Of a stretch of DNA of 64,000 bases, positions 1 through 64,000 are shown piece after piece (positions within the stretch are counted from its first letter, which is position 1; every line of letters starts with the position of its first letter). A model generated the notes under the pieces. The model was not told the origin of the DNA and searched no databases. It saw nothing but the letters and a program-made list of their open reading frames with translations. The stretch is taken from positions 248,001 through 312,000 of the forward strand of contig NZ_MASR01000001.1 of assembly GCF_001758195.1 (NCBI RefSeq), in the 5' to 3' direction. This DNA comes from Pseudohongiella acticola (lineage in GTDB: Bacteria; Pseudomonadota; Gammaproteobacteria; Pseudomonadales; Pseudohongiellaceae). The translations under genes were made by a program, and so were the position numbers.

Positions 1-672
1 TCAAAGCAGAATCCGTCACATTTGCCCATCATGATCATGCTTGAGTTAAAAGACTCGCCGCGGCAGGATTGGGGGCCAGTGCAATACACGACCCCGGTGA
101 CGATTGATGCCAGTAATATTCTTTCTGTGGATGGTGAAATCTGGCAGGTATTTGAGCGTTCGCATGTCATTACACCTGACGATGTGCGCGGCGACTATCA
201 ATCGCTTAATGCCGCAATACTGCAGCAAGGCTGGCCCACACTGGCGCAGAGCCGGGGCAAGGTACTGTTTGCGCTGGATAATACCGGCCGTCATCTTGAC
301 GATTATCTATCGCACGCGCCAGGTCTGACTGATCGTGCGTTGTTTGTCAGCGCGGAGCCCGGGCACCCGGCTTCCGCATTCCTGAAAATGAACAATGTGT
401 TCGACGATGCGAAGGCGATCAGGTCCTATGTCGAGCAGGGATACCTTGTGCGCACCCGCTCTGATGTGCCCAGTCACGAAGCCCGCACCGGTGATACCAC
501 CCGGCGAGACCTGGCGTTTGCCAGTGGTGCTCAATACATCAGTACTGACTATGCAGAGCCCTCGGATCTGGGCTCGGACTATCAGGTAGTGCTGCCAGAT
601 ACGCAAGGTGCTGGACGCTGCAATCCGGTCAGTGCGCCGGCCGGATGCGACAGCGATTTTTTGCAGGAATAG
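1..672 (+). CDS. Calcium-dependent PI-PLC-like phosphodiesterase, C-terminal part (5' end outside window)
   Basis: The reading frame is open from base 1 to the TAG at 670-672, so the N-terminal part lies outside the window. The visible 223 codons resemble the C-terminal part of the calcium-dependent phosphoinositide phospholipase C family (PI-PLC-C1, TIM barrel). Supporting segments are RGKVLFALDN (a barrel strand), FVRTRSDVP-like text (LVRTRSDVPSHEARTGDTTR) and a closing GAQYISTDY strand. Members cleave phosphodiester head groups of lipids or related esters and are often secreted. The signal peptide and first catalytic His cannot be checked here. The gene converges with eda, with 16 bp between stops. 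Family assignment is from motif memory; the substrate is unknown. Confidence 0.7.
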   Translation, partial: SKQNPSHLPIMIMLELKDSPRQDWGPVQYTTPVTIDASNILSVDGEIWQVFERSHVITPDDVRGDYQSLNAAILQQGWPTLAQSRGKVLFALDNTGRHLDDYLSHAPGLTDRALFVSAEPGHPASAFLKMNNVFDDAKAIRSYVEQGYLVRTRSDVPSHEARTGDTTRRDLAFASGAQYISTDYAEPSDLGSDYQVVLPDTQGAGRCNPVSAPAGCDSDFLQE

Positions 673-688
673 CGGATCGGCCGCGTAC

Positions 689-1321
689 CTAGAATCGCGA
701 CAGATGCGCCAGACTGTCGCGGGTACTGTTGCGGATTGACACCCAGTCAGCCGCAGCAACAGTGTCCGCCTGCAACATCCAGGAGCCGCCTACACACAAC
801 ACATTGGGCAATGCCAGATAATCTCCGGCATTGCCGGCATTGATGCCACCGGTCGGACAGAAGCTGACACCCGCCAGCGGCCCTGACCAGGCTTTGAGCA
901 GGGCCGCTCCGCCGCAGACCGAGGCCGGAAACAATTTAAAGCAGTCAAACCCCTGCTCCATGCCGTCAAGAACCTCTGATACCGTGCTGACGCCAGGTAA
1001 GAACGGTAGCTCCAGTGCCCGTGCACAATCTGCCAGCTTACGGGTCAAGCCTGGACTGACCGCGAAATTGACACCTGCTGCCGCCACTGCCTCCATATCG
1101 TCAACCGTATTGACGGTGCCTGCAGCCACACTCAACGATGGCAGGGCCCGTCTTACTGCTTCAATGGCTGACAACGCGGACGGCGTGCGCAGGGTTATTT
1201 CAACGGCCTCAATACCGGCATCAAACAGCGCCTGGCTGATACCGACAGCCTCCTCTTCACTGTTGACTACCAGCACCGGCAGGATTGTCAGTCGACCGAG
1301 TTGTTCGCGCAGATAAGACAT
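689..1321 (-). CDS. eda: 2-dehydro-3-deoxy-phosphogluconate (KDPG) aldolase
   Basis: Last enzyme of the Entner-Doudoroff pathway: splits 2-keto-3-deoxy-6-phosphogluconate into pyruvate and glyceraldehyde 3-phosphate in the cytoplasm. The 210-residue protein has the usual length. It shows the family's VEITLRTPSAL segment with the catalytic Glu, the AAGTVNT strand, and the Schiff-base lysine in DCFKLFPAS, followed by FCPTGGIN, which binds phosphate. The ATG at 1321 has an AGGGAG ribosome binding site. It is the last gene of the minus-strand zwf-pgl-edd-eda cluster and starts 23 bp after the edd stop, so it is almost certainly co-transcribed with it. Confidence 0.97.
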   Translation of the reverse strand: MSYLREQLGRLTILPVLVVNSEEEAVGISQALFDAGIEAVEITLRTPSALSAIEAVRRALPSLSVAAGTVNTVDDMEAVAAAGVNFAVSPGLTRKLADCARALELPFLPGVSTVSEVLDGMEQGFDCFKLFPASVCGGAALLKAWSGPLAGVSFCPTGGINAGNAGDYLALPNVLCVGGSWMLQADTVAAADWVSIRNSTRDSLAHLSRF

Positions 1322-1344
1322 CAGGCCAGATCTCCCTGGAGGGT

Positions 1345-3174
1345 TTATTTGAAAACCGAGGCACCGTCATGGGCGACGCCGGCAGCCTGACGAAACGTCG
1401 CGAACAGGCCTCGTCCCAGACTGTTCGGCAGCAAAGTTTCGGCTGGCGTGTAATGCGCCGGTTCACGTGCTGCCATGACATCTTCATCCAGCATAACCTG
1501 AAGATGACCGCTGGCGGCATCCAGTGACAGAAGATCACCGTCATGCAGTCTGGCAAGCGGCCCGCCATCCAGCGCTTCCGGGCTCATATGAATGGCGGCG
1601 GCAACTTTACCCGAGGCGCCTGACATACGACCGTCAGTGACCAGTGCCACCCGGTACCCCTGATCCTGTAACGCACCCAGACACGGCGTCAACTGATGCA
1701 ACTCGGGCATGCCATTGGCTTTGGGACCCTGAAAGCGGACAACAACAATAACGTCCTGTTGTAATTCACCGGCCCGGAATGCCGTCACCATGTCATCCTG
1801 GCTGTCGAACACTCGGCATGGAGCGCTGATGTGTTGATGCTCATCCTTGACAGCGGAGGTTTTCACCACGCCTTCGCCAAGGTTGCCGTGTATCAGTTTA
1901 AGGCCGCCATGACCGGAAAATGGTCGGGTCACCGGGCGCAGAACATCCGGCATGGATGAAGGCAGGTCATAATCGACCCACTCGACGCCGCCGTTGTCTG
2001 TGAGCACAGGTTGCTGGGCGTAGCAGGCCATGCCCTCGCCCATCAGGCTGTGGACCTGTTCATTCAGCAGACCTGCTGAGCGCAGTTCCCGTACCAGGTA
2101 GGCCATGCCACCGGCCTGCTGAAAGGCATTAACATCAGCTTCGCCATTTGGGTAAACGCGAGCCAGTAACGGCGTCACATGAGACAGTTCGTCCAGATCC
2201 TGCCAGGTCAGGATAATTCCGGCGGCGCGTGCAATGGCGACCAGATGCAGAGTGTGATTGGTGGAGCCACCACTGGCCAGCAACGCCACGGCGGCGTTGA
2301 CCAGGGATGCTTCATCGATCAACTCGGTCAAAGGCCTGGGTGTCTCGCCCTGCCCGGTTGCTGCCAGAACCCGCCGCACGGTCTCCCGGGTCAGCGCGTC
2401 ACGCAAAGGATCATCCGGATTGACAAACGACGCGCCGGGTAGTTGCACACCCAGCATTTCCACCATGACCTGATTGCTGTTGGCGGTCCCGTAAAAATTG
2501 CAGGTGCCTGGGCTGTGGTAGGACGCCGACTCCACTGCCAGCAGTTCTTCACGGTCGGCGTGCCCCTGTGCATAGCGTTGCCGGACTTCGGCTTTGGTCT
2601 TGTTGGGGACACCCGGACCCATTGGGCCCGCGGGAATAAAACCGGCTGGCAGGTGGCCAAACTGTAATGCACCGATTAAAAGCCCGGGTACAATTTTGTC
2701 GCACACGCCAAGGCAAAGAATGCCGTCAAAGACATTGTGACTCAGGCTGACCGCGGTCGCCATGGCAATCACTTCGCGGCTGAACAGGCTGAGTTCCATG
2801 CCGGGCTGCCCTTGCGTGACACCATCGCACATGGCGGGCACACCGCCCGCTACCTGAGCCGTGCAATGAAGTTCGCCAGCGGTCGCCTTGATGATATCCG
2901 GATAATACTGAAGCGGTTGGTGGGCAGACAACATATCGTTGTAGGCCGTCACAATACCCAGGTTGGAAGATTGCATGCCGGCGATGCGGTTTTTATCTGT
3001 TGGTGAACAGGCTGCAAACGCGTGCGCGATATTGCCGCAGGACAGTGTTTTGCGCGGTGGAAATGTTTCCATGGTGCGCTGCGCATTCTGCAGGTAAGCC
3101 TGGCGCAAGGGTCTGCTCCGTGCGCGAATACGTTCGGTGACGGTTTCGACTGTTGTATTAATCATCTGGGGCAT
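1345..3174 (-). CDS. edd: 6-phosphogluconate dehydratase
   Basis: Dehydrates 6-phosphogluconate to KDPG, the committed Entner-Doudoroff step. The 609 residues match the family length (about 600). IlvD/Edd features are visible: the CDKIVPG cluster-ligand segment, SPGTCNFYGTANSNQ with its cysteine, ASGGSTNH in the middle, and TDGRMSGASGKVAAAIH near the C-terminus. These enzymes carry an oxygen-sensitive iron-sulfur cluster and Mg2+. The start at 3174 overlaps the pgl stop by 17 bases, suggesting translational coupling; ATG at 3165 is an alternative start. Its place between pgl and eda confirms Edd rather than dihydroxy-acid dehydratase. Confidence 0.97.
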   Translation of the reverse strand: MPQMINTTVETVTERIRARSRPLRQAYLQNAQRTMETFPPRKTLSCGNIAHAFAACSPTDKNRIAGMQSSNLGIVTAYNDMLSAHQPLQYYPDIIKATAGELHCTAQVAGGVPAMCDGVTQGQPGMELSLFSREVIAMATAVSLSHNVFDGILCLGVCDKIVPGLLIGALQFGHLPAGFIPAGPMGPGVPNKTKAEVRQRYAQGHADREELLAVESASYHSPGTCNFYGTANSNQVMVEMLGVQLPGASFVNPDDPLRDALTRETVRRVLAATGQGETPRPLTELIDEASLVNAAVALLASGGSTNHTLHLVAIARAAGIILTWQDLDELSHVTPLLARVYPNGEADVNAFQQAGGMAYLVRELRSAGLLNEQVHSLMGEGMACYAQQPVLTDNGGVEWVDYDLPSSMPDVLRPVTRPFSGHGGLKLIHGNLGEGVVKTSAVKDEHQHISAPCRVFDSQDDMVTAFRAGELQQDVIVVVRFQGPKANGMPELHQLTPCLGALQDQGYRVALVTDGRMSGASGKVAAAIHMSPEALDGGPLARLHDGDLLSLDAASGHLQVMLDEDVMAAREPAHYTPAETLLPNSLGRGLFATFRQAAGVAHDGASVFK

Positions 3175-3874
3175 AATAAATCTCGGTCATGGTTTGACTG
3201 TCGTGCAATACCGCGCGAACCGGCATGTCGGTCACGGAGCCGGGGATAAACGCCTGCTCCAGCACGTCTCGTTTGGCGGCGCCGCTGATGTAAAGTATGC
3301 GCACAGAGGCTGACAGTATTGTGTTAAGACTTAATGTCATGCGTGCAGTCGGATTTGCATCGTCAGCTGATGGTTGCGGCTGAATGGCACAACAGACCGG
3401 TCTGCAGGTATCAGACAGTGCTTCCGTCAGTCCTTTTGCGTCAGGAAAAAGCGATGCCGTGTGGCCATCCAGGCCCATGCCCAGCAGCACCAGGTCCAAC
3501 GGTAGCGTATGTCGCTCAAGAATATTGCTCAAACTCTCAGCTGCGGCAAATACGTCGCGATGTGAGGTTTTCATGCCGATAAAAATGGCACGTGCAGCCT
3601 GATTCTGGATCAGTGTGTTTTTTATAAAACGGGCGTTTGAACTGGCATTGACCTCAGCTACCCAGCGCTCATCAACCAGGCTGATAATAACTGATTGCCA
3701 CGGTAACGATTGTCCGGACAGCTGTTGATATAGGGTCTTCGGCGTGCTGCCGCCGGAAAGCGCGATTGACGCTTTGCCGCCTTGCTGTATTTGTTTGCAC
3801 AACAAATCGCTGATTCGTACGGTCAGATTGTTGAGCAGCGCACTCTGATTTTTGTATTCATGCAACTCCCACAT
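3158..3874 (-). CDS. pgl: 6-phosphogluconolactonase
   Basis: Hydrolyses 6-phosphogluconolactone to 6-phosphogluconate between Zwf and Edd. The 238-residue protein belongs to the NagB/DevB-type lactonases: ALSGGSTPKTLYQ near residue 40 binds phosphate, followed by SLVDERWV and LVLLGMGLDGHTASLFP, the latter carrying the family's GMGxDGHTASLFP signature. The ATG at 3874 is preceded by AGGAG at 8 bases. It lies 45 bp after zwf and its last codons run into edd. No signal peptide is present, so the protein is cytoplasmic. Unrelated beta-propeller lactonases exist but this is clearly the DevB type. Confidence 0.96.
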   Translation of the reverse strand: MWELHEYKNQSALLNNLTVRISDLLCKQIQQGGKASIALSGGSTPKTLYQQLSGQSLPWQSVIISLVDERWVAEVNASSNARFIKNTLIQNQAARAIFIGMKTSHRDVFAAAESLSNILERHTLPLDLVLLGMGLDGHTASLFPDAKGLTEALSDTCRPVCCAIQPQPSADDANPTARMTLSLNTILSASVRILYISGAAKRDVLEQAFIPGSVTDMPVRAVLHDSQTMTEIYYAPDD

Positions 3875-3919
3875 CGTGCAAGCTCCTGAGCCATGGTTCG
3901 GTGTTAACCGGAATTAGAA

Positions 3920-5374
3920 TCAATCCTGCCAGCGCCTGCCATCTCTGGCAATCAGGGCAATACTGTCGGCAGGTCCATTTGAGCCCGCCATGTATGGTAG
4001 CGATTTCTGTTTCTGTTGTTTCCAGCCATCGGCAATATCATCAACCCACTGCCAGGCTGCTTCAACCTGATCGGCCCGCATAAATAAAGTTGAGTTGGAG
4101 CGCATGACGTCGAACAGTAATCGCTCATACGCTTCCGGCACCCGGCGCCCGGTAAATGCCTCTGACAATGCCAGATCCAGTGAAACATTTTCCATGGGAA
4201 AACTTTCGTCGAGTCCGGGTACCTTGTTAAGCAGGTAAAGTCGTATGCCCTCTTCCGGTTGTAACTGAATGACCAGGCGATTGGCGCTGTTTTGATGAGC
4301 CTGTTCCGGGAAAATTGCGTGAGGCAGTTTTTTGAACTGTACAACGATCTCGCAGAAGCGCCGTTGCATGCGTTTACCCGTGCGCATATAAAAAGGGACA
4401 CCGGCCCAACGCCAGTTGTTGATGGAAGCCTTGATGGCAACAAAGGTTTCTGTGCCCGATGTGCCGGTAGCATCGCTTTCCTGTTGATAGGATGGAACCG
4501 ACTGACCGTCAATGGTGCCCGCCGCATATTGACCGCGTACGGTGTGGTCAGCGACATCACGGCCAGTCAATGGTGCCAGGCTGCGAAGAACCTTGAGTTT
4601 CTCATCATGGACGGCACGTGCATCCAGTGACGCCGGCGGTTCCATGGCCAGCAGACACAGCAATTGCATCAGGTGATTCTGTACCATATCACGCAAGGCG
4701 CCGGCTTCGTCATAGAACGGCCAGCGTCCGCCCGTTCCGATGGTCTCGGCTGCAGTTATCTGAACGTGGTCAATATAGTTGTTGCTCCACAGTGGCTCAA
4801 ACAGGGAGTTGGCAAAACGCAGTGTCAGCAGGTTCTGTACGGTTTCCTTGCCCAGGTAGTGGTCAATGCGGTAGATCTGATGTTCGTCGAATATGTCAGT
4901 CAGGCTGTTGTTGATTGCATTAAAACTTTCGCGACTGCTCCCCAGCGGTTTTTCAATGACCAGGCGCATATTGTCGCGCACCAGTCCTACTGCCCAGAGT
5001 GACTGGCAGATGGGTGCAAAAATGTCAGGTGGTGTTGCCAGGTAGGTAACCAGGTCGCGAGAGCGGTCGTTCAGTACCGTGTGTGCCAGCCGGGACAGTT
5101 CCGCTTCGTTGCTGGCGTCCAGCGCATAATGGCTGAGTCTGGCGTTGAAGCGTTTCCAGGTTGGGGCATCGGGTTTGTTGTCACCCAGCTGCGCGATGAG
5201 CATGTCACGCGTCTTTTGCGAAAAGGCCTTTGCCGTATGGCGGGTGCGCGAGACACTGATGATTTTAAGGCAGGCTGGCAGGCATTGATCGCGGTCCAGG
5301 TGATAGAGCGCCGGATACAGTTTGCGGAAGGCGAGATCGCCGTCGCCACCGATAATCAGAAAGTCACAGATCAT
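3920..5374 (-). CDS. zwf: Glucose-6-phosphate 1-dehydrogenase
   Basis: Oxidises glucose 6-phosphate to 6-phosphogluconolactone with reduction of NAD(P)+, feeding the Entner-Doudoroff and pentose phosphate routes. The 484 residues match the family. The N-terminal dinucleotide motif is unusual: IGGDGDLAFRKLYPALY, where most homologues read GASGDLA. The active-site RIDHYLGKE is intact at about residue 167, followed by TLRFANSLFEPLW. ATG at 5374 is preceded by GGGGTAGAGC; that GGGG also forms one arm of a long leader hairpin (5381-5458), described separately. First gene of the zwf-pgl-edd-eda cluster. In pseudomonads HexR controls this operon; I see no clear HexR palindrome here. Confidence 0.97.
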   Translation of the reverse strand: MICDFLIIGGDGDLAFRKLYPALYHLDRDQCLPACLKIISVSRTRHTAKAFSQKTRDMLIAQLGDNKPDAPTWKRFNARLSHYALDASNEAELSRLAHTVLNDRSRDLVTYLATPPDIFAPICQSLWAVGLVRDNMRLVIEKPLGSSRESFNAINNSLTDIFDEHQIYRIDHYLGKETVQNLLTLRFANSLFEPLWSNNYIDHVQITAAETIGTGGRWPFYDEAGALRDMVQNHLMQLLCLLAMEPPASLDARAVHDEKLKVLRSLAPLTGRDVADHTVRGQYAAGTIDGQSVPSYQQESDATGTSGTETFVAIKASINNWRWAGVPFYMRTGKRMQRRFCEIVVQFKKLPHAIFPEQAHQNSANRLVIQLQPEEGIRLYLLNKVPGLDESFPMENVSLDLALSEAFTGRRVPEAYERLLFDVMRSNSTLFMRADQVEAAWQWVDDIADGWKQQKQKSLPYMAGSNGPADSIALIARDGRRWQD

Positions 5375-5380
5375 GCTCTA

Positions 5381-5458
5381 CCCCGTCAGTCACTCAGTCA
5401 ATCGTCCTGCTTTTTGATTAAACAAGCAAGCTTCTTGCCAGATACTGAGCTGACGGGG
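5381..5458 (-). promoter_or_regulatory. zwf leader hairpin covering the ribosome binding site
   Basis: Bases 5381-5389 (CCCCGTCAG) are complementary to 5450-5458 (CTGACGGGG), and 5393-5398 (CTCAGT) to 5444-5449 (ACTGAG). This gives a 15-pair stem with a 3-base bulge. In the minus-strand transcript the 3' arm ends six bases before the zwf ATG and contains the GGGG that would serve as Shine-Dalgarno sequence. There is no T-run after the stem, which argues against a plain terminator for the upstream TonB receptor gene. A translational control element or mRNA stabiliser is inferred. Confidence 0.45.
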
Positions 5459-5488
5459 TTTACGACGTCATTGGGAAGGTCACGGCAT

Positions 5489-7771
5489 TCAGAATCGCCC
5501 GCGGATACCAACGATGACATTGCGGCCTGGCAACGGCGCAAAGTCTCGCAGATAGGAGGTTGCGACACGGGCCTCCTGATTGCCCAGATTGCGGCCCTGC
5601 GCAAAGGCTTCCAGAGTGCTGTTGCCAATGTCGAACTCGTACGCGATGCGCAGATTGACCATGGTATAACCGGGTGTGGTGGTTTCCAGTGCCGGTACCT
5701 TGTCCTGTTTCATCATGCGGTACACATCCAGGCCGCCTCGCCAGCCAGCCAGGTGCCAGTCCAGGCCGGCGCTGACCCGTTCGGGCGATATGCGTGGCAG
5801 GTAACTGTTGTCGGCCAGTTTTGCGTGCACACGATCATAGCCGGCGTGCAGGTCAAAGTGTCCCCAGTCACTGGTAAACAGCTGCCATACGCCCTGCACT
5901 TCCATACCTGTAAACTCGGCATCCTGCTGCTCGGCTTCACGCACTGGAAAACCGAGCTCTTCCTCATCGGTTGTCGCGAGGTAGATGAAATCAGCCACGT
6001 CCTTGCGGAACACACTGATCTCGAAATCAAAGAAATCAGCATGGCGATGCAGGGTCAGGTCCCAGGCCTTGGCTGTTTCAGTGCGCAGACCGGCATTGCC
6101 TTCTTCATAGCTAAAGGTCGCCAGGTGAGGGCCATTGGCAAACAGCTCTGTCTGCGATGGAGCACGCTGCACGCGGGAGAAATTGACCGAGGTCTGCCAG
6201 GTTTCGTTGAACTCGTAAATGCCACCGATGCTGGCAGAGACGTTGCGAAACGTGCGACTGTCTATATCGGCGAAAGCGCCGTGATCATCATCGTGCCCGT
6301 CGTGCTGTTCGTCGTCGTGGTCATGGTCGACTGCATGCGCGTCACCCTGCAAATGCACCTTGGTATTTTCTACGCGTGCACCAAGACTGAGCGTCAATGC
6401 ATCGAATTGACGTTCCTGAAGCACAAAAACACCGATCGACCGGGTCTTGTTGTCGGGTACAAATGCTTCGGCCCCTTCCGCCTTGAACTCTTCCTGCTCT
6501 AGCTGTAAACCAAACGCCCCTTCCCAGCCCCAGACCGGGGTGGTTTCGAAAGACAGTCGGCTTTGCAGGGTCTGCACGTCGAACACGGTACCGTCGCCGT
6601 GTTCATGGTCGGCGTGATCGTCGTCCTCGTGATCGTCGTCGTGCTCGTCGTTAAGTGCGCCGCCCAGTTCGATTTCACTGTGCGTGTAGTCGTTGTAACC
6701 CACGCGGACTGTAGCCCGCCTGATTCCGGGCAATGGTGACATCAGGCCTGCTTTAATGTCCCAGCTGCGCTGTTCCATGTCGATGTAGGCGAATTCTTCT
6801 TCTTCAGCATGGGCCTCGTGATCGTCCTCGTCATGCGCTTCATCATGTTCTTCCTCGGCGTGGAAATGCGGCGCCGGGATGCCGTATACGGAGTTAAAGG
6901 CGCGGAATGAACCACCCACAAAACTGTTGTCACCAATCCAGCTCAGGCCGGCGGTACCGGATTGCGACTCAACAAAGCTGTTGAACAGCCGATTGCTGCT
7001 GCCGCTTTCGTTGTGTTCACCTTCGTCATGCTCATCTTCGTGGTCATCGTCTTCGTGATCATGATCTTCGTGACTGCCAGCAAATCGTGCCTCGCCAGGA
7101 ATGCGATAATCGTCGGCTTCACGCCAGGAACCGTCCAGATGCCAGGCAATGTTGCCAGCGCCGCCATCAAGTCGCAGTACACCACTACGTTCGTCGGCAA
7201 CGTTGTCGCCTCTTATCTCAAATCGCCCACTGAGTGGTTCTTCTGCACGCTGCTCCGGGATGCGACCATCAATGATATTGACCACACCTGCCGATGCAGC
7301 AGAACCGTACAGCAAGGTGGCTGGTCCACGCAGGATCTCAATCTGATCTATCAGCAGAGGGTCAACGGTAACCGCGTGGTCATCGCTCTGGGTTGAGGTG
7401 TCTGCCGTTGCCAGGCCGTCTTCCAGAATGCGCACGCGCGGTCCACTGAGGCCTCGAATGATGGGGCGGCCGGAGCCTGCGCCATAAAAGCTCGACTGCA
7501 CGCCAGGTTGTTGTTGCAGGGTTTCGCCTAGCGTCATGCCGCGACGATCGGCCAGTGTTTCCCCAACCATGACGTCAACCGGTTGTGCCGATTGCAGTCG
7601 CGTTCGTCCCAGAGGCAGAGCGCGCACAACAATTTCCTCAACGTCGGAATAATGCAGTGTGCTATTGGTGTCCTCAGATTGTGCAACGGCATTGCCGCTG
7701 ACCAGGGTCAACAGGGCTGAACTCATTAGGGTGGATATGATAACTGATAGATTCTTGCGTCTGGCGAACAT
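5489..7771 (-). CDS. TonB-dependent outer-membrane receptor with His/Asp/Glu-rich loops (zinc-type, ZnuD-like)
   Basis: A 760-residue outer-membrane receptor starting at MFARRKN (ATG 7771, GGAG at 7 bases), followed by a signal peptide ending near VSGNAVAQ. The ORF upstream of that Met lies in the AT-rich operator and is unlikely to be translated. A plug domain (GVQSSFYGAGSGRPIIRGL, LRGPATLLYGS) precedes the beta-barrel, which ends in IVGIRGRF with the expected terminal Phe. Four extracellular-loop-like segments are packed with His, Asp and Glu (for example HEDHDHEDDDHEDEHDEGEH and DHDHDDEQHDGHDDDHG). Such loops are typical of zinc-capturing ZnuD receptors; other divalent metals are possible. 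A single gene with its own palindromic upstream region. Confidence 0.85.
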   Translation of the reverse strand: MFARRKNLSVIISTLMSSALLTLVSGNAVAQSEDTNSTLHYSDVEEIVVRALPLGRTRLQSAQPVDVMVGETLADRRGMTLGETLQQQPGVQSSFYGAGSGRPIIRGLSGPRVRILEDGLATADTSTQSDDHAVTVDPLLIDQIEILRGPATLLYGSAASAGVVNIIDGRIPEQRAEEPLSGRFEIRGDNVADERSGVLRLDGGAGNIAWHLDGSWREADDYRIPGEARFAGSHEDHDHEDDDHEDEHDEGEHNESGSSNRLFNSFVESQSGTAGLSWIGDNSFVGGSFRAFNSVYGIPAPHFHAEEEHDEAHDEDDHEAHAEEEEFAYIDMEQRSWDIKAGLMSPLPGIRRATVRVGYNDYTHSEIELGGALNDEHDDDHEDDDHADHEHGDGTVFDVQTLQSRLSFETTPVWGWEGAFGLQLEQEEFKAEGAEAFVPDNKTRSIGVFVLQERQFDALTLSLGARVENTKVHLQGDAHAVDHDHDDEQHDGHDDDHGAFADIDSRTFRNVSASIGGIYEFNETWQTSVNFSRVQRAPSQTELFANGPHLATFSYEEGNAGLRTETAKAWDLTLHRHADFFDFEISVFRKDVADFIYLATTDEEELGFPVREAEQQDAEFTGMEVQGVWQLFTSDWGHFDLHAGYDRVHAKLADNSYLPRISPERVSAGLDWHLAGWRGGLDVYRMMKQDKVPALETTTPGYTMVNLRIAYEFDIGNSTLEAFAQGRNLGNQEARVATSYLRDFAPLPGRNVIVGIRGRF

Positions 7772-7800
7772 GAAGTGACTCCGGCGATTACTCAATATGA

Positions 7801-7825
7801 TATAGCATAGCATAATAATGCTATA
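7801..7825 (-). promoter_or_regulatory. Palindromic operator candidate upstream of the TonB receptor
   Basis: The AT-rich region 30-55 bp upstream of the receptor start holds ATAGCAT-AATA-ATGCTAT (7807-7824), plus an overlapping outer half-site TATAGCAT at 7801-7808. The size and AT content fit a Fur/Zur-family operator, and Zur would make sense for a histidine-rich metal receptor, but the match to the gammaproteobacterial Zur consensus is only partial (TGTTATA is present on the minus strand at 7822-7828). The repressor is therefore an inference. Confidence 0.4.
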
Positions 7826-7937
7826 ACACAGCATTTTACAACCCCGGATTACTGGATTTTGCCAGACTTAGGGTGTTTGACGTATCGGGTCGCCAGCATA
7901 GCCGATTGCCAGAATAGCCTGTCGACAGCAAACTGCG

Positions 7938-7972
7938 ACATCAGTACTACCACATCAGTACTACCACATCAG
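7938..7972. repeat. 14-bp direct repeat (2.5 copies) at the end of the YaiL-like gene
   Basis: ACATCAGTACTACC occurs at 7938-7951 and 7952-7965, followed by a half copy (ACATCAG, 7966-7972). The stop codon of the neighbouring minus-strand gene (7961-7963) lies in the second copy, and the first copy lies directly behind it. This looks like replication slippage that duplicated the end of the gene outside the reading frame. Confidence 0.8.
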
Positions 7973-8506
7973 ATCATCAGGCACCGGATAATCCTTGTAC
8001 GGGTCGTCATCAGCCAATGTGTCATTTTTATAGTCAGCGACAAAAATCACGGCTTCCTGAAAGCGCTGGGCGATTTTGTCAGCGATATTACGCGGCACCA
8101 GTACATAACGTTCGCTGTCCGAACAGATTGCCAGCTGCCCCTGCGCCAGTTGCGTCTGCTGTCTGGCGCTGACGTGTAATGACTTGATCTTGTTGCTGCG
8201 TGGGTCATTAAAATTAAAACGGATATCCCCGTCCGCCGTGACGCCGCTGTGATCAAGCATCTGTTTCACCTGGGCTCGCATGGCTTTTATGTTTTCGGCG
8301 GCCAGTCGTTGCTGGTTTAACTCACGATCATGTTCGGCTTTGGCGGCGCGCTCCTTGGCCAGTCTGGCCTGGGTCTCATCGGCAGGTGGCTGCTTGAGTT
8401 TATGTTGGGCGCGGGTCTGCTTGCGCTTCTCCTGCTGTGCCTGTTTTGCTTTCTTCTGGTCTACCAGGCCAGCGCCCAGCAATTGTTCTGATAGTGATTT
8501 GGCCAT
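7961..8506 (-). CDS. DUF2058 (YaiL-like) protein
   Basis: A 181-residue protein of the DUF2058/YaiL family, annotated in many gammaproteobacteria as a nucleoprotein or polynucleotide-associated protein without a proven role. It opens with KSLSEQLLGAGLVDQKKAKQ, then a charged, Lys/Gln/Glu-rich helical stretch (residues about 20-85) and a compact C-terminal domain with IRFNFNDPRSNKIKSLHVS and RYVLVPRNIADKIAQR. I chose ATG 8506 (MAKSLSEQ) over the upstream TTG at 8518; homologues begin at this point and GGA lies 8 bases before. No signal peptide or membrane segment. Monocistronic, divergent from the beta-lactamase gene. Confidence 0.85.
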   Translation of the reverse strand: MAKSLSEQLLGAGLVDQKKAKQAQQEKRKQTRAQHKLKQPPADETQARLAKERAAKAEHDRELNQQRLAAENIKAMRAQVKQMLDHSGVTADGDIRFNFNDPRSNKIKSLHVSARQQTQLAQGQLAICSDSERYVLVPRNIADKIAQRFQEAVIFVADYKNDTLADDDPYKDYPVPDDLMW

Positions 8507-8645
8507 GGTTGTATCCAAGCAGTTGATGCAGTCTGTGCGAATGTCGTTAGACTACCGCAAACCGTCGAAAATCGACAAGTGCCGGTATCGACAATGATGC
8601 TACGATGTAGGCTTTGGCGGGTTGCTACCGACATATAGGGTATCC

Positions 8646-9524
8646 ATGAAATCGATTCTGATAAAACGTCCTGATTCAATCGGCCGCATTTTCGTGCGGA
8701 ATGTTAAAGCTGTTTGCCTCAGTGCCGCCCTGCTCTGCAGTTCGCTGATGGCCGCAGCAGGTTTGGCGCAGATGCCGGCCGACAATAAAATTGCGAATCT
8801 GCCTTACGCTCAGGCTGCCATTGATGCCACAGGCTACAACGGCACTATGTTGATCTATGATCTGAATGACGATCAGTATTACGCATCCGATAAAGACAGC
8901 GTTTTGCTGCAACATATTCCTGCCTCCACATTCAAAATCATGAGTTCACTGGTTGTACTCGAAACCGGGTTGGTAGCGAATGCAGATACCGTACTGCCCT
9001 GGGATGGTGTGACGCGAGGCCGCACAGAAACAAATACCGACCTGACATTGCGTGATGCATTTCGACTGTCTTCTGTGGCCCACTATCAGGCATTGGTGCG
9101 CGCTGTTGGTGAACAGGCCATGCAACATGCCTTGTCGGAAGCTGCCTACGGCAATGAAAATATCAACGGCGGTATCGATCAGTTCTGGCTGACCGGTGCT
9201 CTGCGTATATCACCCATGCAGCAGATTGATGTGTTGCGCCGGCTGTATCGTGGCGACCTTCCCTTCTCTGACGCTACTCAGGATACCGTGAAAGATATCA
9301 TGGTGAATGACGCCACCGATGATTATGTTCTGCGGGCGAAAACCGGTCTGGCGATTCTGGACGGAGATGAAAACACCGGCTGGTGGGTTGGCTGGGTTGA
9401 ACGTGACAACAACGTAATCATGTTTGCGACTGTACTGACCGCAACCGCACCGGATTCAGGATTTATTCCGGCGCGATTGTCAGTTACCAGGGACGTTCTG
9501 CGTGAGTTCGGTGCCCTGCCTTGA
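8646..9524 (+). CDS. Class D (OXA-like) beta-lactamase
   Basis: A 292-residue exported serine beta-lactamase. After a signal sequence ending near AAAGLAQ, all class D signatures are intact: the active-site STFK (Ser94-Lys97), S-S-V (142-144), YGN (168-170), Trp181 in the omega-loop and KTG (232-234). The 48- and 26-residue spacings from the nucleophile to S-x-V and YGN equal those of OXA enzymes. It should hydrolyse penicillins in the periplasm; the spectrum cannot be predicted. ATG 8646 with AGGG upstream is preferred over the upstream 8622 start. It converges with the M56-TonB gene (43 bp between stops), so it is not in the blaI operon, although the neighbourhood suggests a functional link. 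Confidence 0.9.
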   Translation: MKSILIKRPDSIGRIFVRNVKAVCLSAALLCSSLMAAAGLAQMPADNKIANLPYAQAAIDATGYNGTMLIYDLNDDQYYASDKDSVLLQHIPASTFKIMSSLVVLETGLVANADTVLPWDGVTRGRTETNTDLTLRDAFRLSSVAHYQALVRAVGEQAMQHALSEAAYGNENINGGIDQFWLTGALRISPMQQIDVLRRLYRGDLPFSDATQDTVKDIMVNDATDDYVLRAKTGLAILDGDENTGWWVGWVERDNNVIMFATVLTATAPDSGFIPARLSVTRDVLREFGALP

Positions 9525-9567
9525 GTCATAGTCAATTTAATGGGGCACCTGGTGGTTAACCTGTGAC

Positions 9568-10995
9568 TCAGTCTGTTGACGTAGCCGGGTTTGCTGAATC
9601 CAGCAGGTCCGCTGGATCCGCTTGCAATTTGTAACGGAAGACATACTGGACATCAGGCACGGCAACCGCTTCGCCGCCACGGATTCGCGGCTTGAATCTG
9701 AATTTTCTGGCAGCCGCCAGCGCGCTGTTGTTAAAGGTGTCGGCCGGTTCGGCATCCACCACTGCCAGTGAATTTTCATCAATGCTGCCGGCGGCATTGA
9801 CGGTGAATCTTACATGGACCCAGCCTTCAATGCCTGCCTCGGCTGCGCTTCTGGGGTAAAGCGGCTGCTCGTTGTGCAGCGGTAACATTTCCTCATCGCC
9901 AGCGGCCCTGGTTGCTGGCGGATCTCTCTGTTCCTGCGCAGACAGCACCTGGGTTGCCCCCAGTACGCCCAACACGCCAGCGGACAGCATCAACAAACAT
10001 GCTATGGTTTTTCTGATTTGTTTCTGCATTTCGCTCGCTTGCATTTTATTCTCCTCAAGCACTCGGCTTATTCTCGTTTTTAAAGTGTTCTGGTCAAGCA
10101 TGGTTTGCATTAGCGCGTGGCTTCTGCCTGTGTTGCGCCGCGCCTGTATGCAGAGCGTGGCCACGCCCAGCAGGCTTTCGGCATAATCGGTATCGCTGCG
10201 TCCAGAGTTCAGAACAGCGGTATCACAGCTGTGTTCCGACTCTTCGCGTAAACGTTTGACTGCCAGCCACACAAGTGGATTCATCCAAAAGACACAGCCC
10301 AGCACATGTGCCATGACAGTTGTCAGCCAGTCCAGCCGTTTGATGTGGCAAAGCTCATGTAATAACACGTCGGTCATGATGGACGCAGTCCAGTCGCGAG
10401 CCTGAACCGGCACGATAATGGTGGGCCTTAGCAGTCCAAACGAAACCGGCGACTCAATCCTGTCACTGACACGCAGGTTTACCCGGCGGGTTATGGCAAG
10501 CTGCTTGCGCAGACGTGCAAGCAGGTCTGTTGTGTCATGGTGCCGTATCGGGACGGCATTGTTAAAAATGTTGCGCGAAATTTGCAACGCGAATAACAAC
10601 CTGGCCAGCATCAAAAACACGGGAGTCAGGTAAGCCGTCAGCAATACTGTTGCGGCATTGAACGGATTGCTTGCAGGCGTCTGTTGCGACGACACGGTCA
10701 ATTCAAACCATGCGCTGGCAGCAGCGCTCTGACCGCCTCCGAACACGTCCGGTCGCAGTGACAACAAGGCGGGTAGCCAGGGAAGAATGGCCAGACACAA
10801 CAGCGCATTCAACCAGAGCAGGTGCCGGCTGGTATTGTTTAATTTTGCACCGAAGAGTGCATCAATCAGTGCAAACGGTATCAGCACCGCAATCGACTTC
10901 AGGACGATATCGATTGCCGTCATCAGTAACGGCGATTGATGCAGCGCCGATGTGATCCAGTAAAATGTGTCTGTCAGCATGATCGGAATTGTCAT
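9568..10995 (-). CDS. BlaR1/MecR1-like M56 metalloprotease with C-terminal TonB domain
   Basis: A 475-residue membrane protein. The N-terminal half has about three to four hydrophobic helices and the M56 zinc site HELCH (about residue 213), with ESEHSCD downstream supplying a further ligand. In BlaR1 this domain is activated by signal and inactivates the BlaI repressor. Instead of the penicillin-binding sensor of BlaR1, the C-terminus has one more transmembrane helix (about 330-345) and a TonB-like domain (YPRSAAEAGIEGWVHVRF ... FRFKPRIRGG). The ATG at 10995 with AGGTGA at 6 bases is preferred to an upstream GTG. It follows blaI by 17 bp, so the two form an operon. The signal sensed is unknown. 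Confidence 0.9.
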   Translation of the reverse strand: MTIPIMLTDTFYWITSALHQSPLLMTAIDIVLKSIAVLIPFALIDALFGAKLNNTSRHLLWLNALLCLAILPWLPALLSLRPDVFGGGQSAAASAWFELTVSSQQTPASNPFNAATVLLTAYLTPVFLMLARLLFALQISRNIFNNAVPIRHHDTTDLLARLRKQLAITRRVNLRVSDRIESPVSFGLLRPTIIVPVQARDWTASIMTDVLLHELCHIKRLDWLTTVMAHVLGCVFWMNPLVWLAVKRLREESEHSCDTAVLNSGRSDTDYAESLLGVATLCIQARRNTGRSHALMQTMLDQNTLKTRISRVLEENKMQASEMQKQIRKTIACLLMLSAGVLGVLGATQVLSAQEQRDPPATRAAGDEEMLPLHNEQPLYPRSAAEAGIEGWVHVRFTVNAAGSIDENSLAVVDAEPADTFNNSALAAARKFRFKPRIRGGEAVAVPDVQYVFRYKLQADPADLLDSANPATSTD

Positions 10996-11012
10996 GGTGC
11001 TCACCTGTTTTA

Positions 11013-11399
11013 TTATTTGTTCTTCTGCTGTTTACGTGTCTGTATCATGGTTTTGAGCTGGTTCAGCTCTTCATCGCTCAGGTCATTGATCGACATATCC
11101 AGCAGTGAGTTGACCGCGAGATACGGTGAGTCTTCAAAAAAGGTTTTTACAACATTGCCCAGCGCCGAGCGGGATGCCTTCTCGTGTGCCACCAGCGGGA
11201 AGTAGACATACTTCAATCCGCTTTCGCGATGATCAACATGGCCTTTCTCGACAAGCTTTCCTAACAGGGTACGCACTGACGAATAACTGGGCGCGTCCTC
11301 CATGTTCTGCATGACATCTTTTGCGCTGGCTTTACCCAGTCGATACAGAATGTCCATTATCTGACGTTCGCGTCGGCTGAGTTGATCGGGACGTGCCAT
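11013..11399 (-). CDS. BlaI/MecI/CopY-family transcriptional repressor
   Basis: A 128-residue winged-helix repressor. QLSRRERQIMDILYRLGKAS and SYSSVRTLLGKLVEKGHVDH form the DNA-binding domain, and the C-terminal helical part mediates dimerisation. Family members are cleaved or displaced by a BlaR-type protease; the partner is the gene just downstream. I use ATG 11399 (MARPDQLS); the longer frame to 11456 would run over the operator palindrome. Expected targets are its own promoter (palindromes at 11449-11465 and 11501-11516) and perhaps the class D beta-lactamase. Copper-type CopY members also look like this, so the inducer is open. Confidence 0.92.
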   Translation of the reverse strand: MARPDQLSRRERQIMDILYRLGKASAKDVMQNMEDAPSYSSVRTLLGKLVEKGHVDHRESGLKYVYFPLVAHEKASRSALGNVVKTFFEDSPYLAVNSLLDMSINDLSDEELNQLKTMIQTRKQQKNK

Positions 11400-11448
11400 G
11401 ATTGTGCTTACCTTGTCGTGTGAGACTGATTTTGGATGGTGCCAATTA

Positions 11449-11516
11449 ATTAGCATATTGCTAATAAAATAGCATTACGAGCTAAAGGTCAAGCCCTTTG
11501 TGTTAATATTTTAACA
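11449..11516 (-). promoter_or_regulatory. Two operator-like palindromes in the blaI promoter region
   Basis: ATTAGCA-TAT-TGCTAAT (11449-11465) is a perfect 7-3-7 inverted repeat 50 bp upstream of the blaI start. TGTTAA-TATT-TTAACA (11501-11516) is a second perfect 6-4-6 repeat about 50 bp farther upstream. Autoregulation by BlaI-family dimers at such sites is established for the family; binding here is inferred. The half-site TAGCA also occurs in the operator candidate upstream of the TonB receptor. Confidence 0.45.
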
Positions 11517-11530
11517 TTAGCGGATTGGTG

Positions 11531-12910
11531 TCAGTCGTAAACGACGTTGCGAATGACCGCATCATAGTCACTGACGCCCCGCCGGAACGCAGCTTCCGGC
11601 ACCCGCTCATCGTTGCCGTGGACGCCGGTATGCTCGCCATCGTCGGTAATCAGCGGATTGAATCCGTAGCTGATGATGCCGAGGTCACGAGTGAAGTGGC
11701 TGTCGGTGAACCCGGTGCTGACCGATGGCAACACCCGGGATCCGGGGTGAAGCTCAGCCGTTACATTCTGGATGGCGGTAAACAGCCGTGAATTGGTCGT
11801 GGAAATGGCAGGTGTGAACGCCATGATCACATCAACAGTGACGCCGGTATGCTCGACCAGCTCGGTTAGTTCCGAGATGAACTGCTGCGCCGGTTTGTCG
11901 GGCAGAATCCGGCAATCCAGTTCAGCCCATGCCTCTGGGGCGACCACATTGATTTTGTTGGAACTTTCCATGCGGGTCATGGAACAGGTGTCGCGGATCA
12001 ATGAGTGGTGACCTGGCCGGTTTTCATGCAGTCGCTGAATAAACGCGGGGTTCTGTATAGCCTGGCGTATGTCGGCGTAATCGTCTGCCCAGGCCGGGCC
12101 CTGAGCCAGTGACATACCGGCAAAATAATCCTCCACCGGCGGGATGATTCGCGGCGGGAACGGATTCTCCAGCAGTGTATTCAGGGCGCGTACAACGCGT
12201 GTCATTGAGCTGGTTGTGCGTGGTGAGGAGCCGTGACCGGGCTCATCAACTGCAGTCAGGCGCAACCAGACCGGTACCTTTTGTGTGACCTCAACACCGA
12301 ATACGACCTCACCGTCACTGCGGCTGCCTCCCCCGCCTTCATTAAGCAGGATGCCAGCACCGTCGAAAATTTCCGGATGATTGTCAATCAGCCAGCCAAC
12401 ACCGAAGGCGCCGCCCGCCTCTTCGTCCGCGGTGGCCAGAAACACGACATCTCGGTTCAATTCCCGGTTTGAGGCATGCAGCTGTAGAAACGCAACCAGC
12501 TGGGCGATGCCCAGACCTTTCATGTCGCGGGTGCCACGCCCATAGATATAACCCTCGCTAAGGTTGCCCGCCAACGGGTCGAATGACCAGTATTGCCGAT
12601 CTGCAGGCACCACGTCAGTGTGTTGCAGCAAAATCAGACCGGGTTCGTTGCCGCCAGGCAGGCGTGCCCAGATGTTGCCACGTCCCGGAGCGCTTTCTGC
12701 GGTTTCGTACTCAATGCCGGCAGCGTCAAAAATGCGGGCATAAAACTCGACCGCCCGAAACTCGTTACCGGGCGGATTAATGGTGTCGATCTGTACAAAT
12801 TCCTGCAGCCACGCCACGGCCTGGTCGCTGGTTTCAATGTCAATCTGCGCGCTCAGTGGTGCTGCGCTGAATATGAATATTGCCGACAAAAACCATTTTT
12901 CGAATTTCAC
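11531..12910 (-). CDS. Secreted M20 family zinc peptidase
   Basis: A 459-residue metallopeptidase with an N-terminal signal peptide (cleavage near APLSAQ), so periplasmic or secreted. The M20 zinc site is complete: H97-T-D99 (LLQHTDVVP), the bridging Asp in GRGTRDMKG (129) and the catalytic DEEAGG (163-164). The dimerisation domain lies in the middle (LRLTAVDEPGHGSSP). The family includes carboxypeptidases, dipeptidases and acylases; the substrate cannot be told from sequence. Start is GTG 12910 with AGGAG at 6 bases. It is followed by the blaI promoter region, so it is probably transcribed alone. Confidence 0.9.
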   Translation of the reverse strand: MKFEKWFLSAIFIFSAAPLSAQIDIETSDQAVAWLQEFVQIDTINPPGNEFRAVEFYARIFDAAGIEYETAESAPGRGNIWARLPGGNEPGLILLQHTDVVPADRQYWSFDPLAGNLSEGYIYGRGTRDMKGLGIAQLVAFLQLHASNRELNRDVVFLATADEEAGGAFGVGWLIDNHPEIFDGAGILLNEGGGGSRSDGEVVFGVEVTQKVPVWLRLTAVDEPGHGSSPRTTSSMTRVVRALNTLLENPFPPRIIPPVEDYFAGMSLAQGPAWADDYADIRQAIQNPAFIQRLHENRPGHHSLIRDTCSMTRMESSNKINVVAPEAWAELDCRILPDKPAQQFISELTELVEHTGVTVDVIMAFTPAISTTNSRLFTAIQNVTAELHPGSRVLPSVSTGFTDSHFTRDLGIISYGFNPLITDDGEHTGVHGNDERVPEAAFRRGVSDYDAVIRNVVYD

Positions 12911-13004
12911 AATGTACTCCTGAAGTGCGCAGTTAAGTTATCTTTAGATATCGACTTTGCCTGAGTATAGATCAATAGTCATAAAAGTCTCGCCTTCGCA
13001 GACC

Positions 13005-14438
13005 TTAGCACTCGCTGACGTTGATCGGAATGTTGACAGCCAGGCCACCGTCCGAGGTTTCTTTGTAGCGTGTATTCATGTCCTGTGCTGTTTCCCACAT
13101 GGTCTTGACCACCACATCAAGCGACACTTTTGTTTGTGATGGATCGCTATGGCGTGCCAGCTGCGAGGCGGTAATGGCTTTGATCGCGCCCATGGTATTG
13201 CGCTCAATGCAGGGTACCTGAACCAGGCCGCCAATGGGGTCGCAGGTCATGCCCAGGTGATGTTCCATGGCGATTTCTGCTGCCATCAGGCATTGCGCGG
13301 GGCTGCCTCCCAGGCACTCGGTCAGGCCTGCCGCCGCCATCGCTGACGAAACCCCTATCTCGGCCTGGCAGCCGCCCATGGCTGCAGAAATGGTGGCTCG
13401 TTTTTTGAAGATGCAACCAATCTCGGAGGCAGTGAACAGAAAGCGGTTGATCAGTTCCGGATCAGGGGGCGACTGCCTGATGCCGGGGGCGAATGTCAGC
13501 AGGTATTGCAACACGGCCGGGATCACGCCAGCGGCGCCATTGGTCGGCGCCGTTACTACGCGACCGAAAGCGGCATTCTGTTCGTTCACCGCCAGTGCAA
13601 AACAGCTGACCCAGTCCAGGGTATAGGCGAAACCCTCGCCGCCATCACGGATAGCCTGTCGCCAGCTTTCATAATCGGAGTAAGTTGCGTTCGGTAACAG
13701 ACGACTATTCAGGGTGGCTGCCCGTCGCGTGACCCGCAGCCCGCCAGGAAGGACCCCGCTGGTATGGCAGCCTTTATAGAGACAATCTGCCATCACCTGC
13801 CATATTTGCATCACGGCATCGCGCGTTGCTGCGGGCGATCGCCAGGCGGTTTCATTTTCTGCCACCACACCGGAAATTGGCAGACCGGATTGCTGGCACC
13901 ACTGGGATAGCTCCTGTGCCGACTCGACCGGATAATGCAGTTTGATCTGATCCTGCGAGTCGCCATCATCCTGGGTCTCCTGAATGACAAAACCTCCGCC
14001 CACCGAGTACCAGGTCTCGCTGACCACATCGTCGTTAGTCAGGCGGGCCTGAAACTTAATGCCATTGGGATGGAACGGCAGAATTTTGTCGTCGAGAAAC
14101 AGGATGTCAGTGTCGGCATGAAACTCGATTCCGTGACCGCCATGCAGCACCAGCTGGTTTGTCTGGCGTATGGCACGGACGTCGGGTTCGATCTGCTCAA
14201 TATCACAATGAACCGGATCTTTTCCGGCCAGCCCCTGCATCAGCGCAATATCGGTCCCGTGCCCGCGTCCGGTTTTTGCCAGGGAGCCATATAAACTGAT
14301 TTGCAGAGATTTAACAGCAGTGCGCTTGTCGCCCAGGTTTTCGGCGAAACGTGCAGCGGCGCGCCAGGGCCCCAGCGTATGCGAACTGCTGGGGCCGACG
14401 CCGATCTTGAACATGTCAAGCACAGAGAGAGCTTCCAT
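13005..14438 (-). CDS. sdaA: L-serine ammonia-lyase (L-serine dehydratase), iron-sulfur type
   Basis: Converts L-serine to pyruvate and ammonia with a 4Fe-4S cluster. The 477-residue single-chain form has the beta domain first ([20 protein letters not shown], the family signature) and the alpha domain second ([34 protein letters not shown] with cluster cysteines). Length and order match E. coli SdaA. The ATG at 14438 has only a weak Shine-Dalgarno sequence. It stands alone between the M20 peptidase and the dynamin-like gene. Pyruvate produced joins the Entner-Doudoroff output encoded nearby, but no regulatory link is visible. Confidence 0.95.
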
Positions 14439-14505
14439 GCCTTCAGTGTAAGAGTTCAGACCGCCAAAACCAAACGATTATGGTTGGGCCACTGATCACT
14501 GGCGT

Positions 14506-15939
14506 TCACTGATCATTGGCGCCTGATGGTCGCGTAAAGCGGTCATTGAGCTTCTGCACCAATGTATCTGCGCTGGCAATCAGCTTGTCCAGTCTGCGCT
14601 GCAAACGACCAGACCAGTTATGCGGATGCCCTGCTGACAGGTGTTTCGACCAGGAGTCGAGATTTCGTTCGAAAGCCATTGTCAGTCGTTTACCATCAAC
14701 GCCGGGGGAGCTTTCGCGCTTAAGTTTTCGCAGTACCGAACGACCGGCCATTAGCCGAAGGTGTCCGTACAACATTGCCAGGGCGATTGCTGCCGCACCA
14801 ACAAGCACCAACTGAATCAGAGGCGCCATGTCTGCCAGTGGCCTGAAAATGACCCCGTCCCATGAACCAGTGCTGAGGCTCCAGTAGGCGAATGCAATAA
14901 TCATGGCGCCAAAAACGATACCATTGAGCCAGCGTGACCGTTTGAACCACAAACGCCGCGCCTTGATCAGCTCTGGCACAAGCACGTCACGCAAATGCTT
15001 GGCGCTTTGCTCCAGCATCCCGGTGACACGATAGGCCCGATTGACATCCAGTTGTTGTATGCGGTTTTTAATGTCGCCAAGATCCTCGTCACGTTTAGCC
15101 TTCATGCGTTCCTTGATCTGCTGGTCGTCGATGGGAACAGCGGCTTCTTCTGAGTAAATGCGGAAAAAACGGCCAGCGGTCAGACCAGACTGGGCCATTG
15201 CCCGTTGCCACGCAGCCACAACTTCTTCCGGATTATCTTCGCGTACGGTGTTGTCAATCTGGTTCAGGATATAAAGGAACTTGTCGGAATCCTGCCGATT
15301 GATGGTGTTGGCCACCAGGTGCTCCAACGTGTCAGTCATGGCACCTGGTTCCGGGTGACGTGCATCAAAGAACACCAGTACCAGATCCGACAGGCCGATG
15401 ATGTGATCGGTAATCAGCAGCGTGGCGTCACGCTGTTTGTCGGCATCAAAACCGGGGGAATCAATCAGGATTTTACCCCGCAGCACTTCAGCATTGCAGG
15501 TTTTGAGCTGCAGATAGGAGTCGATGCGTTTGCCTTCGCCGGTGGCATCGGACTCGATCGATTGACTGATCTGGTAAAACGGAAATCGTGGATCGCTGTC
15601 CAGCGCCAGCCCGGGCAATTGTTTTGGCGCTTCATCGCTGCCATAGCAGATAACGGTGAATTTATCGTCTACTGCCTGGTTGCCGGTGCGTTGTAATTGA
15701 TGTCCGAGGTACTCATTCAGGAAGGTCGATTTTCCCGCGGAAAACGTTCCCAGCACGGCCACAACCGGCCACCATGAAATTTGTGTTGCATACGAATCGT
15801 CTTCGCTCATGAAACCCAGCTTGCGAGCCACGATATCAAGTTCCTGGAACTGCTCAACCACCTCGGCGAGCGCCGGGTTCTCTCGCTCCAGATGGGCTTT
15901 CAGGCGTTTGATGCGTTCCTCTGTTGCTGTCTTGGCCAT
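14506..15939 (-). CDS. Dynamin-like GTPase with two membrane segments
   Basis: A 477-residue membrane-associated GTPase. G1 is GTFSAGKST (64-72), G3 is DSPGFD (160-165) and G4 is NQID (226-229), all typical of bacterial dynamin/EHD-like proteins. The helical region after the GTPase domain leads to two hydrophobic segments at about 341-358 and 371-390 (LNGIVFGAMIIAFAYWSL and LIQLVLVGAAAIALAMLY), then a basic cytoplasmic tail. Such proteins bind and remodel membranes; the cellular role of this one is unknown. ATG 15939 is preceded by GAGGGAG. It is a single gene with no dynamin partner beside it. Confidence 0.85.
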   Translation of the reverse strand: MAKTATEERIKRLKAHLERENPALAEVVEQFQELDIVARKLGFMSEDDSYATQISWWPVVAVLGTFSAGKSTFLNEYLGHQLQRTGNQAVDDKFTVICYGSDEAPKQLPGLALDSDPRFPFYQISQSIESDATGEGKRIDSYLQLKTCNAEVLRGKILIDSPGFDADKQRDATLLITDHIIGLSDLVLVFFDARHPEPGAMTDTLEHLVANTINRQDSDKFLYILNQIDNTVREDNPEEVVAAWQRAMAQSGLTAGRFFRIYSEEAAVPIDDQQIKERMKAKRDEDLGDIKNRIQQLDVNRAYRVTGMLEQSAKHLRDVLVPELIKARRLWFKRSRWLNGIVFGAMIIAFAYWSLSTGSWDGVIFRPLADMAPLIQLVLVGAAAIALAMLYGHLRLMAGRSVLRKLKRESSPGVDGKRLTMAFERNLDSWSKHLSAGHPHNWSGRLQRRLDKLIASADTLVQKLNDRFTRPSGANDQ

Positions 15940-16427
15940 GTTACTCCCTCATAGCGGTTGTCATAACAGGTGGAGATTGTTATGTATTCGATGCGTAGAC
16001 TGGGAGTATCCCATAGTTGAAGGCTTTCTTCATCCGGTGGCATTAGAACGCAGGAGTACGAGGTGTCGGGATGGCAATACTGCCGGGGACTTCGATAAGT
16101 GGCGCTGGGGCGCTCGTCTCAACTTGTTGCACAAGTTGTCGAACCCTGTAACGGGTTCCCATCCCTGCCCGCTTAACGGCGGTTGGGGATTCTACTGGTT
16201 TTGGGGATGGCAATACTGCCGGGGACTTCGATAAATGGCGGAGGGGCAGGATTGATTTAACAGCCTTTGGGGCTGTTAAACCCTTCGGGCTTCGCGCTGG
16301 GGCGCTCGTCTCAACTTGTTGCACAAGTTGTCGAACCCTGTAACGGGTTCTCATCCCTGCCTGCTTAATGGCGGTTGGGGATTCTACTGGTTTTGGGGAT
16401 GGCAATACTGCCGGGGACTTCGATAAA
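15940..16427. other. Gene-free stretch filled by the tRNA-Ser 3'-flank repeats
   Basis: No supported protein gene lies here. About 16071-16427 consists of repeats derived from the flank and last 15 bases of the tRNA-Ser gene, described below. 15940-16070 shows only the upstream region of the dynamin-like gene. A 172-codon frame running through the repeats and the tRNA (16043-16561, minus) is an artefact. Confidence 0.8.
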
Positions 16428-16442
16428 TGGCGGAGGGGCAGG
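16071..16442. repeat. Tandem duplication of the tRNA-Ser 3' end and flank (192-bp period)
   Basis: Two near-identical 149-bp copies lie at 16102-16250 and 16294-16442; I count three C/T differences. Each ends with the last 15 bases of the tRNA gene including CCA (16236-16250 and 16428-16442). A 28-bp core starting ATGGCAATACTGCC occurs three times (16071, 16207, 16399). Each long copy has two small hairpins, AACTTGT-TGC-ACAAGTT (16121-16137, 16313-16329) and GAACCC-TGTAAC-GGGTTC (16141-16158, 16333-16350). Between the copies lies a 9-bp stem with a 5-base loop, TTAACAGCC/GGCTGTTAA (16257-16279). Confidence 0.9.
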
Positions 16443-16518
16443 GATTCGAACCCTGGGTAGGCTATTAACCTACGCCGGTTTTCAAGACCGGTGCATTCAA
16501 CCGCTCTGCCACCCCTCC
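16428..16518 (-). tRNA. tRNA-Ser (anticodon TGA), CCA encoded
   Basis: Read on the minus strand from 16518. The acceptor stem GGAGGGG (16518-16512) pairs with CCCCTCC (16438-16432), followed by discriminator G and an encoded CCA (16430-16428). The anticodon arm is CCGGT-CTTGAAA-ACCGG, giving anticodon TGA, which decodes UCA and related serine codons. A long variable arm (GTAGG...CCTAC) marks it as a class II serine tRNA, and the T loop contains GGTTCGAATCC. It is 88 bases without CCA. Its 3' end is the source of the tandem repeats next to it. Confidence 0.97.
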
Positions 16519-16611
16519 GCAGCGCGAAGCGGCATGTTACTATAATTTTGTAATCAGTCAACTGTTGATTGGGCTGCAGATGACAACTCTACCCTCTTGC
16601 GTCGATATTCA

Positions 16612-16639
16612 TTGATTTTGCCGGACTGCACGGTATGAT
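16612..16639 (+). promoter_or_regulatory. Possible sigma-70 promoter of yccA
   Basis: TTGATT (16612-16617) and TATGAT (16634-16639) are 16 bp apart, about 100 bp upstream of the yccA start. A small hairpin (CGGTG-TTGT-CACCG) follows in the presumed leader. Confidence 0.4.
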
Positions 16640-16737
16640 TATGTTGTGAAAGATAACGGTGTTGTCACCGATCTTCTATAGAGTCGATGTAGCGCCCATC
16701 CGGGTGTTATTGGATGTTTAGCCGGAGGTTTACCTGT

Positions 16738-17406
16738 ATGAGTCAGTACCAAGTCAATGCCACGCAGTCACGCGAGTCTGCGGTTGTTGTTAACAAGGTT
16801 CTCAAGAATACCTATCTGTTACTGGCATTAACGCTGGCATTCAGTGCTTTGACTGCAAGCTTTGCCATGGCCAGCAATGCGGCCCCCGTCAACATTTTTG
16901 TCATGCTGATCGGCTTTTACGGCTTGTTGTTCCTGACCCACAAACTGTCCAACAGTGTCTGGGGTCTGGCAGCGGTTTTTGCCCTCACCGGCTTTATGGG
17001 TTACACGCTGGGACCGATTCTGGGTTTCTACATGGCGACTGCTAACGGCAGCCAACTGGTCATGACTGCGCTGGGCGGCACAGCCTTTATCTTTTTTGGT
17101 CTGTCCGGATACGCGCTGGTGACCCGCAAAGACTTCTCATTTCTGAGCGGTTTCATGATGGCGGGTTTCCTGGTCATCGTGGCGGCCTTTATTGCCAACC
17201 TGTTCCTGCAGTTGCCGGCCCTTCAGTTGGCACTGTCCGCTGCCTTCATGCTGTTCTCCAGCGCTGCCATCCTGATGCAGACGGGTGCGATCATCAACGG
17301 TGGTGAGCGTAATTACATTCTGGCCACAGTGACTTTGTACGTGTCTCTGTACAATATCTTTATCAGCCTGCTTCATCTGTTGACCGCCTTTGGTGGAGAA
17401 GAGTAA
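16738..17406 (+). CDS. yccA: Bax inhibitor-1/YccA family inner-membrane protein
   Basis: A 222-residue integral membrane protein with seven hydrophobic segments after a short polar N-terminus. GFMGYTLGPILGFY and the C-terminal ATVTLYVSLYNIFISLLHLL carry the UPF0005/BI-1 signature. E. coli YccA binds and modulates the FtsH protease; that role is inferred here from family. I use ATG 16738 (MSQYQVNAT) with GGAGG at 9 bases, not the upstream start of the longer frame. It precedes tusDCBE as in Pseudomonas, but a strong terminator separates them. Confidence 0.92.
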   Translation: MSQYQVNATQSRESAVVVNKVLKNTYLLLALTLAFSALTASFAMASNAAPVNIFVMLIGFYGLLFLTHKLSNSVWGLAAVFALTGFMGYTLGPILGFYMATANGSQLVMTALGGTAFIFFGLSGYALVTRKDFSFLSGFMMAGFLVIVAAFIANLFLQLPALQLALSAAFMLFSSAAILMQTGAIINGGERNYILATVTLYVSLYNIFISLLHLLTAFGGEE

Positions 17407-17434
17407 CGCAGTCATCGCCAAATCTGGCAGCAAG

Positions 17435-17461
17435 AGCCCCGGCCTGGTCCGGGGCTTTTTT
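17435..17461 (+). terminator. Rho-independent terminator after yccA
   Basis: AGCCCCGG (17435-17442), loop CCTGGT, CCGGGGCT (17449-17456), followed by six T residues. A perfect 8-bp GC-rich stem 28 bases after the yccA stop. Confidence 0.93.
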
Positions 17462-17532
17462 GTTTCTGGTAGTCAGTTTGCGGCATAATGCCGCTATTGC
17501 TGCTCAATTCATTGTCAGAGGCTCTATTTCAG

Positions 17533-17925
17533 GTGGTTATCAGTTTGGTCATTCATGGCGCGCCGGGCACGGCTCAGGGGGCTCAGTCCGCGCTGAACTT
17601 CTGTCAGGCGGCTCTGCAAAGCGGGCACCAGATATATCGCCTGTTCTTCTACGAGGACGGTGTTCACAATGCGCATGCGCTCGCCGTCTGGCCGCAGGAC
17701 GAGCGTGACCTGAATGCCGACTGGGCTGCCTTGATCCAGGAACATGAGCTGGATGCCGTGGTGTGTGTGGCCTCGGCACTTAAACGCGGTGTGTTGAATC
17801 AGGAAGAATCATCGCGCTACGACAAGATGGCTGTCAGCCTGGATCCAGTCTTTGATATTTCGGGGCTGGGCCAATGGGTGGATGCCTGCCTGCACTCCGA
17901 TCGTGTTGTAAGCTTTGGAGTTTAG
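17533..17925 (+). CDS. tusD: Sulfur relay protein TusD
   Basis: Subunit of the TusBCD complex, which accepts persulfide sulfur from TusA and passes it to TusE for 2-thiolation of tRNA wobble uridine. DsrE-like fold with LVIHGAPGTAQGAQSAL near the N-terminus. I choose GTG 17533 over ATG 17488: the protein is then 130 residues and the active cysteine in AVVCVASALKRG becomes residue 78, the same number as in E. coli TusD, whereas the longer form would add 15 residues with no family match. AGAGG lies 11 bases upstream. First gene of tusDCBE; tusC starts 3 bp after its stop. Confidence 0.93.
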   Translation: MVISLVIHGAPGTAQGAQSALNFCQAALQSGHQIYRLFFYEDGVHNAHALAVWPQDERDLNADWAALIQEHELDAVVCVASALKRGVLNQEESSRYDKMAVSLDPVFDISGLGQWVDACLHSDRVVSFGV

Positions 17926-17928
17926 CCT

Positions 17929-18285
17929 ATGAAAACCCTGACCTTCCTGGCGCGCAGTGCTCCTCACGGAACCGGCAAGGCAAAAGCCCTGCAGGATATG
18001 GTGCTGTCTGCAGCTGTCTTTGAGCAGAAAATCCAGCTTGTCTTTCTGGACGATGGCGTCTACCAACTGCTGGCCGGTCAGGACCCGTCAGCTCTGCCTG
18101 CGAAGAATGTCAGTGCTGCCCTGCCCGCGCTGGAGTTGTACGGCGTCGACCGCGTATTCCTCGACGCCGATTCGTTGCAAACCCGTGGCCTGGGCGACAG
18201 CGAGCTATTGATCCCGGCGCAATCCTGCACAGCCGAGGAAATCCGGTTGCTCATCGCAGATTCCGACATGGTGTTCAGCCTGTGA
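17929..18285 (+). CDS. tusC: Sulfur relay protein TusC
   Basis: Second subunit of the TusBCD sulfurtransferase complex, 118 residues, DsrF-like. It shares the DsrE fold with TusD (TFLARSAPHGTGKAKALQDMVLSAA) but lacks a catalytic cysteine; only a C-terminal Cys in AQSCTAEEI is present. The C-terminal half with LALELYGVDR-like text (PALELYGVDRVFLDAD) and IADSDMVFSL is characteristic of TusC. The ATG is 3 bp after tusD and the stop overlaps the GTG of tusB by 4 bases, so the subunits are translationally coupled. Confidence 0.93.
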   Translation: MKTLTFLARSAPHGTGKAKALQDMVLSAAVFEQKIQLVFLDDGVYQLLAGQDPSALPAKNVSAALPALELYGVDRVFLDADSLQTRGLGDSELLIPAQSCTAEEIRLLIADSDMVFSL

Positions 18286-18575
18286 GCACCTTGCATATTG
18301 TCAGCAAAAGCCCCTTCCGTACTGATGCCTTGCAGCGCTGTCTTGCTCTCGTGGGTGCCGGGGACAGCATCATCCTGATCGAAGACGGTGTATTGGCGGT
18401 TAATCAGACGGCACTGACAAACGCGATTGCCAGCTTGAATATTCGCTGTTTTGCGTTGTCTGACGATCTTGCTGCGCGCAGCCTCGGCACCGACGGCACG
18501 GCGGTTTCTGCGACAGATATGGCGGGTTTTGTGCAATTGGTATGTGAGCACAGGAACAGTCTTACGCATGCCTGA
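18282..18575 (+). CDS. tusB: Sulfur relay protein TusB
   Basis: Third subunit of the TusBCD heterohexamer, 97 residues, DsrH-like. MSTLHIVSKSPFRTDALQRC matches the TusB N-terminus (TLHxxxxSP), and SIILIEDGVLAV is the conserved central strand. It starts with GTG at 18282 in a GTGA overlap with tusC and ends inside the start of tusE (8 bases shared). In the cell it has a structural role in the complex, with catalysis on TusD. Confidence 0.92.
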   Translation: MSTLHIVSKSPFRTDALQRCLALVGAGDSIILIEDGVLAVNQTALTNAIASLNIRCFALSDDLAARSLGTDGTAVSATDMAGFVQLVCEHRNSLTHA

Positions 18576-18912
18576 TTCAGTCCTGCAATTACCTGAGCGT
18601 TCACCCGTGACGCTGGATAAAGACGGTTATCTGCGTCACTTGCATGATTGGGACACGGAGGTGGCGGAAGCGCTCGCCAGCCGCGAGGGAATTCGACTGA
18701 CCCCGTCGCATTGGGAAGTGATCAACCTGGTACAAAAATTCTATCAGGAGTTTGAGATTTCCCCTGCTACCCGCGCCCTGGTCAGGTATGTCTCGCTGCA
18801 CCTGGGTACAGAAAAAGGCAAAAGCCTGTATCTGATGACACTGTTTGGCGGCAAACCCGCACTAACTATCAGTCGTCTGGGTGGGTTGCCTCGACCGGCA
18901 AATTGCTTCTGA
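18568..18912 (+). CDS. tusE: Sulfur relay protein TusE (DsrC family)
   Basis: Takes sulfur from TusD and hands it to MnmA during 2-thiouridine formation; mnmA is also in this window (38.7 kb). The 114-residue protein is DsrC-like: LDKDGYLRHLHDWDTEVAE, LTPSHWEVINLVQKFY and a C-terminus GLPRPANCF with the penultimate active cysteine (113). A second DsrC cysteine about ten residues earlier, present in dissimilatory DsrC, is absent, supporting TusE. The start is ATG 18568, inside the end of tusB; the frame extends farther upstream but only as a tusB shadow. Confidence 0.94.
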   Translation: MPDSVLQLPERSPVTLDKDGYLRHLHDWDTEVAEALASREGIRLTPSHWEVINLVQKFYQEFEISPATRALVRYVSLHLGTEKGKSLYLMTLFGGKPALTISRLGGLPRPANCF

Positions 18913-19004
18913 GACACGTTTTGCTTCATGTTTCGAGTGGCTGAATCTGTTATGCTTCGCGACTTGCAGGCTAAACATTTAATCTATTTGGGGTCTTCCT
19001 TTTT

Positions 19005-20123
19005 ATGCGTCCTGCCGACAGTGTGCTAGCGGTCAACAATGACCTCCCCATCCGAACCGACAAAGCGGTTCACAGCGGCAAGGTACGCTCAGTGTACTGG
19101 CTGACAGATGAAGACAGTGCGCGTCTGATTCGTGAGTTCAACTACCCGGTGCTGCCCGACGCCCCGCTGGCCCTGATGGTGATCAGCGACCGCCTGTCGG
19201 CCTTTGATTGTGTCTGGCATGCTGAAGGCGGCATGGCAGGTGTGCCTGGAAAAGGCGCTGCACTCAATGCCATCGCCAGCCACTGGTTTGATCTGTTTCG
19301 GGCCAATGGCCTGGCTGACAGCCACATACTGGATCGTCCGCATCCGTTTGTCTGGATAGTGCAGAAAGCCCGTCCGGTGCTGATTGAAGCGATTGCGCGG
19401 CAGTACATCACCGGTTCCATGTGGCGCGCGTACAGTAACGGCGAACGTGAATTCTGTGGCATTACCCTGCCCGATGGCCTGCAAAAAGATCAGCGCCTGC
19501 CTGAGCTGTTGATGACGCCATCTACCAAAGGTATTTTGACGGGGATACCCGGTGTGCCGGAGGCCGATGACGTCAACATCAGCCGTCAGGATATCGTTGA
19601 GCATTATGCCGCCTTCAACCTGCGGTCCAGCGCGGATGTTAGCACTTATGAAAAGCTGCTTCGCGAAGGCTTCGACTTGATCAGTCAGTCTCTGGAAAAA
19701 CTCGACCAGGTGTTTGTTGATACAAAGTTTGAATTCGGTTATGTCACTGATCAGAACGGTCAGGAAAAATTGATTTACATGGATGAGGTCGGCACGCCAG
19801 ACTCATCGCGAATATGGGACGGCCCCGCCTATCGTCAGGGAAGCATTATCGAACAGTCGAAGGAAGCGTTCCGGCAGTTTCTGCTAAAACATTTCCCTGA
19901 CCCTGATATTTTGCTGAACAAGTCACGCATGCCTGAACGCATTGCACTGGCCCGCGATAACGCCTTGCCTCTGGAAGCCATGATGCAGGTTTCTGTTACC
20001 TATGTGAGCATGGCGGAAAAAATCACCGGTGAAAAAATAAGGCTGCCCGACAATCCCAAGGCCGAAATTATCGAAATTCTGCACAGTCGATATGGTTTGA
20101 TAGACGAGGCGCAACTGAGCTAA
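19005..20123 (+). CDS. purC: Phosphoribosylaminoimidazole-succinocarboxamide synthase (SAICAR synthetase)
   Basis: Joins CAIR and aspartate with ATP to give SAICAR in purine synthesis. The 372-residue length belongs to the longer PurC subfamily rather than the 237-residue E. coli form. Conserved segments: GKVRSVYWL at the N-terminus, [34 protein letters not shown], and [15 protein letters not shown] with ATP/Mg ligands. ATG 19005 is 92 bp downstream of tusE, with GGGG 14 bases upstream. PurB, the next-but-one enzyme of the pathway, is encoded at 40.5 kb. Confidence 0.96.
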
Positions 20124-20134
20124 CAGGAGTCAAT

Positions 20135-20641
20135 ATGAAGGATTCTATACACGATTTGCTGCCCGAACTGTGTGACCATTTTCCTGATCAGGTGAGAGTG
20201 GCCGAAGCCATGTTTATCAACTTTGGTGGACGCGAAGCCTTTGGTGGCGAAATCGTTACCGTGAAAGCCTGTGAAGACAATTCCCTGGTCAAGGATCAGC
20301 TCAGCAAACCCGGTGTCGGCAAGGTACTGGTGGTTGATGGTGCCGGTTCAATGCGTCGCGCCATGTTGGGCGACATGATTGCTGAGTCGGCCGTCGACAA
20401 CGGCTGGGAGGGCGTCATCGTATATGGTTGTATCCGTGACGTTAACGCCATCAGTCAGCTCGACCTTGGTGTACAGGCGTTGGGTGCACATCCGCTGAAA
20501 ACCGTCCGTAAAGGCGTCGGCGAGTTGAATGTTGAAGTCAGTTTTGCGGGTATCACGTTTGTTCCTGGCCAGTATGCCTACGGTGATAACAACGGTCTGC
20601 TGGTGTGTGCGCAACAACTTGTTTTGCCGGGGTTGCACTAG
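20135..20641 (+). CDS. rraA: RraA family regulator of ribonuclease E
   Basis: A 168-residue protein of the RraA/MenG family. E. coli RraA binds RNase E and inhibits mRNA decay; close relatives are oxaloacetate decarboxylase/4-hydroxy-4-methyl-2-oxoglutarate aldolases, so an enzymatic role is a real alternative. [21 protein letters not shown] and [14 protein letters not shown] are the family signatures (the GD...R metal/substrate site). Start ATG 20135 has AGGAG at 7 bases and lies 11 bp after purC. The RIO kinase gene follows 4 bp after its stop. Confidence 0.9.
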
Positions 20642-20645
20642 AGTT

Positions 20646-21506
20646 ATGAAAACACCTTCACGATTACAGCCTTTGATGGATGATGGCCTGATTGATGAGG
20701 TAATCAGTCAGTTGATGAGCGGCAAGGAAGCACAGGTTTATGTTGTGCGATGTGGCGCCCACTTGCGCTGTGCAAAAATCTATAAAGAAGCCAATAACCG
20801 CAGCTTCAAGCAGGCGGCGACCTATCAGGAAGGGCGCAAAGTTCGCAACAGCCGTGATGCCCGGGCCATGGGGCGACGCAGTAAATATGGTCAGCGTGGC
20901 CACGAAGAAGCCTGGTTGAACGCGGAAGTTGACGCCCTGCGCCGCCTCCACCAGGCCGGCGTGCGAGTGCCCAAAACCCATGGTTTTGTTGATGGCGTGT
21001 TACTGATGGACATGATTATTGATGCTGACGGTGATGTGGCGCCACGTCTCAACGATGTTGAACTGACTAAAGAGCAGGCAGAACTTTATCATGCCCGGGT
21101 GATGCACGATGTTGTGAAAATGTTGAGCGCTGGGTTGATTCACGGAGACCTGTCCGAATTTAATGTCCTGTTGGCTGACGACGGCCCGGTGATTATCGAT
21201 CTGCCGCAGGCAGTCAATGCTGCCGGCAATAATAACGCGGCCTCCATGTTGATCCGCGACGTCGAGAACATGACGCGTTATTTCGGTCGGTTTGCGCCCG
21301 AACTTCGCAGTACCTATTACGGCCCGGAGATTTGGGATCTGTATGAACGCGGTCGCCTGCGCCCCGACGTGACCCTGACCGGGCAGTTTGAACGTCGCGC
21401 TGAAAATGCCAATATTGACGAAATTCTGCTGGTCATAGAGCATGCGCGCGCTGAAGCCGAGGAAGCCGAAGAACGCCGCCTGGCAGCCGAAGCGGGCGAT
21501 GAGTGA
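20646..21506 (+). CDS. RIO1-family serine protein kinase
   Basis: A 286-residue atypical protein kinase/ATPase. EAQVYVV forms the short P-loop, Lys44 in CAKIYKE is the ATP lysine, a flexible loop with ARAMGRRSKYGQRGHEEAW matches RIO1, the catalytic loop is HGDLSEFN (166-173) and the metal-binding Asp is in IIDLPQ (about 185). RIO kinases assist small-subunit ribosome maturation in archaea and eukaryotes; bacterial ones are less studied. ATG 20646 is used; the frame also opens upstream inside rraA. It begins 4 bp after rraA and overlaps the MATE gene by 8 bp. A Glu/Ala-rich C-terminal tail (residues about 265-286) is present. Confidence 0.92.
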   Translation: MKTPSRLQPLMDDGLIDEVISQLMSGKEAQVYVVRCGAHLRCAKIYKEANNRSFKQAATYQEGRKVRNSRDARAMGRRSKYGQRGHEEAWLNAEVDALRRLHQAGVRVPKTHGFVDGVLLMDMIIDADGDVAPRLNDVELTKEQAELYHARVMHDVVKMLSAGLIHGDLSEFNVLLADDGPVIIDLPQAVNAAGNNNAASMLIRDVENMTRYFGRFAPELRSTYYGPEIWDLYERGRLRPDVTLTGQFERRAENANIDEILLVIEHARAEAEEAEERRLAAEAGDE

Positions 21507-22872
21507 TATCGACGCCACGCCGGTAACGTTGCTACGGCATCGTGAAATTCTGCGCCGTGCCTGGCCAGTCATGCTGGCCAATGCCTCCGTCCCCCTGCTT
21601 GGCCTGTCCGACACCGCCGTTATCGGCAATACCGGTTCGTTGTCGGCACTGGGTGCCATTGCCTTTGGCGCCATCATCTTCAGTTTTGTTTACTGGGGGT
21701 TTGGTTTTCTGCGCATGGGCACCACGGGTTTCACCGCCCAGGCAGTAGGCGCTGGTGATGAGGCGGAAGTACGCACGGCGTTGTGGCGTGCCCTACTGCT
21801 GGCGGCGGGTCTTGGTCTTGCGCTGATTGCCTTGCAGCAACCAATCAGCGCGGTTTCTCTTGCCCTGATGGATGGCAGTGACAGCGTTAATGCATTGACG
21901 CGTGAATACATCGCCATGCGCATCTGGGGAGCGCCCGCTGCCCTGGCGCTATTCGCGTTGATGGGTTGCCTGATAGGGCTTGGGCACAGCAAAACGCTGC
22001 TGCTGGTACAGCTTTTCCTGAACGGTCTTAATATTACCCTGGACATCTGGTTCGCCGGCTTTCTGGGCATGGGCGTTGAGGGCATTGCGCTGGGCACTGC
22101 GCTGGCAGAATGGAGCAGTGTGGGTCTGGCCCTGTTTCTGGTATTACGCATTTTGCGCCGGCGCCATCGTGATCAGGAAGCGTTTTTACCCCTGCCCCGC
22201 CTGCGCGACTGGACACGCCTACGACACACCTTGAGCGTCAACAGCCATATCATGATACGCACCCTGCTGCTGGTGTTCAGTTTTGCCTGGTTTGTCAGGC
22301 AAAGCGGCCAGTTTGGTGACGATGTATTGGCCGCCAATCATATTCTGTTGCAACTGATTTCCTTTTCCGCGTTTTTCCTCGACGCCTATGCCTATGTGAC
22401 GGAAGCGATAGTGGGCGAAGCCGCCGGGGCAAAAAATGTGCGACGCTTCGATGAAGCCGTGCGCAAAAGCAGTGAACTGGCGCTGATGACCGCTGGCGTG
22501 CTGGCAGCGATCATTCTGTTTGGCGGTGATTTTGCGGCACAATTGCTGAGTACCCACGAACAGGTCTGGTATCAGGTGTCACTGGTTTTGCCATGGGCTG
22601 CTTTGTATGTGCTGTTGGCGGTGGTGGCGTTTCAGCTAGACGGCATCTTTATCGGCACCACGCGCACGCGCGAAATGCGTAATGCCGCCATTGTGGGTAC
22701 CGCCATCTTTTTGCCACTTAGCCTGCTGGCGATCAATTGGGCAGGCAATAAGGGTCTGTGGTTGTCCTTCGTGATTTATGTCTGTCTGCGCGCGCTGTGC
22801 CTGTCTTATTATCTGCCGGGCCTGCGGCGCAGCATCAGTGACCGAACCACGCCAGCTCACGGTGCAGCTTGA
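21499..22872 (+). CDS. MATE family multidrug/sodium efflux transporter (DinF-like)
   Basis: A 457-residue inner-membrane antiporter with about 12 hydrophobic segments. The start of the first repeat (LRRAWPVMLANASVPLLGLSDTAVIGN) and GAIAFGAIIFSFVYWGFGFLRMGTTGFTAQA (split here for length: positions about 50-80) are typical of the DinF branch of MATE. The family exports cationic compounds using Na+ or H+. ATG 21499 overlaps the RIO kinase stop by 8 bp. Its last 38 bases overlap the convergent cysG gene, so both 3' ends are coding on both strands. Confidence 0.92.
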   Translation: MSDIDATPVTLLRHREILRRAWPVMLANASVPLLGLSDTAVIGNTGSLSALGAIAFGAIIFSFVYWGFGFLRMGTTGFTAQAVGAGDEAEVRTALWRALLLAAGLGLALIALQQPISAVSLALMDGSDSVNALTREYIAMRIWGAPAALALFALMGCLIGLGHSKTLLLVQLFLNGLNITLDIWFAGFLGMGVEGIALGTALAEWSSVGLALFLVLRILRRRHRDQEAFLPLPRLRDWTRLRHTLSVNSHIMIRTLLLVFSFAWFVRQSGQFGDDVLAANHILLQLISFSAFFLDAYAYVTEAIVGEAAGAKNVRRFDEAVRKSSELALMTAGVLAAIILFGGDFAAQLLSTHEQVWYQVSLVLPWAALYVLLAVVAFQLDGIFIGTTRTREMRNAAIVGTAIFLPLSLLAINWAGNKGLWLSFVIYVCLRALCLSYYLPGLRRSISDRTTPAHGAA

Positions 22873-24217
22873 CAACCTGACCGACGATGATAATGGCCGG
22901 TGCCTTGACCCCTGCCGCTTCCACTTTTCCCGCGATATCCTGCAAAGTGCCGGTTACAACCCGCTGTTGTGGCAAGGTACCCTGCTCTACGATTGCCACC
23001 GGCATGGCGCTGTTCATACCATATGCCTGCAGCTGTTCGCAGATTACTGGCAATGTGATCAGCCCCATATAGATGACCAGCGTCTGATCTTCTTTGGCCA
23101 GCACTGGCCAGTCGAGATCGGGCTCGTCATTCTTCATATGACCGGTGACAAAACGCACCGATTGTGAAAAATCACGGTGAGTCAGCGGTATGCCGGCATA
23201 GGCGGCACAACCGGAGGCTGCTGTTACACCTGGCACAACCTGGAATGGCAGACCCGCTGCCGCCAGTTGGTCTATCTCTTCGCCACCGCGACCGAAGATG
23301 AAGGGATCGCCGCCTTTCAGGCGCAATACTTTTTTGCCTTCCCGGGCCAGCCGCACCAGCATGTCATTTATCTGTTCCTGTGGCACCGGGTGATGTTTGG
23401 CTTCTTTGCCGACAAACACTTTGTCTGCGTCCGGTCGGACACGTTTCATGATCTCGGGAGACACCAGCCTGTCGTACAGGACCACATCGGCGGCGTACAT
23501 CAGGCGCAGGGCTTTGAGTGTGAGCAGATCGGGGTCACCAGGACCCGCGCCAACCAGATAGACTTCGCCTTGTGACTGATCGTCGTCGGCCCGTGCCAGA
23601 CTGGTTTCGAATAATTGCATGGCTTCCTGTTCCCGGCCGGACAGCATCAGCTCAGGCAAGGGACCGGATAACAGTTTTTCCCAGAAACGTGTGCGTCGAC
23701 TGAAATCCGTCACCCCCAGTTTGACCCGGTCACGCAGACTGCCAAGCATGGCTGCCAGCCTGCCGTAGGCCGCAGGCAGCATGATGTCTATTTTTTCCTT
23801 GAGCTGGCGGGTCAATACCGGTGAGCTGCCTCCGGTAGAGATGGCGACCACGACCGGTGAACGGTCGACAATGGCGGGCACGATAAAGCTGCACAGTTCG
23901 GTCTGGTCGACAACATTGACAGGTAAATTGCGTTCGCGGGCCAGCTCCGAAACGTGTCTGTTTACTTTGTCGTCGTCGGTGGCTGCAATTGCCAGCACCA
24001 CATCGTTCAGATCATTGTCAGTAAAACCACGTTCATGAATCTCGCCGCCATGCTGGTTAACCAGATCGCGCACGGGATCGCTGATCCAGGGGGCGACCAC
24101 GATCAGCGTCGCACCAGTACGCACCAGCAGGGCTGCTTTGCGACTTGCGACTTCCCCTGCTCCGACCAACAGGCAGCGCTGGCCGCGCACGTTCATAAAA
24201 ATTGGTAGGTAATCCAT
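22835..24217 (-). CDS. cysG: Siroheme synthase CysG (precorrin-2 dehydrogenase/ferrochelatase and uroporphyrinogen III methyltransferase)
   Basis: Trifunctional enzyme converting uroporphyrinogen III to siroheme, the cofactor of sulfite and nitrite reductases. The N-terminal CysG-A part has the NAD-binding CLLVGAGEVASRKAALL and SIRO-type ferrochelatase region; the C-terminal part has VYLVGAGPGDPDLLTLKALR, YDRLVSPEI and GGDPFIFGRGGEE of the SUMT family. I choose ATG 24217 (MDYLPIF), giving 460 residues, rather than the upstream TTG. It complements cysH and cysB at 46-48 kb in sulfate assimilation. serS lies 38 bp upstream on the same strand. Confidence 0.96.
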   Translation of the reverse strand: MDYLPIFMNVRGQRCLLVGAGEVASRKAALLVRTGATLIVVAPWISDPVRDLVNQHGGEIHERGFTDNDLNDVVLAIAATDDDKVNRHVSELARERNLPVNVVDQTELCSFIVPAIVDRSPVVVAISTGGSSPVLTRQLKEKIDIMLPAAYGRLAAMLGSLRDRVKLGVTDFSRRTRFWEKLLSGPLPELMLSGREQEAMQLFETSLARADDDQSQGEVYLVGAGPGDPDLLTLKALRLMYAADVVLYDRLVSPEIMKRVRPDADKVFVGKEAKHHPVPQEQINDMLVRLAREGKKVLRLKGGDPFIFGRGGEEIDQLAAAGLPFQVVPGVTAASGCAAYAGIPLTHRDFSQSVRFVTGHMKNDEPDLDWPVLAKEDQTLVIYMGLITLPVICEQLQAYGMNSAMPVAIVEQGTLPQQRVVTGTLQDIAGKVEAAGVKAPAIIIVGQVVKLHRELAWFGH

Positions 24218-24255
24218 AAACCTGTTGTCCTTTGTTTCCAACCCCGGCTTCGCAA

Positions 24256-25566
<1,311 letters not shown>

Positions 25567-25581
25567 TTAACGGGTGCAATT

Positions 25582-25959
25582 TTACGTCAGCAAACGCGCA
25601 AGTGCCATGCCGAGCCATGTCGCCAGCACACAAACCAGCACGCTGGCGAGCATGTAGCCGACAGCCTGCAGCCACCAGCCTTGCTGGATGAGCAGTAACG
25701 TGTCGAGTGAAAAAGTCGAAAATGTGGTGAAGGCACCCAGAAAACCGACAATGAGCAATGCCCGGGCCGCTTCTGACAGCAGCAGTTTTTCGCTGATGAT
25801 GACATACAGGATGCCAATGAGCAGCGCCCCGAAGATATTCACCAACAGTGTGCCCCAGGGCAGGCGGCTGTCGGTGTGGGTGGCGATCAGTTCCATCAGT
25901 GCATATCGGGAAAGCGCACCGATGGCACCGCCAACTGCAATGGCCAGATATGTCATCAT
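25582..25959 (-). CDS. crcB: Fluoride exporter CrcB/FluC
   Basis: A 125-residue dual-topology membrane channel exporting fluoride. Four hydrophobic helices are seen; [24 protein letters not shown] and [13 protein letters not shown] (Phe-box and the Thr/Ser track) are the family motifs. ATG 25959 overlaps the rarA stop (ATGA), so expression is coupled to rarA. No fluoride riboswitch precedes it, consistent with housekeeping expression. ATG 25956 is an equally possible start. Confidence 0.96.
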
Positions 25960-27317
25960 GACTTGCCCGGGTATCGTTTATCCGCGCTGTTGGCATCGCG
26001 TTGCCGCAGATAGTTCAGCTTTTCGCTGATCTTTGCTTCCAGACCATTGTCGCCCGGATGGTAGTATTGTGTGTTTTTAAGAGCTTCCGGAAAATAATTT
26101 TCACCGGCCGCATAGGCGCCTTCTTCGTCGTGGGCATAACGGTATTGAGCACCGTAATCCAGATCTTTCATTAACGCCGTGGGTGCATTGCGCAAATGCA
26201 GCGGTACATCGTGCGACGGTTGTCGCGCGAGATCGGCTTTGGCGGCATTAAACGCCATATAGACGGCATTGCTTTTGGGTGCACACGCCAGATAGATAAC
26301 CGCGTGAGCCAGCACCAGCTCGCCTTCCGGGCTGCCCAGTCGGGTCAGCGCATCCCACGCCGACAGTGCCATCTGCAGACAGCGCGGATCGGCATTGCCA
26401 ATGTCTTCACTGGCCATGCGCACGACCCGGCGAGCGACGTACAGTGGATCGCAACCCCCGTCCAGCATGCGCAACAGCCAGTATAGTGCGGCATCGGGTG
26501 ATGAACCTCGTACCGCTTTGTGTAGCGCTGAAATCTGGTCGTAAAACAGATCTCCGCCCTTGTCGAAGCGGCGTGGACTGCCGAGCAATACCTGCTCCAG
26601 GATGTCGTCGCCGATATCGTCGCCGTCAGTGACCAGATCCGACGCTATTTCCAGCAGATTGAGGGCTTTGCGGGCATCGCCGTCGGCGGCTACAGCCAGG
26701 CGGTCCATGGCGCCGTCGTCAATCTGCAGGTGACGTTGCCCCAGCCCTCTGAGTGGGTCCTCACATGCCTGAGTCAGCACTTCCACCAGCTCGGCATCGG
26801 TCAGGCTTTTTAATACGTAGACGCGGGCACGCGACAGCAACGCGTTATTCAATTCAAACGATGGATTTTCCGTGGTGGCGCCAACAAAGATCAGCGTGCC
26901 GTCTTCAATGTGGGGCAAAAATGCGTCCTGCTGGCTTTTGTTGAAACGGTGCACCTCGTCAACAAACAGAATGGTGGCCTGACCGTTGTGCTGTTTGCGC
27001 AGTCGAGCGCGTTCAACAGCCGCCCGGATCTCCTTGACGCCGGACAGAACGGCAGAAATGCTTTCAAAGCTGGCATCACTGGCGATGGCCACCATTCGTG
27101 CCAGGGTGGTTTTGCCGGTACCCGGAGGCCCCCACAGAATCATGGAGTGCGGCAGGCCGCGGCTGATGGCATCACGCAGCGGTTTGCCTGGCCCAAGAAT
27201 ATGTGATTGACCGATATAGTCTTCCAGTGTGCGCGGGCGCATTCGTGCCGCCAGGGGTTGAGAAGACAGCGCCCCTTCGGCGGTCTCTGTCACATCGTCA
27301 AAGCTGGTCTGTTTCAT
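25956..27317 (-). CDS. rarA: Replication-associated recombination protein A (RarA/MgsA AAA ATPase)
   Basis: A 453-residue AAA+ ATPase of the clamp-loader group that acts at stalled replication forks. Walker A is [10 protein letters not shown], Walker B is [11 protein letters not shown], and sensor 1 is [10 protein letters not shown]. The C-terminal MgsA domain includes [13 protein letters not shown] and [15 protein letters not shown]. The N-terminus ([16 protein letters not shown]) matches RarA. ATG 27317 overlaps the lolA stop by 20 bp. The lolA-rarA-crcB-serS run is a likely operon. Confidence 0.97.
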
Positions 27318-28020
27318 GAGTGTTGTCGGCGCGGTTGTCGATCACGTCAAGAAAGTCGTCGTCCGGTGCGGTGAAGTTGAATGTGGTGTCAGCGATGGGT
27401 TCATTAACCTGTCGATTAAAAAATTCCCACAGCGTGCGCTGGCCATTGGTATTGATCAGCAGAATCGATTCCAGCAGATCGTCGACAAAATACAGCACCA
27501 CGCGCTGATAGAGACTGGCCTGATCCAGTGGCCGCAGTACAAATTCCCAGTCATTGGTTGCCACCTGCACCGCTTCTATGTCGTATTCCTCAGCAATGGC
27601 GGCAGTTTCTCCGCCCAGCAGTTGCGCCGCCAGTTCCGATTCATCAGGGTTCCAGTCCTCAATGCTTAGCTGCAAAAGATCGGGCTGGTAATTCCACAAG
27701 GTATCGCCATTGGTGACGATGAGTTCGGGGAACGGTGACAGCGTTTCCCAGTAGAAACCGTGGGGCCGTTTCAGCATGAACAGGATATCGCTCTCCTCCA
27801 GCACACCACCGCTGGATTCGGTAATAAGCTGTCTGACGTCCGCGCGGAAGGTGCTCAGGTCGGCCAGTAGGCGGGTCAGGCGCTCGGTTGCGGTGTCAGT
27901 GCCGATAGTTGCGCTGTCACTGTTGTTGGCCTGCTCAGAGGACGCGCCCTGCGCTGCAATCGAGACCGGTGTTGCTGCCAGCATGAAGCTGAGCACGCAC
28001 ATTGGGAAAAACGATTTCAC
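27298..28020 (-). CDS. lolA: Outer-membrane lipoprotein carrier protein LolA
   Basis: Periplasmic chaperone that carries lipoproteins from LolCDE to LolB. The 240-residue precursor has a signal peptide (cleavage near SIAAQG), then a low-complexity linker (about 25-45) and the LolA domain: [44 protein letters not shown] (in pieces), and the closing [18 protein letters not shown] 28020 has AAGGAG at 6 bases. The acidic linker and C-terminal tail make it about 30 residues longer than E. coli LolA. It lies 64 bp after ftsK, as in other gammaproteobacteria. Confidence 0.94.
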
Positions 28021-28084
28021 AGGCAGCTCCTTCTAAAATGGCTTGATTGATCGCAATGTTAACTGTTAGCGGGTGAACCGTGGC

Positions 28085-30412
28085 TTAACGCGGTGGTGGC
28101 GGTGCCAGTACTTCCCGACTGCCATTGGTGCCCATCTCCGACACCACACCGGCGGCTTCCATGGCTTCAATCATCCGCGCGGCGCGGTTATAACCGATGC
28201 GTAGCTTGCGTTGCACTGCGGATATGGAGGCTTTGCGAGATTCGCAGACAAACGCCACGGCCTCGTCGTACAGCGCATCGTCCTCCTCGCCACCTTCACC
28301 GGAGGAGCCACCCCCCATGTTCATGTCGCGCTCTTCAACACCCTGGGTGATCTCATCGATGTAAACCGGTTCGCCGCGAGACTTCCAGTCAGCGACAACA
28401 CGGTGCACTTCCTCGTCGCTGACAAAGGCGCCGTGAACCCGCTTGGCCAGGCCGCCACCGGGTGGCAGAAACAGCATGTCACCGTTGCCCAGCAACTGCT
28501 CAGCGCCGCCCTCTCCCAGAATCGTGCGTGAATCGACCTTGGACTGCACCATAAACGACAGTCGGGTCGGGATGTTGGCCTTGATCAGGCCGGTAAGCAC
28601 ATCGACTGAGGGGCGCTGTGTCGCCAGAATCAGATGGATACCGGCCGCTCGGGCTTTCTGTGCAATACGGGCAATGAGCTCTTCCACTTTTTTGCCAACG
28701 ACCATCATCATGTCGGCGAGCTCGTCCACCACCACAACAATATTGGGCAATGCCTCCAGCGGTGGTGCTTGCTGATCATCCTGCAGCGCCATGGGATCAG
28801 GACGCCAGATCGGATCAATGATGGGTTCTCCGGCCTTGATCGCGTCCTGCACCTTTTTGTTGTAACCAGCCAGGTTGCGTACACCCAGCGCCGACATCAG
28901 CTTATAACGTCGCTCCATCTCTGCGACACTCCAGCGCAGCGCGTTGGCGGCGTCCTTCATGTCGGTTACCACAGGTGTAAGCAGGTGCGGAATACCATCG
29001 TAAACAGACAGCTCCAGCATCTTGGGATCAATCATGATCATGCGCACGTGTTCGGGTGTGGACTTGTACAACAGGCTCAGAATCATGGCATTGATGCCCA
29101 CGGATTTACCTGAACCGGTGGTGCCGGCCACCAGCAGATGCGGCATCTTGGCGAGATCGACAATAACCGGCTTACCAACAATGTCGTGGCCCAGCGCCAT
29201 GCTCAACGCGGATTGAGCTTTGTCAAATTCCGGCGATGCCAGCACCTGGCCAAGCATGATCATTTCCCGGTGCTCATTGGGTATTTCAATACCAATCACG
29301 GTCTTGCCTGGTATCACCTCCACCACACGCACGCCCACAACAGCCAGAGAGCGCGCCAGGTCACGGCCCAAACCGGTGATGCGACTGGCCTTGACGCCGG
29401 GTGCGGGTTGTACTTCGAACCGTGTGATTACCGGGCCCGGATGTACTGCAGTGACTTCAATCTCGATACCAAAATCTTGCAGTTTAAGTTCCAGCAGTTT
29501 CGACATGGCTTCAAGGGACTCCGTTGAATAACCCTTGTTGCCAGCATTCTTGTGTTCGTCCAACAAACTGACGGCGGGCAATTCACCCGGTGCGCTGTCA
29601 GTAAACAGCTTGGTTTGTCGCTCTTTCTCTACCCGCTGGCTTCGTTGTGGCGGCGCACTGAGAACGGGTTCAATACGTGGTGGCGTGCGTTTCTTTTCTT
29701 TTTCAATTCGGACATCGAGTGCCTTTTTTCTCTTCTCCACACCCTGCTTCACCTTGTTGGCTTCTTCTCTTTTCTCCTGCCATGCACGCATGGCGTCATT
29801 GGCCCGTGCGACACCGTTGATGGTCCAGTAACCGATACGATCGACCAGTTTAAGCCAGGAGATTTCAAAGGTGACCGTCAGACCGAACAGGAAAATGCTG
29901 AGGTAGACCAGTGTACTGCCAAATATCGCCAATACGGGAACACTGGCATCGGCCATGGCAGAGCCAATCAGGCCGCCGGCAGGCCAGGTATTGTCATCGG
30001 AAATGGCGAAATGCAGCGTTGCCAGCGTACAGGCACCAATGACCAGCAGGACAATGCCCATTACCTTGAGCGATACCACCATCCAGGAAAATTCCCGTTC
30101 CCGCGACGAATCCCGGAACAGCGAGAATACCTTGAATCCCAACGCCAGCGGGAAGATGTAGGCAAAATAGCCGAACATGTGCAGCAGAACGTCTGCCAGC
30201 CAGGCCCCCATGTGACCAATGGCATTATTAACGGGTTCGCCAGATCCGGTGGTGGTGAAGCCGGGATCCTGGGGAGAATAGCTGAGCAGTGCCACCAGCA
30301 GGACAATGCCGAGCAAAAACGCGCTGATCAATGCCCCTTCACGCATGATGCGTTGTGACAGGCGATTCAGCCGGTCATCCGTTACCGTTTTTTGTTTCGA
30401 CGCATTTTTCAA
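28085..30412 (-). CDS. ftsK: DNA translocase FtsK
   Basis: Septal DNA pump that moves chromosome termini and activates XerCD at dif. The 775-residue protein is the short, Pseudomonas-like form: four to five transmembrane segments (about 28-180), a charged linker rich in Lys/Arg/Glu (210-290), the alpha-beta motor with Walker [11 protein letters not shown] and Walker [13 protein letters not shown], and a C-terminal winged-helix gamma domain ([18 protein letters not shown]) that reads KOPS. The frame starts at TTG 30412 (MKNASKQ); ATG 30346 is an alternative. It is divergent from trxB. Confidence 0.96.
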
Positions 30413-31667
<1,255 letters not shown>

Positions 31668-31703
31668 TCGCCAATTAACCGGCGACCAGTAAACCGGCAA
31701 GCA

Positions 31704-32408
31704 ATGATATCTATTACCTGGCTGCACCCCGATAACCTGGACTTTCCGCCGGTCGGCCAGGCGTTTGATGACCCGCCGGGGTTACTTGCCGCCGGCGGCG
31801 ATCTGCGTCCCGAGCGTCTGTTGAGCGCTTACGCCCGGGGCATTTTCCCCTGGTACGATGACGACAGTCCCATTTTATGGTGGTCACCCGACCCGCGTAT
31901 GGTATTGCGCCCTTCCGATGTCCATGTATCACGTAGTCTCGCCAAACTGATCCGACAGGGTCGTTTTCGTATCACCATGGATACGGCGTTTGCCGATGTC
32001 ATTCATGCCTGTGCGGCCTTGCGCGCCGCGCGTGAAGGCACGTGGATTACGGATGAAATGCAGAATGCCTATATTGCACTGCACACGCTTGGTCATGCGC
32101 ACTCTGTGGAGATCTGGGACGGAGACCAGCTGGTCGGAGGCTTGTACGGTGTTGCCATGGGCAAACTGTTTTTTGGTGAATCCATGTTCAGCGTGGCGCC
32201 CAACACGTCTAAAATAGCGTTTGTGGCGCTGGCCACGCAGTTGCAGAATTGGGGGTTTGCGCTAATTGACTGTCAGATGCCAACCGATCACTTGCAAAGC
32301 CTGGGTGCTCACGAAATGTCGCGGGCAAAATTTCAGAACGTTTTGCAGCGCTGGTGTGAGCCTGAGCCTGCTAATGTACCGTGGGTTTTCGACAATAAAT
32401 TGCTGTAA
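31704..32408 (+). CDS. aat: Leucyl/phenylalanyl-tRNA-protein transferase
   Basis: Adds Leu or Phe from aminoacyl-tRNA to N-terminal Arg/Lys, making type 2 N-degrons that ClpS delivers to ClpAP; both clpS and clpA lie 0.4-3 kb away. The 234-residue GNAT-fold enzyme shows [30 protein letters not shown] (split across strands), [19 protein letters not shown] and FFGESMFS, all diagnostic. In P. aeruginosa an ate-type gene sits between aat and infA; here only infA follows, 76 bp on. Confidence 0.97.
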
Positions 32409-32484
32409 ACCACTAATGCTTTGCCAAATCAGCTGTAATCAGGCAAAATATGCGCTTAATTTTCGCAGTGAGATATCCTTTTAG

Positions 32485-32703
32485 ATGGCTAAAGAAGACC
32501 AGATTGAGATGGAAGGCGAAGTGGTAGATACCCTTCCCAACACCATGTTCCGTGTAAAACTGGAAAACGGTCATATTGTGACCGCGCACATCTCCGGCAA
32601 AATGCGTAAGAACTATATCCGTATTCTCACCGGTGACATGGTGAAAGTGGAGTTGACTCCGTACGACCTGACCAAAGGCCGTATCACCTACCGCGCCCGT
32701 TAA
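32485..32703 (+). CDS. infA: Translation initiation factor IF-1
   Basis: A 72-residue S1/OB-fold protein that occupies the ribosomal A site during initiation. The sequence from [20 protein letters not shown] to [11 protein letters not shown] is close to E. coli IF-1 throughout. It follows aat and converges with clpA; the 105 bp between them contain an imperfect stem (CTGCCG...CGGCAG, about 32718-32736) without a T-run, so I do not call a terminator. The serine tRNA found here in enterics is absent. Confidence 0.98.
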
Positions 32704-32808
32704 TTCCGGCATCAGCCCTGCCGATTTTGGCGGCAGCGAGCTGCCGGCAAGCGCTGGCCGGGCAGCAGCCTAAACCCGGCAGCGTAAGCAGCTGCGCTTA
32801 TAAAGAGC

Positions 32809-35121
32809 TTAACTTCCCGCTGAGCTCAGTTCCTTACCTTCTGATTTTTCCGCTTTGCTACGGATCTCCAGTTCAACTTCATTGTTGCGAATGGAGACTA
32901 CGGCCTCGCCGCCACTGCTCAGACGACCAAACAGGATTTCCTCGGCCAGTGCCTTCTTCAGTTTTTCCTGTATCAGGCGGCCCATCGGGCGAGCGCCCAT
33001 GGCCGGGCTGTAACCATGCTCTGCGAACCACTCGCGGGCACTTTCGTCGACATGCAGCGTGACTTTTTTACTGTCGAGCTGTACCTGCAGTTCAACCAGG
33101 AATTTATCAACAACGGTGCGGATGGTTTCCATATTCAGCGGACCGAACTGGACAACGGCATCCAGACGGTTGCGGAACTCGGGCGTAAAGCTCTTTTTGA
33201 TGACTTCCATGCCGTCGCTGCTGTGATCCTGATGCGTAAAGCCGATGGACGCCCGTGACATTTCCTGAGCACCGGCATTGGTGGTCATGATCAGAATGAC
33301 ATTACGGAAATCAGCCTTACGGCCATTGTTGTCGGTGAGCGTGCCATGATCCATGACCTGCAGCAGGATATTGAACACATCCGGGTGCGCCTTTTCGATT
33401 TCATCGAGCAACAGCACGCAATGCGGATGTTTGTTAACCGCTTCAGTCAGCAGCCCGCCCTGGTCAAAACCAACATAGCCGGGTGGCGCACCAATCAGTC
33501 GCGACACGGTGTGGCGCTCCATGTATTCAGACATATCAAAGCGCAGTAGCTCAATGCCCAGAATGCGGGCCAGTTGCCGACTGACTTCGGTTTTGCCGAC
33601 GCCGGTAGGCCCCGAGAACAGGTAGGAACCAATGGGTTTGTCGGGCGTGTTCAGGCCGGCGCGAGACAGTTTAATGGCGGTGGCGAGTGAGCCGATTGCT
33701 TCATCCTGACCAAAAACCACCATTTTAAGGTTGGTTTCCAGAGTCTTCAGGTTCTCAACATCCGATGAAGTGACATGTTGTGGCGGAATACGGGCGATGG
33801 ATGCCACCACTTTTTCCATATCCGTTGCCTGAATCAGCTTCTTGCGTCGACTCTCGGGCAGCAGGCGCTGCCAGGCGCCGGCCTCGTCGATAACGTCAAT
33901 GGCCTTGTCAGGCATGAAGCGGTCATTGATATAGCGACCTGCGAGCTCAGACGCTGCCCGCAAGGCATTATCGCTGTAACGCAGGGCGTGGTGCTCCTCA
34001 AAGCGGGATTTGAGCCCCTTAAGAATCTTGTAGGTGGTTTCGACATCAGGTTCTTCCACGTCGATTTTCTGGAAACGACGCGACAGCGCGCGGTCTTTCT
34101 CAAAAATACCGCGGTATTCCTGATAGGTGGTTGACCCCACGCAGCGCAGATCGCCGGAGGTGAGGATCGGTTTAAGCAGATTGGAAGCATCCATGACACC
34201 GCCGGACGCGGCACCGGCGCCGATGATGGTATGAATTTCGTCAATGAACAGCACCGATTCAGGTTTTTTCTTTAATTCGGCGAGCAGGGTTTTGAAGCGT
34301 TTTTCAAAGTCGCCCCGATACTTGGTCCCTGCCAGCAATGCCCCCAGATCAAGCGAGTAGATCACGCTACCTTTGAGAACGTCGGGCACCTGATCTTCTA
34401 CTATCTGGCGCGCCAGACCTTCAATGACGGCAGTTTTACCGACACCGGATTCGCCTACCAGCAAGGGATTGTTTTTACGACGACGACACAGCACCTGAAT
34501 CACGCGCGTCACTTCTTTTTCGCGACCAATCAGCGGATCTATTTTACCCTGCCGTGCCATTTCGTTCAGATTGGTGGCGTAGGTTTCAAGCGCGCTGGCG
34601 GAGCTGCCGCCGTTTTCATCTGCGTCCTGACCATCCTGTTGCTGCCCTTCCTGGGCGCCCGGCCCCATGCCGCCCTCGCCGGCAGCATGCCGGCTGATAC
34701 CGTGACTGATGTAATTCACCACGTCCAGTCGGGCAATATCCTGCTGGCCCAGCAGGTAGACAGCCTGGCTTTCCTGTTCGCTGAAGATCGCGACAAGGAC
34801 ATTGGCGCCGCTGACTTCCTGACGCCCGGAGGATTGCACATGGAACACCGCACGTTGCAGTACGCGCTGAAACCCAAGTGTTGGCTGGGTTTCCCGCTCG
34901 GTCTCATCTTCCGGCACCATCGGTGTGGTGCTGTCGATATAATCGACCAGATTGGCTCGCAACCTGGCAAGATCAGCGCCGCAGTGCATAAGCACATCGA
35001 CCGCAACATCATTGTCCAGTAGCGCGAGCAACAAATGTTCTACCGTCATGTATTCATGACGCCTGCCACGAGCGCTGGAAAAAGCACTGTTCAGGGTTAC
35101 TTCCAGATCCCGACTTAACAT
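32809..35121 (-). CDS. clpA: ATP-dependent Clp protease ATP-binding subunit ClpA
   Basis: AAA+ unfoldase that feeds ClpP. 770 residues from ATG 35121 (MLSRDLEVTLN; GGGGAG upstream); the frame continues upstream without family similarity. The N-domain (HEYMTVEHLLLALLDN) binds ClpS. Next come D1 with Walker A GESGVGKTAVIEGLA and D2 with FSGPTGVGKTEVSRQLA, sensor regions, and the IGL-type ClpP loop region. The linker between N-domain and D1 holds a Gly/Gln-rich stretch (about residues 145-175). clpS lies 67 bp upstream on the same strand; no clpP is in the window. Confidence 0.97.
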   Translation of the reverse strand: MLSRDLEVTLNSAFSSARGRRHEYMTVEHLLLALLDNDVAVDVLMHCGADLARLRANLVDYIDSTTPMVPEDETERETQPTLGFQRVLQRAVFHVQSSGRQEVSGANVLVAIFSEQESQAVYLLGQQDIARLDVVNYISHGISRHAAGEGGMGPGAQEGQQQDGQDADENGGSSASALETYATNLNEMARQGKIDPLIGREKEVTRVIQVLCRRRKNNPLLVGESGVGKTAVIEGLARQIVEDQVPDVLKGSVIYSLDLGALLAGTKYRGDFEKRFKTLLAELKKKPESVLFIDEIHTIIGAGAASGGVMDASNLLKPILTSGDLRCVGSTTYQEYRGIFEKDRALSRRFQKIDVEEPDVETTYKILKGLKSRFEEHHALRYSDNALRAASELAGRYINDRFMPDKAIDVIDEAGAWQRLLPESRRKKLIQATDMEKVVASIARIPPQHVTSSDVENLKTLETNLKMVVFGQDEAIGSLATAIKLSRAGLNTPDKPIGSYLFSGPTGVGKTEVSRQLARILGIELLRFDMSEYMERHTVSRLIGAPPGYVGFDQGGLLTEAVNKHPHCVLLLDEIEKAHPDVFNILLQVMDHGTLTDNNGRKADFRNVILIMTTNAGAQEMSRASIGFTHQDHSSDGMEVIKKSFTPEFRNRLDAVVQFGPLNMETIRTVVDKFLVELQVQLDSKKVTLHVDESAREWFAEHGYSPAMGARPMGRLIQEKLKKALAEEILFGRLSSGGEAVVSIRNNEVELEIRSKAEKSEGKELSSAGS

Positions 35122-35188
35122 CGCTTTGTTCTCCCCGGCGGTAGTACGATCAATGTACGGCTTGTGATCAGCATAAGCCCAACTGAAC

Positions 35189-35524
35189 TCACTGATCAAC
35201 CTCAACATGACACAGCAGCGGCTGATTGTTCTCGCGGGAAAAATCATTCACCTGCTGTGCCTTGGTTTCTGCAACATCACGGCTGAAGACACCGCATACG
35301 GCTTTGCCTTCAGTATGGATTTTCAGCATGATCTGGGTCGCTTTTTCGGTTGGCATGTGGAAAAACTCAACCAGAATTACCACCACAAAGTCCATGGGTG
35401 TATAGTCATCGTTAAAAAGCAGGACCTTGTATAGTGGGGGTCGGGCCAGTCTGGGTTTGCTGGCCGCAGTAGCCACACCCTCTTCGCGGCCATCATCCGG
35501 CTGGTTTAACTTCTCGTCAGACAT
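35189..35524 (-). CDS. clpS: ATP-dependent Clp protease adaptor ClpS
   Basis: N-recognin of 111 residues that binds N-terminal Leu, Phe, Tyr and Trp and delivers the substrates to ClpA. Core motifs are [17 protein letters not shown] (the NDDYTPM pocket), [14 protein letters not shown] and [19 protein letters not shown]. The first 25 residues are an unstructured, charged tail as in other ClpS proteins. Divergent from cspD and upstream of clpA, the classical arrangement. Confidence 0.97.
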
Positions 35525-35653
35525 AGTGTTTACTACCTTTTAACAACTAACCTGAGTCTAATATGGGGACGCAACTAGGTTATCACAAGCCACTTTAGTG
35601 TACTGCGTGATTACAGACTGTTGCAATTAGACAAAAATGGTGAATAATACGCT

Positions 35654-35682
35654 TTGACAGGGACGGCAAAAACCGTTAAGGA
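35654..35682 (+). promoter_or_regulatory. Possible cspD promoter
   Basis: A consensus -35 TTGACA (35654-35659) is followed at 17 bp by a poor -10, TAAGGA (35677-35682). The transcript would have a leader of about 65 bases; GGAG lies 7 bases before the cspD ATG. Confidence 0.35.
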
Positions 35683-35753
35683 GAACACACAGGTCAAAGA
35701 GCCTGACGTGTACGACAATTAAAATAAAATTATACGTAGAACGGAGTATTATA

Positions 35754-35978
35754 ATGGCTACGGGGCAAGTTAAGTGGTTCAACAACGCAAAGGGTTTTGG
35801 TTTCATCCTGCCGGATGACGGTGGCAGCGATCTGTTCGCTCACTATTCGGCGATTGGCATGGACGGCTACAAAACACTCAAAGCGGGACAGCCCGTTGAA
35901 TTCGAGACTCTGGAAGGACCCAAGGGACTTCACGCAACCAACATCAGACCTGCTGAACATGAGCAGCAACAAGCCTGA
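35754..35978 (+). CDS. cspD: Cold-shock domain protein CspD
   Basis: A 74-residue OB-fold single-stranded nucleic acid binding protein. RNP1 is KGFGFI (14-19) and RNP2 is LFAHYSAI, with the CspD-type spacing; in classical CspA proteins RNP2 reads VFVHFSAI, here Phe is replaced by Tyr as in CspD. E. coli CspD inhibits replication and rises in stationary phase. The clpS-side location is conserved and ClpA/Lon turn over CspD in E. coli. RBS GGAG-TATTATA-ATG. Confidence 0.93.
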
Positions 35979-36057
35979 CCGGGCGGTCTGAGCAGCTGGC
36001 GCCCTGAAGGACGCAAGAGCACAACACAACGCCGATGGAAATAGCGGCGCCATAATC

Positions 36058-36126
36058 GGCGATAGCCCACGCCAGTGCCTTTGCTTCACAGCAAAAAGCG
36101 CACAGTGGCTATCGCCGTTTTAATTT
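36058..36126 (+). terminator. Structured terminator candidate after cspD
   Basis: GGCGATAGCC (36058-36067) pairs perfectly with GGCTATCGCC (36107-36116), followed by GTTTTAATTT. The 39-base loop can form an inner stem (TTTGC/GCAAA). The T-tract is interrupted and the loop long, so a processing or regulatory structure is an alternative. Confidence 0.5.
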
Positions 36127-36194
36127 GATCATCTGAGTGGGGTTCTCCCCGGCAAACGCGCGCACCTGCCCACAATTCCGCTATAATTCGCCGT

Positions 36195-36764
36195 ATGCCG
36201 CAATTGATACTTTTCAACAAACCTTTCAACGTGCTGTCCCAGTTTACCGGCGCAGCAGCTGAAGAAACGCTCGCGTATTACCTGAAGGCGCCAGGATTCT
36301 ATCCGGCCGGCCGGCTGGACAAGGACTCCGAAGGGTTGTTATTGCTTACCGATTGCGGTGAAACCCAGCAACGTATCAGTAACCCCAGGCACAAACTGGG
36401 CAAGCTTTACTGGTCTCAGGTCGAAGGCAGTATCACTGACAGCGCCCTGCAGCAGCTGCGCCAGGGCGTGTCACTCAAGGATGGCCGAAGCCGGCCAGCA
36501 GGCGCTGAGGCGTTGGCAGAAGCGCATGTTGCTGCTGAAATCTGGCCGCGTACGCCTCCCATTCGCGAGCGCAAGCAGATTCCGACTTCCTGGGTGGCAC
36601 TTACCCTGTTTGAAGGACGTAACCGTCAGGTTCGCAGAATGACGGCAGCCGTGGGTTTTCCTACGCTGCGTCTGGTCCGGCAGCGTATCGGTGACTGGCA
36701 ACTGGATGGACTGCAGCCAGGAGAGCACCGGGCGATCACCCTGCCGTCGCAATGGTGGAGATGA
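36195..36764 (+). CDS. rluE: 23S rRNA pseudouridine(2457) synthase RluE
   Basis: A 189-residue RsuA-family synthase without the N-terminal S4 domain, as in E. coli RluE, which modifies U2457 of 23S rRNA. The catalytic motif is AGRLDKDSEGLLLLT with Asp at about residue 43. ILFNKPFNVLSQF is the family's opening strand, and EGRNRQVRRMTAAVGFPTLRL (in two parts) the closing motif. ATG 36195 gives MPQLILFNKP. It converges with moaE (23 bp between stops). Confidence 0.93.
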   Translation: MPQLILFNKPFNVLSQFTGAAAEETLAYYLKAPGFYPAGRLDKDSEGLLLLTDCGETQQRISNPRHKLGKLYWSQVEGSITDSALQQLRQGVSLKDGRSRPAGAEALAEAHVAAEIWPRTPPIRERKQIPTSWVALTLFEGRNRQVRRMTAAVGFPTLRLVRQRIGDWQLDGLQPGEHRAITLPSQWWR

Positions 36765-36787
36765 AACTCGCAGACCACTGGCAGTGG

Positions 36788-37267
36788 TCAGGAGTTGTTG
36801 TCGTCCTGCCATCGTGCAGCAGCCTGGTGATCAGATGTGCGACTTTCCACCCAATAGTCTTTGTCTCCGGCGACCTGCTTTTTCCAGAACGGCGCCGACG
36901 TTTTCAGGTAATCCATGATGAAGCGAGCTGCATCAAAGGCGGCGTCACGATGCAGACTGGCGGTTGCCACCAGGACAATCTGGTCCCCGGGTTGCAGGGT
37001 GCCAACTCGATGAATAACACGGCACACTGACAGCGGCCAACGGTCACAGGCGTGCTCGGCAATGTCTCGTAGTGCTTTCTGGGTCATACCGGGATAGTGT
37101 TCCAGGGTCAGACTCTGTCCCTCGGCCGCAACGTCCTGCAGCTCCCGCACCAGACCACTGAAAATGGTAATGGCGCCGGGGTTGTCAGCGATATCGCGGA
37201 TCAGTGCATACTCCGCTGCCAGGTCAAAGTCCTGTGCCTGAACATCAATGCGAATCATGGTCGGCAT
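36788..37267 (-). CDS. moaE: Molybdopterin synthase catalytic subunit MoaE
   Basis: Large subunit of molybdopterin synthase, which inserts two sulfurs from MoaD thiocarboxylate into cyclic pyranopterin monophosphate. The 159 residues show GAITIFSGLVRE, the LEHYPGMTQKALRDIA region, VIHRVGTLQPGDQIVLV and the active-site APFWKKQ lysines. ATG 37267 lies 3 bp after the moaD stop; ATG 37258 is another possible start. End of the moaC-moaD-moaE operon. Confidence 0.96.
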   Translation of the reverse strand: MPTMIRIDVQAQDFDLAAEYALIRDIADNPGAITIFSGLVRELQDVAAEGQSLTLEHYPGMTQKALRDIAEHACDRWPLSVCRVIHRVGTLQPGDQIVLVATASLHRDAAFDAARFIMDYLKTSAPFWKKQVAGDKDYWVESRTSDHQAAARWQDDNNS

Positions 37268-37270
37268 TTA

Positions 37271-37531
37271 TCAACCCCCCGTCATGGGCGGGAAAAATGC
37301 AATTTCATCGTTGCCGGTTAGTGCCTGCTCATGATCGGAGACTGCCTGGTTGACCGCAATAAGGACTTGCTGTCGATTGGCCAACATGGTCCAGGCACCG
37401 CCACGCGCAGCCAGTAGCTTGACCAGATCAGCGACAGTGGCGATGGCATCGGTGGCTTCGATTGACTCTTCCGAGCAATCAAGCTGTTCTCGCACACTGG
37501 CGAAATAGTGAATACTGTACATAAGATTCAT
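37271..37531 (-). CDS. moaD: Molybdopterin synthase sulfur carrier subunit MoaD
   Basis: An 86-residue ubiquitin-like protein ending in PPMTGG, whose terminal glycine is thiocarboxylated by MoeB and gives sulfur to MoaE. Start chosen at ATG 37531 because it overlaps the moaC stop in an ATGA junction and has AAAGG at 4 bases; ATG 37522 is an alternative. The upstream frame belongs to moaC on another register. Confidence 0.94.
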
Positions 37532-38010
37532 TCTGCCTTTCGTTTGTAATCGTCTGACTTCCCGCCTTTTTTCTCTGACAGGCAAATGTCCCCAATGACC
37601 ATGTCCTTATCTACTGCCTTGCACATATCATAAATCGTCAGGGCTGCCACCGACACCGCCGTCAGTGCTTCCATTTCGACACCGGTCTTGCCGTCCAGAG
37701 CGCAGCGGCCCGTGATCAGCACGCGGTTCAGGGCATTATCCAGTTCAAAGTCTACGCTGACCGATGTCAGCATGAGCGGGTGGCACAATGGAATCAGGTC
37801 AGAGCATTTCTTGGCGGCCTGAATGCCGGCAATACGGGCAACTGCCAACACATCGCCTTTTTTGTGTCCGCGCCCGGCTATCAATGCCAGTGTGTCAGCG
37901 TTCATGCGGATTTCAGCGGCGGCGATGGCAACCCGGGATGTCACGGCTTTGCCACCAACATCAACCATATGTGCATTGCCCTGGGCATCCAGATGCGTTA
38001 ATTCAGTCAT
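37528..38010 (-). CDS. moaC: Cyclic pyranopterin monophosphate synthase MoaC
   Basis: Second enzyme of molybdenum cofactor synthesis, forming cPMP from the MoaA product. The 160 residues contain [46 protein letters not shown] and [22 protein letters not shown], which include the active-site Lys, His and Asp. ATG 38010 with GGAG upstream. moaA and moeB are not in the window, so the pathway is split. The 197 bp to nudJ contain two copies of TTTTCCGGT but no recognisable Moco riboswitch. Confidence 0.97.
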
Positions 38011-38207
38011 TATCTCCTCAAGTCTCCGGTTAGTTAGCAGGCATGGGCATTATCACCCGTATCGCCGATGAAGTGGAGGCATTTTCCGGTGTTTTCCGGT
38101 ACAATCCCTGCCCTGTTGATGGCCGCTGAATGAACATCAATACTGTACATGATACATGCCGCCAGGCCTGAGCAGACTCACCTGAACGCAAGAAAAAAGA
38201 GCCCCGT

Positions 38208-38675
38208 ATGCGTTGGTATCCCCATCAGACCGTTGCCGTTGTGATCGAAAAACCCGGTGCAACTGATCATCCACAGTTTCTGATCGTTGAAGAGATCAGT
38301 GGCGGCCAGGTGGTGTTCAATCAGCCGGCGGGCCACCTTGAGGCCAATGAGTCGCTGATGCAAGCCGCCGTGCGCGAAGCCCTGGAAGAGACTGCCTGGC
38401 ATGTGGAACTGACCGGTTTTGTCGGCGTTTACCAAAGCAAATCGACAGACAGCGGTGAGTGTTATATTCGGAACTGTTTTGCTGCACGCGCCGTACGCGA
38501 AGACGCTGGCCGTAAACTGGACACTGATATCATTCGCACCCATTGGCTCAGCCTGCCGCAATTGCAGGTGCGACAGGCGCAGTTGCGCAGTCCCGCCGTT
38601 ATCGCTGTCATCGAAGACTATCTCAATGGCCAGGTTTATCCGCTGAGTCTGGTCAGGAATCTGGGACAGGCATGA
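38208..38675 (+). CDS. nudJ: Nudix hydrolase NudJ-like
   Basis: A 155-residue Nudix phosphohydrolase. In E. coli NudJ (YmfB) acts on nucleoside di- and triphosphates and HMP-pyrophosphate and is encoded just before mnmA, as here. The Nudix box runs from [14 protein letters not shown] to REALEETAW; the catalytic REALEE is intact, but the glycine normally following EET is Ala. [10 protein letters not shown] forms the C-terminus. Its stop overlaps the mnmA ATG by 4 bases. Confidence 0.93.
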
Positions 38676-39785
38676 ACAACGTATCCGTGAGCAATAATCA
38701 GAACAGCGATACCCGTGTCATCGTGGGCATGTCCGGTGGTGTCGATTCGTCTGTTGCCGCGCTGTTGCTATTGCAGCAAGGTTACCAGGTTGAAGGCCTG
38801 TTCATGAAGAACTGGGAAGAGGATGACGATACCGAGTACTGCACGGCCAAAGCGGATCTCGCCGATGCTCAGGCTGTGTGTGATCGGCTCGGGTTAAAGC
38901 TGCATACCGCCAATTTTGCCGCCGAATACTGGGATGGCGTATTCGAGCACTTTCTGGCGGAGTATCGGGCCGGCCGAACCCCCAACCCCGACATACTGTG
39001 TAATCGTGAAATCAAGTTCAAGGCGTTTCTGGAGTATGCCATGGTGCTGGGGGCCGACTACATAGCCACCGGGCATTATGTCCGTCGGGACCTGCTTAAC
39101 GGGCAGACACGTTTGCTGAAAGGCCTGGATGCCAACAAAGACCAGAGTTATTTTCTGAGCGCGGTCAGTGAAGATTGCATTGAGCGCAGTCTGTTTCCAG
39201 TGGGTGAGCTGGAAAAACCGGCGGTGCGAGCGCTGGCGGCCGAACACGGGTTTGTTACCAGCGATAAAAAAGACAGCACGGGCATCTGTTTTATTGGGGA
39301 GCGCAAGTTCAAGGATTTTCTGCAGCAGTATCTGCCCGCTCAGCCAGGTGATATTGAAACTGTCGACGGTGAAGTGATCGGCAGGCATCATGGACTGATG
39401 TATCATACTTACGGTCAGCGTCAGGGGCTGGGTATTGGTGGATTGCAGGCGCATGACGACGCACCCTGGTATGTCGTTGGCAAAGACCTGCCACGCAACT
39501 GTCTTATCGTGGCTCAGGGCAGTACCCACCCTGCCCTGTTCTCGTCAGCGCTGAAGGCGAGCCAGGTGGCGTGGATCAATCGTCAGGCGCCGGACTTGCC
39601 TTTGCGCTGCACAGCAAAGATTCGTTATCGACAGGCCGACCAGCATTGTCTGGTTGAAAGGGAGAACGCGGACGATCCCGATAACAGGCATGTCCGGGTA
39701 AGTTTCGATGAGCCCCAGCGGGCAGTCACACCCGGGCAGGCTATCGTATTTTATCAGGGCGACATCTGTCTGGGAGGAGGCGTCA

Positions 39786-39805
<20 letters not shown>
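38672..39805 (+). CDS. mnmA: tRNA-specific 2-thiouridylase MnmA
   Basis: Uses ATP and sulfur from TusE to thiolate U34 of tRNA Lys, Glu and Gln. The 377-residue protein has the PP-loop SGGVDSS, the first catalytic cysteine in [15 protein letters not shown] and the second in [33 protein letters not shown] marks the central domain (quoted in parts: [16 protein letters not shown]). ATG 38672 overlaps the nudJ stop; the frame upstream is a nudJ shadow. The sulfur donors tusDCBE are 20 kb away in the same window. Confidence 0.97.
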
Positions 39806-41878
<2,073 letters not shown>

Positions 41879-41928
41879 ATGACAGCCTGGCTCATGGCGC
41901 CAGGCGATGGTAACAACGAGGATATTTC

Positions 41929-43146
41929 GTGATCGAATCTGTATTGCCTGCCGATTTTGACCGGCAGCGATTTCTACGTGACTATTGGCAAAAGAAACCG
42001 TTATTGATTCGGGCTGGCGAACTGCCATTTGTTGACCCGATTACGCCAGAAGAACTCGCGGGTCTGGCCTGTGAACAGGATATCGAGTCGAGGCTGATCC
42101 AGGTTAATGCGGCACAGGACACCTGGCAACTGCGCAGCGGCCCATTTACCGAAGCCGAATTCGAATCATTACCTCAGACGCATTACAGCCTGTTGGTGCA
42201 GGCTGTCGACCACTGGGTTGATGAAGTCAGTGCACTGGTGGCGGACTTTGACTTTATTCCCAGCTGGCGAATAGACGATGTGATGGTCAGTTATGCCACT
42301 GACAGTGGCAATGTCGGCCCCCACTTTGATTATTATGATGTCTTTCTGATCCAGGGCATGGGCCAGAAACGCTGGCAGACAGGTGCCATGTGCAACAGCA
42401 TGACTCCTCGTCGCGATGAGAGCGGGCTGCGTCTTGTGAAAGACTTTCAGCCTGAGCAGGAATGGATTGTAGGCCCGGGTGATATTCTGTATCTGCCACC
42501 GGGTGTCTCTCACTACGGTGTTGCCATTGGCAACAGCATGACCTATTCAGTCGGGTTCCGCGCGCCATCTGAAGCCGATATCGTTAGCGGCCTGGCCGAC
42601 CAGTTGCTGGACGAACTGACGGAAGATCAACGTTATGTTGATGTTAACGCGCAACTGCCTCTGCACCCGGGTGAGATATCTGCAGACGTGGTTCGCCATC
42701 TGCATGAACGGGTGCTGAGCATGATAGCCAACCCCGAACAGATTCGCCGATGGTTTGGCAAGACCATGACCACGCCGAAGTATCAGCACGATGAGCATTC
42801 TGCCTGCTGTGGTTCGCATGACGGTCATGACTACGGCCATGAGCAAGACGATGGGGGTATCAGTGACATTATCAGCTTGCGCGATGCGCTTGGTGATGGT
42901 GCTGAAGTATTCAAGGTACCCGGTTCTCGCTATGCTTATGCACTGGCGGACACGCAGGCGGAATTGTATGTCGACGGCGAATGCTATCGCTGTAACTGGC
43001 GGCTGTTGACCTTGCTGCAGGCACTGAGTACGCCCGGTCATACCGAGGCACTGGACCCGGATGTGGTGTCTGCCTGTAACGCCGATGAAGAAGCGGCCGA
43101 ACTATTGCTGACACTTTACAACCGTGGCAGTCTGATTATTGGCTGA
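41929..43146 (+). CDS. roxA: Ribosomal protein L16 arginine hydroxylase RoxA-like (JmjC/cupin)
   Basis: 2-oxoglutarate/Fe(II) oxygenase of the YcfD/RoxA type, which hydroxylates an arginine of ribosomal protein L16. In the JmjC domain the iron site is H132-x-D134 (PHFDYYDVF) and H195 (GVSHYG), with GDILYLPPG before the second His. A C-terminal winged-helix part ends YNRGSLIIG. Between the two is an insertion at 287-304 with five His and two adjacent Cys. 405 residues, about 30 more than E. coli YcfD (373). Start is GTG 41929 with GAGG at 7 bases. Confidence 0.92.
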   Translation: MIESVLPADFDRQRFLRDYWQKKPLLIRAGELPFVDPITPEELAGLACEQDIESRLIQVNAAQDTWQLRSGPFTEAEFESLPQTHYSLLVQAVDHWVDEVSALVADFDFIPSWRIDDVMVSYATDSGNVGPHFDYYDVFLIQGMGQKRWQTGAMCNSMTPRRDESGLRLVKDFQPEQEWIVGPGDILYLPPGVSHYGVAIGNSMTYSVGFRAPSEADIVSGLADQLLDELTEDQRYVDVNAQLPLHPGEISADVVRHLHERVLSMIANPEQIRRWFGKTMTTPKYQHDEHSACCGSHDGHDYGHEQDDGGISDIISLRDALGDGAEVFKVPGSRYAYALADTQAELYVDGECYRCNWRLLTLLQALSTPGHTEALDPDVVSACNADEEAAELLLTLYNRGSLIIG

Positions 43147-43229
43147 CTGTGAGTAGTAGGCCCGAATAGAGCCTTAATAGACCTTTAATAGACCCAGGAT
43201 ACACGCTGAGCCGGTTACATGGATATTCT

Positions 43230-44060
43230 ATGACATCATTTATGCGAACAGTTGTGCTGACACTCGCCCTGCCCGTTTCTGGCGTTATGTTGATGAGCGC
43301 TATGCCAGAGGTTCATGCCCAGCAAGCCAATGGAGATCGTGCAGTCATTGAAATCATTCAGATTATGCACCGCGAACCTGACCGAATTCGTGACAGTGTG
43401 CGTGCTTCCGTTGATCCTCGCGGCAGCGTCGGGCAGATTGATGACAAGTTGATCATTGCCACCACCACGAGCAACCTTCAGGTTTTGCAAACCATCATCG
43501 CCGAACAGGACGTCCCAGCCAGGCGACTTGTTATTGGTATCGATTTTAATCACCAAGCGGATAGCGCTGACACCTCTGGGCAGCAGCAAAGCCAGGGCAT
43601 CGAAGGGCAGGCGCTGGTGTTTCTGGCGCAAAACAATGATCCGGACATTGGCAGCGTTGCAACAGGCGACCCGGAGACAGGCGAGCCGCAAACAGAGAAC
43701 CCGGATGCGAGTGCGGATCCGGACACAACAAGTACTGACCGGCCGCGAGTCAGCGTGTCTGCTGAGGTACTGGGTGACACAGCGTCGGTCAGTCTGGGTG
43801 TCGACAATATTCCATCGTTGTCTGGCAGCCATGAAATGCGTGTGCCGCTGGGCGTTTGGCAAACACTTGATCTGCAAGCGCCTGCGGCTAATGGAGCGCC
43901 CGCTGCGAATCAAGCGCCCGCGGCTAATGGAGCGCCTGCGGCTAATGGAGCGCCTGCGGCTAATGGAGCGCCTGCGGCGAATGGAGAGCCCGCGGGCACC
44001 GAACCCCTCACCGAGCCCGGTTCACCAACCCTGGCCGTGCGAATTGATATCGTGCCGTGA
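43230..44060 (+). CDS. Exported protein with secretin N-domain and APAANG repeats
   Basis: A 276-residue protein with a signal peptide (cleavage near EVHAQQ). Residues about 38-100 (IEIIQIMHREPDRIRDSVRA, then GQIDDKLIIATTTSNLQVLQ) resemble the NolW-like N1/N3 domain of secretins, but no secretin pore domain follows. The middle is acidic and Thr/Pro-rich (120-170), then a predicted beta region (VSVSAEVLGDTASVSLGV) and six hexapeptide repeats of the form APAANG before the end. Monocistronic upstream; its stop overlaps the pabB start (TGATG), so the two are co-expressed. Function unknown; a periplasmic accessory of a secretion or pilus system is possible. Confidence 0.75.
   Translation: MTSFMRTVVLTLALPVSGVMLMSAMPEVHAQQANGDRAVIEIIQIMHREPDRIRDSVRASVDPRGSVGQIDDKLIIATTTSNLQVLQTIIAEQDVPARRLVIGIDFNHQADSADTSGQQQSQGIEGQALVFLAQNNDPDIGSVATGDPETGEPQTENPDASADPDTTSTDRPRVSVSAEVLGDTASVSLGVDNIPSLSGSHEMRVPLGVWQTLDLQAPAANGAPAANQAPAANGAPAANGAPAANGAPAANGEPAGTEPLTEPGSPTLAVRIDIVP
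43878..43985 (+). repeat. 18-bp in-frame tandem repeat coding APAANG
   Basis: Six consecutive 18-bp units (consensus GCGCCTGCGGCTAATGGA) at 43878-43985, with one unit encoding APAANQ and the last two differing by single bases. Near-identity at the DNA level shows recent slippage expansion in the reading frame. Confidence 0.95.
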
Positions 44061-45547
44061 TGGCAGAACTCATACTGCAGACATTGCCTTATCAGCGTGA
44101 CAGCCACGACCTGATCCACTGTATCGGCGCCCTGCCCGGCGCCGTTTGCCTGGACAGCGGCTTGGGCCAGCAGCCAGAAAGCCGTTATGACATTCTGACA
44201 GCGTTGCCGTCGAAGCAACTGCGTCTGCATAAAATCGATGACGCGAATGTAATCGAACATCGTCAGGGCGCCAAAGCCTGCTGGCAACCGCTGTCAGACC
44301 AGTCCTGCATTTTTACGGCGGCAGACAGTCTGTTGCAGCATGATCGACCCTCCGACAGTGTGATTGCCGAATTATCGGATCTGCCGTTTTGTGGTGGTGT
44401 TTTGGCCTGCTTTGGTTACGATGCCGCCGGCAATACACCATGCCGCGATGAACGCAGTGACGTTGATGACTGTCATGAGCTGGGCGAGGTGCTATCGCAA
44501 GCGCCGACTGCCAGTTGTGGCCTGTATCAATGGGCTGTGGTGGTCGATCATGAATGCGGCACAACATCGTTGTTTGTGTTGCCAGCATGCCCGGACGTTA
44601 TTCGTCGGCAGGTCATGCAAACACTCTGTGAACTCAATGGCCCGGATGGACCGGGACTTCACGATAAAAACCCGCATGACACTGACAAGCACACCGATCA
44701 GGACTTTATTCTGCATGGCGCGTTTCAGCCTCAGCTAACGGCTGATCAGTATTCCGCTGCCTTTGACCGGCTCAAAGCCTATATAGTTGCCGGCGATTGT
44801 TACCAGGCCAATCTGGCGATTCCATTTGTTGGTCGTTTCTGCGGCGAGCCGTTGCAGGCCTACCTGCGCCTGCGGCAAGGCAGTCGTAGCCCGTTTTCTG
44901 CGTTTTTCGATACCGGTGATGCACAGGTCCTCAGTTTGTCTCCGGAACGTTTTGTATCAGTCAATGAGCGTGAGGTAGTGACCCAGCCCATCAAAGGCAC
45001 ACGCAAACGCTCCCTGGATCCGAAAATCGACAAGCAACGCAGTGACGAACTGCAGAACAGTGAAAAAGACCGCGCCGAGAATTTAATGATTGTTGATTTA
45101 CTGCGAAACGATCTGGGCAGCCTTTGCGAAACGGGTTCGGTGCAGACCCGAGAACTGTTCAAGCTGCACAGTTTCAGCCAGGTTCATCACCTGATCAGCA
45201 CCATTACGGGCATCTTGCCCAAAGGTGTCAGCGCTTTTGCGCTGCTTAAACGCTGTTTTCCCGGTGGTTCCATTACCGGGGCGCCCAAAATACGAGCCAT
45301 GCAGATTATTGCAGAGCTGGAACCGCTGCCCAGGTCTGTGTATTGCGGCAGCGTGATGTATTGCGATTATCGGGGCCGAATGGACAGCAGTATCAGCATA
45401 AGGACCCTGCTCTGTTATCAGGGTCATATTTTTTGCTGGGGGGGCGGTGGCATCGTGTCGGACTCGGAGATGGCACGCGAATATCAGGAGGCTTACGACA
45501 AAGTGTCCGCTCTCATGGCGCTGGTATCCGCGCAACCTGACTCTTAA
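44060..45547 (+). CDS. pabB: Aminodeoxychorismate synthase component I
   Basis: Converts chorismate to 4-amino-4-deoxychorismate with ammonia from PabA, on the way to folate. The 495-residue protein belongs to the anthranilate synthase I fold: the active lysine is in the TQPIKGTRKR motif, which marks PabB rather than TrpE (PIxGT); KDRAENLMIVDLLRNDLG, and GSITGAPKIRAMQIIAELE follow. ATG 44060 lies on the stop of the preceding gene. It ends in DS-TAA, the stop being inside the first unit of a 13-bp array. pabB-thrH-cysH order is as in Pseudomonas. Confidence 0.95.
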   Translation: MAELILQTLPYQRDSHDLIHCIGALPGAVCLDSGLGQQPESRYDILTALPSKQLRLHKIDDANVIEHRQGAKACWQPLSDQSCIFTAADSLLQHDRPSDSVIAELSDLPFCGGVLACFGYDAAGNTPCRDERSDVDDCHELGEVLSQAPTASCGLYQWAVVVDHECGTTSLFVLPACPDVIRRQVMQTLCELNGPDGPGLHDKNPHDTDKHTDQDFILHGAFQPQLTADQYSAAFDRLKAYIVAGDCYQANLAIPFVGRFCGEPLQAYLRLRQGSRSPFSAFFDTGDAQVLSLSPERFVSVNEREVVTQPIKGTRKRSLDPKIDKQRSDELQNSEKDRAENLMIVDLLRNDLGSLCETGSVQTRELFKLHSFSQVHHLISTITGILPKGVSAFALLKRCFPGGSITGAPKIRAMQIIAELEPLPRSVYCGSVMYCDYRGRMDSSISIRTLLCYQGHIFCWGGGGIVSDSEMAREYQEAYDKVSALMALVSAQPDS

Positions 45548-45642
45548 ATCCAGCTCTTAAACCCAGCTCTTAAACCCAGCTCTTAAACCCAGCTCTTAAA
45601 CCCAGCTCTTAAACCCAGCTCTTAAACCCAGCTCTGAACCCT
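45539..45642. repeat. 13-bp tandem array between pabB and thrH
   Basis: Eight units of 13 bp with consensus AGCTCTTAAACCC: a diverged first unit (45539-45551) that contains the pabB stop, six near-perfect copies starting at 45552, 45565, 45578, 45591, 45604 and 45617, and a degenerate last one at 45630. Each unit holds TTAA, so TAA appears on both strands, and because 13 is not a multiple of three all reading frames are stopped. Confidence 0.95.
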
Positions 45643-45665
45643 GTCTCGCAGCCCTGGTTCTTGAG

Positions 45666-46283
45666 TCAGAGGGTCAATGGCCTGACGCTGGCTTTTAAAA
45701 ACTCCTGCTTGAGATCGTCGTATTCATGCACAGCCGGAAATTGCGGGAATTCGCGAATGACATTATCCGGTGCGCGAAACAGAATGCCGGCCTCAGCCTC
45801 GGACAGCATGGTGGTGTCGTTATAGGAATCTCCAGCCGCGATAACCCGGTATTTCAGTCCATGAAAGGCTTTCACGGACTCACGTTTTGGGTCTTTCTGG
45901 CGCAGGTGGTAATTGACGATCATACCGCTATCGTCGGTTTCCAGGCGGTGGCAAAACAGGGTCGGGAAACCCAGTTGCCGCATCAGGGGCTGGGCGAATT
46001 CGTAGTAGGTATCAGACAGAATCACGACCTGAAAACGTTCGCGCAACCAGTCGACGAACTCGCTGGCGCCAGGCATGGGCGCCATACCCGAGATAACTTC
46101 CTGGATATCGGGAAGCCCGAGTTTATGTTCGCGCAGAATCCGTAGCCGTTGCTGCATCAGAACATCGTAGTCGGGGATATCGCGTGTTGTCGCCCGCAGT
46201 TCATCAATTCCTGTGCGTTCCGCAAAATCAATCCAGATTTCCGGAATCAGCACACCCTCAAGATCAAGACAGGCGATCTCCAC
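45666..46283 (-). CDS. thrH: Phosphoserine phosphatase / homoserine phosphotransferase ThrH
   Basis: A 205-residue HAD-family enzyme; P. aeruginosa ThrH dephosphorylates phosphoserine and can transfer the phosphate to homoserine. The HAD nucleophile lies in MEIACLDLEGVLIPEIW (Asp7, with Glu9 in the ThrH-specific DLEGVL), motif II is VILSDT, and motif III/IV is KYRVIAAGDSYNDTTML. Start is GTG 46283 with AGAGGT upstream, giving exactly the N-terminus known from ThrH. Convergent with pabB, divergent from cysH. Confidence 0.95.
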   Translation of the reverse strand: MEIACLDLEGVLIPEIWIDFAERTGIDELRATTRDIPDYDVLMQQRLRILREHKLGLPDIQEVISGMAPMPGASEFVDWLRERFQVVILSDTYYEFAQPLMRQLGFPTLFCHRLETDDSGMIVNYHLRQKDPKRESVKAFHGLKYRVIAAGDSYNDTTMLSEAEAGILFRAPDNVIREFPQFPAVHEYDDLKQEFLKASVRPLTL

Positions 46284-46530
46284 GCAAAATACCTCTTATA
46301 AGTGTTTGTCAGTTCACATCAGTTTTCAGCAAGCCGCTGAGCAGACAAGGTTCCAGCTGAAACTGTTGCCTTGGCACCGCCGTGATTTTATAGCGACCCC
46401 GTCTGACATGCCAGCGCTCAGGGCGCTGTTAATTGACAAATACGTGCAAGCAGTCGCGTTGCGACCTACAATACCAAGCCATTGACACTCGAATACCGTA
46501 AGTTGATTCACGAAAATCTGAAGGTAAAGC

Positions 46531-47253
46531 ATGATAAGCGCGCATAACATCGCTGAAATAAATGAAAAATTTAACACCATGGAGCCCAGAGACATCCTTC
46601 AACAGGTGCTGGCAGACGTTCCCAATATTGTGGTGTCGTTCAGCGGCGCCGAAGATGTTGCGCTGGTTGCCATGGCCTGGAAATTGAAAAAGAATATCAA
46701 GGTATTTACACTCGATACCGGCCGCCTGCATGCGGAAACCTATCAATTCATCGACAAGGTCAGGCAGGAATTTGATCTGGATCTGGATTTTCTCTACCCC
46801 GACACCACCGCGATTCAGCAATTGACCAGCAACAAGGGGCTGTTCAGCTTTTATCAGGACGGTCATGAAGAATGCTGCTCGATTCGCAAGACTGAACCGT
46901 TGCGACGGCAACTGGCCAATGTTGACGCCTGGATTACCGGTCAACGCAAAGATCAGAGCCCGACCCGAACGGATGTCCCGTTGGCCCAGGTAGACGCAAC
47001 CTTTGCCGCCCCGGGAAAGACCCTGTTGAAATTCAATCCATTCGCCAACTGGCGCTCAAAGGATGTCTGGGACTACATTCGGATGTTCGACCTGCCTTAC
47101 AATCCGTTGCATGATCAGGGATTCGTCAGTATTGGCTGTCAACCGTGCACCAAACCGATTGGCCCCAATCAGCATGAACGTGAAGGCCGATGGTGGTGGG
47201 AGGAAGCAACCGCCAAGGAATGTGGATTGCACAAGATCAATATTATTGAGTAG
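46531..47253 (+). CDS. cysH: Adenylyl-sulfate (APS) reductase, 4Fe-4S type
   Basis: Reduces APS to sulfite and AMP with thioredoxin. 240 residues. The catalytic cysteine is in ECGLH (231). The cluster ligands C115-C116 (EECCSIRK) and C203/C206 (GCQPCTKP) mark the iron-sulfur APS reductase of plants and Pseudomonas; PAPS-specific E. coli CysH lacks them. [14 protein letters not shown] is the PP-loop-like nucleotide site. AAGG at 6 bases before ATG 46531. Its 3' end overlaps the convergent cysB gene by 11 bp. Regulation by CysB is expected. Confidence 0.96.
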
Positions 47254-48241
47254 CCACCGGCATGCTATTGAGTTCAGGCAGTACCGTCGCGGAAAACAGC
47301 GCATCAATATCTGCCTGACTCTGACACTCGATGACCCGTTCCACAGCCGGTCCGCCTTTATGCCCCGCAAACATGCGCATGAAATCGATCATGTAACTTC
47401 GCAATAACGTGCCGCGTCGGAAACCGATGCGCGTAACGCTGTAATCGAACAGCGCGCTGGCATCAAGCGCCACCAGATCGCTGTCCCGCTCGACGTCATA
47501 AGCCATTTTTGCAATGATGCCGACACCCATGCCGAGGCGGACATAGGTCTTGATGACATCAGCATCAACAGCCGTGAACACAACTCGCGGAGCCAGGCCC
47601 TGACTGGCAAAGGCGTCATCAAGCCTGGAGCGGCCAGTAAAACCGACCACGTAGGTCACCAACGGATAAGCTGCCACGTCAGCCAGTGTCAAGCGCTCCA
47701 GTGCCGCCAGCGGATGACCGCGTGGTACCAGTACAGCGCGGTTCCAGCGATAACAGGGCATCATCAGCAGGTCGCTGAATTTATCCATGGCTTCGGTGGC
47801 GATGGCAAAGTTGGCAGTACCTTTGGCTGCCATTTCCGCGATTTGATAAGGTGTACCCTGGTGCAATTGCAGTGATACGTCCGGGTACTTTTTGATGAAT
47901 GCTGAGATCACTGCAGGCAACACATAGCGGCTTTGTGTATGCGTTGTAGCAATCGCAAGACTGCCCGAACCTTCATCACAATACTCAGCGGCCAGATGGG
48001 CGATATTTTCCGTTTGTTGCAGCACCTCCCCTGCCAGTTTCACAATGCGTTCGCCGGCTTCGCTCATGCCGATGAGATGTTTACCATTGCGCAGGAAAAT
48101 TTTTACACCCAGTTCGTCTTCCAGTGCCAGAATCTGTTTGCTCATGCCTGACTGGGATGTATGTAAGCGTTGCGCCGCTGCTGACACATTCAGACCCTGA
48201 CGGGAAACTTCCCAGATATAACGCAACTGCTGAAGTTTCAT
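47243..48241 (-). CDS. cysB: LysR-type sulfur regulator CysB
   Basis: Master activator of sulfate assimilation, responding to N-acetylserine. The 332-residue protein begins with the exact CysB-type helix-turn-helix ([20 protein letters not shown] ... [19 protein letters not shown]), followed by the effector domain with [11 protein letters not shown], a site for sulfate/acetylserine contact in CysB. Length equals the 324 residues of E. coli CysB with a short extra tail. It converges on cysH, a presumed target. It follows the 5'-nucleotidase gene with 2 bp between, so it is probably the second gene of that operon. Confidence 0.97.
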
Positions 48242-48243
48242 GC

Positions 48244-49275
48244 TCAGTCCTGTCCGCTATTGCTTATCGTATCCGGAGTGACAGCTCTGCCAATTTCATT
48301 GGCGACGCCGTGAGGCACATGACCCGTTGCAACATGGTGACGGGCCGAATCACAGTGTCCCTCCTGATCATCAAAGAATACGTCGGCGTCAAACGCTTTC
48401 AGGAAGCCACCTTTGTCCATGCCCCCGAGAAACAGCGATTCATCAATACGAATATTCCATGCGCGCAACGTGCGCACTACTCGCTCATGGGCCGGTGCTG
48501 ATCGTGCCGTTACCAGGCAGGTTCTGATCGGTGATTCGCCCGGTGCGAATTCCATCTGCAGCTTCTGCAGTGCCGCCAGAAACGGCTTGAAAGGTCCTCC
48601 GGACAGGGGTTGGTTGGCTGACTGTTTCTCGCTTCGGGCAAAAGCTTCCAGGCCCTCGCTTTTATAGATGCGCTCGGCTTCATCGGAGAACAGAACGGCG
48701 TCACCGTCAAATGCGAATTTCAGCCGGTCGTCGCTCGCCATGGTTGTTGTTGATGGCAAAATGGTGGCTGCAGCAACTCCCTGCTCCAGCGCATGCCTGA
48801 CATCGGCGCCATCCATGGACAGGAACAGGTGGCTGTTGAAAGCTGAAATATATCGATAGGGGCTGGCGCCGCCGGAAAAAGCGGCGCGGGTAATACTCAG
48901 GCCGTAGTGCTCGATGGAGTTAAAAATACGCAGGCCGGTATCGGCGCTGTTTCGGGACAAAAGTATGACTTCGACCCGTTGGCTGTTCAATTGGGTATTG
49001 AGATGCAGCAGTTTTTTGACCAGGCTGAATGCCCCGCCGGGTTGCAGTGGTTCACTTTCGTGGGCTATCTGATACTGTTGATATGCTTCAAGGCCCTGTT
49101 CTTCATAGATCCGGTGACTGTCATTCAGGTCGAATAAGGCTCTGGATGAGATGGCGATCACGAGTTTATCAATATTTTTTTTATCAGGCTCTTTATCGAG
49201 CTTTTTATCAGACTCTTTATCGAGCTTTTTATCAGACTCTTTATCGAGCTTTCTATCAGATTTTTTATCAGACAT
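48244..49275 (-). CDS. Cytosolic 5'-nucleotidase (NT5C1-like) with charged N-terminal repeats
   Basis: A 343-residue protein of the 5'-nucleotidase family related to animal cytosolic NT5C1, which acts on AMP. LVIAISSRALFDLNDSHRIY is the first HAD-like motif, VEVILLSRNSADTGLR and ITRAAFSGGASPYRYI follow, and a second FAFDGDAVLFSDEAERIY carries the catalytic Asp residues. The first 33 residues are repeats of DKK-LDKES type, from a 24-bp repeat; AAAGGAT just before ATG 49275 shows they are translated. It sits 2 bp before cysB. Hydrolysis of the AMP released by the APS reductase is a possible link. Confidence 0.85.
   Translation of the reverse strand: MSDKKSDRKLDKESDKKLDKESDKKLDKEPDKKNIDKLVIAISSRALFDLNDSHRIYEEQGLEAYQQYQIAHESEPLQPGGAFSLVKKLLHLNTQLNSQRVEVILLSRNSADTGLRIFNSIEHYGLSITRAAFSGGASPYRYISAFNSHLFLSMDGADVRHALEQGVAAATILPSTTTMASDDRLKFAFDGDAVLFSDEAERIYKSEGLEAFARSEKQSANQPLSGGPFKPFLAALQKLQMEFAPGESPIRTCLVTARSAPAHERVVRTLRAWNIRIDESLFLGGMDKGGFLKAFDADVFFDDQEGHCDSARHHVATGHVPHGVANEIGRAVTPDTISNSGQD
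49174..49269 (-). repeat. 24-bp in-frame repeat in the nucleotidase N-terminus
   Basis: Four 24-bp units end to end (49174-49269): two identical (49198-49221 and 49222-49245) and two diverged. On the minus strand each unit codes for eight residues like DKESDKKL. Confidence 0.9.
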
Positions 49276-49379
49276 GAAACATATCCTTTATTGGCGCTGG
49301 CATTTAGATGCCGGCGAGGTAGAATTCTACGCTGGAATAGCCGCCCAGGCAAAGCGGCCCAAAAAGGAATAACGACACC

Positions 49380-50510
49380 ATGAAATCGCCGCATCCGCCC
49401 ACTGACAATCAGACTCAGGCAGCTCTGGTGTTGTCCGGTGGTGGTGCCCGTGCTGCCTATCAGGTCGGTGCACTCAGGGGCATAGCAACCGTACTGGACA
49501 AAGATGCTCCCAACCCGTTTTCCATTATCTCAGGTACCTCGGCAGGTGCCCTGAACGCGGTGGGTATTGCCACCCAGGCGCACAAGTTTCGCACCGGCAT
49601 CAGAATGCTGGAATACATCTGGGGCAACATGACCAGTGATCGTGTCTACAAACTCGACTCGGTCGGTTTGATCAGCAGTGCCTCTAACTGGGTGTTTTCG
49701 GTCCTGGCCAATCGTCGGCGCCGCACCCCGGCGTCATTGCTGGACAACTCGCCACTGGAGTCGTTGCTGCAGGATGTTCTGCGCCTGGAGCGCATCAATA
49801 GCAACATCGACGCAGGGCACCTGGACAGTCTTGTGGTGACTGCGTCAGGTTATAGCAGCGGCGAGTCGGTTTCATTTTTTCAGAGCAGCCGCGATATTCC
49901 CAACTGGCATCGTCCACACCGGCTGGGAATTCGCACCGACCTGCGCCACAGGCATTTACTGGCCTCGACCGCCATTCCAACACTGTTTCCCGCCGTTCGT
50001 ATCAAACGTGAGTTTTTCGGCGATGGCGCAATTCGCCAGCTTGCACCGTTAAGTCCGGCCATTCATATGGGGGCCCGCAAGATTCTGGCTATTGGCGTCA
50101 GTGGCAGTTCCACCCGCCGGCCTGCCAAAGGAGATCAGGTAAACCACCCGTCGTTGTCGCAGATTATCGGGCATGTGCTTAACAGCGCTTTTGTTGATAC
50201 GCTGGAGAGCGATATGGCAGTTCTGCGGCGCTACAACGCCATGTTGGGCCAATGCCAGCCTTCTGCCGAGCTTGATGTGCGCCCGATCGAACTACTGGAT
50301 ATCACACCCAGCCTGGACCTTAACCGGATTGCTGAAGATCACTACCAGTCCCTGCCCCGTTCCATCAGGTTATTCATTCGCGACACCAATGCCAGTTCCA
50401 TTGCCAGCCTGTTGATGTTCGAAAAAGCGTATTGCCAGGAGCTCATGGATCTGGGCATTGCCGATGCCATGGCAAAACGCGAGCAGATAAGAGCATTTTT
50501 CCACGATTAA
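49380..50510 (+). CDS. Patatin-like phospholipase
   Basis: A 376-residue lipid acyl hydrolase. The oxyanion loop GGGARAAYQVGAL (19-32), nucleophile GTSAG (Ser54) and the dyad Asp in FFGDGAIRQLAPL are all intact, so it should be active. No signal peptide, suggesting an intracellular patatin acting on membrane phospholipids. A C-terminal helical region (about 280-376) follows. AAGGAAT precedes ATG 49380. It diverges from the nucleotidase gene; ugd follows 84 bp on. Confidence 0.92.
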   Translation: MKSPHPPTDNQTQAALVLSGGGARAAYQVGALRGIATVLDKDAPNPFSIISGTSAGALNAVGIATQAHKFRTGIRMLEYIWGNMTSDRVYKLDSVGLISSASNWVFSVLANRRRRTPASLLDNSPLESLLQDVLRLERINSNIDAGHLDSLVVTASGYSSGESVSFFQSSRDIPNWHRPHRLGIRTDLRHRHLLASTAIPTLFPAVRIKREFFGDGAIRQLAPLSPAIHMGARKILAIGVSGSSTRRPAKGDQVNHPSLSQIIGHVLNSAFVDTLESDMAVLRRYNAMLGQCQPSAELDVRPIELLDITPSLDLNRIAEDHYQSLPRSIRLFIRDTNASSIASLLMFEKAYCQELMDLGIADAMAKREQIRAFFHD

Positions 50511-50594
50511 TACGCTTTGCCGATTATGTCATGACAGTGACACGCTTGTTACACTAGACTTGATTCATCAGAGTCATGCAGGGAAAAAACAAAC

Positions 50595-51932
50595 ATGAAA
50601 GTAACGATTTTTGGCACTGGCTATGTCGGACTGGTCTCAGGCACCTGCCTGGCGGATTCCGGGCACCAGGTCATGTGCATGGATGTAGATGCCGACAAGA
50701 TATCAAGGCTGCGCCAGGGCCAGATTCCCATCTATGAACCTGGCCTTGAGGCGATGGTGGTTGAGAACGGCAAGCTGGGAAACCTGCACTTCACCTCAGA
50801 TGCCGCTGAAGCGGTCGGTTTTGCCGATCTGTTGTTCATTGCGGTTGGCACACCTCCCGATGAAGATGGCTCAGCAGACCTGAAATATGTGCTGGCAGTG
50901 GCCACGGAAATCGGCCGTCTGATGGATAAAAACAAAACCATCGTGACCAAATCCACGGTGCCGGTTGGCACCTCGGAAAAAGTGCGTCAAGCGGCGCAGT
51001 CGCAGCTGGATGCCCGGGGTTCTTCACTTCAGGTATCTATTGCATCGAATCCTGAATTCCTCAAGGAAGGCGCTGCGGTCAATGACTTCATGAAACCGGA
51101 CCGGATCGTGGTCGGCACTGACTCGGCACAGGTGCGCAAACAGATGGTTGAGCTTTATGCGCCATTCAACCGCAACTCCGATCGTATGATCGTCATGGAC
51201 ATTCGCGCCGCCGAACTGACCAAGTACGCGGCTAATGCCATGCTTGCCACCAAAATCAGTTTCATGAATGAAATCGCCAATCTGGCTGAATTGCTTGGCG
51301 CAGATATCGAACAGGTTCGACATGGTATCGGTTCTGACCCACGGATCGGTTACCAGTTTATCTATCCCGGCATTGGTTATGGTGGTTCCTGCTTCCCCAA
51401 GGATGTGCAGGCACTGGAACGAACCGGCCGCGAACATGGCATGCAGATGAGCATTCTGCAGGCGGTAGAGTCAGTGAACAACTTGCAGAAACAGCGTTTG
51501 GTGGATCTGATTCGCCAGCATTACGGTAACGAAATAAACGGCAAAACCTTTGCCATCTGGGGACTGTCATTCAAGCCCAAAACCGATGATATGCGCGAAG
51601 CACCCAGCCGGGTCATCATGGAAGCGCTGTGGCAGGCTGGTGCCATTGTCCAGGCTTATGATCCGGAGGCCATGCAGGAGGTGGAGCGACTCTATGGTCA
51701 GCGCCAGGACCTGCGTCTGGTGGGTACTCGCGACGCAGCACTGGTCGGTGCGGATGCGCTGATTATTTGTACCGAGTGGCAACATTTCCGCGCGGCAAAT
51801 TTTGAACGGTTGGCGGAAACACTGAGCGATAAGGTCATCTTTGATGGCCGCAATGTCTATGATCCTGACACCGTCAACGAAGCCGGTCTGACTTATTATG
51901 CCATCGGCCGTGGTGCATCGCTGCATAGTTGA
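50595..51932 (+). CDS. ugd: UDP-glucose 6-dehydrogenase
   Basis: Oxidises UDP-glucose to UDP-glucuronate with two NAD+. 445 residues: Rossmann motif [37 protein letters not shown], and the catalytic C266 in [10 protein letters not shown] with Lys210 and Lys220 in place. The C-terminal domain has [19 protein letters not shown]. Product can be epimerised to UDP-galacturonate by the gene at 54-55 kb, giving sugars for polysaccharides or LPS. It converges with dbpA; the intergenic stretch has a small symmetrical hairpin. Confidence 0.96.
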
Positions 51933-51938
51933 AATACT

Positions 51939-51974
51939 GACGGCGGCAATACAGACTTGAGTCTGCATACCGTC
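51939..51974. terminator. Small bidirectional hairpin between ugd and dbpA
   Basis: GACGG (51939-51943) and CCGTC (51970-51974) enclose CAGAC-TTGA-GTCTG (51952-51965). It lies between two convergent genes, but there is no T-run on either side, so terminator activity is uncertain. Confidence 0.3.
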
Positions 51975-52036
51975 GTCGATCTGGCGGATTTTGACTACCT
52001 GGCTGATATTATTTTTAGTGCCAGCATTGCGCCCTG

Positions 52037-53419
52037 CTACAACTTGCGGACACGAAAGGAGCGCCCTTTCAGCTTGCCTTCACTGAGCTTGCTCTGGGCG
52101 ATTTTGGCGATTTCATGACGCACCGCGACATAGGCGCTATTATCGGTGACGTTGATTTTGCCTATACTCTCGAATGTGATTTCCCCGCCATTGGTCAGGG
52201 CGCCGACAATGTCCCCGGGCCTCAGTTTCTGCTTTTTGCCCCCGTCTATCTGCAGGGTCTGCATCGCTGGATAAGGGGTTTTTTGCTCCAGCAGGCTCCG
52301 CCTGGGCAATTGATCCGGCCGCTTGATGGGATCTCCCGGCACCGACAGGCGGGTGATCTTGTGCGCATCGGAATCATTAAACAAGGTGCAGGCCAGGCCA
52401 TGGCTGCCAGCTCTACCGGTACGCCCGATACGATGAATGTGAGTATCGGTGTCCCTGGCCGGGTGGTAGTTGACGACCAGGTCCAGAGCATCAATATCAA
52501 GACCACGCGCGGCGACATCAGTCGCAACTAGCACCGAAACACTGTTGTTACTGAACAGTATCAGCGTCCGATCGCGGTCGCGCTGCTCCATGTCACCATG
52601 TAAGGCCATGGCGCTGAAGTTATTGCGTTGCAGCTGCTGACAGACGTCATCGACATCGCGTTTGGTGGTGCAGAACACCAGTGTCGATTCGGGTCGAAGG
52701 TCCTGTAAAAGCAGTTGCAGGGCGGTCATACGGTCGGTATCGGCGCCGACTCGAAAGAAACGCTGATCGATGTCGGGCCCGGCCGCCTCGGTTTCGACTT
52801 CTACCATAACCGGGTCGCGCATCATGCGTCTGGCAATACGTTGCGTGTCGTCAGCAAAGGTGGCGCTGAACAGCAAGGTCTGACGTGCCTCCGGTATCTG
52901 CGAAACGATAGCTTCCAGGGATTCCTGAAAACCCATTTCCAGCATACGATCCGCTTCGTCGAGCACCAGTGTGTCTACATCATCGAGTTTTAACGTGCCT
53001 TTGCGCAAATGATCTTCGATGCGCCCTGGTGTGCCAACAATGATATGGGCACCATGTTCCAGCGATCCAATCTGCGGCCCGATAGCGGCACCACCACATA
53101 AAGTCAGTACTTTGACATTGTGCATGGCGCGGGCAAGTTTGCGAATTTCGACGGCAACCTGGTCGGCCAGTTCCCGCGTCGGGCACAACACCAGGGTCTG
53201 AATCCGAAAACGTTTTACGTCCAGTTTCTGCAACAGGCCAAGTCCGAACGCAGCCGTTTTGCCTGAGCCGGTCCTGGCCTTGCCAATAACATCTTTGCCG
53301 AGCAGCAGGTGCGGCAGACTTTCAGACTGAATCGGTGTCATTTGGGCATAACCCAGTGACTCAAGATTACTGAACAGTTCAGGTTTCAGCGTCAATGCTG
53401 AAAATTCGGTAACGGACAT
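52037..53419 (-). CDS. dbpA: ATP-dependent RNA helicase DbpA
   Basis: DEAD-box helicase that helps 50S subunit assembly through hairpin 92 of 23S rRNA. 460 residues: ARTGSGKT (motif I), VLDEADRMLEMGF (motif II), SATF (III), and HRIGRTGRAG (VI). The C-terminal RNA-binding domain has KQKLRPGDIVGALTNGG and KLKGRSFRVRKL, which define DbpA. I use ATG 53419 (MSVTEF) rather than the TTG three codons upstream. It follows the GST gene with one base between them. Confidence 0.96.
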   Translation of the reverse strand: MSVTEFSALTLKPELFSNLESLGYAQMTPIQSESLPHLLLGKDVIGKARTGSGKTAAFGLGLLQKLDVKRFRIQTLVLCPTRELADQVAVEIRKLARAMHNVKVLTLCGGAAIGPQIGSLEHGAHIIVGTPGRIEDHLRKGTLKLDDVDTLVLDEADRMLEMGFQESLEAIVSQIPEARQTLLFSATFADDTQRIARRMMRDPVMVEVETEAAGPDIDQRFFRVGADTDRMTALQLLLQDLRPESTLVFCTTKRDVDDVCQQLQRNNFSAMALHGDMEQRDRDRTLILFSNNSVSVLVATDVAARGLDIDALDLVVNYHPARDTDTHIHRIGRTGRAGSHGLACTLFNDSDAHKITRLSVPGDPIKRPDQLPRRSLLEQKTPYPAMQTLQIDGGKKQKLRPGDIVGALTNGGEITFESIGKINVTDNSAYVAVRHEIAKIAQSKLSEGKLKGRSFRVRKL

Positions 53420-53420
53420 A

Positions 53421-54038
53421 TTATTCAACCGCCCGTTCTACGGCTGCAAGCCAGGCCGGACGCCCCTGATTACGGGTCAAATAGGCTTCCAGTGTCGGGT
53501 AATCTGACGATACACCGAGGCGTTTGGCCATCGACACCATATAGCTTATGCCAATATCCGCGGCACTGAATTTGTCACCAAGAATAAATTCATTGTCTGC
53601 CAACTGGTCCGCGATGTGGTTCATGTGCAGGGCAACCTCCTTGTCACTGAATCCCTGCAGGAAGGTGTGTGGTTCGCCGCTGCGCAGCAATAACATGCGA
53701 ATAAGCAAGGGTGTGAAAACTGACCCTTCCGGATAATGTAACCAGCGCGTGAAGGTAGCCCACTGCCTCAGGTCTGAGCGTGGCGGAGACAACCGGTGAT
53801 CCGGATCGAATTTTTCCAGAAGGTAAGAAGTAATGGCACCGGATTCGGATACGATCAAACCATCATCCTCAATGACTGGCGATTTGCCCAGCGGATGTAC
53901 CTGTTTAAGATCATCCAGCGCGCGCATGGTTTTGGGGTCGCGATGATAAACTTTTAATTCGTACTCGACTGCCAGTTCTTCCAGTAACCAGACTGTAAAG
54001 ATGGATCGACCGATACGAAGGTGATGCAATGTGATCAT
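53421..54038 (-). CDS. Glutathione S-transferase
   Basis: A 205-residue cytosolic GST. The thioredoxin-fold domain comes first (LHHLRIGRSIFTVWLLEEL, then HPLGKSPVIEDDGLIVSESGAI with the cis-Pro and Ser that hold glutathione), followed by an all-helical domain (LGDKFSAADIGISYMV). The start at ATG 54038 has GGAG at 6 bases; the frame runs upstream into the epimerase gene without homology. Substrate unknown. It lies 16 bp after the epimerase stop and directly before dbpA, so co-transcription is likely. Confidence 0.93.
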   Translation of the reverse strand: MITLHHLRIGRSIFTVWLLEELAVEYELKVYHRDPKTMRALDDLKQVHPLGKSPVIEDDGLIVSESGAITSYLLEKFDPDHRLSPPRSDLRQWATFTRWLHYPEGSVFTPLLIRMLLLRSGEPHTFLQGFSDKEVALHMNHIADQLADNEFILGDKFSAADIGISYMVSMAKRLGVSSDYPTLEAYLTRNQGRPAWLAAVERAVE

Positions 54039-54054
54039 GGTATTCTCCAGAACG

Positions 54055-55113
54055 TCATATATTAAAAAAGTCGCGATACCAGGCGACAAACTGATTGATA
54101 CCTTGTTGCACCGGCGTTGCAGGCCTGTAATCCAGTTCTTCAACCAGGTCATCGACATTGGCAAACGTTGCCGGAACATCACCGGCCTGCAAAGGCATCA
54201 TGATCTTCTCGATGGGTCTGCCGATGGCGCTCTCAATGGCGGCAATAAAATCCATCAGTTTTACCGGATTATTATTACCGATATTGTAGATTCTGAAGGC
54301 AGCCGATGATGAGCCGGGTTCAGGATTGGCCGGGTTCCAGTTCAGATTGGGCTGCGCCGGGTTGTCGATAACCCGGACCAGTCCCTCTACGATGTCGTCG
54401 ATGTAGGTGAAGTCACGCAACATTTCGCCATTGTTGAATACCTTGATGGGCTCACCGGCAAGCGCTGCTTTGGTAAACAGAAAAAGTGCCATATCGGGTC
54501 TTCCCCATGGTCCGTAGACCGTAAAAAAGCGCAGCCCGGTGGTGCGGATGCCGAACAGGTGTGAATAGGTATGGGCCATCAACTCATTGGATTTTTTGCT
54601 GGCGGCATACAGGCTGATAGGATGATCAACATTGTCGCGGGTGCTGAATGGCAGGCTTTCATTCAGACCGTACACCGACGAGCTGGAGGCATAACTAAGA
54701 TTCTTGACGCCATGCTGGCGACAGGCTTCAAGTATGTTGAGGAAACCAACTATATTGGCGTCAATATAGGCGCGCGGATTCTCCAGTGAGTATCGAACGC
54801 CGGCCTGTGCGGCCAGATGACAGACAGCATCGAAGTTTTCCTCCCGGAACAGGTTCTGCAGCGCATCATTATCTTCCAGCTGCATGCGCACGAACCGATA
54901 CCCGGGCTGAGTGGCAGACTGCATCACACGATTAAATTCAAGATCACTGCCGCCGATACCAGCACGCTGCAATCGGCCAAACTTGACGCGTGGGTCGTAG
55001 TAGTCGTTGATGCTGTCCAGGCCAACCACTTCGTCACCACGTTCCAGCAAGCGCTGAGCAAGATGTGAGCCGATAAAACCCGCTGTCCCGGTGACAAGTA
55101 TTTTCATGTTCAT
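54055..55113 (-). CDS. UDP-glucuronate 4-epimerase-like NAD-dependent epimerase
   Basis: A 352-residue extended SDR epimerase. VTGTAGFIGSHLAQRLLERG binds NAD, SSSSVYG supplies Ser, and YAASKKSNELMAH the catalytic YxxxK. GLDSINDYYDPRVKFGRL and SLYAASKKSNELMA match UDP-glucuronate epimerases (LspL/Gla-like) rather than GalE. With ugd nearby, the predicted product is UDP-galacturonate. ATG 55107 (M3) has the better-spaced AAGGA, so the protein may be 350 residues. Confidence 0.9.
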   Translation of the reverse strand: MNMKILVTGTAGFIGSHLAQRLLERGDEVVGLDSINDYYDPRVKFGRLQRAGIGGSDLEFNRVMQSATQPGYRFVRMQLEDNDALQNLFREENFDAVCHLAAQAGVRYSLENPRAYIDANIVGFLNILEACRQHGVKNLSYASSSSVYGLNESLPFSTRDNVDHPISLYAASKKSNELMAHTYSHLFGIRTTGLRFFTVYGPWGRPDMALFLFTKAALAGEPIKVFNNGEMLRDFTYIDDIVEGLVRVIDNPAQPNLNWNPANPEPGSSSAAFRIYNIGNNNPVKLMDFIAAIESAIGRPIEKIMMPLQAGDVPATFANVDDLVEELDYRPATPVQQGINQFVAWYRDFFNI

Positions 55114-55170
55114 CCTTAATTATTCAATTCAGCGCGTATCCGCATGTTGTTTGCCTGTCACCGTGATCAG

Positions 55171-55626
55171 TCATCTTTTTCTGTGCAGATACAGTTGCCA
55201 GGTGGTGATGCCTGCGACAATGCCGAAGGCGTTAGCCACCATATCGCCCAGGCTCATTCCCCGGCCCGGAATATAGTATTGCAGCCATTCAGTAGTAGCC
55301 CCGAAAATCAATAATATCAGAACAATAACGGGCTTATTTAACGCTGGTTCCCATGCCCTGTTGGCCAGCAATGCGCATGTCAGAAACAGAAAAACATGTA
55401 CAATTTTGTCAATGGCAATCGAGCTGCCAGTTGTCTCTGCTACCGGCCATGGCCACCAGCTGTTTTTCCAGTCGCGCAGCATGTCAACGACCGGTTCGAT
55501 CAGAGACTGCACTGCCATGATGACGGGGCCCGGTATCAGCAATGCTATCGCCGTCAAGGCCAACGCCAGGCACGCCAGTTGTTGAGCATGCCCTTGCCTG
55601 CCTCTGAAAGTCCGTTTTGCCGCCAC
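55171..55626 (-). CDS. VanZ-like membrane protein
   Basis: A 151-residue protein with four hydrophobic segments (about 17-40, 72-90, 96-112, 126-145). IDKIVHVFLFLTCALLANRA and TEWLQYYIPGRGMSLGDMVANAFG show the VanZ family pattern with the conserved H, E, Q and D residues. The biochemical role of this family is unsettled. The start is GTG 55626. The following UDP-glucuronate epimerase on the same strand (57 bp) hints at an envelope polysaccharide context. Confidence 0.85.
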   Translation of the reverse strand: MAAKRTFRGRQGHAQQLACLALALTAIALLIPGPVIMAVQSLIEPVVDMLRDWKNSWWPWPVAETTGSSIAIDKIVHVFLFLTCALLANRAWEPALNKPVIVLILLIFGATTEWLQYYIPGRGMSLGDMVANAFGIVAGITTWQLYLHRKR

Positions 55627-55700
55627 ACGATGTACCTGCTGCTCATACTGGTCCGATTGATCAGGGCGTCATGATACACCAGCTGTGGCGATCGTTTATG

Positions 55701-57677
55701 TCAGATATCGGGAATTCGTTCCGAGCCCCAGCTTTTTTCCACCATGGCGACAATATCGTCGAGCAGCGTGGTTTCGACTGCATCAGGGTTACCAGGCTCG
55801 AGGGAATCGTAATGAAAGATGTAGAGCCGTGACGCGAACTGTTCAAATGGCAATGATGCTTCTCCAAAGCGCTCGCCTCGTCCGGCGGTGCTCACCACCA
55901 CATCGTGTCCCCAGTTCTGACCGCTGTCATTGTTCGGGTTATAAAAATACACGCGCATTATCTGGTCAGGATCCAGCCCTACCCGCTGAATTGTGATGGC
56001 ATGCCAGCCAATAAAACGGCCGGCAGTATCGGTCACCGCAATGCCAGCAGGCTGGGGATGAATGACGGGCTGATTGTCATTAAAAAACGGGTGATAAGAG
56101 GCATAAAAATAACGCAGAAATTCACCCAGATTCTGCAGATGACCGGTAGCGATATCTACGGCAATACGAAAGCCCCGCCCCGTCCACCAGCCGTGAAACT
56201 CAGGATTGATCCAGCGGTGAGGGTCTTCATCACGACCGACACAGCGGCGCCCCATTTCGGCGTAAATACGGTCCAGGTGAGGCACCACCAACAGCGACAC
56301 CGGGTCCTGGTCGAGCACCAGACCCGAAGCAAGACCGGACTGACTGGTCTGCGACGAGATCGGTTTACCTTCAAAATGCATGACTATTTCATCATCACGC
56401 GCTGCCCAGACGACCATTTGCAGAAGATAATCAGGGTCATTGTAAGCCCACATCGACAACGCGCGGGCAGACTGACAGGTCGGATTGTTGCCCTGTCCGA
56501 CACCCAGTGGCAGTCCCAACATACACAAAACACCTTCCAGTAACCGCACTCGCGGAGGCTGGGCGTCGCCATAGGCTAGCGACAGACGCTCCTCAGCAAC
56601 CGGATTGAGCGTTAAAGACAGTTGTCGCCATAACGCAGGTGCCACCGGCGGTTGATACAGTATTCCCCTTTCCAGCATCAGGGTCAGTCCATACAGTGCC
56701 TGTGCTGTCTCGGCGTGAATTGCCTGGTCAATAACTTCCATGACCAGCGGTCGGTAACACATCAGGCACTCTCGGCCCGTACTTGAGAGGCCAAGCGCCT
56801 CATGAATCAGGTGGGTCAAGGCCTGCTCCGAATACAGGTGCCTGAGCAGCACCACGTGGTACGACGATACCAGCCCGGTATCGTGCATGGCCCGCGACAT
56901 TCCGGTTGACTCTGACTGCAACGCGGTTTCGTCCATTTTGCTCAATCGGTCCAGATAGACCTCGAGGCCCGGATCCTCCCGACAGGCTTCAGTCGGCCCG
57001 AATAGAGCACTGACCAGTCTATCAGCGCCTTGCCCGCTACTGCGAAACTCGATATTGGGATTGGCCTGACAGACAGCGATCTGGGTGACCATCTGCTTGA
57101 CGGTGTCCACCTGGATCGGGCGCTGTTTCAGCACACGCCATATCTCGTCAATGAGACTGTCGATAATATGTTCATAACCGATGCGTTCGGCCAGATGATG
57201 CAGCAACAGGTCCGGAATGATGGCCGCCCGCCCCTGCGCTGTGCGCCTTGCCTCATTAACACCCTGAAACATGAGTTCCAGGTTGAGCGCCAATACCTGC
57301 GTCAGAAAATGGTGTGCCTGAACTGACGATATCGAGTCGTGAGCATAGTCCTCACGGGCAACAGCCAGTAATCTCAGCTCACTCATTGCCTCCAATACCA
57401 GAACGTCCGGGTCGCGTGTCTGGAAGGCGTACTGGGTCAGGGAGGCCACCAGTATTTGTGGTTCCGCCCAGTCCGTCCCCAGGAAAACGCCACTGGCATC
57501 CATTTTTTGAGCACGTTGCTCCAATGCTTCGCAGCCACCGGGCTGCATAAGAATACGCCGCGCTGTATCGAGAACGCGGCGTATTTTGAGGGGCTTGCTC
57601 AGTTCTGGCGTGTCAGCCAGTATCTGTAAGGCTTCATCCATGCGCGGCAGCAAATCTGCCAGTAGCGTGTCAGACAT
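55701..57677 (-). CDS. Unassigned 658-residue protein with a papain-like C-terminal domain (inferred)
   Basis: I do not recognise this protein as a named family. Residues 1-380 look mostly helical and lack clear motifs. The C-terminal half shows a papain-like arrangement: Q395-G-N-N-P-T-C401 (Gln six residues before Cys, as Q19/C25 in papain), H559 in GWHAITIQ and N580 in VYFYNPNN, with Cys-His and His-Asn distances of 158 and 21 (papain 134 and 16). The end has NWGHDVVVS. No signal peptide, so cytoplasmic. ATG 57677 overlaps the ATP-grasp stop by 8 bases. A cysteine protease, transglutaminase or amidase acting with the ligase is inferred, not proven. Confidence 0.6.
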   Translation of the reverse strand: MSDTLLADLLPRMDEALQILADTPELSKPLKIRRVLDTARRILMQPGGCEALEQRAQKMDASGVFLGTDWAEPQILVASLTQYAFQTRDPDVLVLEAMSELRLLAVAREDYAHDSISSVQAHHFLTQVLALNLELMFQGVNEARRTAQGRAAIIPDLLLHHLAERIGYEHIIDSLIDEIWRVLKQRPIQVDTVKQMVTQIAVCQANPNIEFRSSGQGADRLVSALFGPTEACREDPGLEVYLDRLSKMDETALQSESTGMSRAMHDTGLVSSYHVVLLRHLYSEQALTHLIHEALGLSSTGRECLMCYRPLVMEVIDQAIHAETAQALYGLTLMLERGILYQPPVAPALWRQLSLTLNPVAEERLSLAYGDAQPPRVRLLEGVLCMLGLPLGVGQGNNPTCQSARALSMWAYNDPDYLLQMVVWAARDDEIVMHFEGKPISSQTSQSGLASGLVLDQDPVSLLVVPHLDRIYAEMGRRCVGRDEDPHRWINPEFHGWWTGRGFRIAVDIATGHLQNLGEFLRYFYASYHPFFNDNQPVIHPQPAGIAVTDTAGRFIGWHAITIQRVGLDPDQIMRVYFYNPNNDSGQNWGHDVVVSTAGRGERFGEASLPFEQFASRLYIFHYDSLEPGNPDAVETTLLDDIVAMVEKSWGSERIPDI

Positions 57678-58893
57678 AAAAATCCAGCTCTTCCTGTTTT
57701 TTCAGCAGATCACGCATCTTATACGGATCATCCCCGGTGAAGTAAACCAGGCCCCAGTGTGTGCCAAACGCGGTTCGTTTGGTCACGGTCTCTTCCATGG
57801 GCTGAGTCAGTTCGTGAGATTCGAAGTAGGGATGGTTTTCCGTTTCTTCGGGCAACTCCATACGACTGACCACACGACGACGAGGATAAACACCAAAGCA
57901 GCCCGCATGGCATTTGGCATCGTCAATTTCTTTGGGAAAGAACGCCGTTATCTCTTCGTCCGTGGTTTTGGGGTCGAAGGACAGGATCAATGCCTGGTAG
58001 GCGTTAAAACCGTATACGCGTTCAAGCAACTCAAACACTTTAAAACCTGGCGGCCGATAGGCAACCTCGCCGAAGTACATTTCGTTGTCACTGGTGACAA
58101 AATACTCAGGGTGGACAAAGCCGAACTGGATATCAAAGGTTTTGATCAGTTTTTCCACTTGTTGCACAATCTGTGCGCGATATTTTTCCAGATCAGGTGT
58201 TGCCGGAACAAAAACCGAATAACCCAGCGTCACATACTCGGAAATGTTGAGAAACCTGATTTTACCGTCATGAACCCAGGCCTCCACGGCAAACTCCCAG
58301 CCATCGAGATGACTTTCCATCAGAATCGGGAATTCCTCATCCGGTATGCCGTAAACGTCGTCTGGAGTTCTGACAACGCGGTGTCCAAGACACCCGGCCT
58401 TGTCGAAGGCCTTGAGGTGAATGGGATCGCTGGGGTCACCGTCCAGTTTCAACAGTGTCTGGTTGACTCGCTTGAGGAAGCGCACTACGTCCTCTTTCTC
58501 GTGCGCTTCTTCAAATATGCCAACTCTGATGCCGCCAAGTTGCGCACGTCGTTTCATCAGGGATTTGTCGCGGAACAGGATGGATTGGCCAAACAGGCGG
58601 GGGTTATCCATCAACACGGCATTGATTGCACCGGCCCATTCGACGGTTTCTTCGAACAACGGGATGGCGACATCGACTCCTTTCTCCTGAAGCTTCTGTG
58701 CGATTTCCATGGAGCGGTCGTTGAGACGTTCAAAATTCCACGGAATATAGGGAATATCGTGTTTTTCACAGTATTCCTGTGCCCAGTCAGGCGCAACCAC
58801 GACATATCGCCGATCAAAGCCTTCGGCTGCTTCCACCGCCGCCAGACTCCAGCCCAATAATGCTACGTAACCTTTTGCTGTATCTTTCTTCAT
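57670..58893 (-). CDS. ATP-grasp domain ligase, substrate unknown
   Basis: A 407-residue ATP-grasp enzyme. The pre-ATP-grasp domain (residues 1-105) leads to K110 (RDKSLMKRR) and K161 (LKAFDKAGCLG), which fit the two ATP lysines. LMESHLDGWEFAVEAW (191-206) supplies acidic adenine/metal residues, and MYFGEVAYRPPG (272-283) has the metal-binding Glu near the end of the fold. Such enzymes join a carboxylate and an amine through acylphosphate. The substrate is unknown. AGGAG at 6 bases before ATG 58893. It is followed by the papain-like protein in an 8-base overlap. Divergent from map. Confidence 0.85.
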   Translation of the reverse strand: MKKDTAKGYVALLGWSLAAVEAAEGFDRRYVVVAPDWAQEYCEKHDIPYIPWNFERLNDRSMEIAQKLQEKGVDVAIPLFEETVEWAGAINAVLMDNPRLFGQSILFRDKSLMKRRAQLGGIRVGIFEEAHEKEDVVRFLKRVNQTLLKLDGDPSDPIHLKAFDKAGCLGHRVVRTPDDVYGIPDEEFPILMESHLDGWEFAVEAWVHDGKIRFLNISEYVTLGYSVFVPATPDLEKYRAQIVQQVEKLIKTFDIQFGFVHPEYFVTSDNEMYFGEVAYRPPGFKVFELLERVYGFNAYQALILSFDPKTTDEEITAFFPKEIDDAKCHAGCFGVYPRRRVVSRMELPEETENHPYFESHELTQPMEETVTKRTAFGTHWGLVYFTGDDPYKMRDLLKKQEELDFYV

Positions 58894-58934
58894 ATCTTGC
58901 TCCTGTCAGGAAATGCCTATACTGGAGCTTCTAC

Positions 58935-59006
58935 ATGCTAGCATTTTTGATCAGGAACTTCACGGAGGCGGCTGGCGACAGTAAACACGGTGGCTGTTTG
59001 CTCTGA
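58935..59006 (+). CDS. Possible 23-residue peptide upstream of map (weak)
   Basis: A short frame starting at ATG 58935 with GGAG at 7 bases and ending at TGA 59006. The peptide has a hydrophobic start (MLAFLIRNF) and ends DSKHGGCLL with a Gly-Gly-Cys. It could be a precursor or substrate for the ATP-grasp/papain-like pair that starts just beside it on the other strand, or simply noise. Its frame overlaps the map -35 hexamer, so it would need its own promoter, which I do not see. An antisense frame of 27 codons (58931-59014, minus) also exists. Confidence 0.15.
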   Translation: MLAFLIRNFTEAAGDSKHGGCLL

Positions 59007-59026
59007 CACCGCATAGCTCTTACAAT
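58998..59026 (+). promoter_or_regulatory. Sigma-70 promoter candidate of map
   Basis: TTGCTC (58998-59003) and TACAAT (59021-59026) are exactly 17 bp apart, and the -10 ends 33 bp before the map ATG, giving a short leader. Confidence 0.5.
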
Positions 59027-59059
59027 ACACCCTGCCCGTTTTATCTTAGAGAGAGCCTC

Positions 59060-59833
59060 ATGCCCGTCAGCCTGAAAACCCCGGATGAGATTGAAAAAAT
59101 GCGTGTCGCAGGACGTCTGGCGGCAGAGGTCCTGGAAATGATAGGAACGCATGTAAAACCCGGTATCAGCACCGGTGAACTCGACCGTATCTGTCACGAC
59201 CATATCGTCAACGTACAGCAGGCCATCCCGGCTCCGCTGAACTATAATGGCTTCCCCAAATCGATTTGCACCTCTCTTAACCAGGTCGTTTGCCACGGCA
59301 TCCCCAGCGATAGCAAGATATTGAAAAATGGCGACATTCTGAATATCGATATCACTGTCATTAAAGACGGTTATCATGGTGATACCAGCAAGATGTTTTT
59401 TGTCGGCGATGTTGCGCCACATGCCAAACGCCTGGTCATGATCACTCAGGAATGTTTATACAAAGCCATGGAGATTGTCCGTCCGGGCGTTCAGCTCGGC
59501 GATATTGGTCACGTAATTCAGACGCATGCTGAAGCCAACAATTATTCGGTTGTACGCGAATATTGCGGGCATGGCATCGGCCGGGTGTTTCATGAAGACC
59601 CTCAGGTGCTGCATTATGGCAAACCCGGAACGGGGCTCAGGCTGGAAGAAGGCATGACCTTTACCATTGAGCCCATGATCAATCTGGGCGAGCGTCATAC
59701 CAAACTGTCCAAAGCTGATGGCTGGACCGTGACCACACGTGACCGACGGTTGTCGGCACAGTGGGAGCACACCATGGCCGTTACTGCCGACGGTGTTGAA
59801 GTTCTGACCCGGCGCACAGAAGAAACGTTCTGA
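59060..59833 (+). CDS. map: Methionine aminopeptidase, type I
   Basis: Removes the initiator Met from nascent proteins. 257 residues. The metal ligands are in NGDILNIDITVIKDGYHGDT (Asp and Asp), EYCGHGIGRVFHEDP (His), FTIEPMI (Glu) and QWEHTMAV (Glu). It has no N-terminal extension, so class Ia. Usually map is divergent from rpsB; here the neighbour on that side is the ATP-grasp operon, and rpsB is not in the window. glnD follows 96 bp on. Confidence 0.97.
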   Translation: MPVSLKTPDEIEKMRVAGRLAAEVLEMIGTHVKPGISTGELDRICHDHIVNVQQAIPAPLNYNGFPKSICTSLNQVVCHGIPSDSKILKNGDILNIDITVIKDGYHGDTSKMFFVGDVAPHAKRLVMITQECLYKAMEIVRPGVQLGDIGHVIQTHAEANNYSVVREYCGHGIGRVFHEDPQVLHYGKPGTGLRLEEGMTFTIEPMINLGERHTKLSKADGWTVTTRDRRLSAQWEHTMAVTADGVEVLTRRTEETF

Positions 59834-59929
59834 GCGCCGCCAACGCCCTGTTGATGTCATCGCCAGGGTAATCGCGCAAGCCCTGTACCCTACCCCAGGA
59901 CACCCGCCAGTGTGTCGAGGACGATATAA

Positions 59930-62641
59930 ATGAGTGAAATTCAACCGGTCGGTGTCGATACGTCAGCCGATCCCAAGTTGTTTGATAGCAGTGCCTTTGA
60001 GCAGCGCCTGCAGACTGGCGAATCTTCAGTTCAGGTGTTCCGGGATGCCTTGACGCATGCCCGGAAGGAGCTCGATTCACGTTACCGTGCCGGGGCCGAA
60101 ATCAGAACGCTGATCACCGGCCGGGCCTGGTTTATGGATCAGATTCTGCAGCGCGCCTGGGCACAGTTCGACTGGGTCAATGCGAACCAGTTAAGTTTGC
60201 TGGCGGTCGGCGGTTACGGTCGTGGAGAATTGCATCCTCACTCAGACATTGATTTGTTGTTCTTGATGCAGGATGAACAGGCAGCAGCCAATAGAGATGC
60301 GCTGAGCGGCTTTTTCGCCTTTCTATGGGACATCAATCTGGAAATTGGGCAAAGTGTTCGCACCATCGCCCAATGTCGTGATGAAGCAGTCAAGGACATT
60401 ACTGTCACCACCAGCCTGATGGAATCGCGCACAATTGTCGGACCCGAGCAGGATCCGGACAGCCTGCGCCAGGAAATGATCACCGTTACCCAGGCAGACG
60501 ACGTCTGGCCGGCGCGAGACTTTTTCACTGCCAAACGCGATGAACAGATTGCCCGTCACAATAAGTACTACGACATCGATTATGCCCTGGAGCCCAACGT
60601 TAAAACCTCCCCCGGTGGACTGCGTGATATTCAGACCATCGGCTGGATTGCCAAGCGACATTATGATGCCGACAACCTGGCCGATCTGGTTAAACTGGGA
60701 TTCCTGCTGCCTTCTGAATATGAGCAATTGATCAAGGGCGAAAAACTGTTGTGGAAACTGCGTTACGGCCTGCATTTACTCGCCGGTCGCAAGGAAGACC
60801 GTTTATTGTTCGACAAGCAGCGCGATCTGGCAGCGATGTTTGGGTATGAGGATGATGACAGGAGTCTTGCTGTTGAAAAGTTGATGCAGGAGTACTACCG
60901 GGCTGTCGCCACCCTGCGCGAGCTGAACGATATGCTGTTGCAGCTTTTTGATGAAGCCATCCTGCGGGCGGGCGAGAACGTTGAAGTTACCGAGATCAAT
61001 AATCGGTTTCAGGTGCGCAACCGCTACATCGAGGTGCGTAATGGTGAGGTCTTCAAACGCTTTCCGTTCGCGTTGATGGAAATTTTTGTGTTGATGGCAC
61101 AGAATCCGGAAATCAAAGGCGTACGTGCCTCCACTATTCGCCTGATACGTGAAAACAGAGCGCTGATTGACGAACAATTCCGGCATGATATACGCAATAC
61201 ATCCCTGTTTATGGAACTGCTGCGCTCTCCGCATGACCTTACGTCGCAGTTACGGCGCATGGCCCGTTATGGGGTACTGGGCCGTTACCTGCCGGAATTT
61301 GGTGCTATCACTGGCAAGATGCAGCATGACCTGTTTCATATTTATACTGTTGATGCCCATACCTTGCAGGTGGTGGAAAACATGCGCCGGTTCCGGCTGC
61401 CTGAAGCAGAAGAGAATTTCCCGATAGCCGCCCATATCGTTAATAAACTGCCCAAAATTGAATTGTTATATATTGCCGGCCTGTATCACGATATCGCAAA
61501 AGGCCGCGGCGGAGACCATTCGACTCTGGGTATGGAAGACGCAACGCTGTTCTGTCAGCGCCATCATCTGAGTGCCTGGGACGCCAAACTGGTGTCATGG
61601 TTGATTGGCAAACACCTGTTGATGTCGATGACCGCGCAGCGCAAGGACATTTCAGATCCTGAAGTCATTCACGATTTTGCCCTTGAAGTGGGCGACAAGC
61701 TGCATCTGGACTACCTGTATGCGCTGACCGTGGCAGATATTAATGCCACCAACCCGACGCTGTGGAACGCGTGGCGGGCGTCGCTGTTGCGTCAGTTATA
61801 TTTGAGCACCAAAAAAGCGTTGCGCCGCGGCCTGGAAAACCCCATTGACCGTATTGATCGCATCAAGGACAAACAGGAAAGTGCGCTTGAGAAACTGCGC
61901 ATCAAGGGTTTCAGCGACACAGATGTGCTGGCGATCTGGGAGAATACCGATGACGAATATTTTGTCCGTGAATCGGCTGCCAATATAGTCTGGCATACGG
62001 AATCCATCGCACGCCACAAAGCCTCCAGCGCAGCGGGAGAAACGCTGGTTCTGGTCCAGGACACAACCGATAGCCTGGCAGAAGGCGCTACCCATATTTT
62101 CATTTACACGGTTAACCGCAATCATCTATTTGCCAGTAGTGCAGCGGCCATGGAGCAGCTTGGCCTGAATATTCAGGACGCGCGTATATTTACGTCGAGT
62201 AAGAACTATTGCATGAACACCTACTCAGTGCTTGAAGGTGACGGCACATCAATTGGTGATAACGTTCGCAGAATCGACGAGATCAAGAAAATACTGAGCC
62301 AGTATCTTGCTGAGCCATCAGCGCACCTGCGGGTAGCCAAAAAGCGGGCCTCACGTAAACTGCAGCATTTCGGTCAGCAAGTGGAAATGGATATCATCAA
62401 TAAAGCGGATCAGCCATGGTCGACGCTGGAACTGAACTGCATTGATAAACCCGGGATTCTTGCCGCAATCGGAAAGGTTTTTGCGGAGCAGGATATTCAA
62501 TTGTTGAATGCACGCATTGCTACGCTTGGTGAACGAGTGGAGGACCTGTTTTTTATTTCCGACGCCAATGACCAGGCCATTGTCGATCAGGACCAGATAG
62601 AACGTCTGCAACAGGCACTGAACCAGGAACTGGCGGTCTGA
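59930..62641 (+). CDS. glnD: Bifunctional PII uridylyltransferase/uridylyl-removing enzyme GlnD
   Basis: Glutamine sensor that uridylylates and de-uridylylates PII proteins and so controls glutamine synthetase. The 903-residue protein has all domains: nucleotidyltransferase GGYGRGELHPHSDIDLLFL (94-112, metal Asp pair), the UR/HD domain with VDAHTLQVVENMRRF and GLYHDIAKGRGGDHS, and two C-terminal ACT domains (HIFIYTVNRNHLFAS; LELNCIDKPGILAAIGKVF). GAGG precedes ATG 59930. Order map-glnD-dapD is conserved in gammaproteobacteria. Confidence 0.97.
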   Translation: MSEIQPVGVDTSADPKLFDSSAFEQRLQTGESSVQVFRDALTHARKELDSRYRAGAEIRTLITGRAWFMDQILQRAWAQFDWVNANQLSLLAVGGYGRGELHPHSDIDLLFLMQDEQAAANRDALSGFFAFLWDINLEIGQSVRTIAQCRDEAVKDITVTTSLMESRTIVGPEQDPDSLRQEMITVTQADDVWPARDFFTAKRDEQIARHNKYYDIDYALEPNVKTSPGGLRDIQTIGWIAKRHYDADNLADLVKLGFLLPSEYEQLIKGEKLLWKLRYGLHLLAGRKEDRLLFDKQRDLAAMFGYEDDDRSLAVEKLMQEYYRAVATLRELNDMLLQLFDEAILRAGENVEVTEINNRFQVRNRYIEVRNGEVFKRFPFALMEIFVLMAQNPEIKGVRASTIRLIRENRALIDEQFRHDIRNTSLFMELLRSPHDLTSQLRRMARYGVLGRYLPEFGAITGKMQHDLFHIYTVDAHTLQVVENMRRFRLPEAEENFPIAAHIVNKLPKIELLYIAGLYHDIAKGRGGDHSTLGMEDATLFCQRHHLSAWDAKLVSWLIGKHLLMSMTAQRKDISDPEVIHDFALEVGDKLHLDYLYALTVADINATNPTLWNAWRASLLRQLYLSTKKALRRGLENPIDRIDRIKDKQESALEKLRIKGFSDTDVLAIWENTDDEYFVRESAANIVWHTESIARHKASSAAGETLVLVQDTTDSLAEGATHIFIYTVNRNHLFASSAAAMEQLGLNIQDARIFTSSKNYCMNTYSVLEGDGTSIGDNVRRIDEIKKILSQYLAEPSAHLRVAKKRASRKLQHFGQQVEMDIINKADQPWSTLELNCIDKPGILAAIGKVFAEQDIQLLNARIATLGERVEDLFFISDANDQAIVDQDQIERLQQALNQELAV

Positions 62642-62645
62642 GTCT

Positions 62646-62990
62646 ATGATCAAACTCTATGGCATCAGTAATTGCGATACCGTTCGCAAAGCAGGTAAAT
62701 GGCTGGACGCCAGGGGCATGCAGTGGACACTGCATGACTACCGCAAACACGGTATTGACGCCGCATTGGCAACCAGAATACTGGGCGTTTTTGGGCCTGA
62801 GCGCGTGATAAACAGGCGTGGCACAACCTGGCGTCAACTGGATGATAAAGATCAGGCAAAAGCGACTGATCCAGTCACCGCAGCTGAGCTGATACAGGCG
62901 CATCCTGCGCTGATCAAGCGACCTATTGTGGTGACCTCCGCGCAGCACTGGTTATTGGGTTACGACGAACTGATGACGCTGTCAGATTAG
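62646..62990 (+). CDS. Spx/ArsC-family reductase-like protein (YffB type)
   Basis: A 114-residue thioredoxin-fold protein. KLYGISNCDTVRKAGKWLD has a single Cys with CxxxR-like spacing, typical of YffB rather than a true arsenate reductase, which needs further catalytic residues. INRRGTTWRQLDD and LIKRPIVVT (with the Arg of the RPI loop) are family features. Glutathione-linked reduction has been proposed for YffB. It follows glnD by 4 bp and precedes dapD, as in Pseudomonas; operon likely. Confidence 0.92.
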   Translation: MIKLYGISNCDTVRKAGKWLDARGMQWTLHDYRKHGIDAALATRILGVFGPERVINRRGTTWRQLDDKDQAKATDPVTAAELIQAHPALIKRPIVVTSAQHWLLGYDELMTLSD

Positions 62991-63077
62991 CAGGCCAGAT
63001 TCGAATTATTATTGCAGGCCACCCGCGTTGCAGCTGGGGCCAGAACAACAGACTATTTTCAGGAGAGACAGACAGCA

Positions 63078-64000
63078 ATGAGCACACCACAATTACATAG
63101 CTTTGGCCTGGGCATCGCAACTACCGATGCCCAACAGGAAATCATTGAAGTGTATTACCCACAACCAGTCGTCGACCCTGCACTGGAAACGCTGGCCGGC
63201 CTGATTCGTGACTGTGGTTATCGCGGTGGCAATGAGTGTATTACGCTGACACCGGCACACTTGCGCAGCTTGCTGGATACACCGGAAGCAAAAACAGACC
63301 CTGCGTTTGCTGCGATTGTCGACACGCTCGCCGGCAGTGAACAGACCGTTGTGGCGATGTTCATAGCAGAAGACAGAGCGCCCACAAGCGTCGCTGAAGT
63401 CTACCTGAAACTGCAGCTGCTATCGCACCGCCTGGCCAAACCACATGGTCTGAATCTGCAGGGTGCTTTTGGTGTCCTGCGGAATATCGCCTGGACCAAC
63501 CATGGCGCGATCGCTCTTGAGGATCTGCCCGCCCGCCAACTGCTGGCCAGGTCCCAGGGACAGCTCATTGATGTCATGTCAGTCGACAAATTCCCCAAGA
63601 TGACCAACTATGTTGTGCCTGCCGGTATCCGAATTGCAGACACTGCCCGTGTGAGGCTGGGGGCCTATGTCGGCGAAGGGACCACGGTCATGCATGAAGG
63701 TTTTATCAATTTTAATGCGGGAACCGAAGGTACTGCGATGATCGAAGGGCGTATTTCTGCTGGCGTCATGATTGGCGAAGGTAGTGACCTGGGCGGCGGA
63801 TGCTCCACCATGGGCACGCTCTCAGGCGGCGGTACTGCCATTATTTCAGTCGGCCGCGATTGCCTGATTGGTGCGAACGCTGGCATTGGCATTGCCCTGG
63901 GTGATCGTTGCATCGTTGAGGCCGGGTTGTATGTGACGGGTGGTACCAAGGTTAGCCTGCTGGACAATGAAAACAATCTGGTAGAGCTGATTAAAGCGAA
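63078..64000 (+). CDS. dapD: Tetrahydrodipicolinate N-succinyltransferase (3' end outside window)
   Basis: Lysine/diaminopimelate pathway enzyme transferring succinyl from succinyl-CoA to tetrahydrodipicolinate. The frame opens at ATG 63078 (MSTPQLHSFGLG) with AGGAGA upstream and has no stop before the window ends, leaving 307 codons. It is the longer Pseudomonas/actinobacterial-type DapD (about 344 residues), not the 274-residue E. coli type: VAEVYLKLQLLSHR, MSVDKFPKMTNYVVPAGIRI, then left-handed beta-helix repeats (GAYVGEGTTVMHEGFINFNA, GLYVTGGTKVSLL). About 35 residues are missing at the 3' end. Confidence 0.95.
   Translation, partial: MSTPQLHSFGLGIATTDAQQEIIEVYYPQPVVDPALETLAGLIRDCGYRGGNECITLTPAHLRSLLDTPEAKTDPAFAAIVDTLAGSEQTVVAMFIAEDRAPTSVAEVYLKLQLLSHRLAKPHGLNLQGAFGVLRNIAWTNHGAIALEDLPARQLLARSQGQLIDVMSVDKFPKMTNYVVPAGIRIADTARVRLGAYVGEGTTVMHEGFINFNAGTEGTAMIEGRISAGVMIGEGSDLGGGCSTMGTLSGGGTAIISVGRDCLIGANAGIGIALGDRCIVEAGLYVTGGTKVSLLDNENNLVELIKA

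Follow-up and report, generated by a model that had tools for sequence, protein, structure and literature searches.

An ATP-grasp ligase (ATG) and a papain-like protein (PAP), encoded by two adjoining genes of Pseudohongiella acticola, behave as a functional unit, as their identical distribution among genomes attests. The hosts of the pair are gammaproteobacteria, mostly halophilic and marine. In the reading we prefer, and to which we give about even weight, ATG and PAP constitute an undescribed small-molecule amide pathway that acts on N-acyl diamino acids or ectoine-type solutes. The genes, their conservation, co-occurrence and genomic linkage, and the ATP-grasp fold, are established by evidence from sequence, profiles, models or co-occurrence.

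The pair lies in the window, a stretch of 64,000 nucleotides of contig NZ_MASR01000001.1, where both minus-strand open reading frames are found exactly where the initial annotation had placed them, overlapping by 8 nt (Table 1). They are faced by a plus-strand ORF at 59060-59833, which we take to be map. The initial annotation held that the pair occupies the place opposite map where rpsB-tsf usually lies; the map-like ORF does face the pair, and a crude motif search found no rpsB in the window. The window's own genome has PAP and ATG only, with a canonical ectABC set elsewhere (L196) and no copy of the PAP-linked HDAC subfamily described below.

Table 1. Genes of the pair and candidate catalytic codons of PAP (window coordinates)
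Feature	Position	Strand	Description
ATG	57670-58893	-	407 aa, ATP-grasp carboxylate-amine ligase, L-amino-acid-ligase-like
PAP	55701-57677	-	658 aa, no family model; helical 1-388, papain-like C-part ~376-650
Gln395 codon	56493-56495	-	oxyanion-hole position in papain order; invariant 118/118
Cys401 codon	56475-56477	-	candidate nucleophile, first residue of modelled helix 401-413; invariant 118/118
His559 codon	56001-56003	-	modelled strand 555-568; invariant 118/118; aligned with C1 His
Asn580 codon	55938-55940	-	directly after modelled strand 574-579; invariant 118/118
Asn583 codon	55929-55931	-	alternative third residue; kept 115/118; paired with C1 Asn in alignment

Two genome samples were used, 194 genomes of the order and 274 of the class, which yielded 25 and 8 genomes with PAP, 33 in all. 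PAP and ATG occur in the same 25 genomes of the order, neither being present in the other 169, and in the same 8 of the class sample, the window's own included; rare co-occurrence, which would have spoken against a coupled pair, is thereby ruled out. Fisher values count related genomes as independent. Joint gain or loss is seen within a single genus, g1, where three genomes (G000, G110, G183) have both genes and two (G044, G161) have neither. Where a PAP locus lacks an adjoining full-length ATG, a full ATG is found elsewhere in the genome (9/9). Three other settings for the pair were considered and set aside: a viral origin (PAP has no relative in viral_contigs, and neither protein has a PHROG at E<=0.1), a defence system (PADLOC matches neither protein at E<=1) and carriage on plasmids (a single Halomonas plasmid record, unannotated there).

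Pfam, NCBIfam and PADLOC contain no family that PAP matches at E<=1, nor does it match a PHROG at E<=0.1, in agreement with the initial description of a protein without a nameable family. The four residues proposed to lie in papain order, Gln395, Cys401, His559 and Asn580, are present at those positions and do not vary: all four are identical across 30 sequences (that of the window among them), across the 54 of alignment A2 and across all 118 distinct homologues; loss of conservation is thus ruled out, and the pattern is not due to chance. The spacing is 6 residues from Gln to Cys, 158 from Cys to His and 21 from His to Asn; in papain the corresponding distances are 6, 134 and 16. The AF2 model of PAP is confident (pLDDT 92.3, pTM 0.84) and shows a papain-type order of elements, Cys401 opening a helix while His559 and Asn580 lie in the later beta part. 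When the C-terminal part was compared with peptidase C1 in hhalign, the His block was aligned (probability 61%, single-comparison E 8e-05); the full PAP alignment gave a probability of 40% (single-comparison E 3e-04), against 0.1-0.3% for controls. Sequence and model together make a papain-like order in PAP probable. The third residue is less certain: the C1 Asn is aligned opposite Asn583, not Asn580. As the C1 alignment favours Asn583 and conservation favours Asn580 (118/118 versus 115/118), the catalytic Asn may be either.

PAP might instead have a structural or regulatory role and no catalysis, leaving ATG as the sole enzyme. PAP does stand outside all peptidase families, PF00112 not being among the 11 Pfam families matched by any of 54 PAP members, and the C1 profile alignment spans the His/Asn block without the Cys. 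Foldseek with the full chain, in which helical repeats dominate, returned nothing at E<=0.001: the best papain row in the PDB was 8iui (E 0.74), and in BFVD the papain family supplied three of the top five rows, all at E>=0.046. Searching the PDB with the A2 profile yielded six rows (E>=0.042); three were designed helical proteins, and no papain-like protein was among the six. Against a non-catalytic role stand the invariance of Gln, Cys, His and Asn and the fact that, of 75 invariant columns among the 118 homologues, 55 fall within residues 376-658. Papain-like domains that have become inactive have usually lost their Cys or His. We consider a PAP without catalysis very improbable.

ATG falls just short of the 27-bit cut-off of PF13535 (ATP-grasp_4) in Pfam, with 24.5 bits and E 2.3e-05, and 30 representatives are 75-86% identical to the window protein. 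Its model has the ATP-grasp fold, with 348 PDB matches at E<=0.001 in Foldseek, the 50 listed all having a probability of 1.00. The best is 4wd3 (RizA, E 3.6e-20), followed by 3vot (E 2.4e-18), and 3vmm (E 3.7e-16) and 3wnz are also in the top six. The closest folds are those of the L-amino-acid/dipeptide ligases RizA, BL00235 and BacD/YwfE, which synthesise free dipeptides.

A repeated neighbour of the pair in other genomes is the ectoine synthase EctC. It is encoded somewhere in all 25 PAP-bearing genomes of the order, against 69 of the 169 others, and in all eight further PAP-bearing genomes (33/33 in all); since EctC is common in salt-adapted bacteria, this may reflect habitat. In five of the 33, EctC and ATG or PAP are no more than 2 kb apart, against about 0.2 such genomes expected (P about 3e-6, on rough assumptions made post hoc). 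The gene orders differ: PAP-HDAC-ATG-EctC (L151), EctC-GNAT-HDAC with ATG convergent (L166), EctC-ATG-GNAT-HDAC (L136), ATG-PAP-EctC (L175) and EctC-ATG-PAP (L176). In a sixth genome (L180) an ATG remnant adjoins EctC. The linked copies score above the curated cut-offs of PF06339 (Pfam) and NF009806 (NCBIfam), and no ectB-like ORF (same strand, at least 110 aa) was found beside any of the five, the scan being limited in L151 and L175 by short contigs. In a tree, four of them (L136, L151, L166, L175) group with solitary EctC (support 0.90), while that of L176 falls among canonical ectABC copies (support 0.74-0.96). EctC apparently joined ATG/PAP loci twice. Members of the solitary EctC clade are also found where PAP is absent (G074, L195).

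These loci bear on a possible, though rather improbable, alternative, that the pair serves an amide metabolism unrelated to ectoine, such as that of acylpolyamines or of an amino-acid conjugate for storage or stress, and that the EctC linkage is a clustering of salt-stress genes. EctC is indeed unlinked in 28 of the 33 genomes, and in two Marinobacter-type loci (L139, L147) GCS2-like and AstE/AspA-like genes adjoin PAP. Yet clustering of this kind must contend with five linkages in differing gene orders, and with the ATG remnant beside EctC in the sixth genome.

The HDAC-like neighbour belongs to a subfamily resembling class II HDACs and confined, across both samples, to PAP-bearing genomes. 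In the order sample it is found in 16 of 25 such genomes and in none of 169 others at 367 bits or more, the next best score being 226; in the second sample the counts are four of six (three at 499 bits or more, one at 329) and none of 211, the next best being 250. The score limits were chosen after the gap was seen, and the neighbour families were also picked post hoc. Fourteen of the 21 copies have no ATG, PAP or EctC in the surrounding sequence that was retrieved. In six Halomonas loci (L064, L070, L084, L095, L102, L110) the HDAC genes close to PAP score 103-120 bits and were left out of the subfamily. Two further genes of Halomonas-type loci, which we presume to be TlyA-like (53 of 100 clustered loci) and channel-like (a large gene, 55 of 100), were taken as shared synteny; for 20 other loci, neither cluster is among the listed neighbours.

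GNAT and HDAC are both above curated cut-offs in Pfam, and it is here that the initial proposal, conjugation of an amine or peptide to a cytoplasmic target, here read as a protein, has to be weighed. ATG would add an amino acid or small amine to the protein, PAP would remove or transfer it, and GNAT, HDAC and SIR2 would carry out protein (de)acylation. The nearest solved relatives of HDAC are HDAC6/HDAH, of class II; GNAT matches RimI models (below cut-off) and 5isv; a SIR2 gene lies near ATG in L136, with a clustered relative in L150; and the large helical part of PAP could bind a partner. However, one repeated partner, apparently recruited twice, is EctC, whose known substrate is a small molecule, and the closest folds of ATG produce free dipeptides, judging by PDB names and what is known of them. 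No recurrent acceptor or tag gene appears among the neighbour clusters, which comprise ORFs of at least 80 aa, a size that a short tag peptide would escape. HDAC10 and acetylpolyamine aminohydrolase are also among the solved relatives of HDAC, more weakly than HDAC6/HDAH, and as polyamine deacetylases they favour instead an amide metabolism without ectoine. Protein tagging is possible, but it is less supported than a small-molecule amide pathway and we regard it as unlikely; the EctC, GNAT and HDAC-like neighbours of some relatives suggest small-molecule chemistry of the N-acyl-diamine or ectoine type, as for a salt-stress metabolite, and conjugation to a protein is not supported.

In the small-molecule pathway that we prefer, ATG would join a carboxylate to an amine with ATP, as dipeptide ligases do, and PAP, as a papain-fold cysteine amidase or acyltransferase, would cut or transfer the resulting amide. 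In many genomes GNAT may supply an N-acylation step, the HDAC-like zinc amidohydrolase an N-deacylation step and EctC a cyclo-condensation of an N-acyl diamine. From these three partners, N-acyl diamino acids or ectoine-type compatible solutes, with their amino-acid conjugates, are proposed as the likely substrates. The reactions, the direction in which flux runs and the substrates are all inferred. Weighing against this reading are the 28 PAP-bearing genomes with unlinked EctC, the 14 HDAC copies without ATG, PAP or EctC around them, and the window's own genome with its bare pair. More tentatively, ATG, PAP, HDAC, GNAT and solitary EctC might together make and recycle an ectoine-type solute amide-joined to an amino acid or amine, a new pathway that supplies or consumes what one solitary EctC clade uses as substrate, and PAP would then found a papain-fold family of its own, of amidases or acyltransferases for small molecules; this fuller version we hold as a possibility on the doubtful side.

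PMC5924519 and PMC6344544 describe the function of solitary EctC as unresolved and give ectoine synthesis, and perhaps ectoine degradation, as the sole known source of its substrate; the term ATP-grasp is absent from the text of both. One solitary clade is now tied to a defined gene set, a concrete lead on its role that can be put to the test in tractable halophiles by deleting genes and measuring metabolites. Should PAP prove to be an amidase or acyltransferase, the papain fold would gain a family that no profile yet describes, and the pair would be a ligase-hydrolase couple in salt adaptation, possibly of use in making ectoine derivatives. The literature searched yielded no paper joining ATP-grasp with ectoine synthase, or with ectoine and histone deacetylase, and none on a Halomonas operon of an ATP-grasp protein and a cysteine peptidase; an amidoligase survey (Iyer 2009) may already list the pair.

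Among known systems, the L-amino acid ligases RizA, BL00235 and BacD/YwfE are the best structural matches of ATG, RizA and BL00235 being weak sequence matches as well. Identity is only 13-17%, with TM-scores of about 0.6, and ATG differs in that PAP accompanies it wherever it occurs in the samples; these ligases are not known to have such a partner. PAP resembles papain (peptidase C1) in its Q-x5-C spacing, its modelled element order and its aligned His block, but it lacks the QGxCGSCW motif, having QGNNPTCQS, places Cys and His 158 residues apart and has no C1 match in Pfam. Glutathionylspermidine synthetase/amidase likewise joins an ATP-grasp ligase and a papain-fold amidase around one small-molecule amide; it is, however, a single fused chain with a CHAP domain, whereas ATG and PAP are two genes with a large helical part, and neither Gsp synthetase nor CHAP domains match either protein in Pfam at E<=1. 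An excerpt of PMC10318531 counts this enzyme among the CHAP enzymes. Finally, the linked EctC copies match the same PF06339 and NF009806 models as EctC of EctABC and solitary EctC, but differ from EctABC in having no ectB-like ORF beside them and in keeping company with an ATP-grasp protein, PAP, HDAC and GNAT.

The two overlapping minus-strand ORFs that the initial annotation read as an ATP-grasp ligase (ATG) coupled to a papain-like protein (PAP) are both confirmed, with the coordinates listed in the table. ATG matches ATP-grasp_4 at 2.3e-05, slightly under the curated cut-off. PAP had been described as belonging to no nameable family, and indeed matches nothing in Pfam, NCBIfam or PADLOC at E<=1, or in PHROGs at E<=0.1; a member-by-member scan of a 54-member PAP alignment brought up 11 Pfam families, each in one member (1/54) at E>=0.03. 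A VanZ-like gene follows PAP in the window, and may be co-transcribed with it in this lineage, since an ORF of similar size also follows PAP in locus L031.

Coordinates and gene orders in the window and in fetched loci (L-numbers)
Locus	Feature	Coordinates	Strand	Remarks
Window	ATG	57670-58893	minus	ORF, 407 aa
Window	PAP	55701-57677	minus	ORF, 658 aa; 8-nt overlap with ATG
Window	VanZ-like gene (PF04892)	55171-55626	minus	74 bases downstream of PAP
L031	ORF sized like VanZ-like gene	11999-12529		after PAP
L136	SIR2-family deacylase gene (PF02146)	6213-6926	plus	close to ATG
L150	Clustered relative of L136 SIR2-family gene	13107-13967	minus	close to ATG
L139	PAP paralogue locus	8025-13841		no linked ATG
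L147	PAP paralogue locus	8279-12868		no linked ATG
L192	EctC-like, third clade	6059-6418	minus
L070	EctC-like, third clade	21645-21953	plus
L151	PAP-HDAC-ATG-EctC
L166	EctC-GNAT-HDAC			ATG convergent
L136	EctC-ATG-GNAT-HDAC
L175	ATG-PAP-EctC
L176	EctC-ATG-PAP
L180	EctC			adjoins ATG remnant

Far from occurring together only rarely, PAP and ATG are found in the same 25 of 194 genomes of the order, with neither in the other 169 (Fisher 5e-32, treating genomes as independent), and in the same 8 of 274 genomes of the class, the window's own included. A phylum sample holds PAP in 8/299 genomes; seven had been counted above, and the eighth (G476) also carries ATG. Within one genus of the order sample (g1), three genomes carry both genes (G000, G110, G183) and two carry neither (G044, G161), so that the two are present or absent jointly. 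Both lie on one strand in 104 of 112 two-gene loci, some of which were fetched twice, and ATG is upstream of PAP in 103 of these 104; the genes are divergent in L021, L027 and L030 and convergent in L119. Some PAP loci retain only a decayed ATG remnant (L031, L081, L098) or lack ATG (L034, L067, L071, L085, L088), and in L096 it is 7.5 kb away. All nine of the genomes concerned hold a full second-type ATG (75-78% identity), and thus PAP is accompanied by ATG in every genome tested for both. Decayed or truncated ATG also lies beside intact PAP in L011, and beside EctC in L180. PAP can be multi-copy (five full copies and one fragment in G019, three in G060, four in G093), with several of these copies lacking a neighbouring ATG and the context varying from copy to copy. 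In Marinobacter-type genomes, PAP paralogues adjoin a GCS2-like ligase and an AstE/AspA-like deacylase (L139, L147; Pfam on the L147 copies).

The papain-order residues Q395, C401, H559 and N580 are present in the window protein, are kept in 30 sequences of the order (the window's and 29 others at 50-69% identity) and are invariant in 118/118 distinct sequences, taken from the searches at order, class and phylum level and from the best 80 loci of at least 586 stretches encoding a PAP relative in a named-genome collection. The lowest identities are 41-46% (L119, L118). Residues 376-658 hold 55 of the 75 invariant columns of this set. ATG is better conserved, 30 representatives being 75-86% identical to that of the window.

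An AlphaFold2 model of PAP from a 54-row alignment (pLDDT 92.3, pTM 0.84) predicts a helical region at residues 1-388, a helix (401-413) beginning at C401, a strand (555-568) containing H559, and N580 directly after a strand at 574-579. A full-chain Foldseek search of the PDB and BFVD gave no match at E<=0.001; in BFVD, papain-family proteins account for three of the top five rows, weakly (E from 0.046 to 0.34). When PAP profiles were compared with one built from 11 Peptidase_C1 sequences, the C-terminal part of PAP gave a probability of 61% (E 8e-05, a single comparison) and the full alignment 40%, against 0.1-0.3% for three unrelated control families. The alignment is confined to the His block and NPNN..GQNWG, not reaching Cys401, and pairs the C1 His with His559 and the C1 Asn with Asn583, three residues beyond the invariant Asn580; position 583 is Asn in 115/118. 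The predicted fold and these alignments make a papain-like fold probable, with Asn580 or Asn583 as third residue; the profile likeness is not read as placing PAP in family C1. The model of ATG (pLDDT 81.2; weak at 126-130, 145-168, 193-197 and 369-377) has RizA, BL00235 and BacD/YwfE among its six best structural matches.

Three further families recur around ATG, PAP and HDAC copies in different genera: a histone-deacetylase-like amidohydrolase (HDAC), a GNAT and an ectoine synthase (EctC). The HDAC sequences inspected carry RPPGHHA, DWDxHHGNGTQ and EGGY motifs and are nearest to class II HDACs. Members of the subfamily (>=367 bits) occur in 16/25 PAP-containing and 0/169 PAP-lacking genomes of the order, the next matches scoring 226 bits. 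In a class sample of 217, with G451 and G460 presumably counted outside it, the figures are 4/6 (three at >=499 bits, one at 329) and 0/211, with next matches at 250 bits. Of 21 HDAC copies whose surroundings were available, six adjoin ATG or PAP directly or are linked to them by way of the GNAT (L069, L115, L136, L151, L152, L166); in L144 the ATG lies about 3 kb from the HDAC, and around the remaining 14 there is no ATG or PAP in the stretch fetched. GNAT adjoins HDAC in six of the 21 (L136, L161, L165, L166, L168, L169). The window's own genome lacks an HDAC of this subfamily. SIR2-family deacylase genes lie close to ATG in two loci.

The linked EctC proteins score above both Pfam and NCBIfam cut-offs. 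EctC is present in 25/25 PAP-containing genomes of the order against 69/169 others, and in 8/8 further PAP-containing genomes. It lies within 2 kb of ATG or PAP in 5 of these 33 genomes (~0.2 expected, P ~3e-6) and within 1 kb in four of the five (~0.14 expected, P ~1e-5), estimates that use rough copy numbers and a family picked after looking; in 28/33 it is unlinked. In a midpoint-rooted tree of 32 sequences, labelled solitary or canonical by us from the ORFs seen nearby, the linked EctC of L136, L151, L166 and L175 group with solitary copies of Marinobacter-type genomes (support 0.90), separate from canonical ectABC copies, whereas that of L176 nests within the latter (0.74-0.96). EctC has thus probably joined ATG twice. 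In the genome that holds the window, a canonical ectABC lies at another locus (L196). A third EctC-like clade (L192, L070) stands apart from the other 30 sequences, each member directly preceded by an ORF that we take to be an amidase-signature enzyme.

ATG would form amides, PAP would likely act as a thiol amidase or acyltransferase, and the GNAT and HDAC-like proteins would be an N-acyltransferase and a zinc N-deacylase, with EctC as the cyclase of the system. Together these parts suggest a pathway acting on an N-acylated diamine or diamino acid as well as on its amide conjugates. Tagging of a protein, as initially proposed, is still given some credence, since the HDAC and GNAT are similar to enzymes that act on proteins. 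An ectoine-linked small-molecule pathway replaces it, with moderate confidence, as the likelier reading; the observation as a whole is otherwise borne out and extended.

The known EctC reaction condenses N-gamma-acetyl-diaminobutyrate to ectoine, according to PMC6344544, and solitary EctC proteins are described in PMC5924519 and PMC6344544 as widespread and of unresolved function. Our literature search found no paper combining ATP-grasp with ectoine synthase, or ectoine, histone deacetylase and ATP-grasp, and the portion compared of a papain-like enzyme classification (PMC10318531) does not mention Halomonas or Marinobacter. The enzyme pair is real and conserved and, relative to the literature compared, which excludes the 2009 amidoligase survey of Iyer and co-workers, apparently undescribed.
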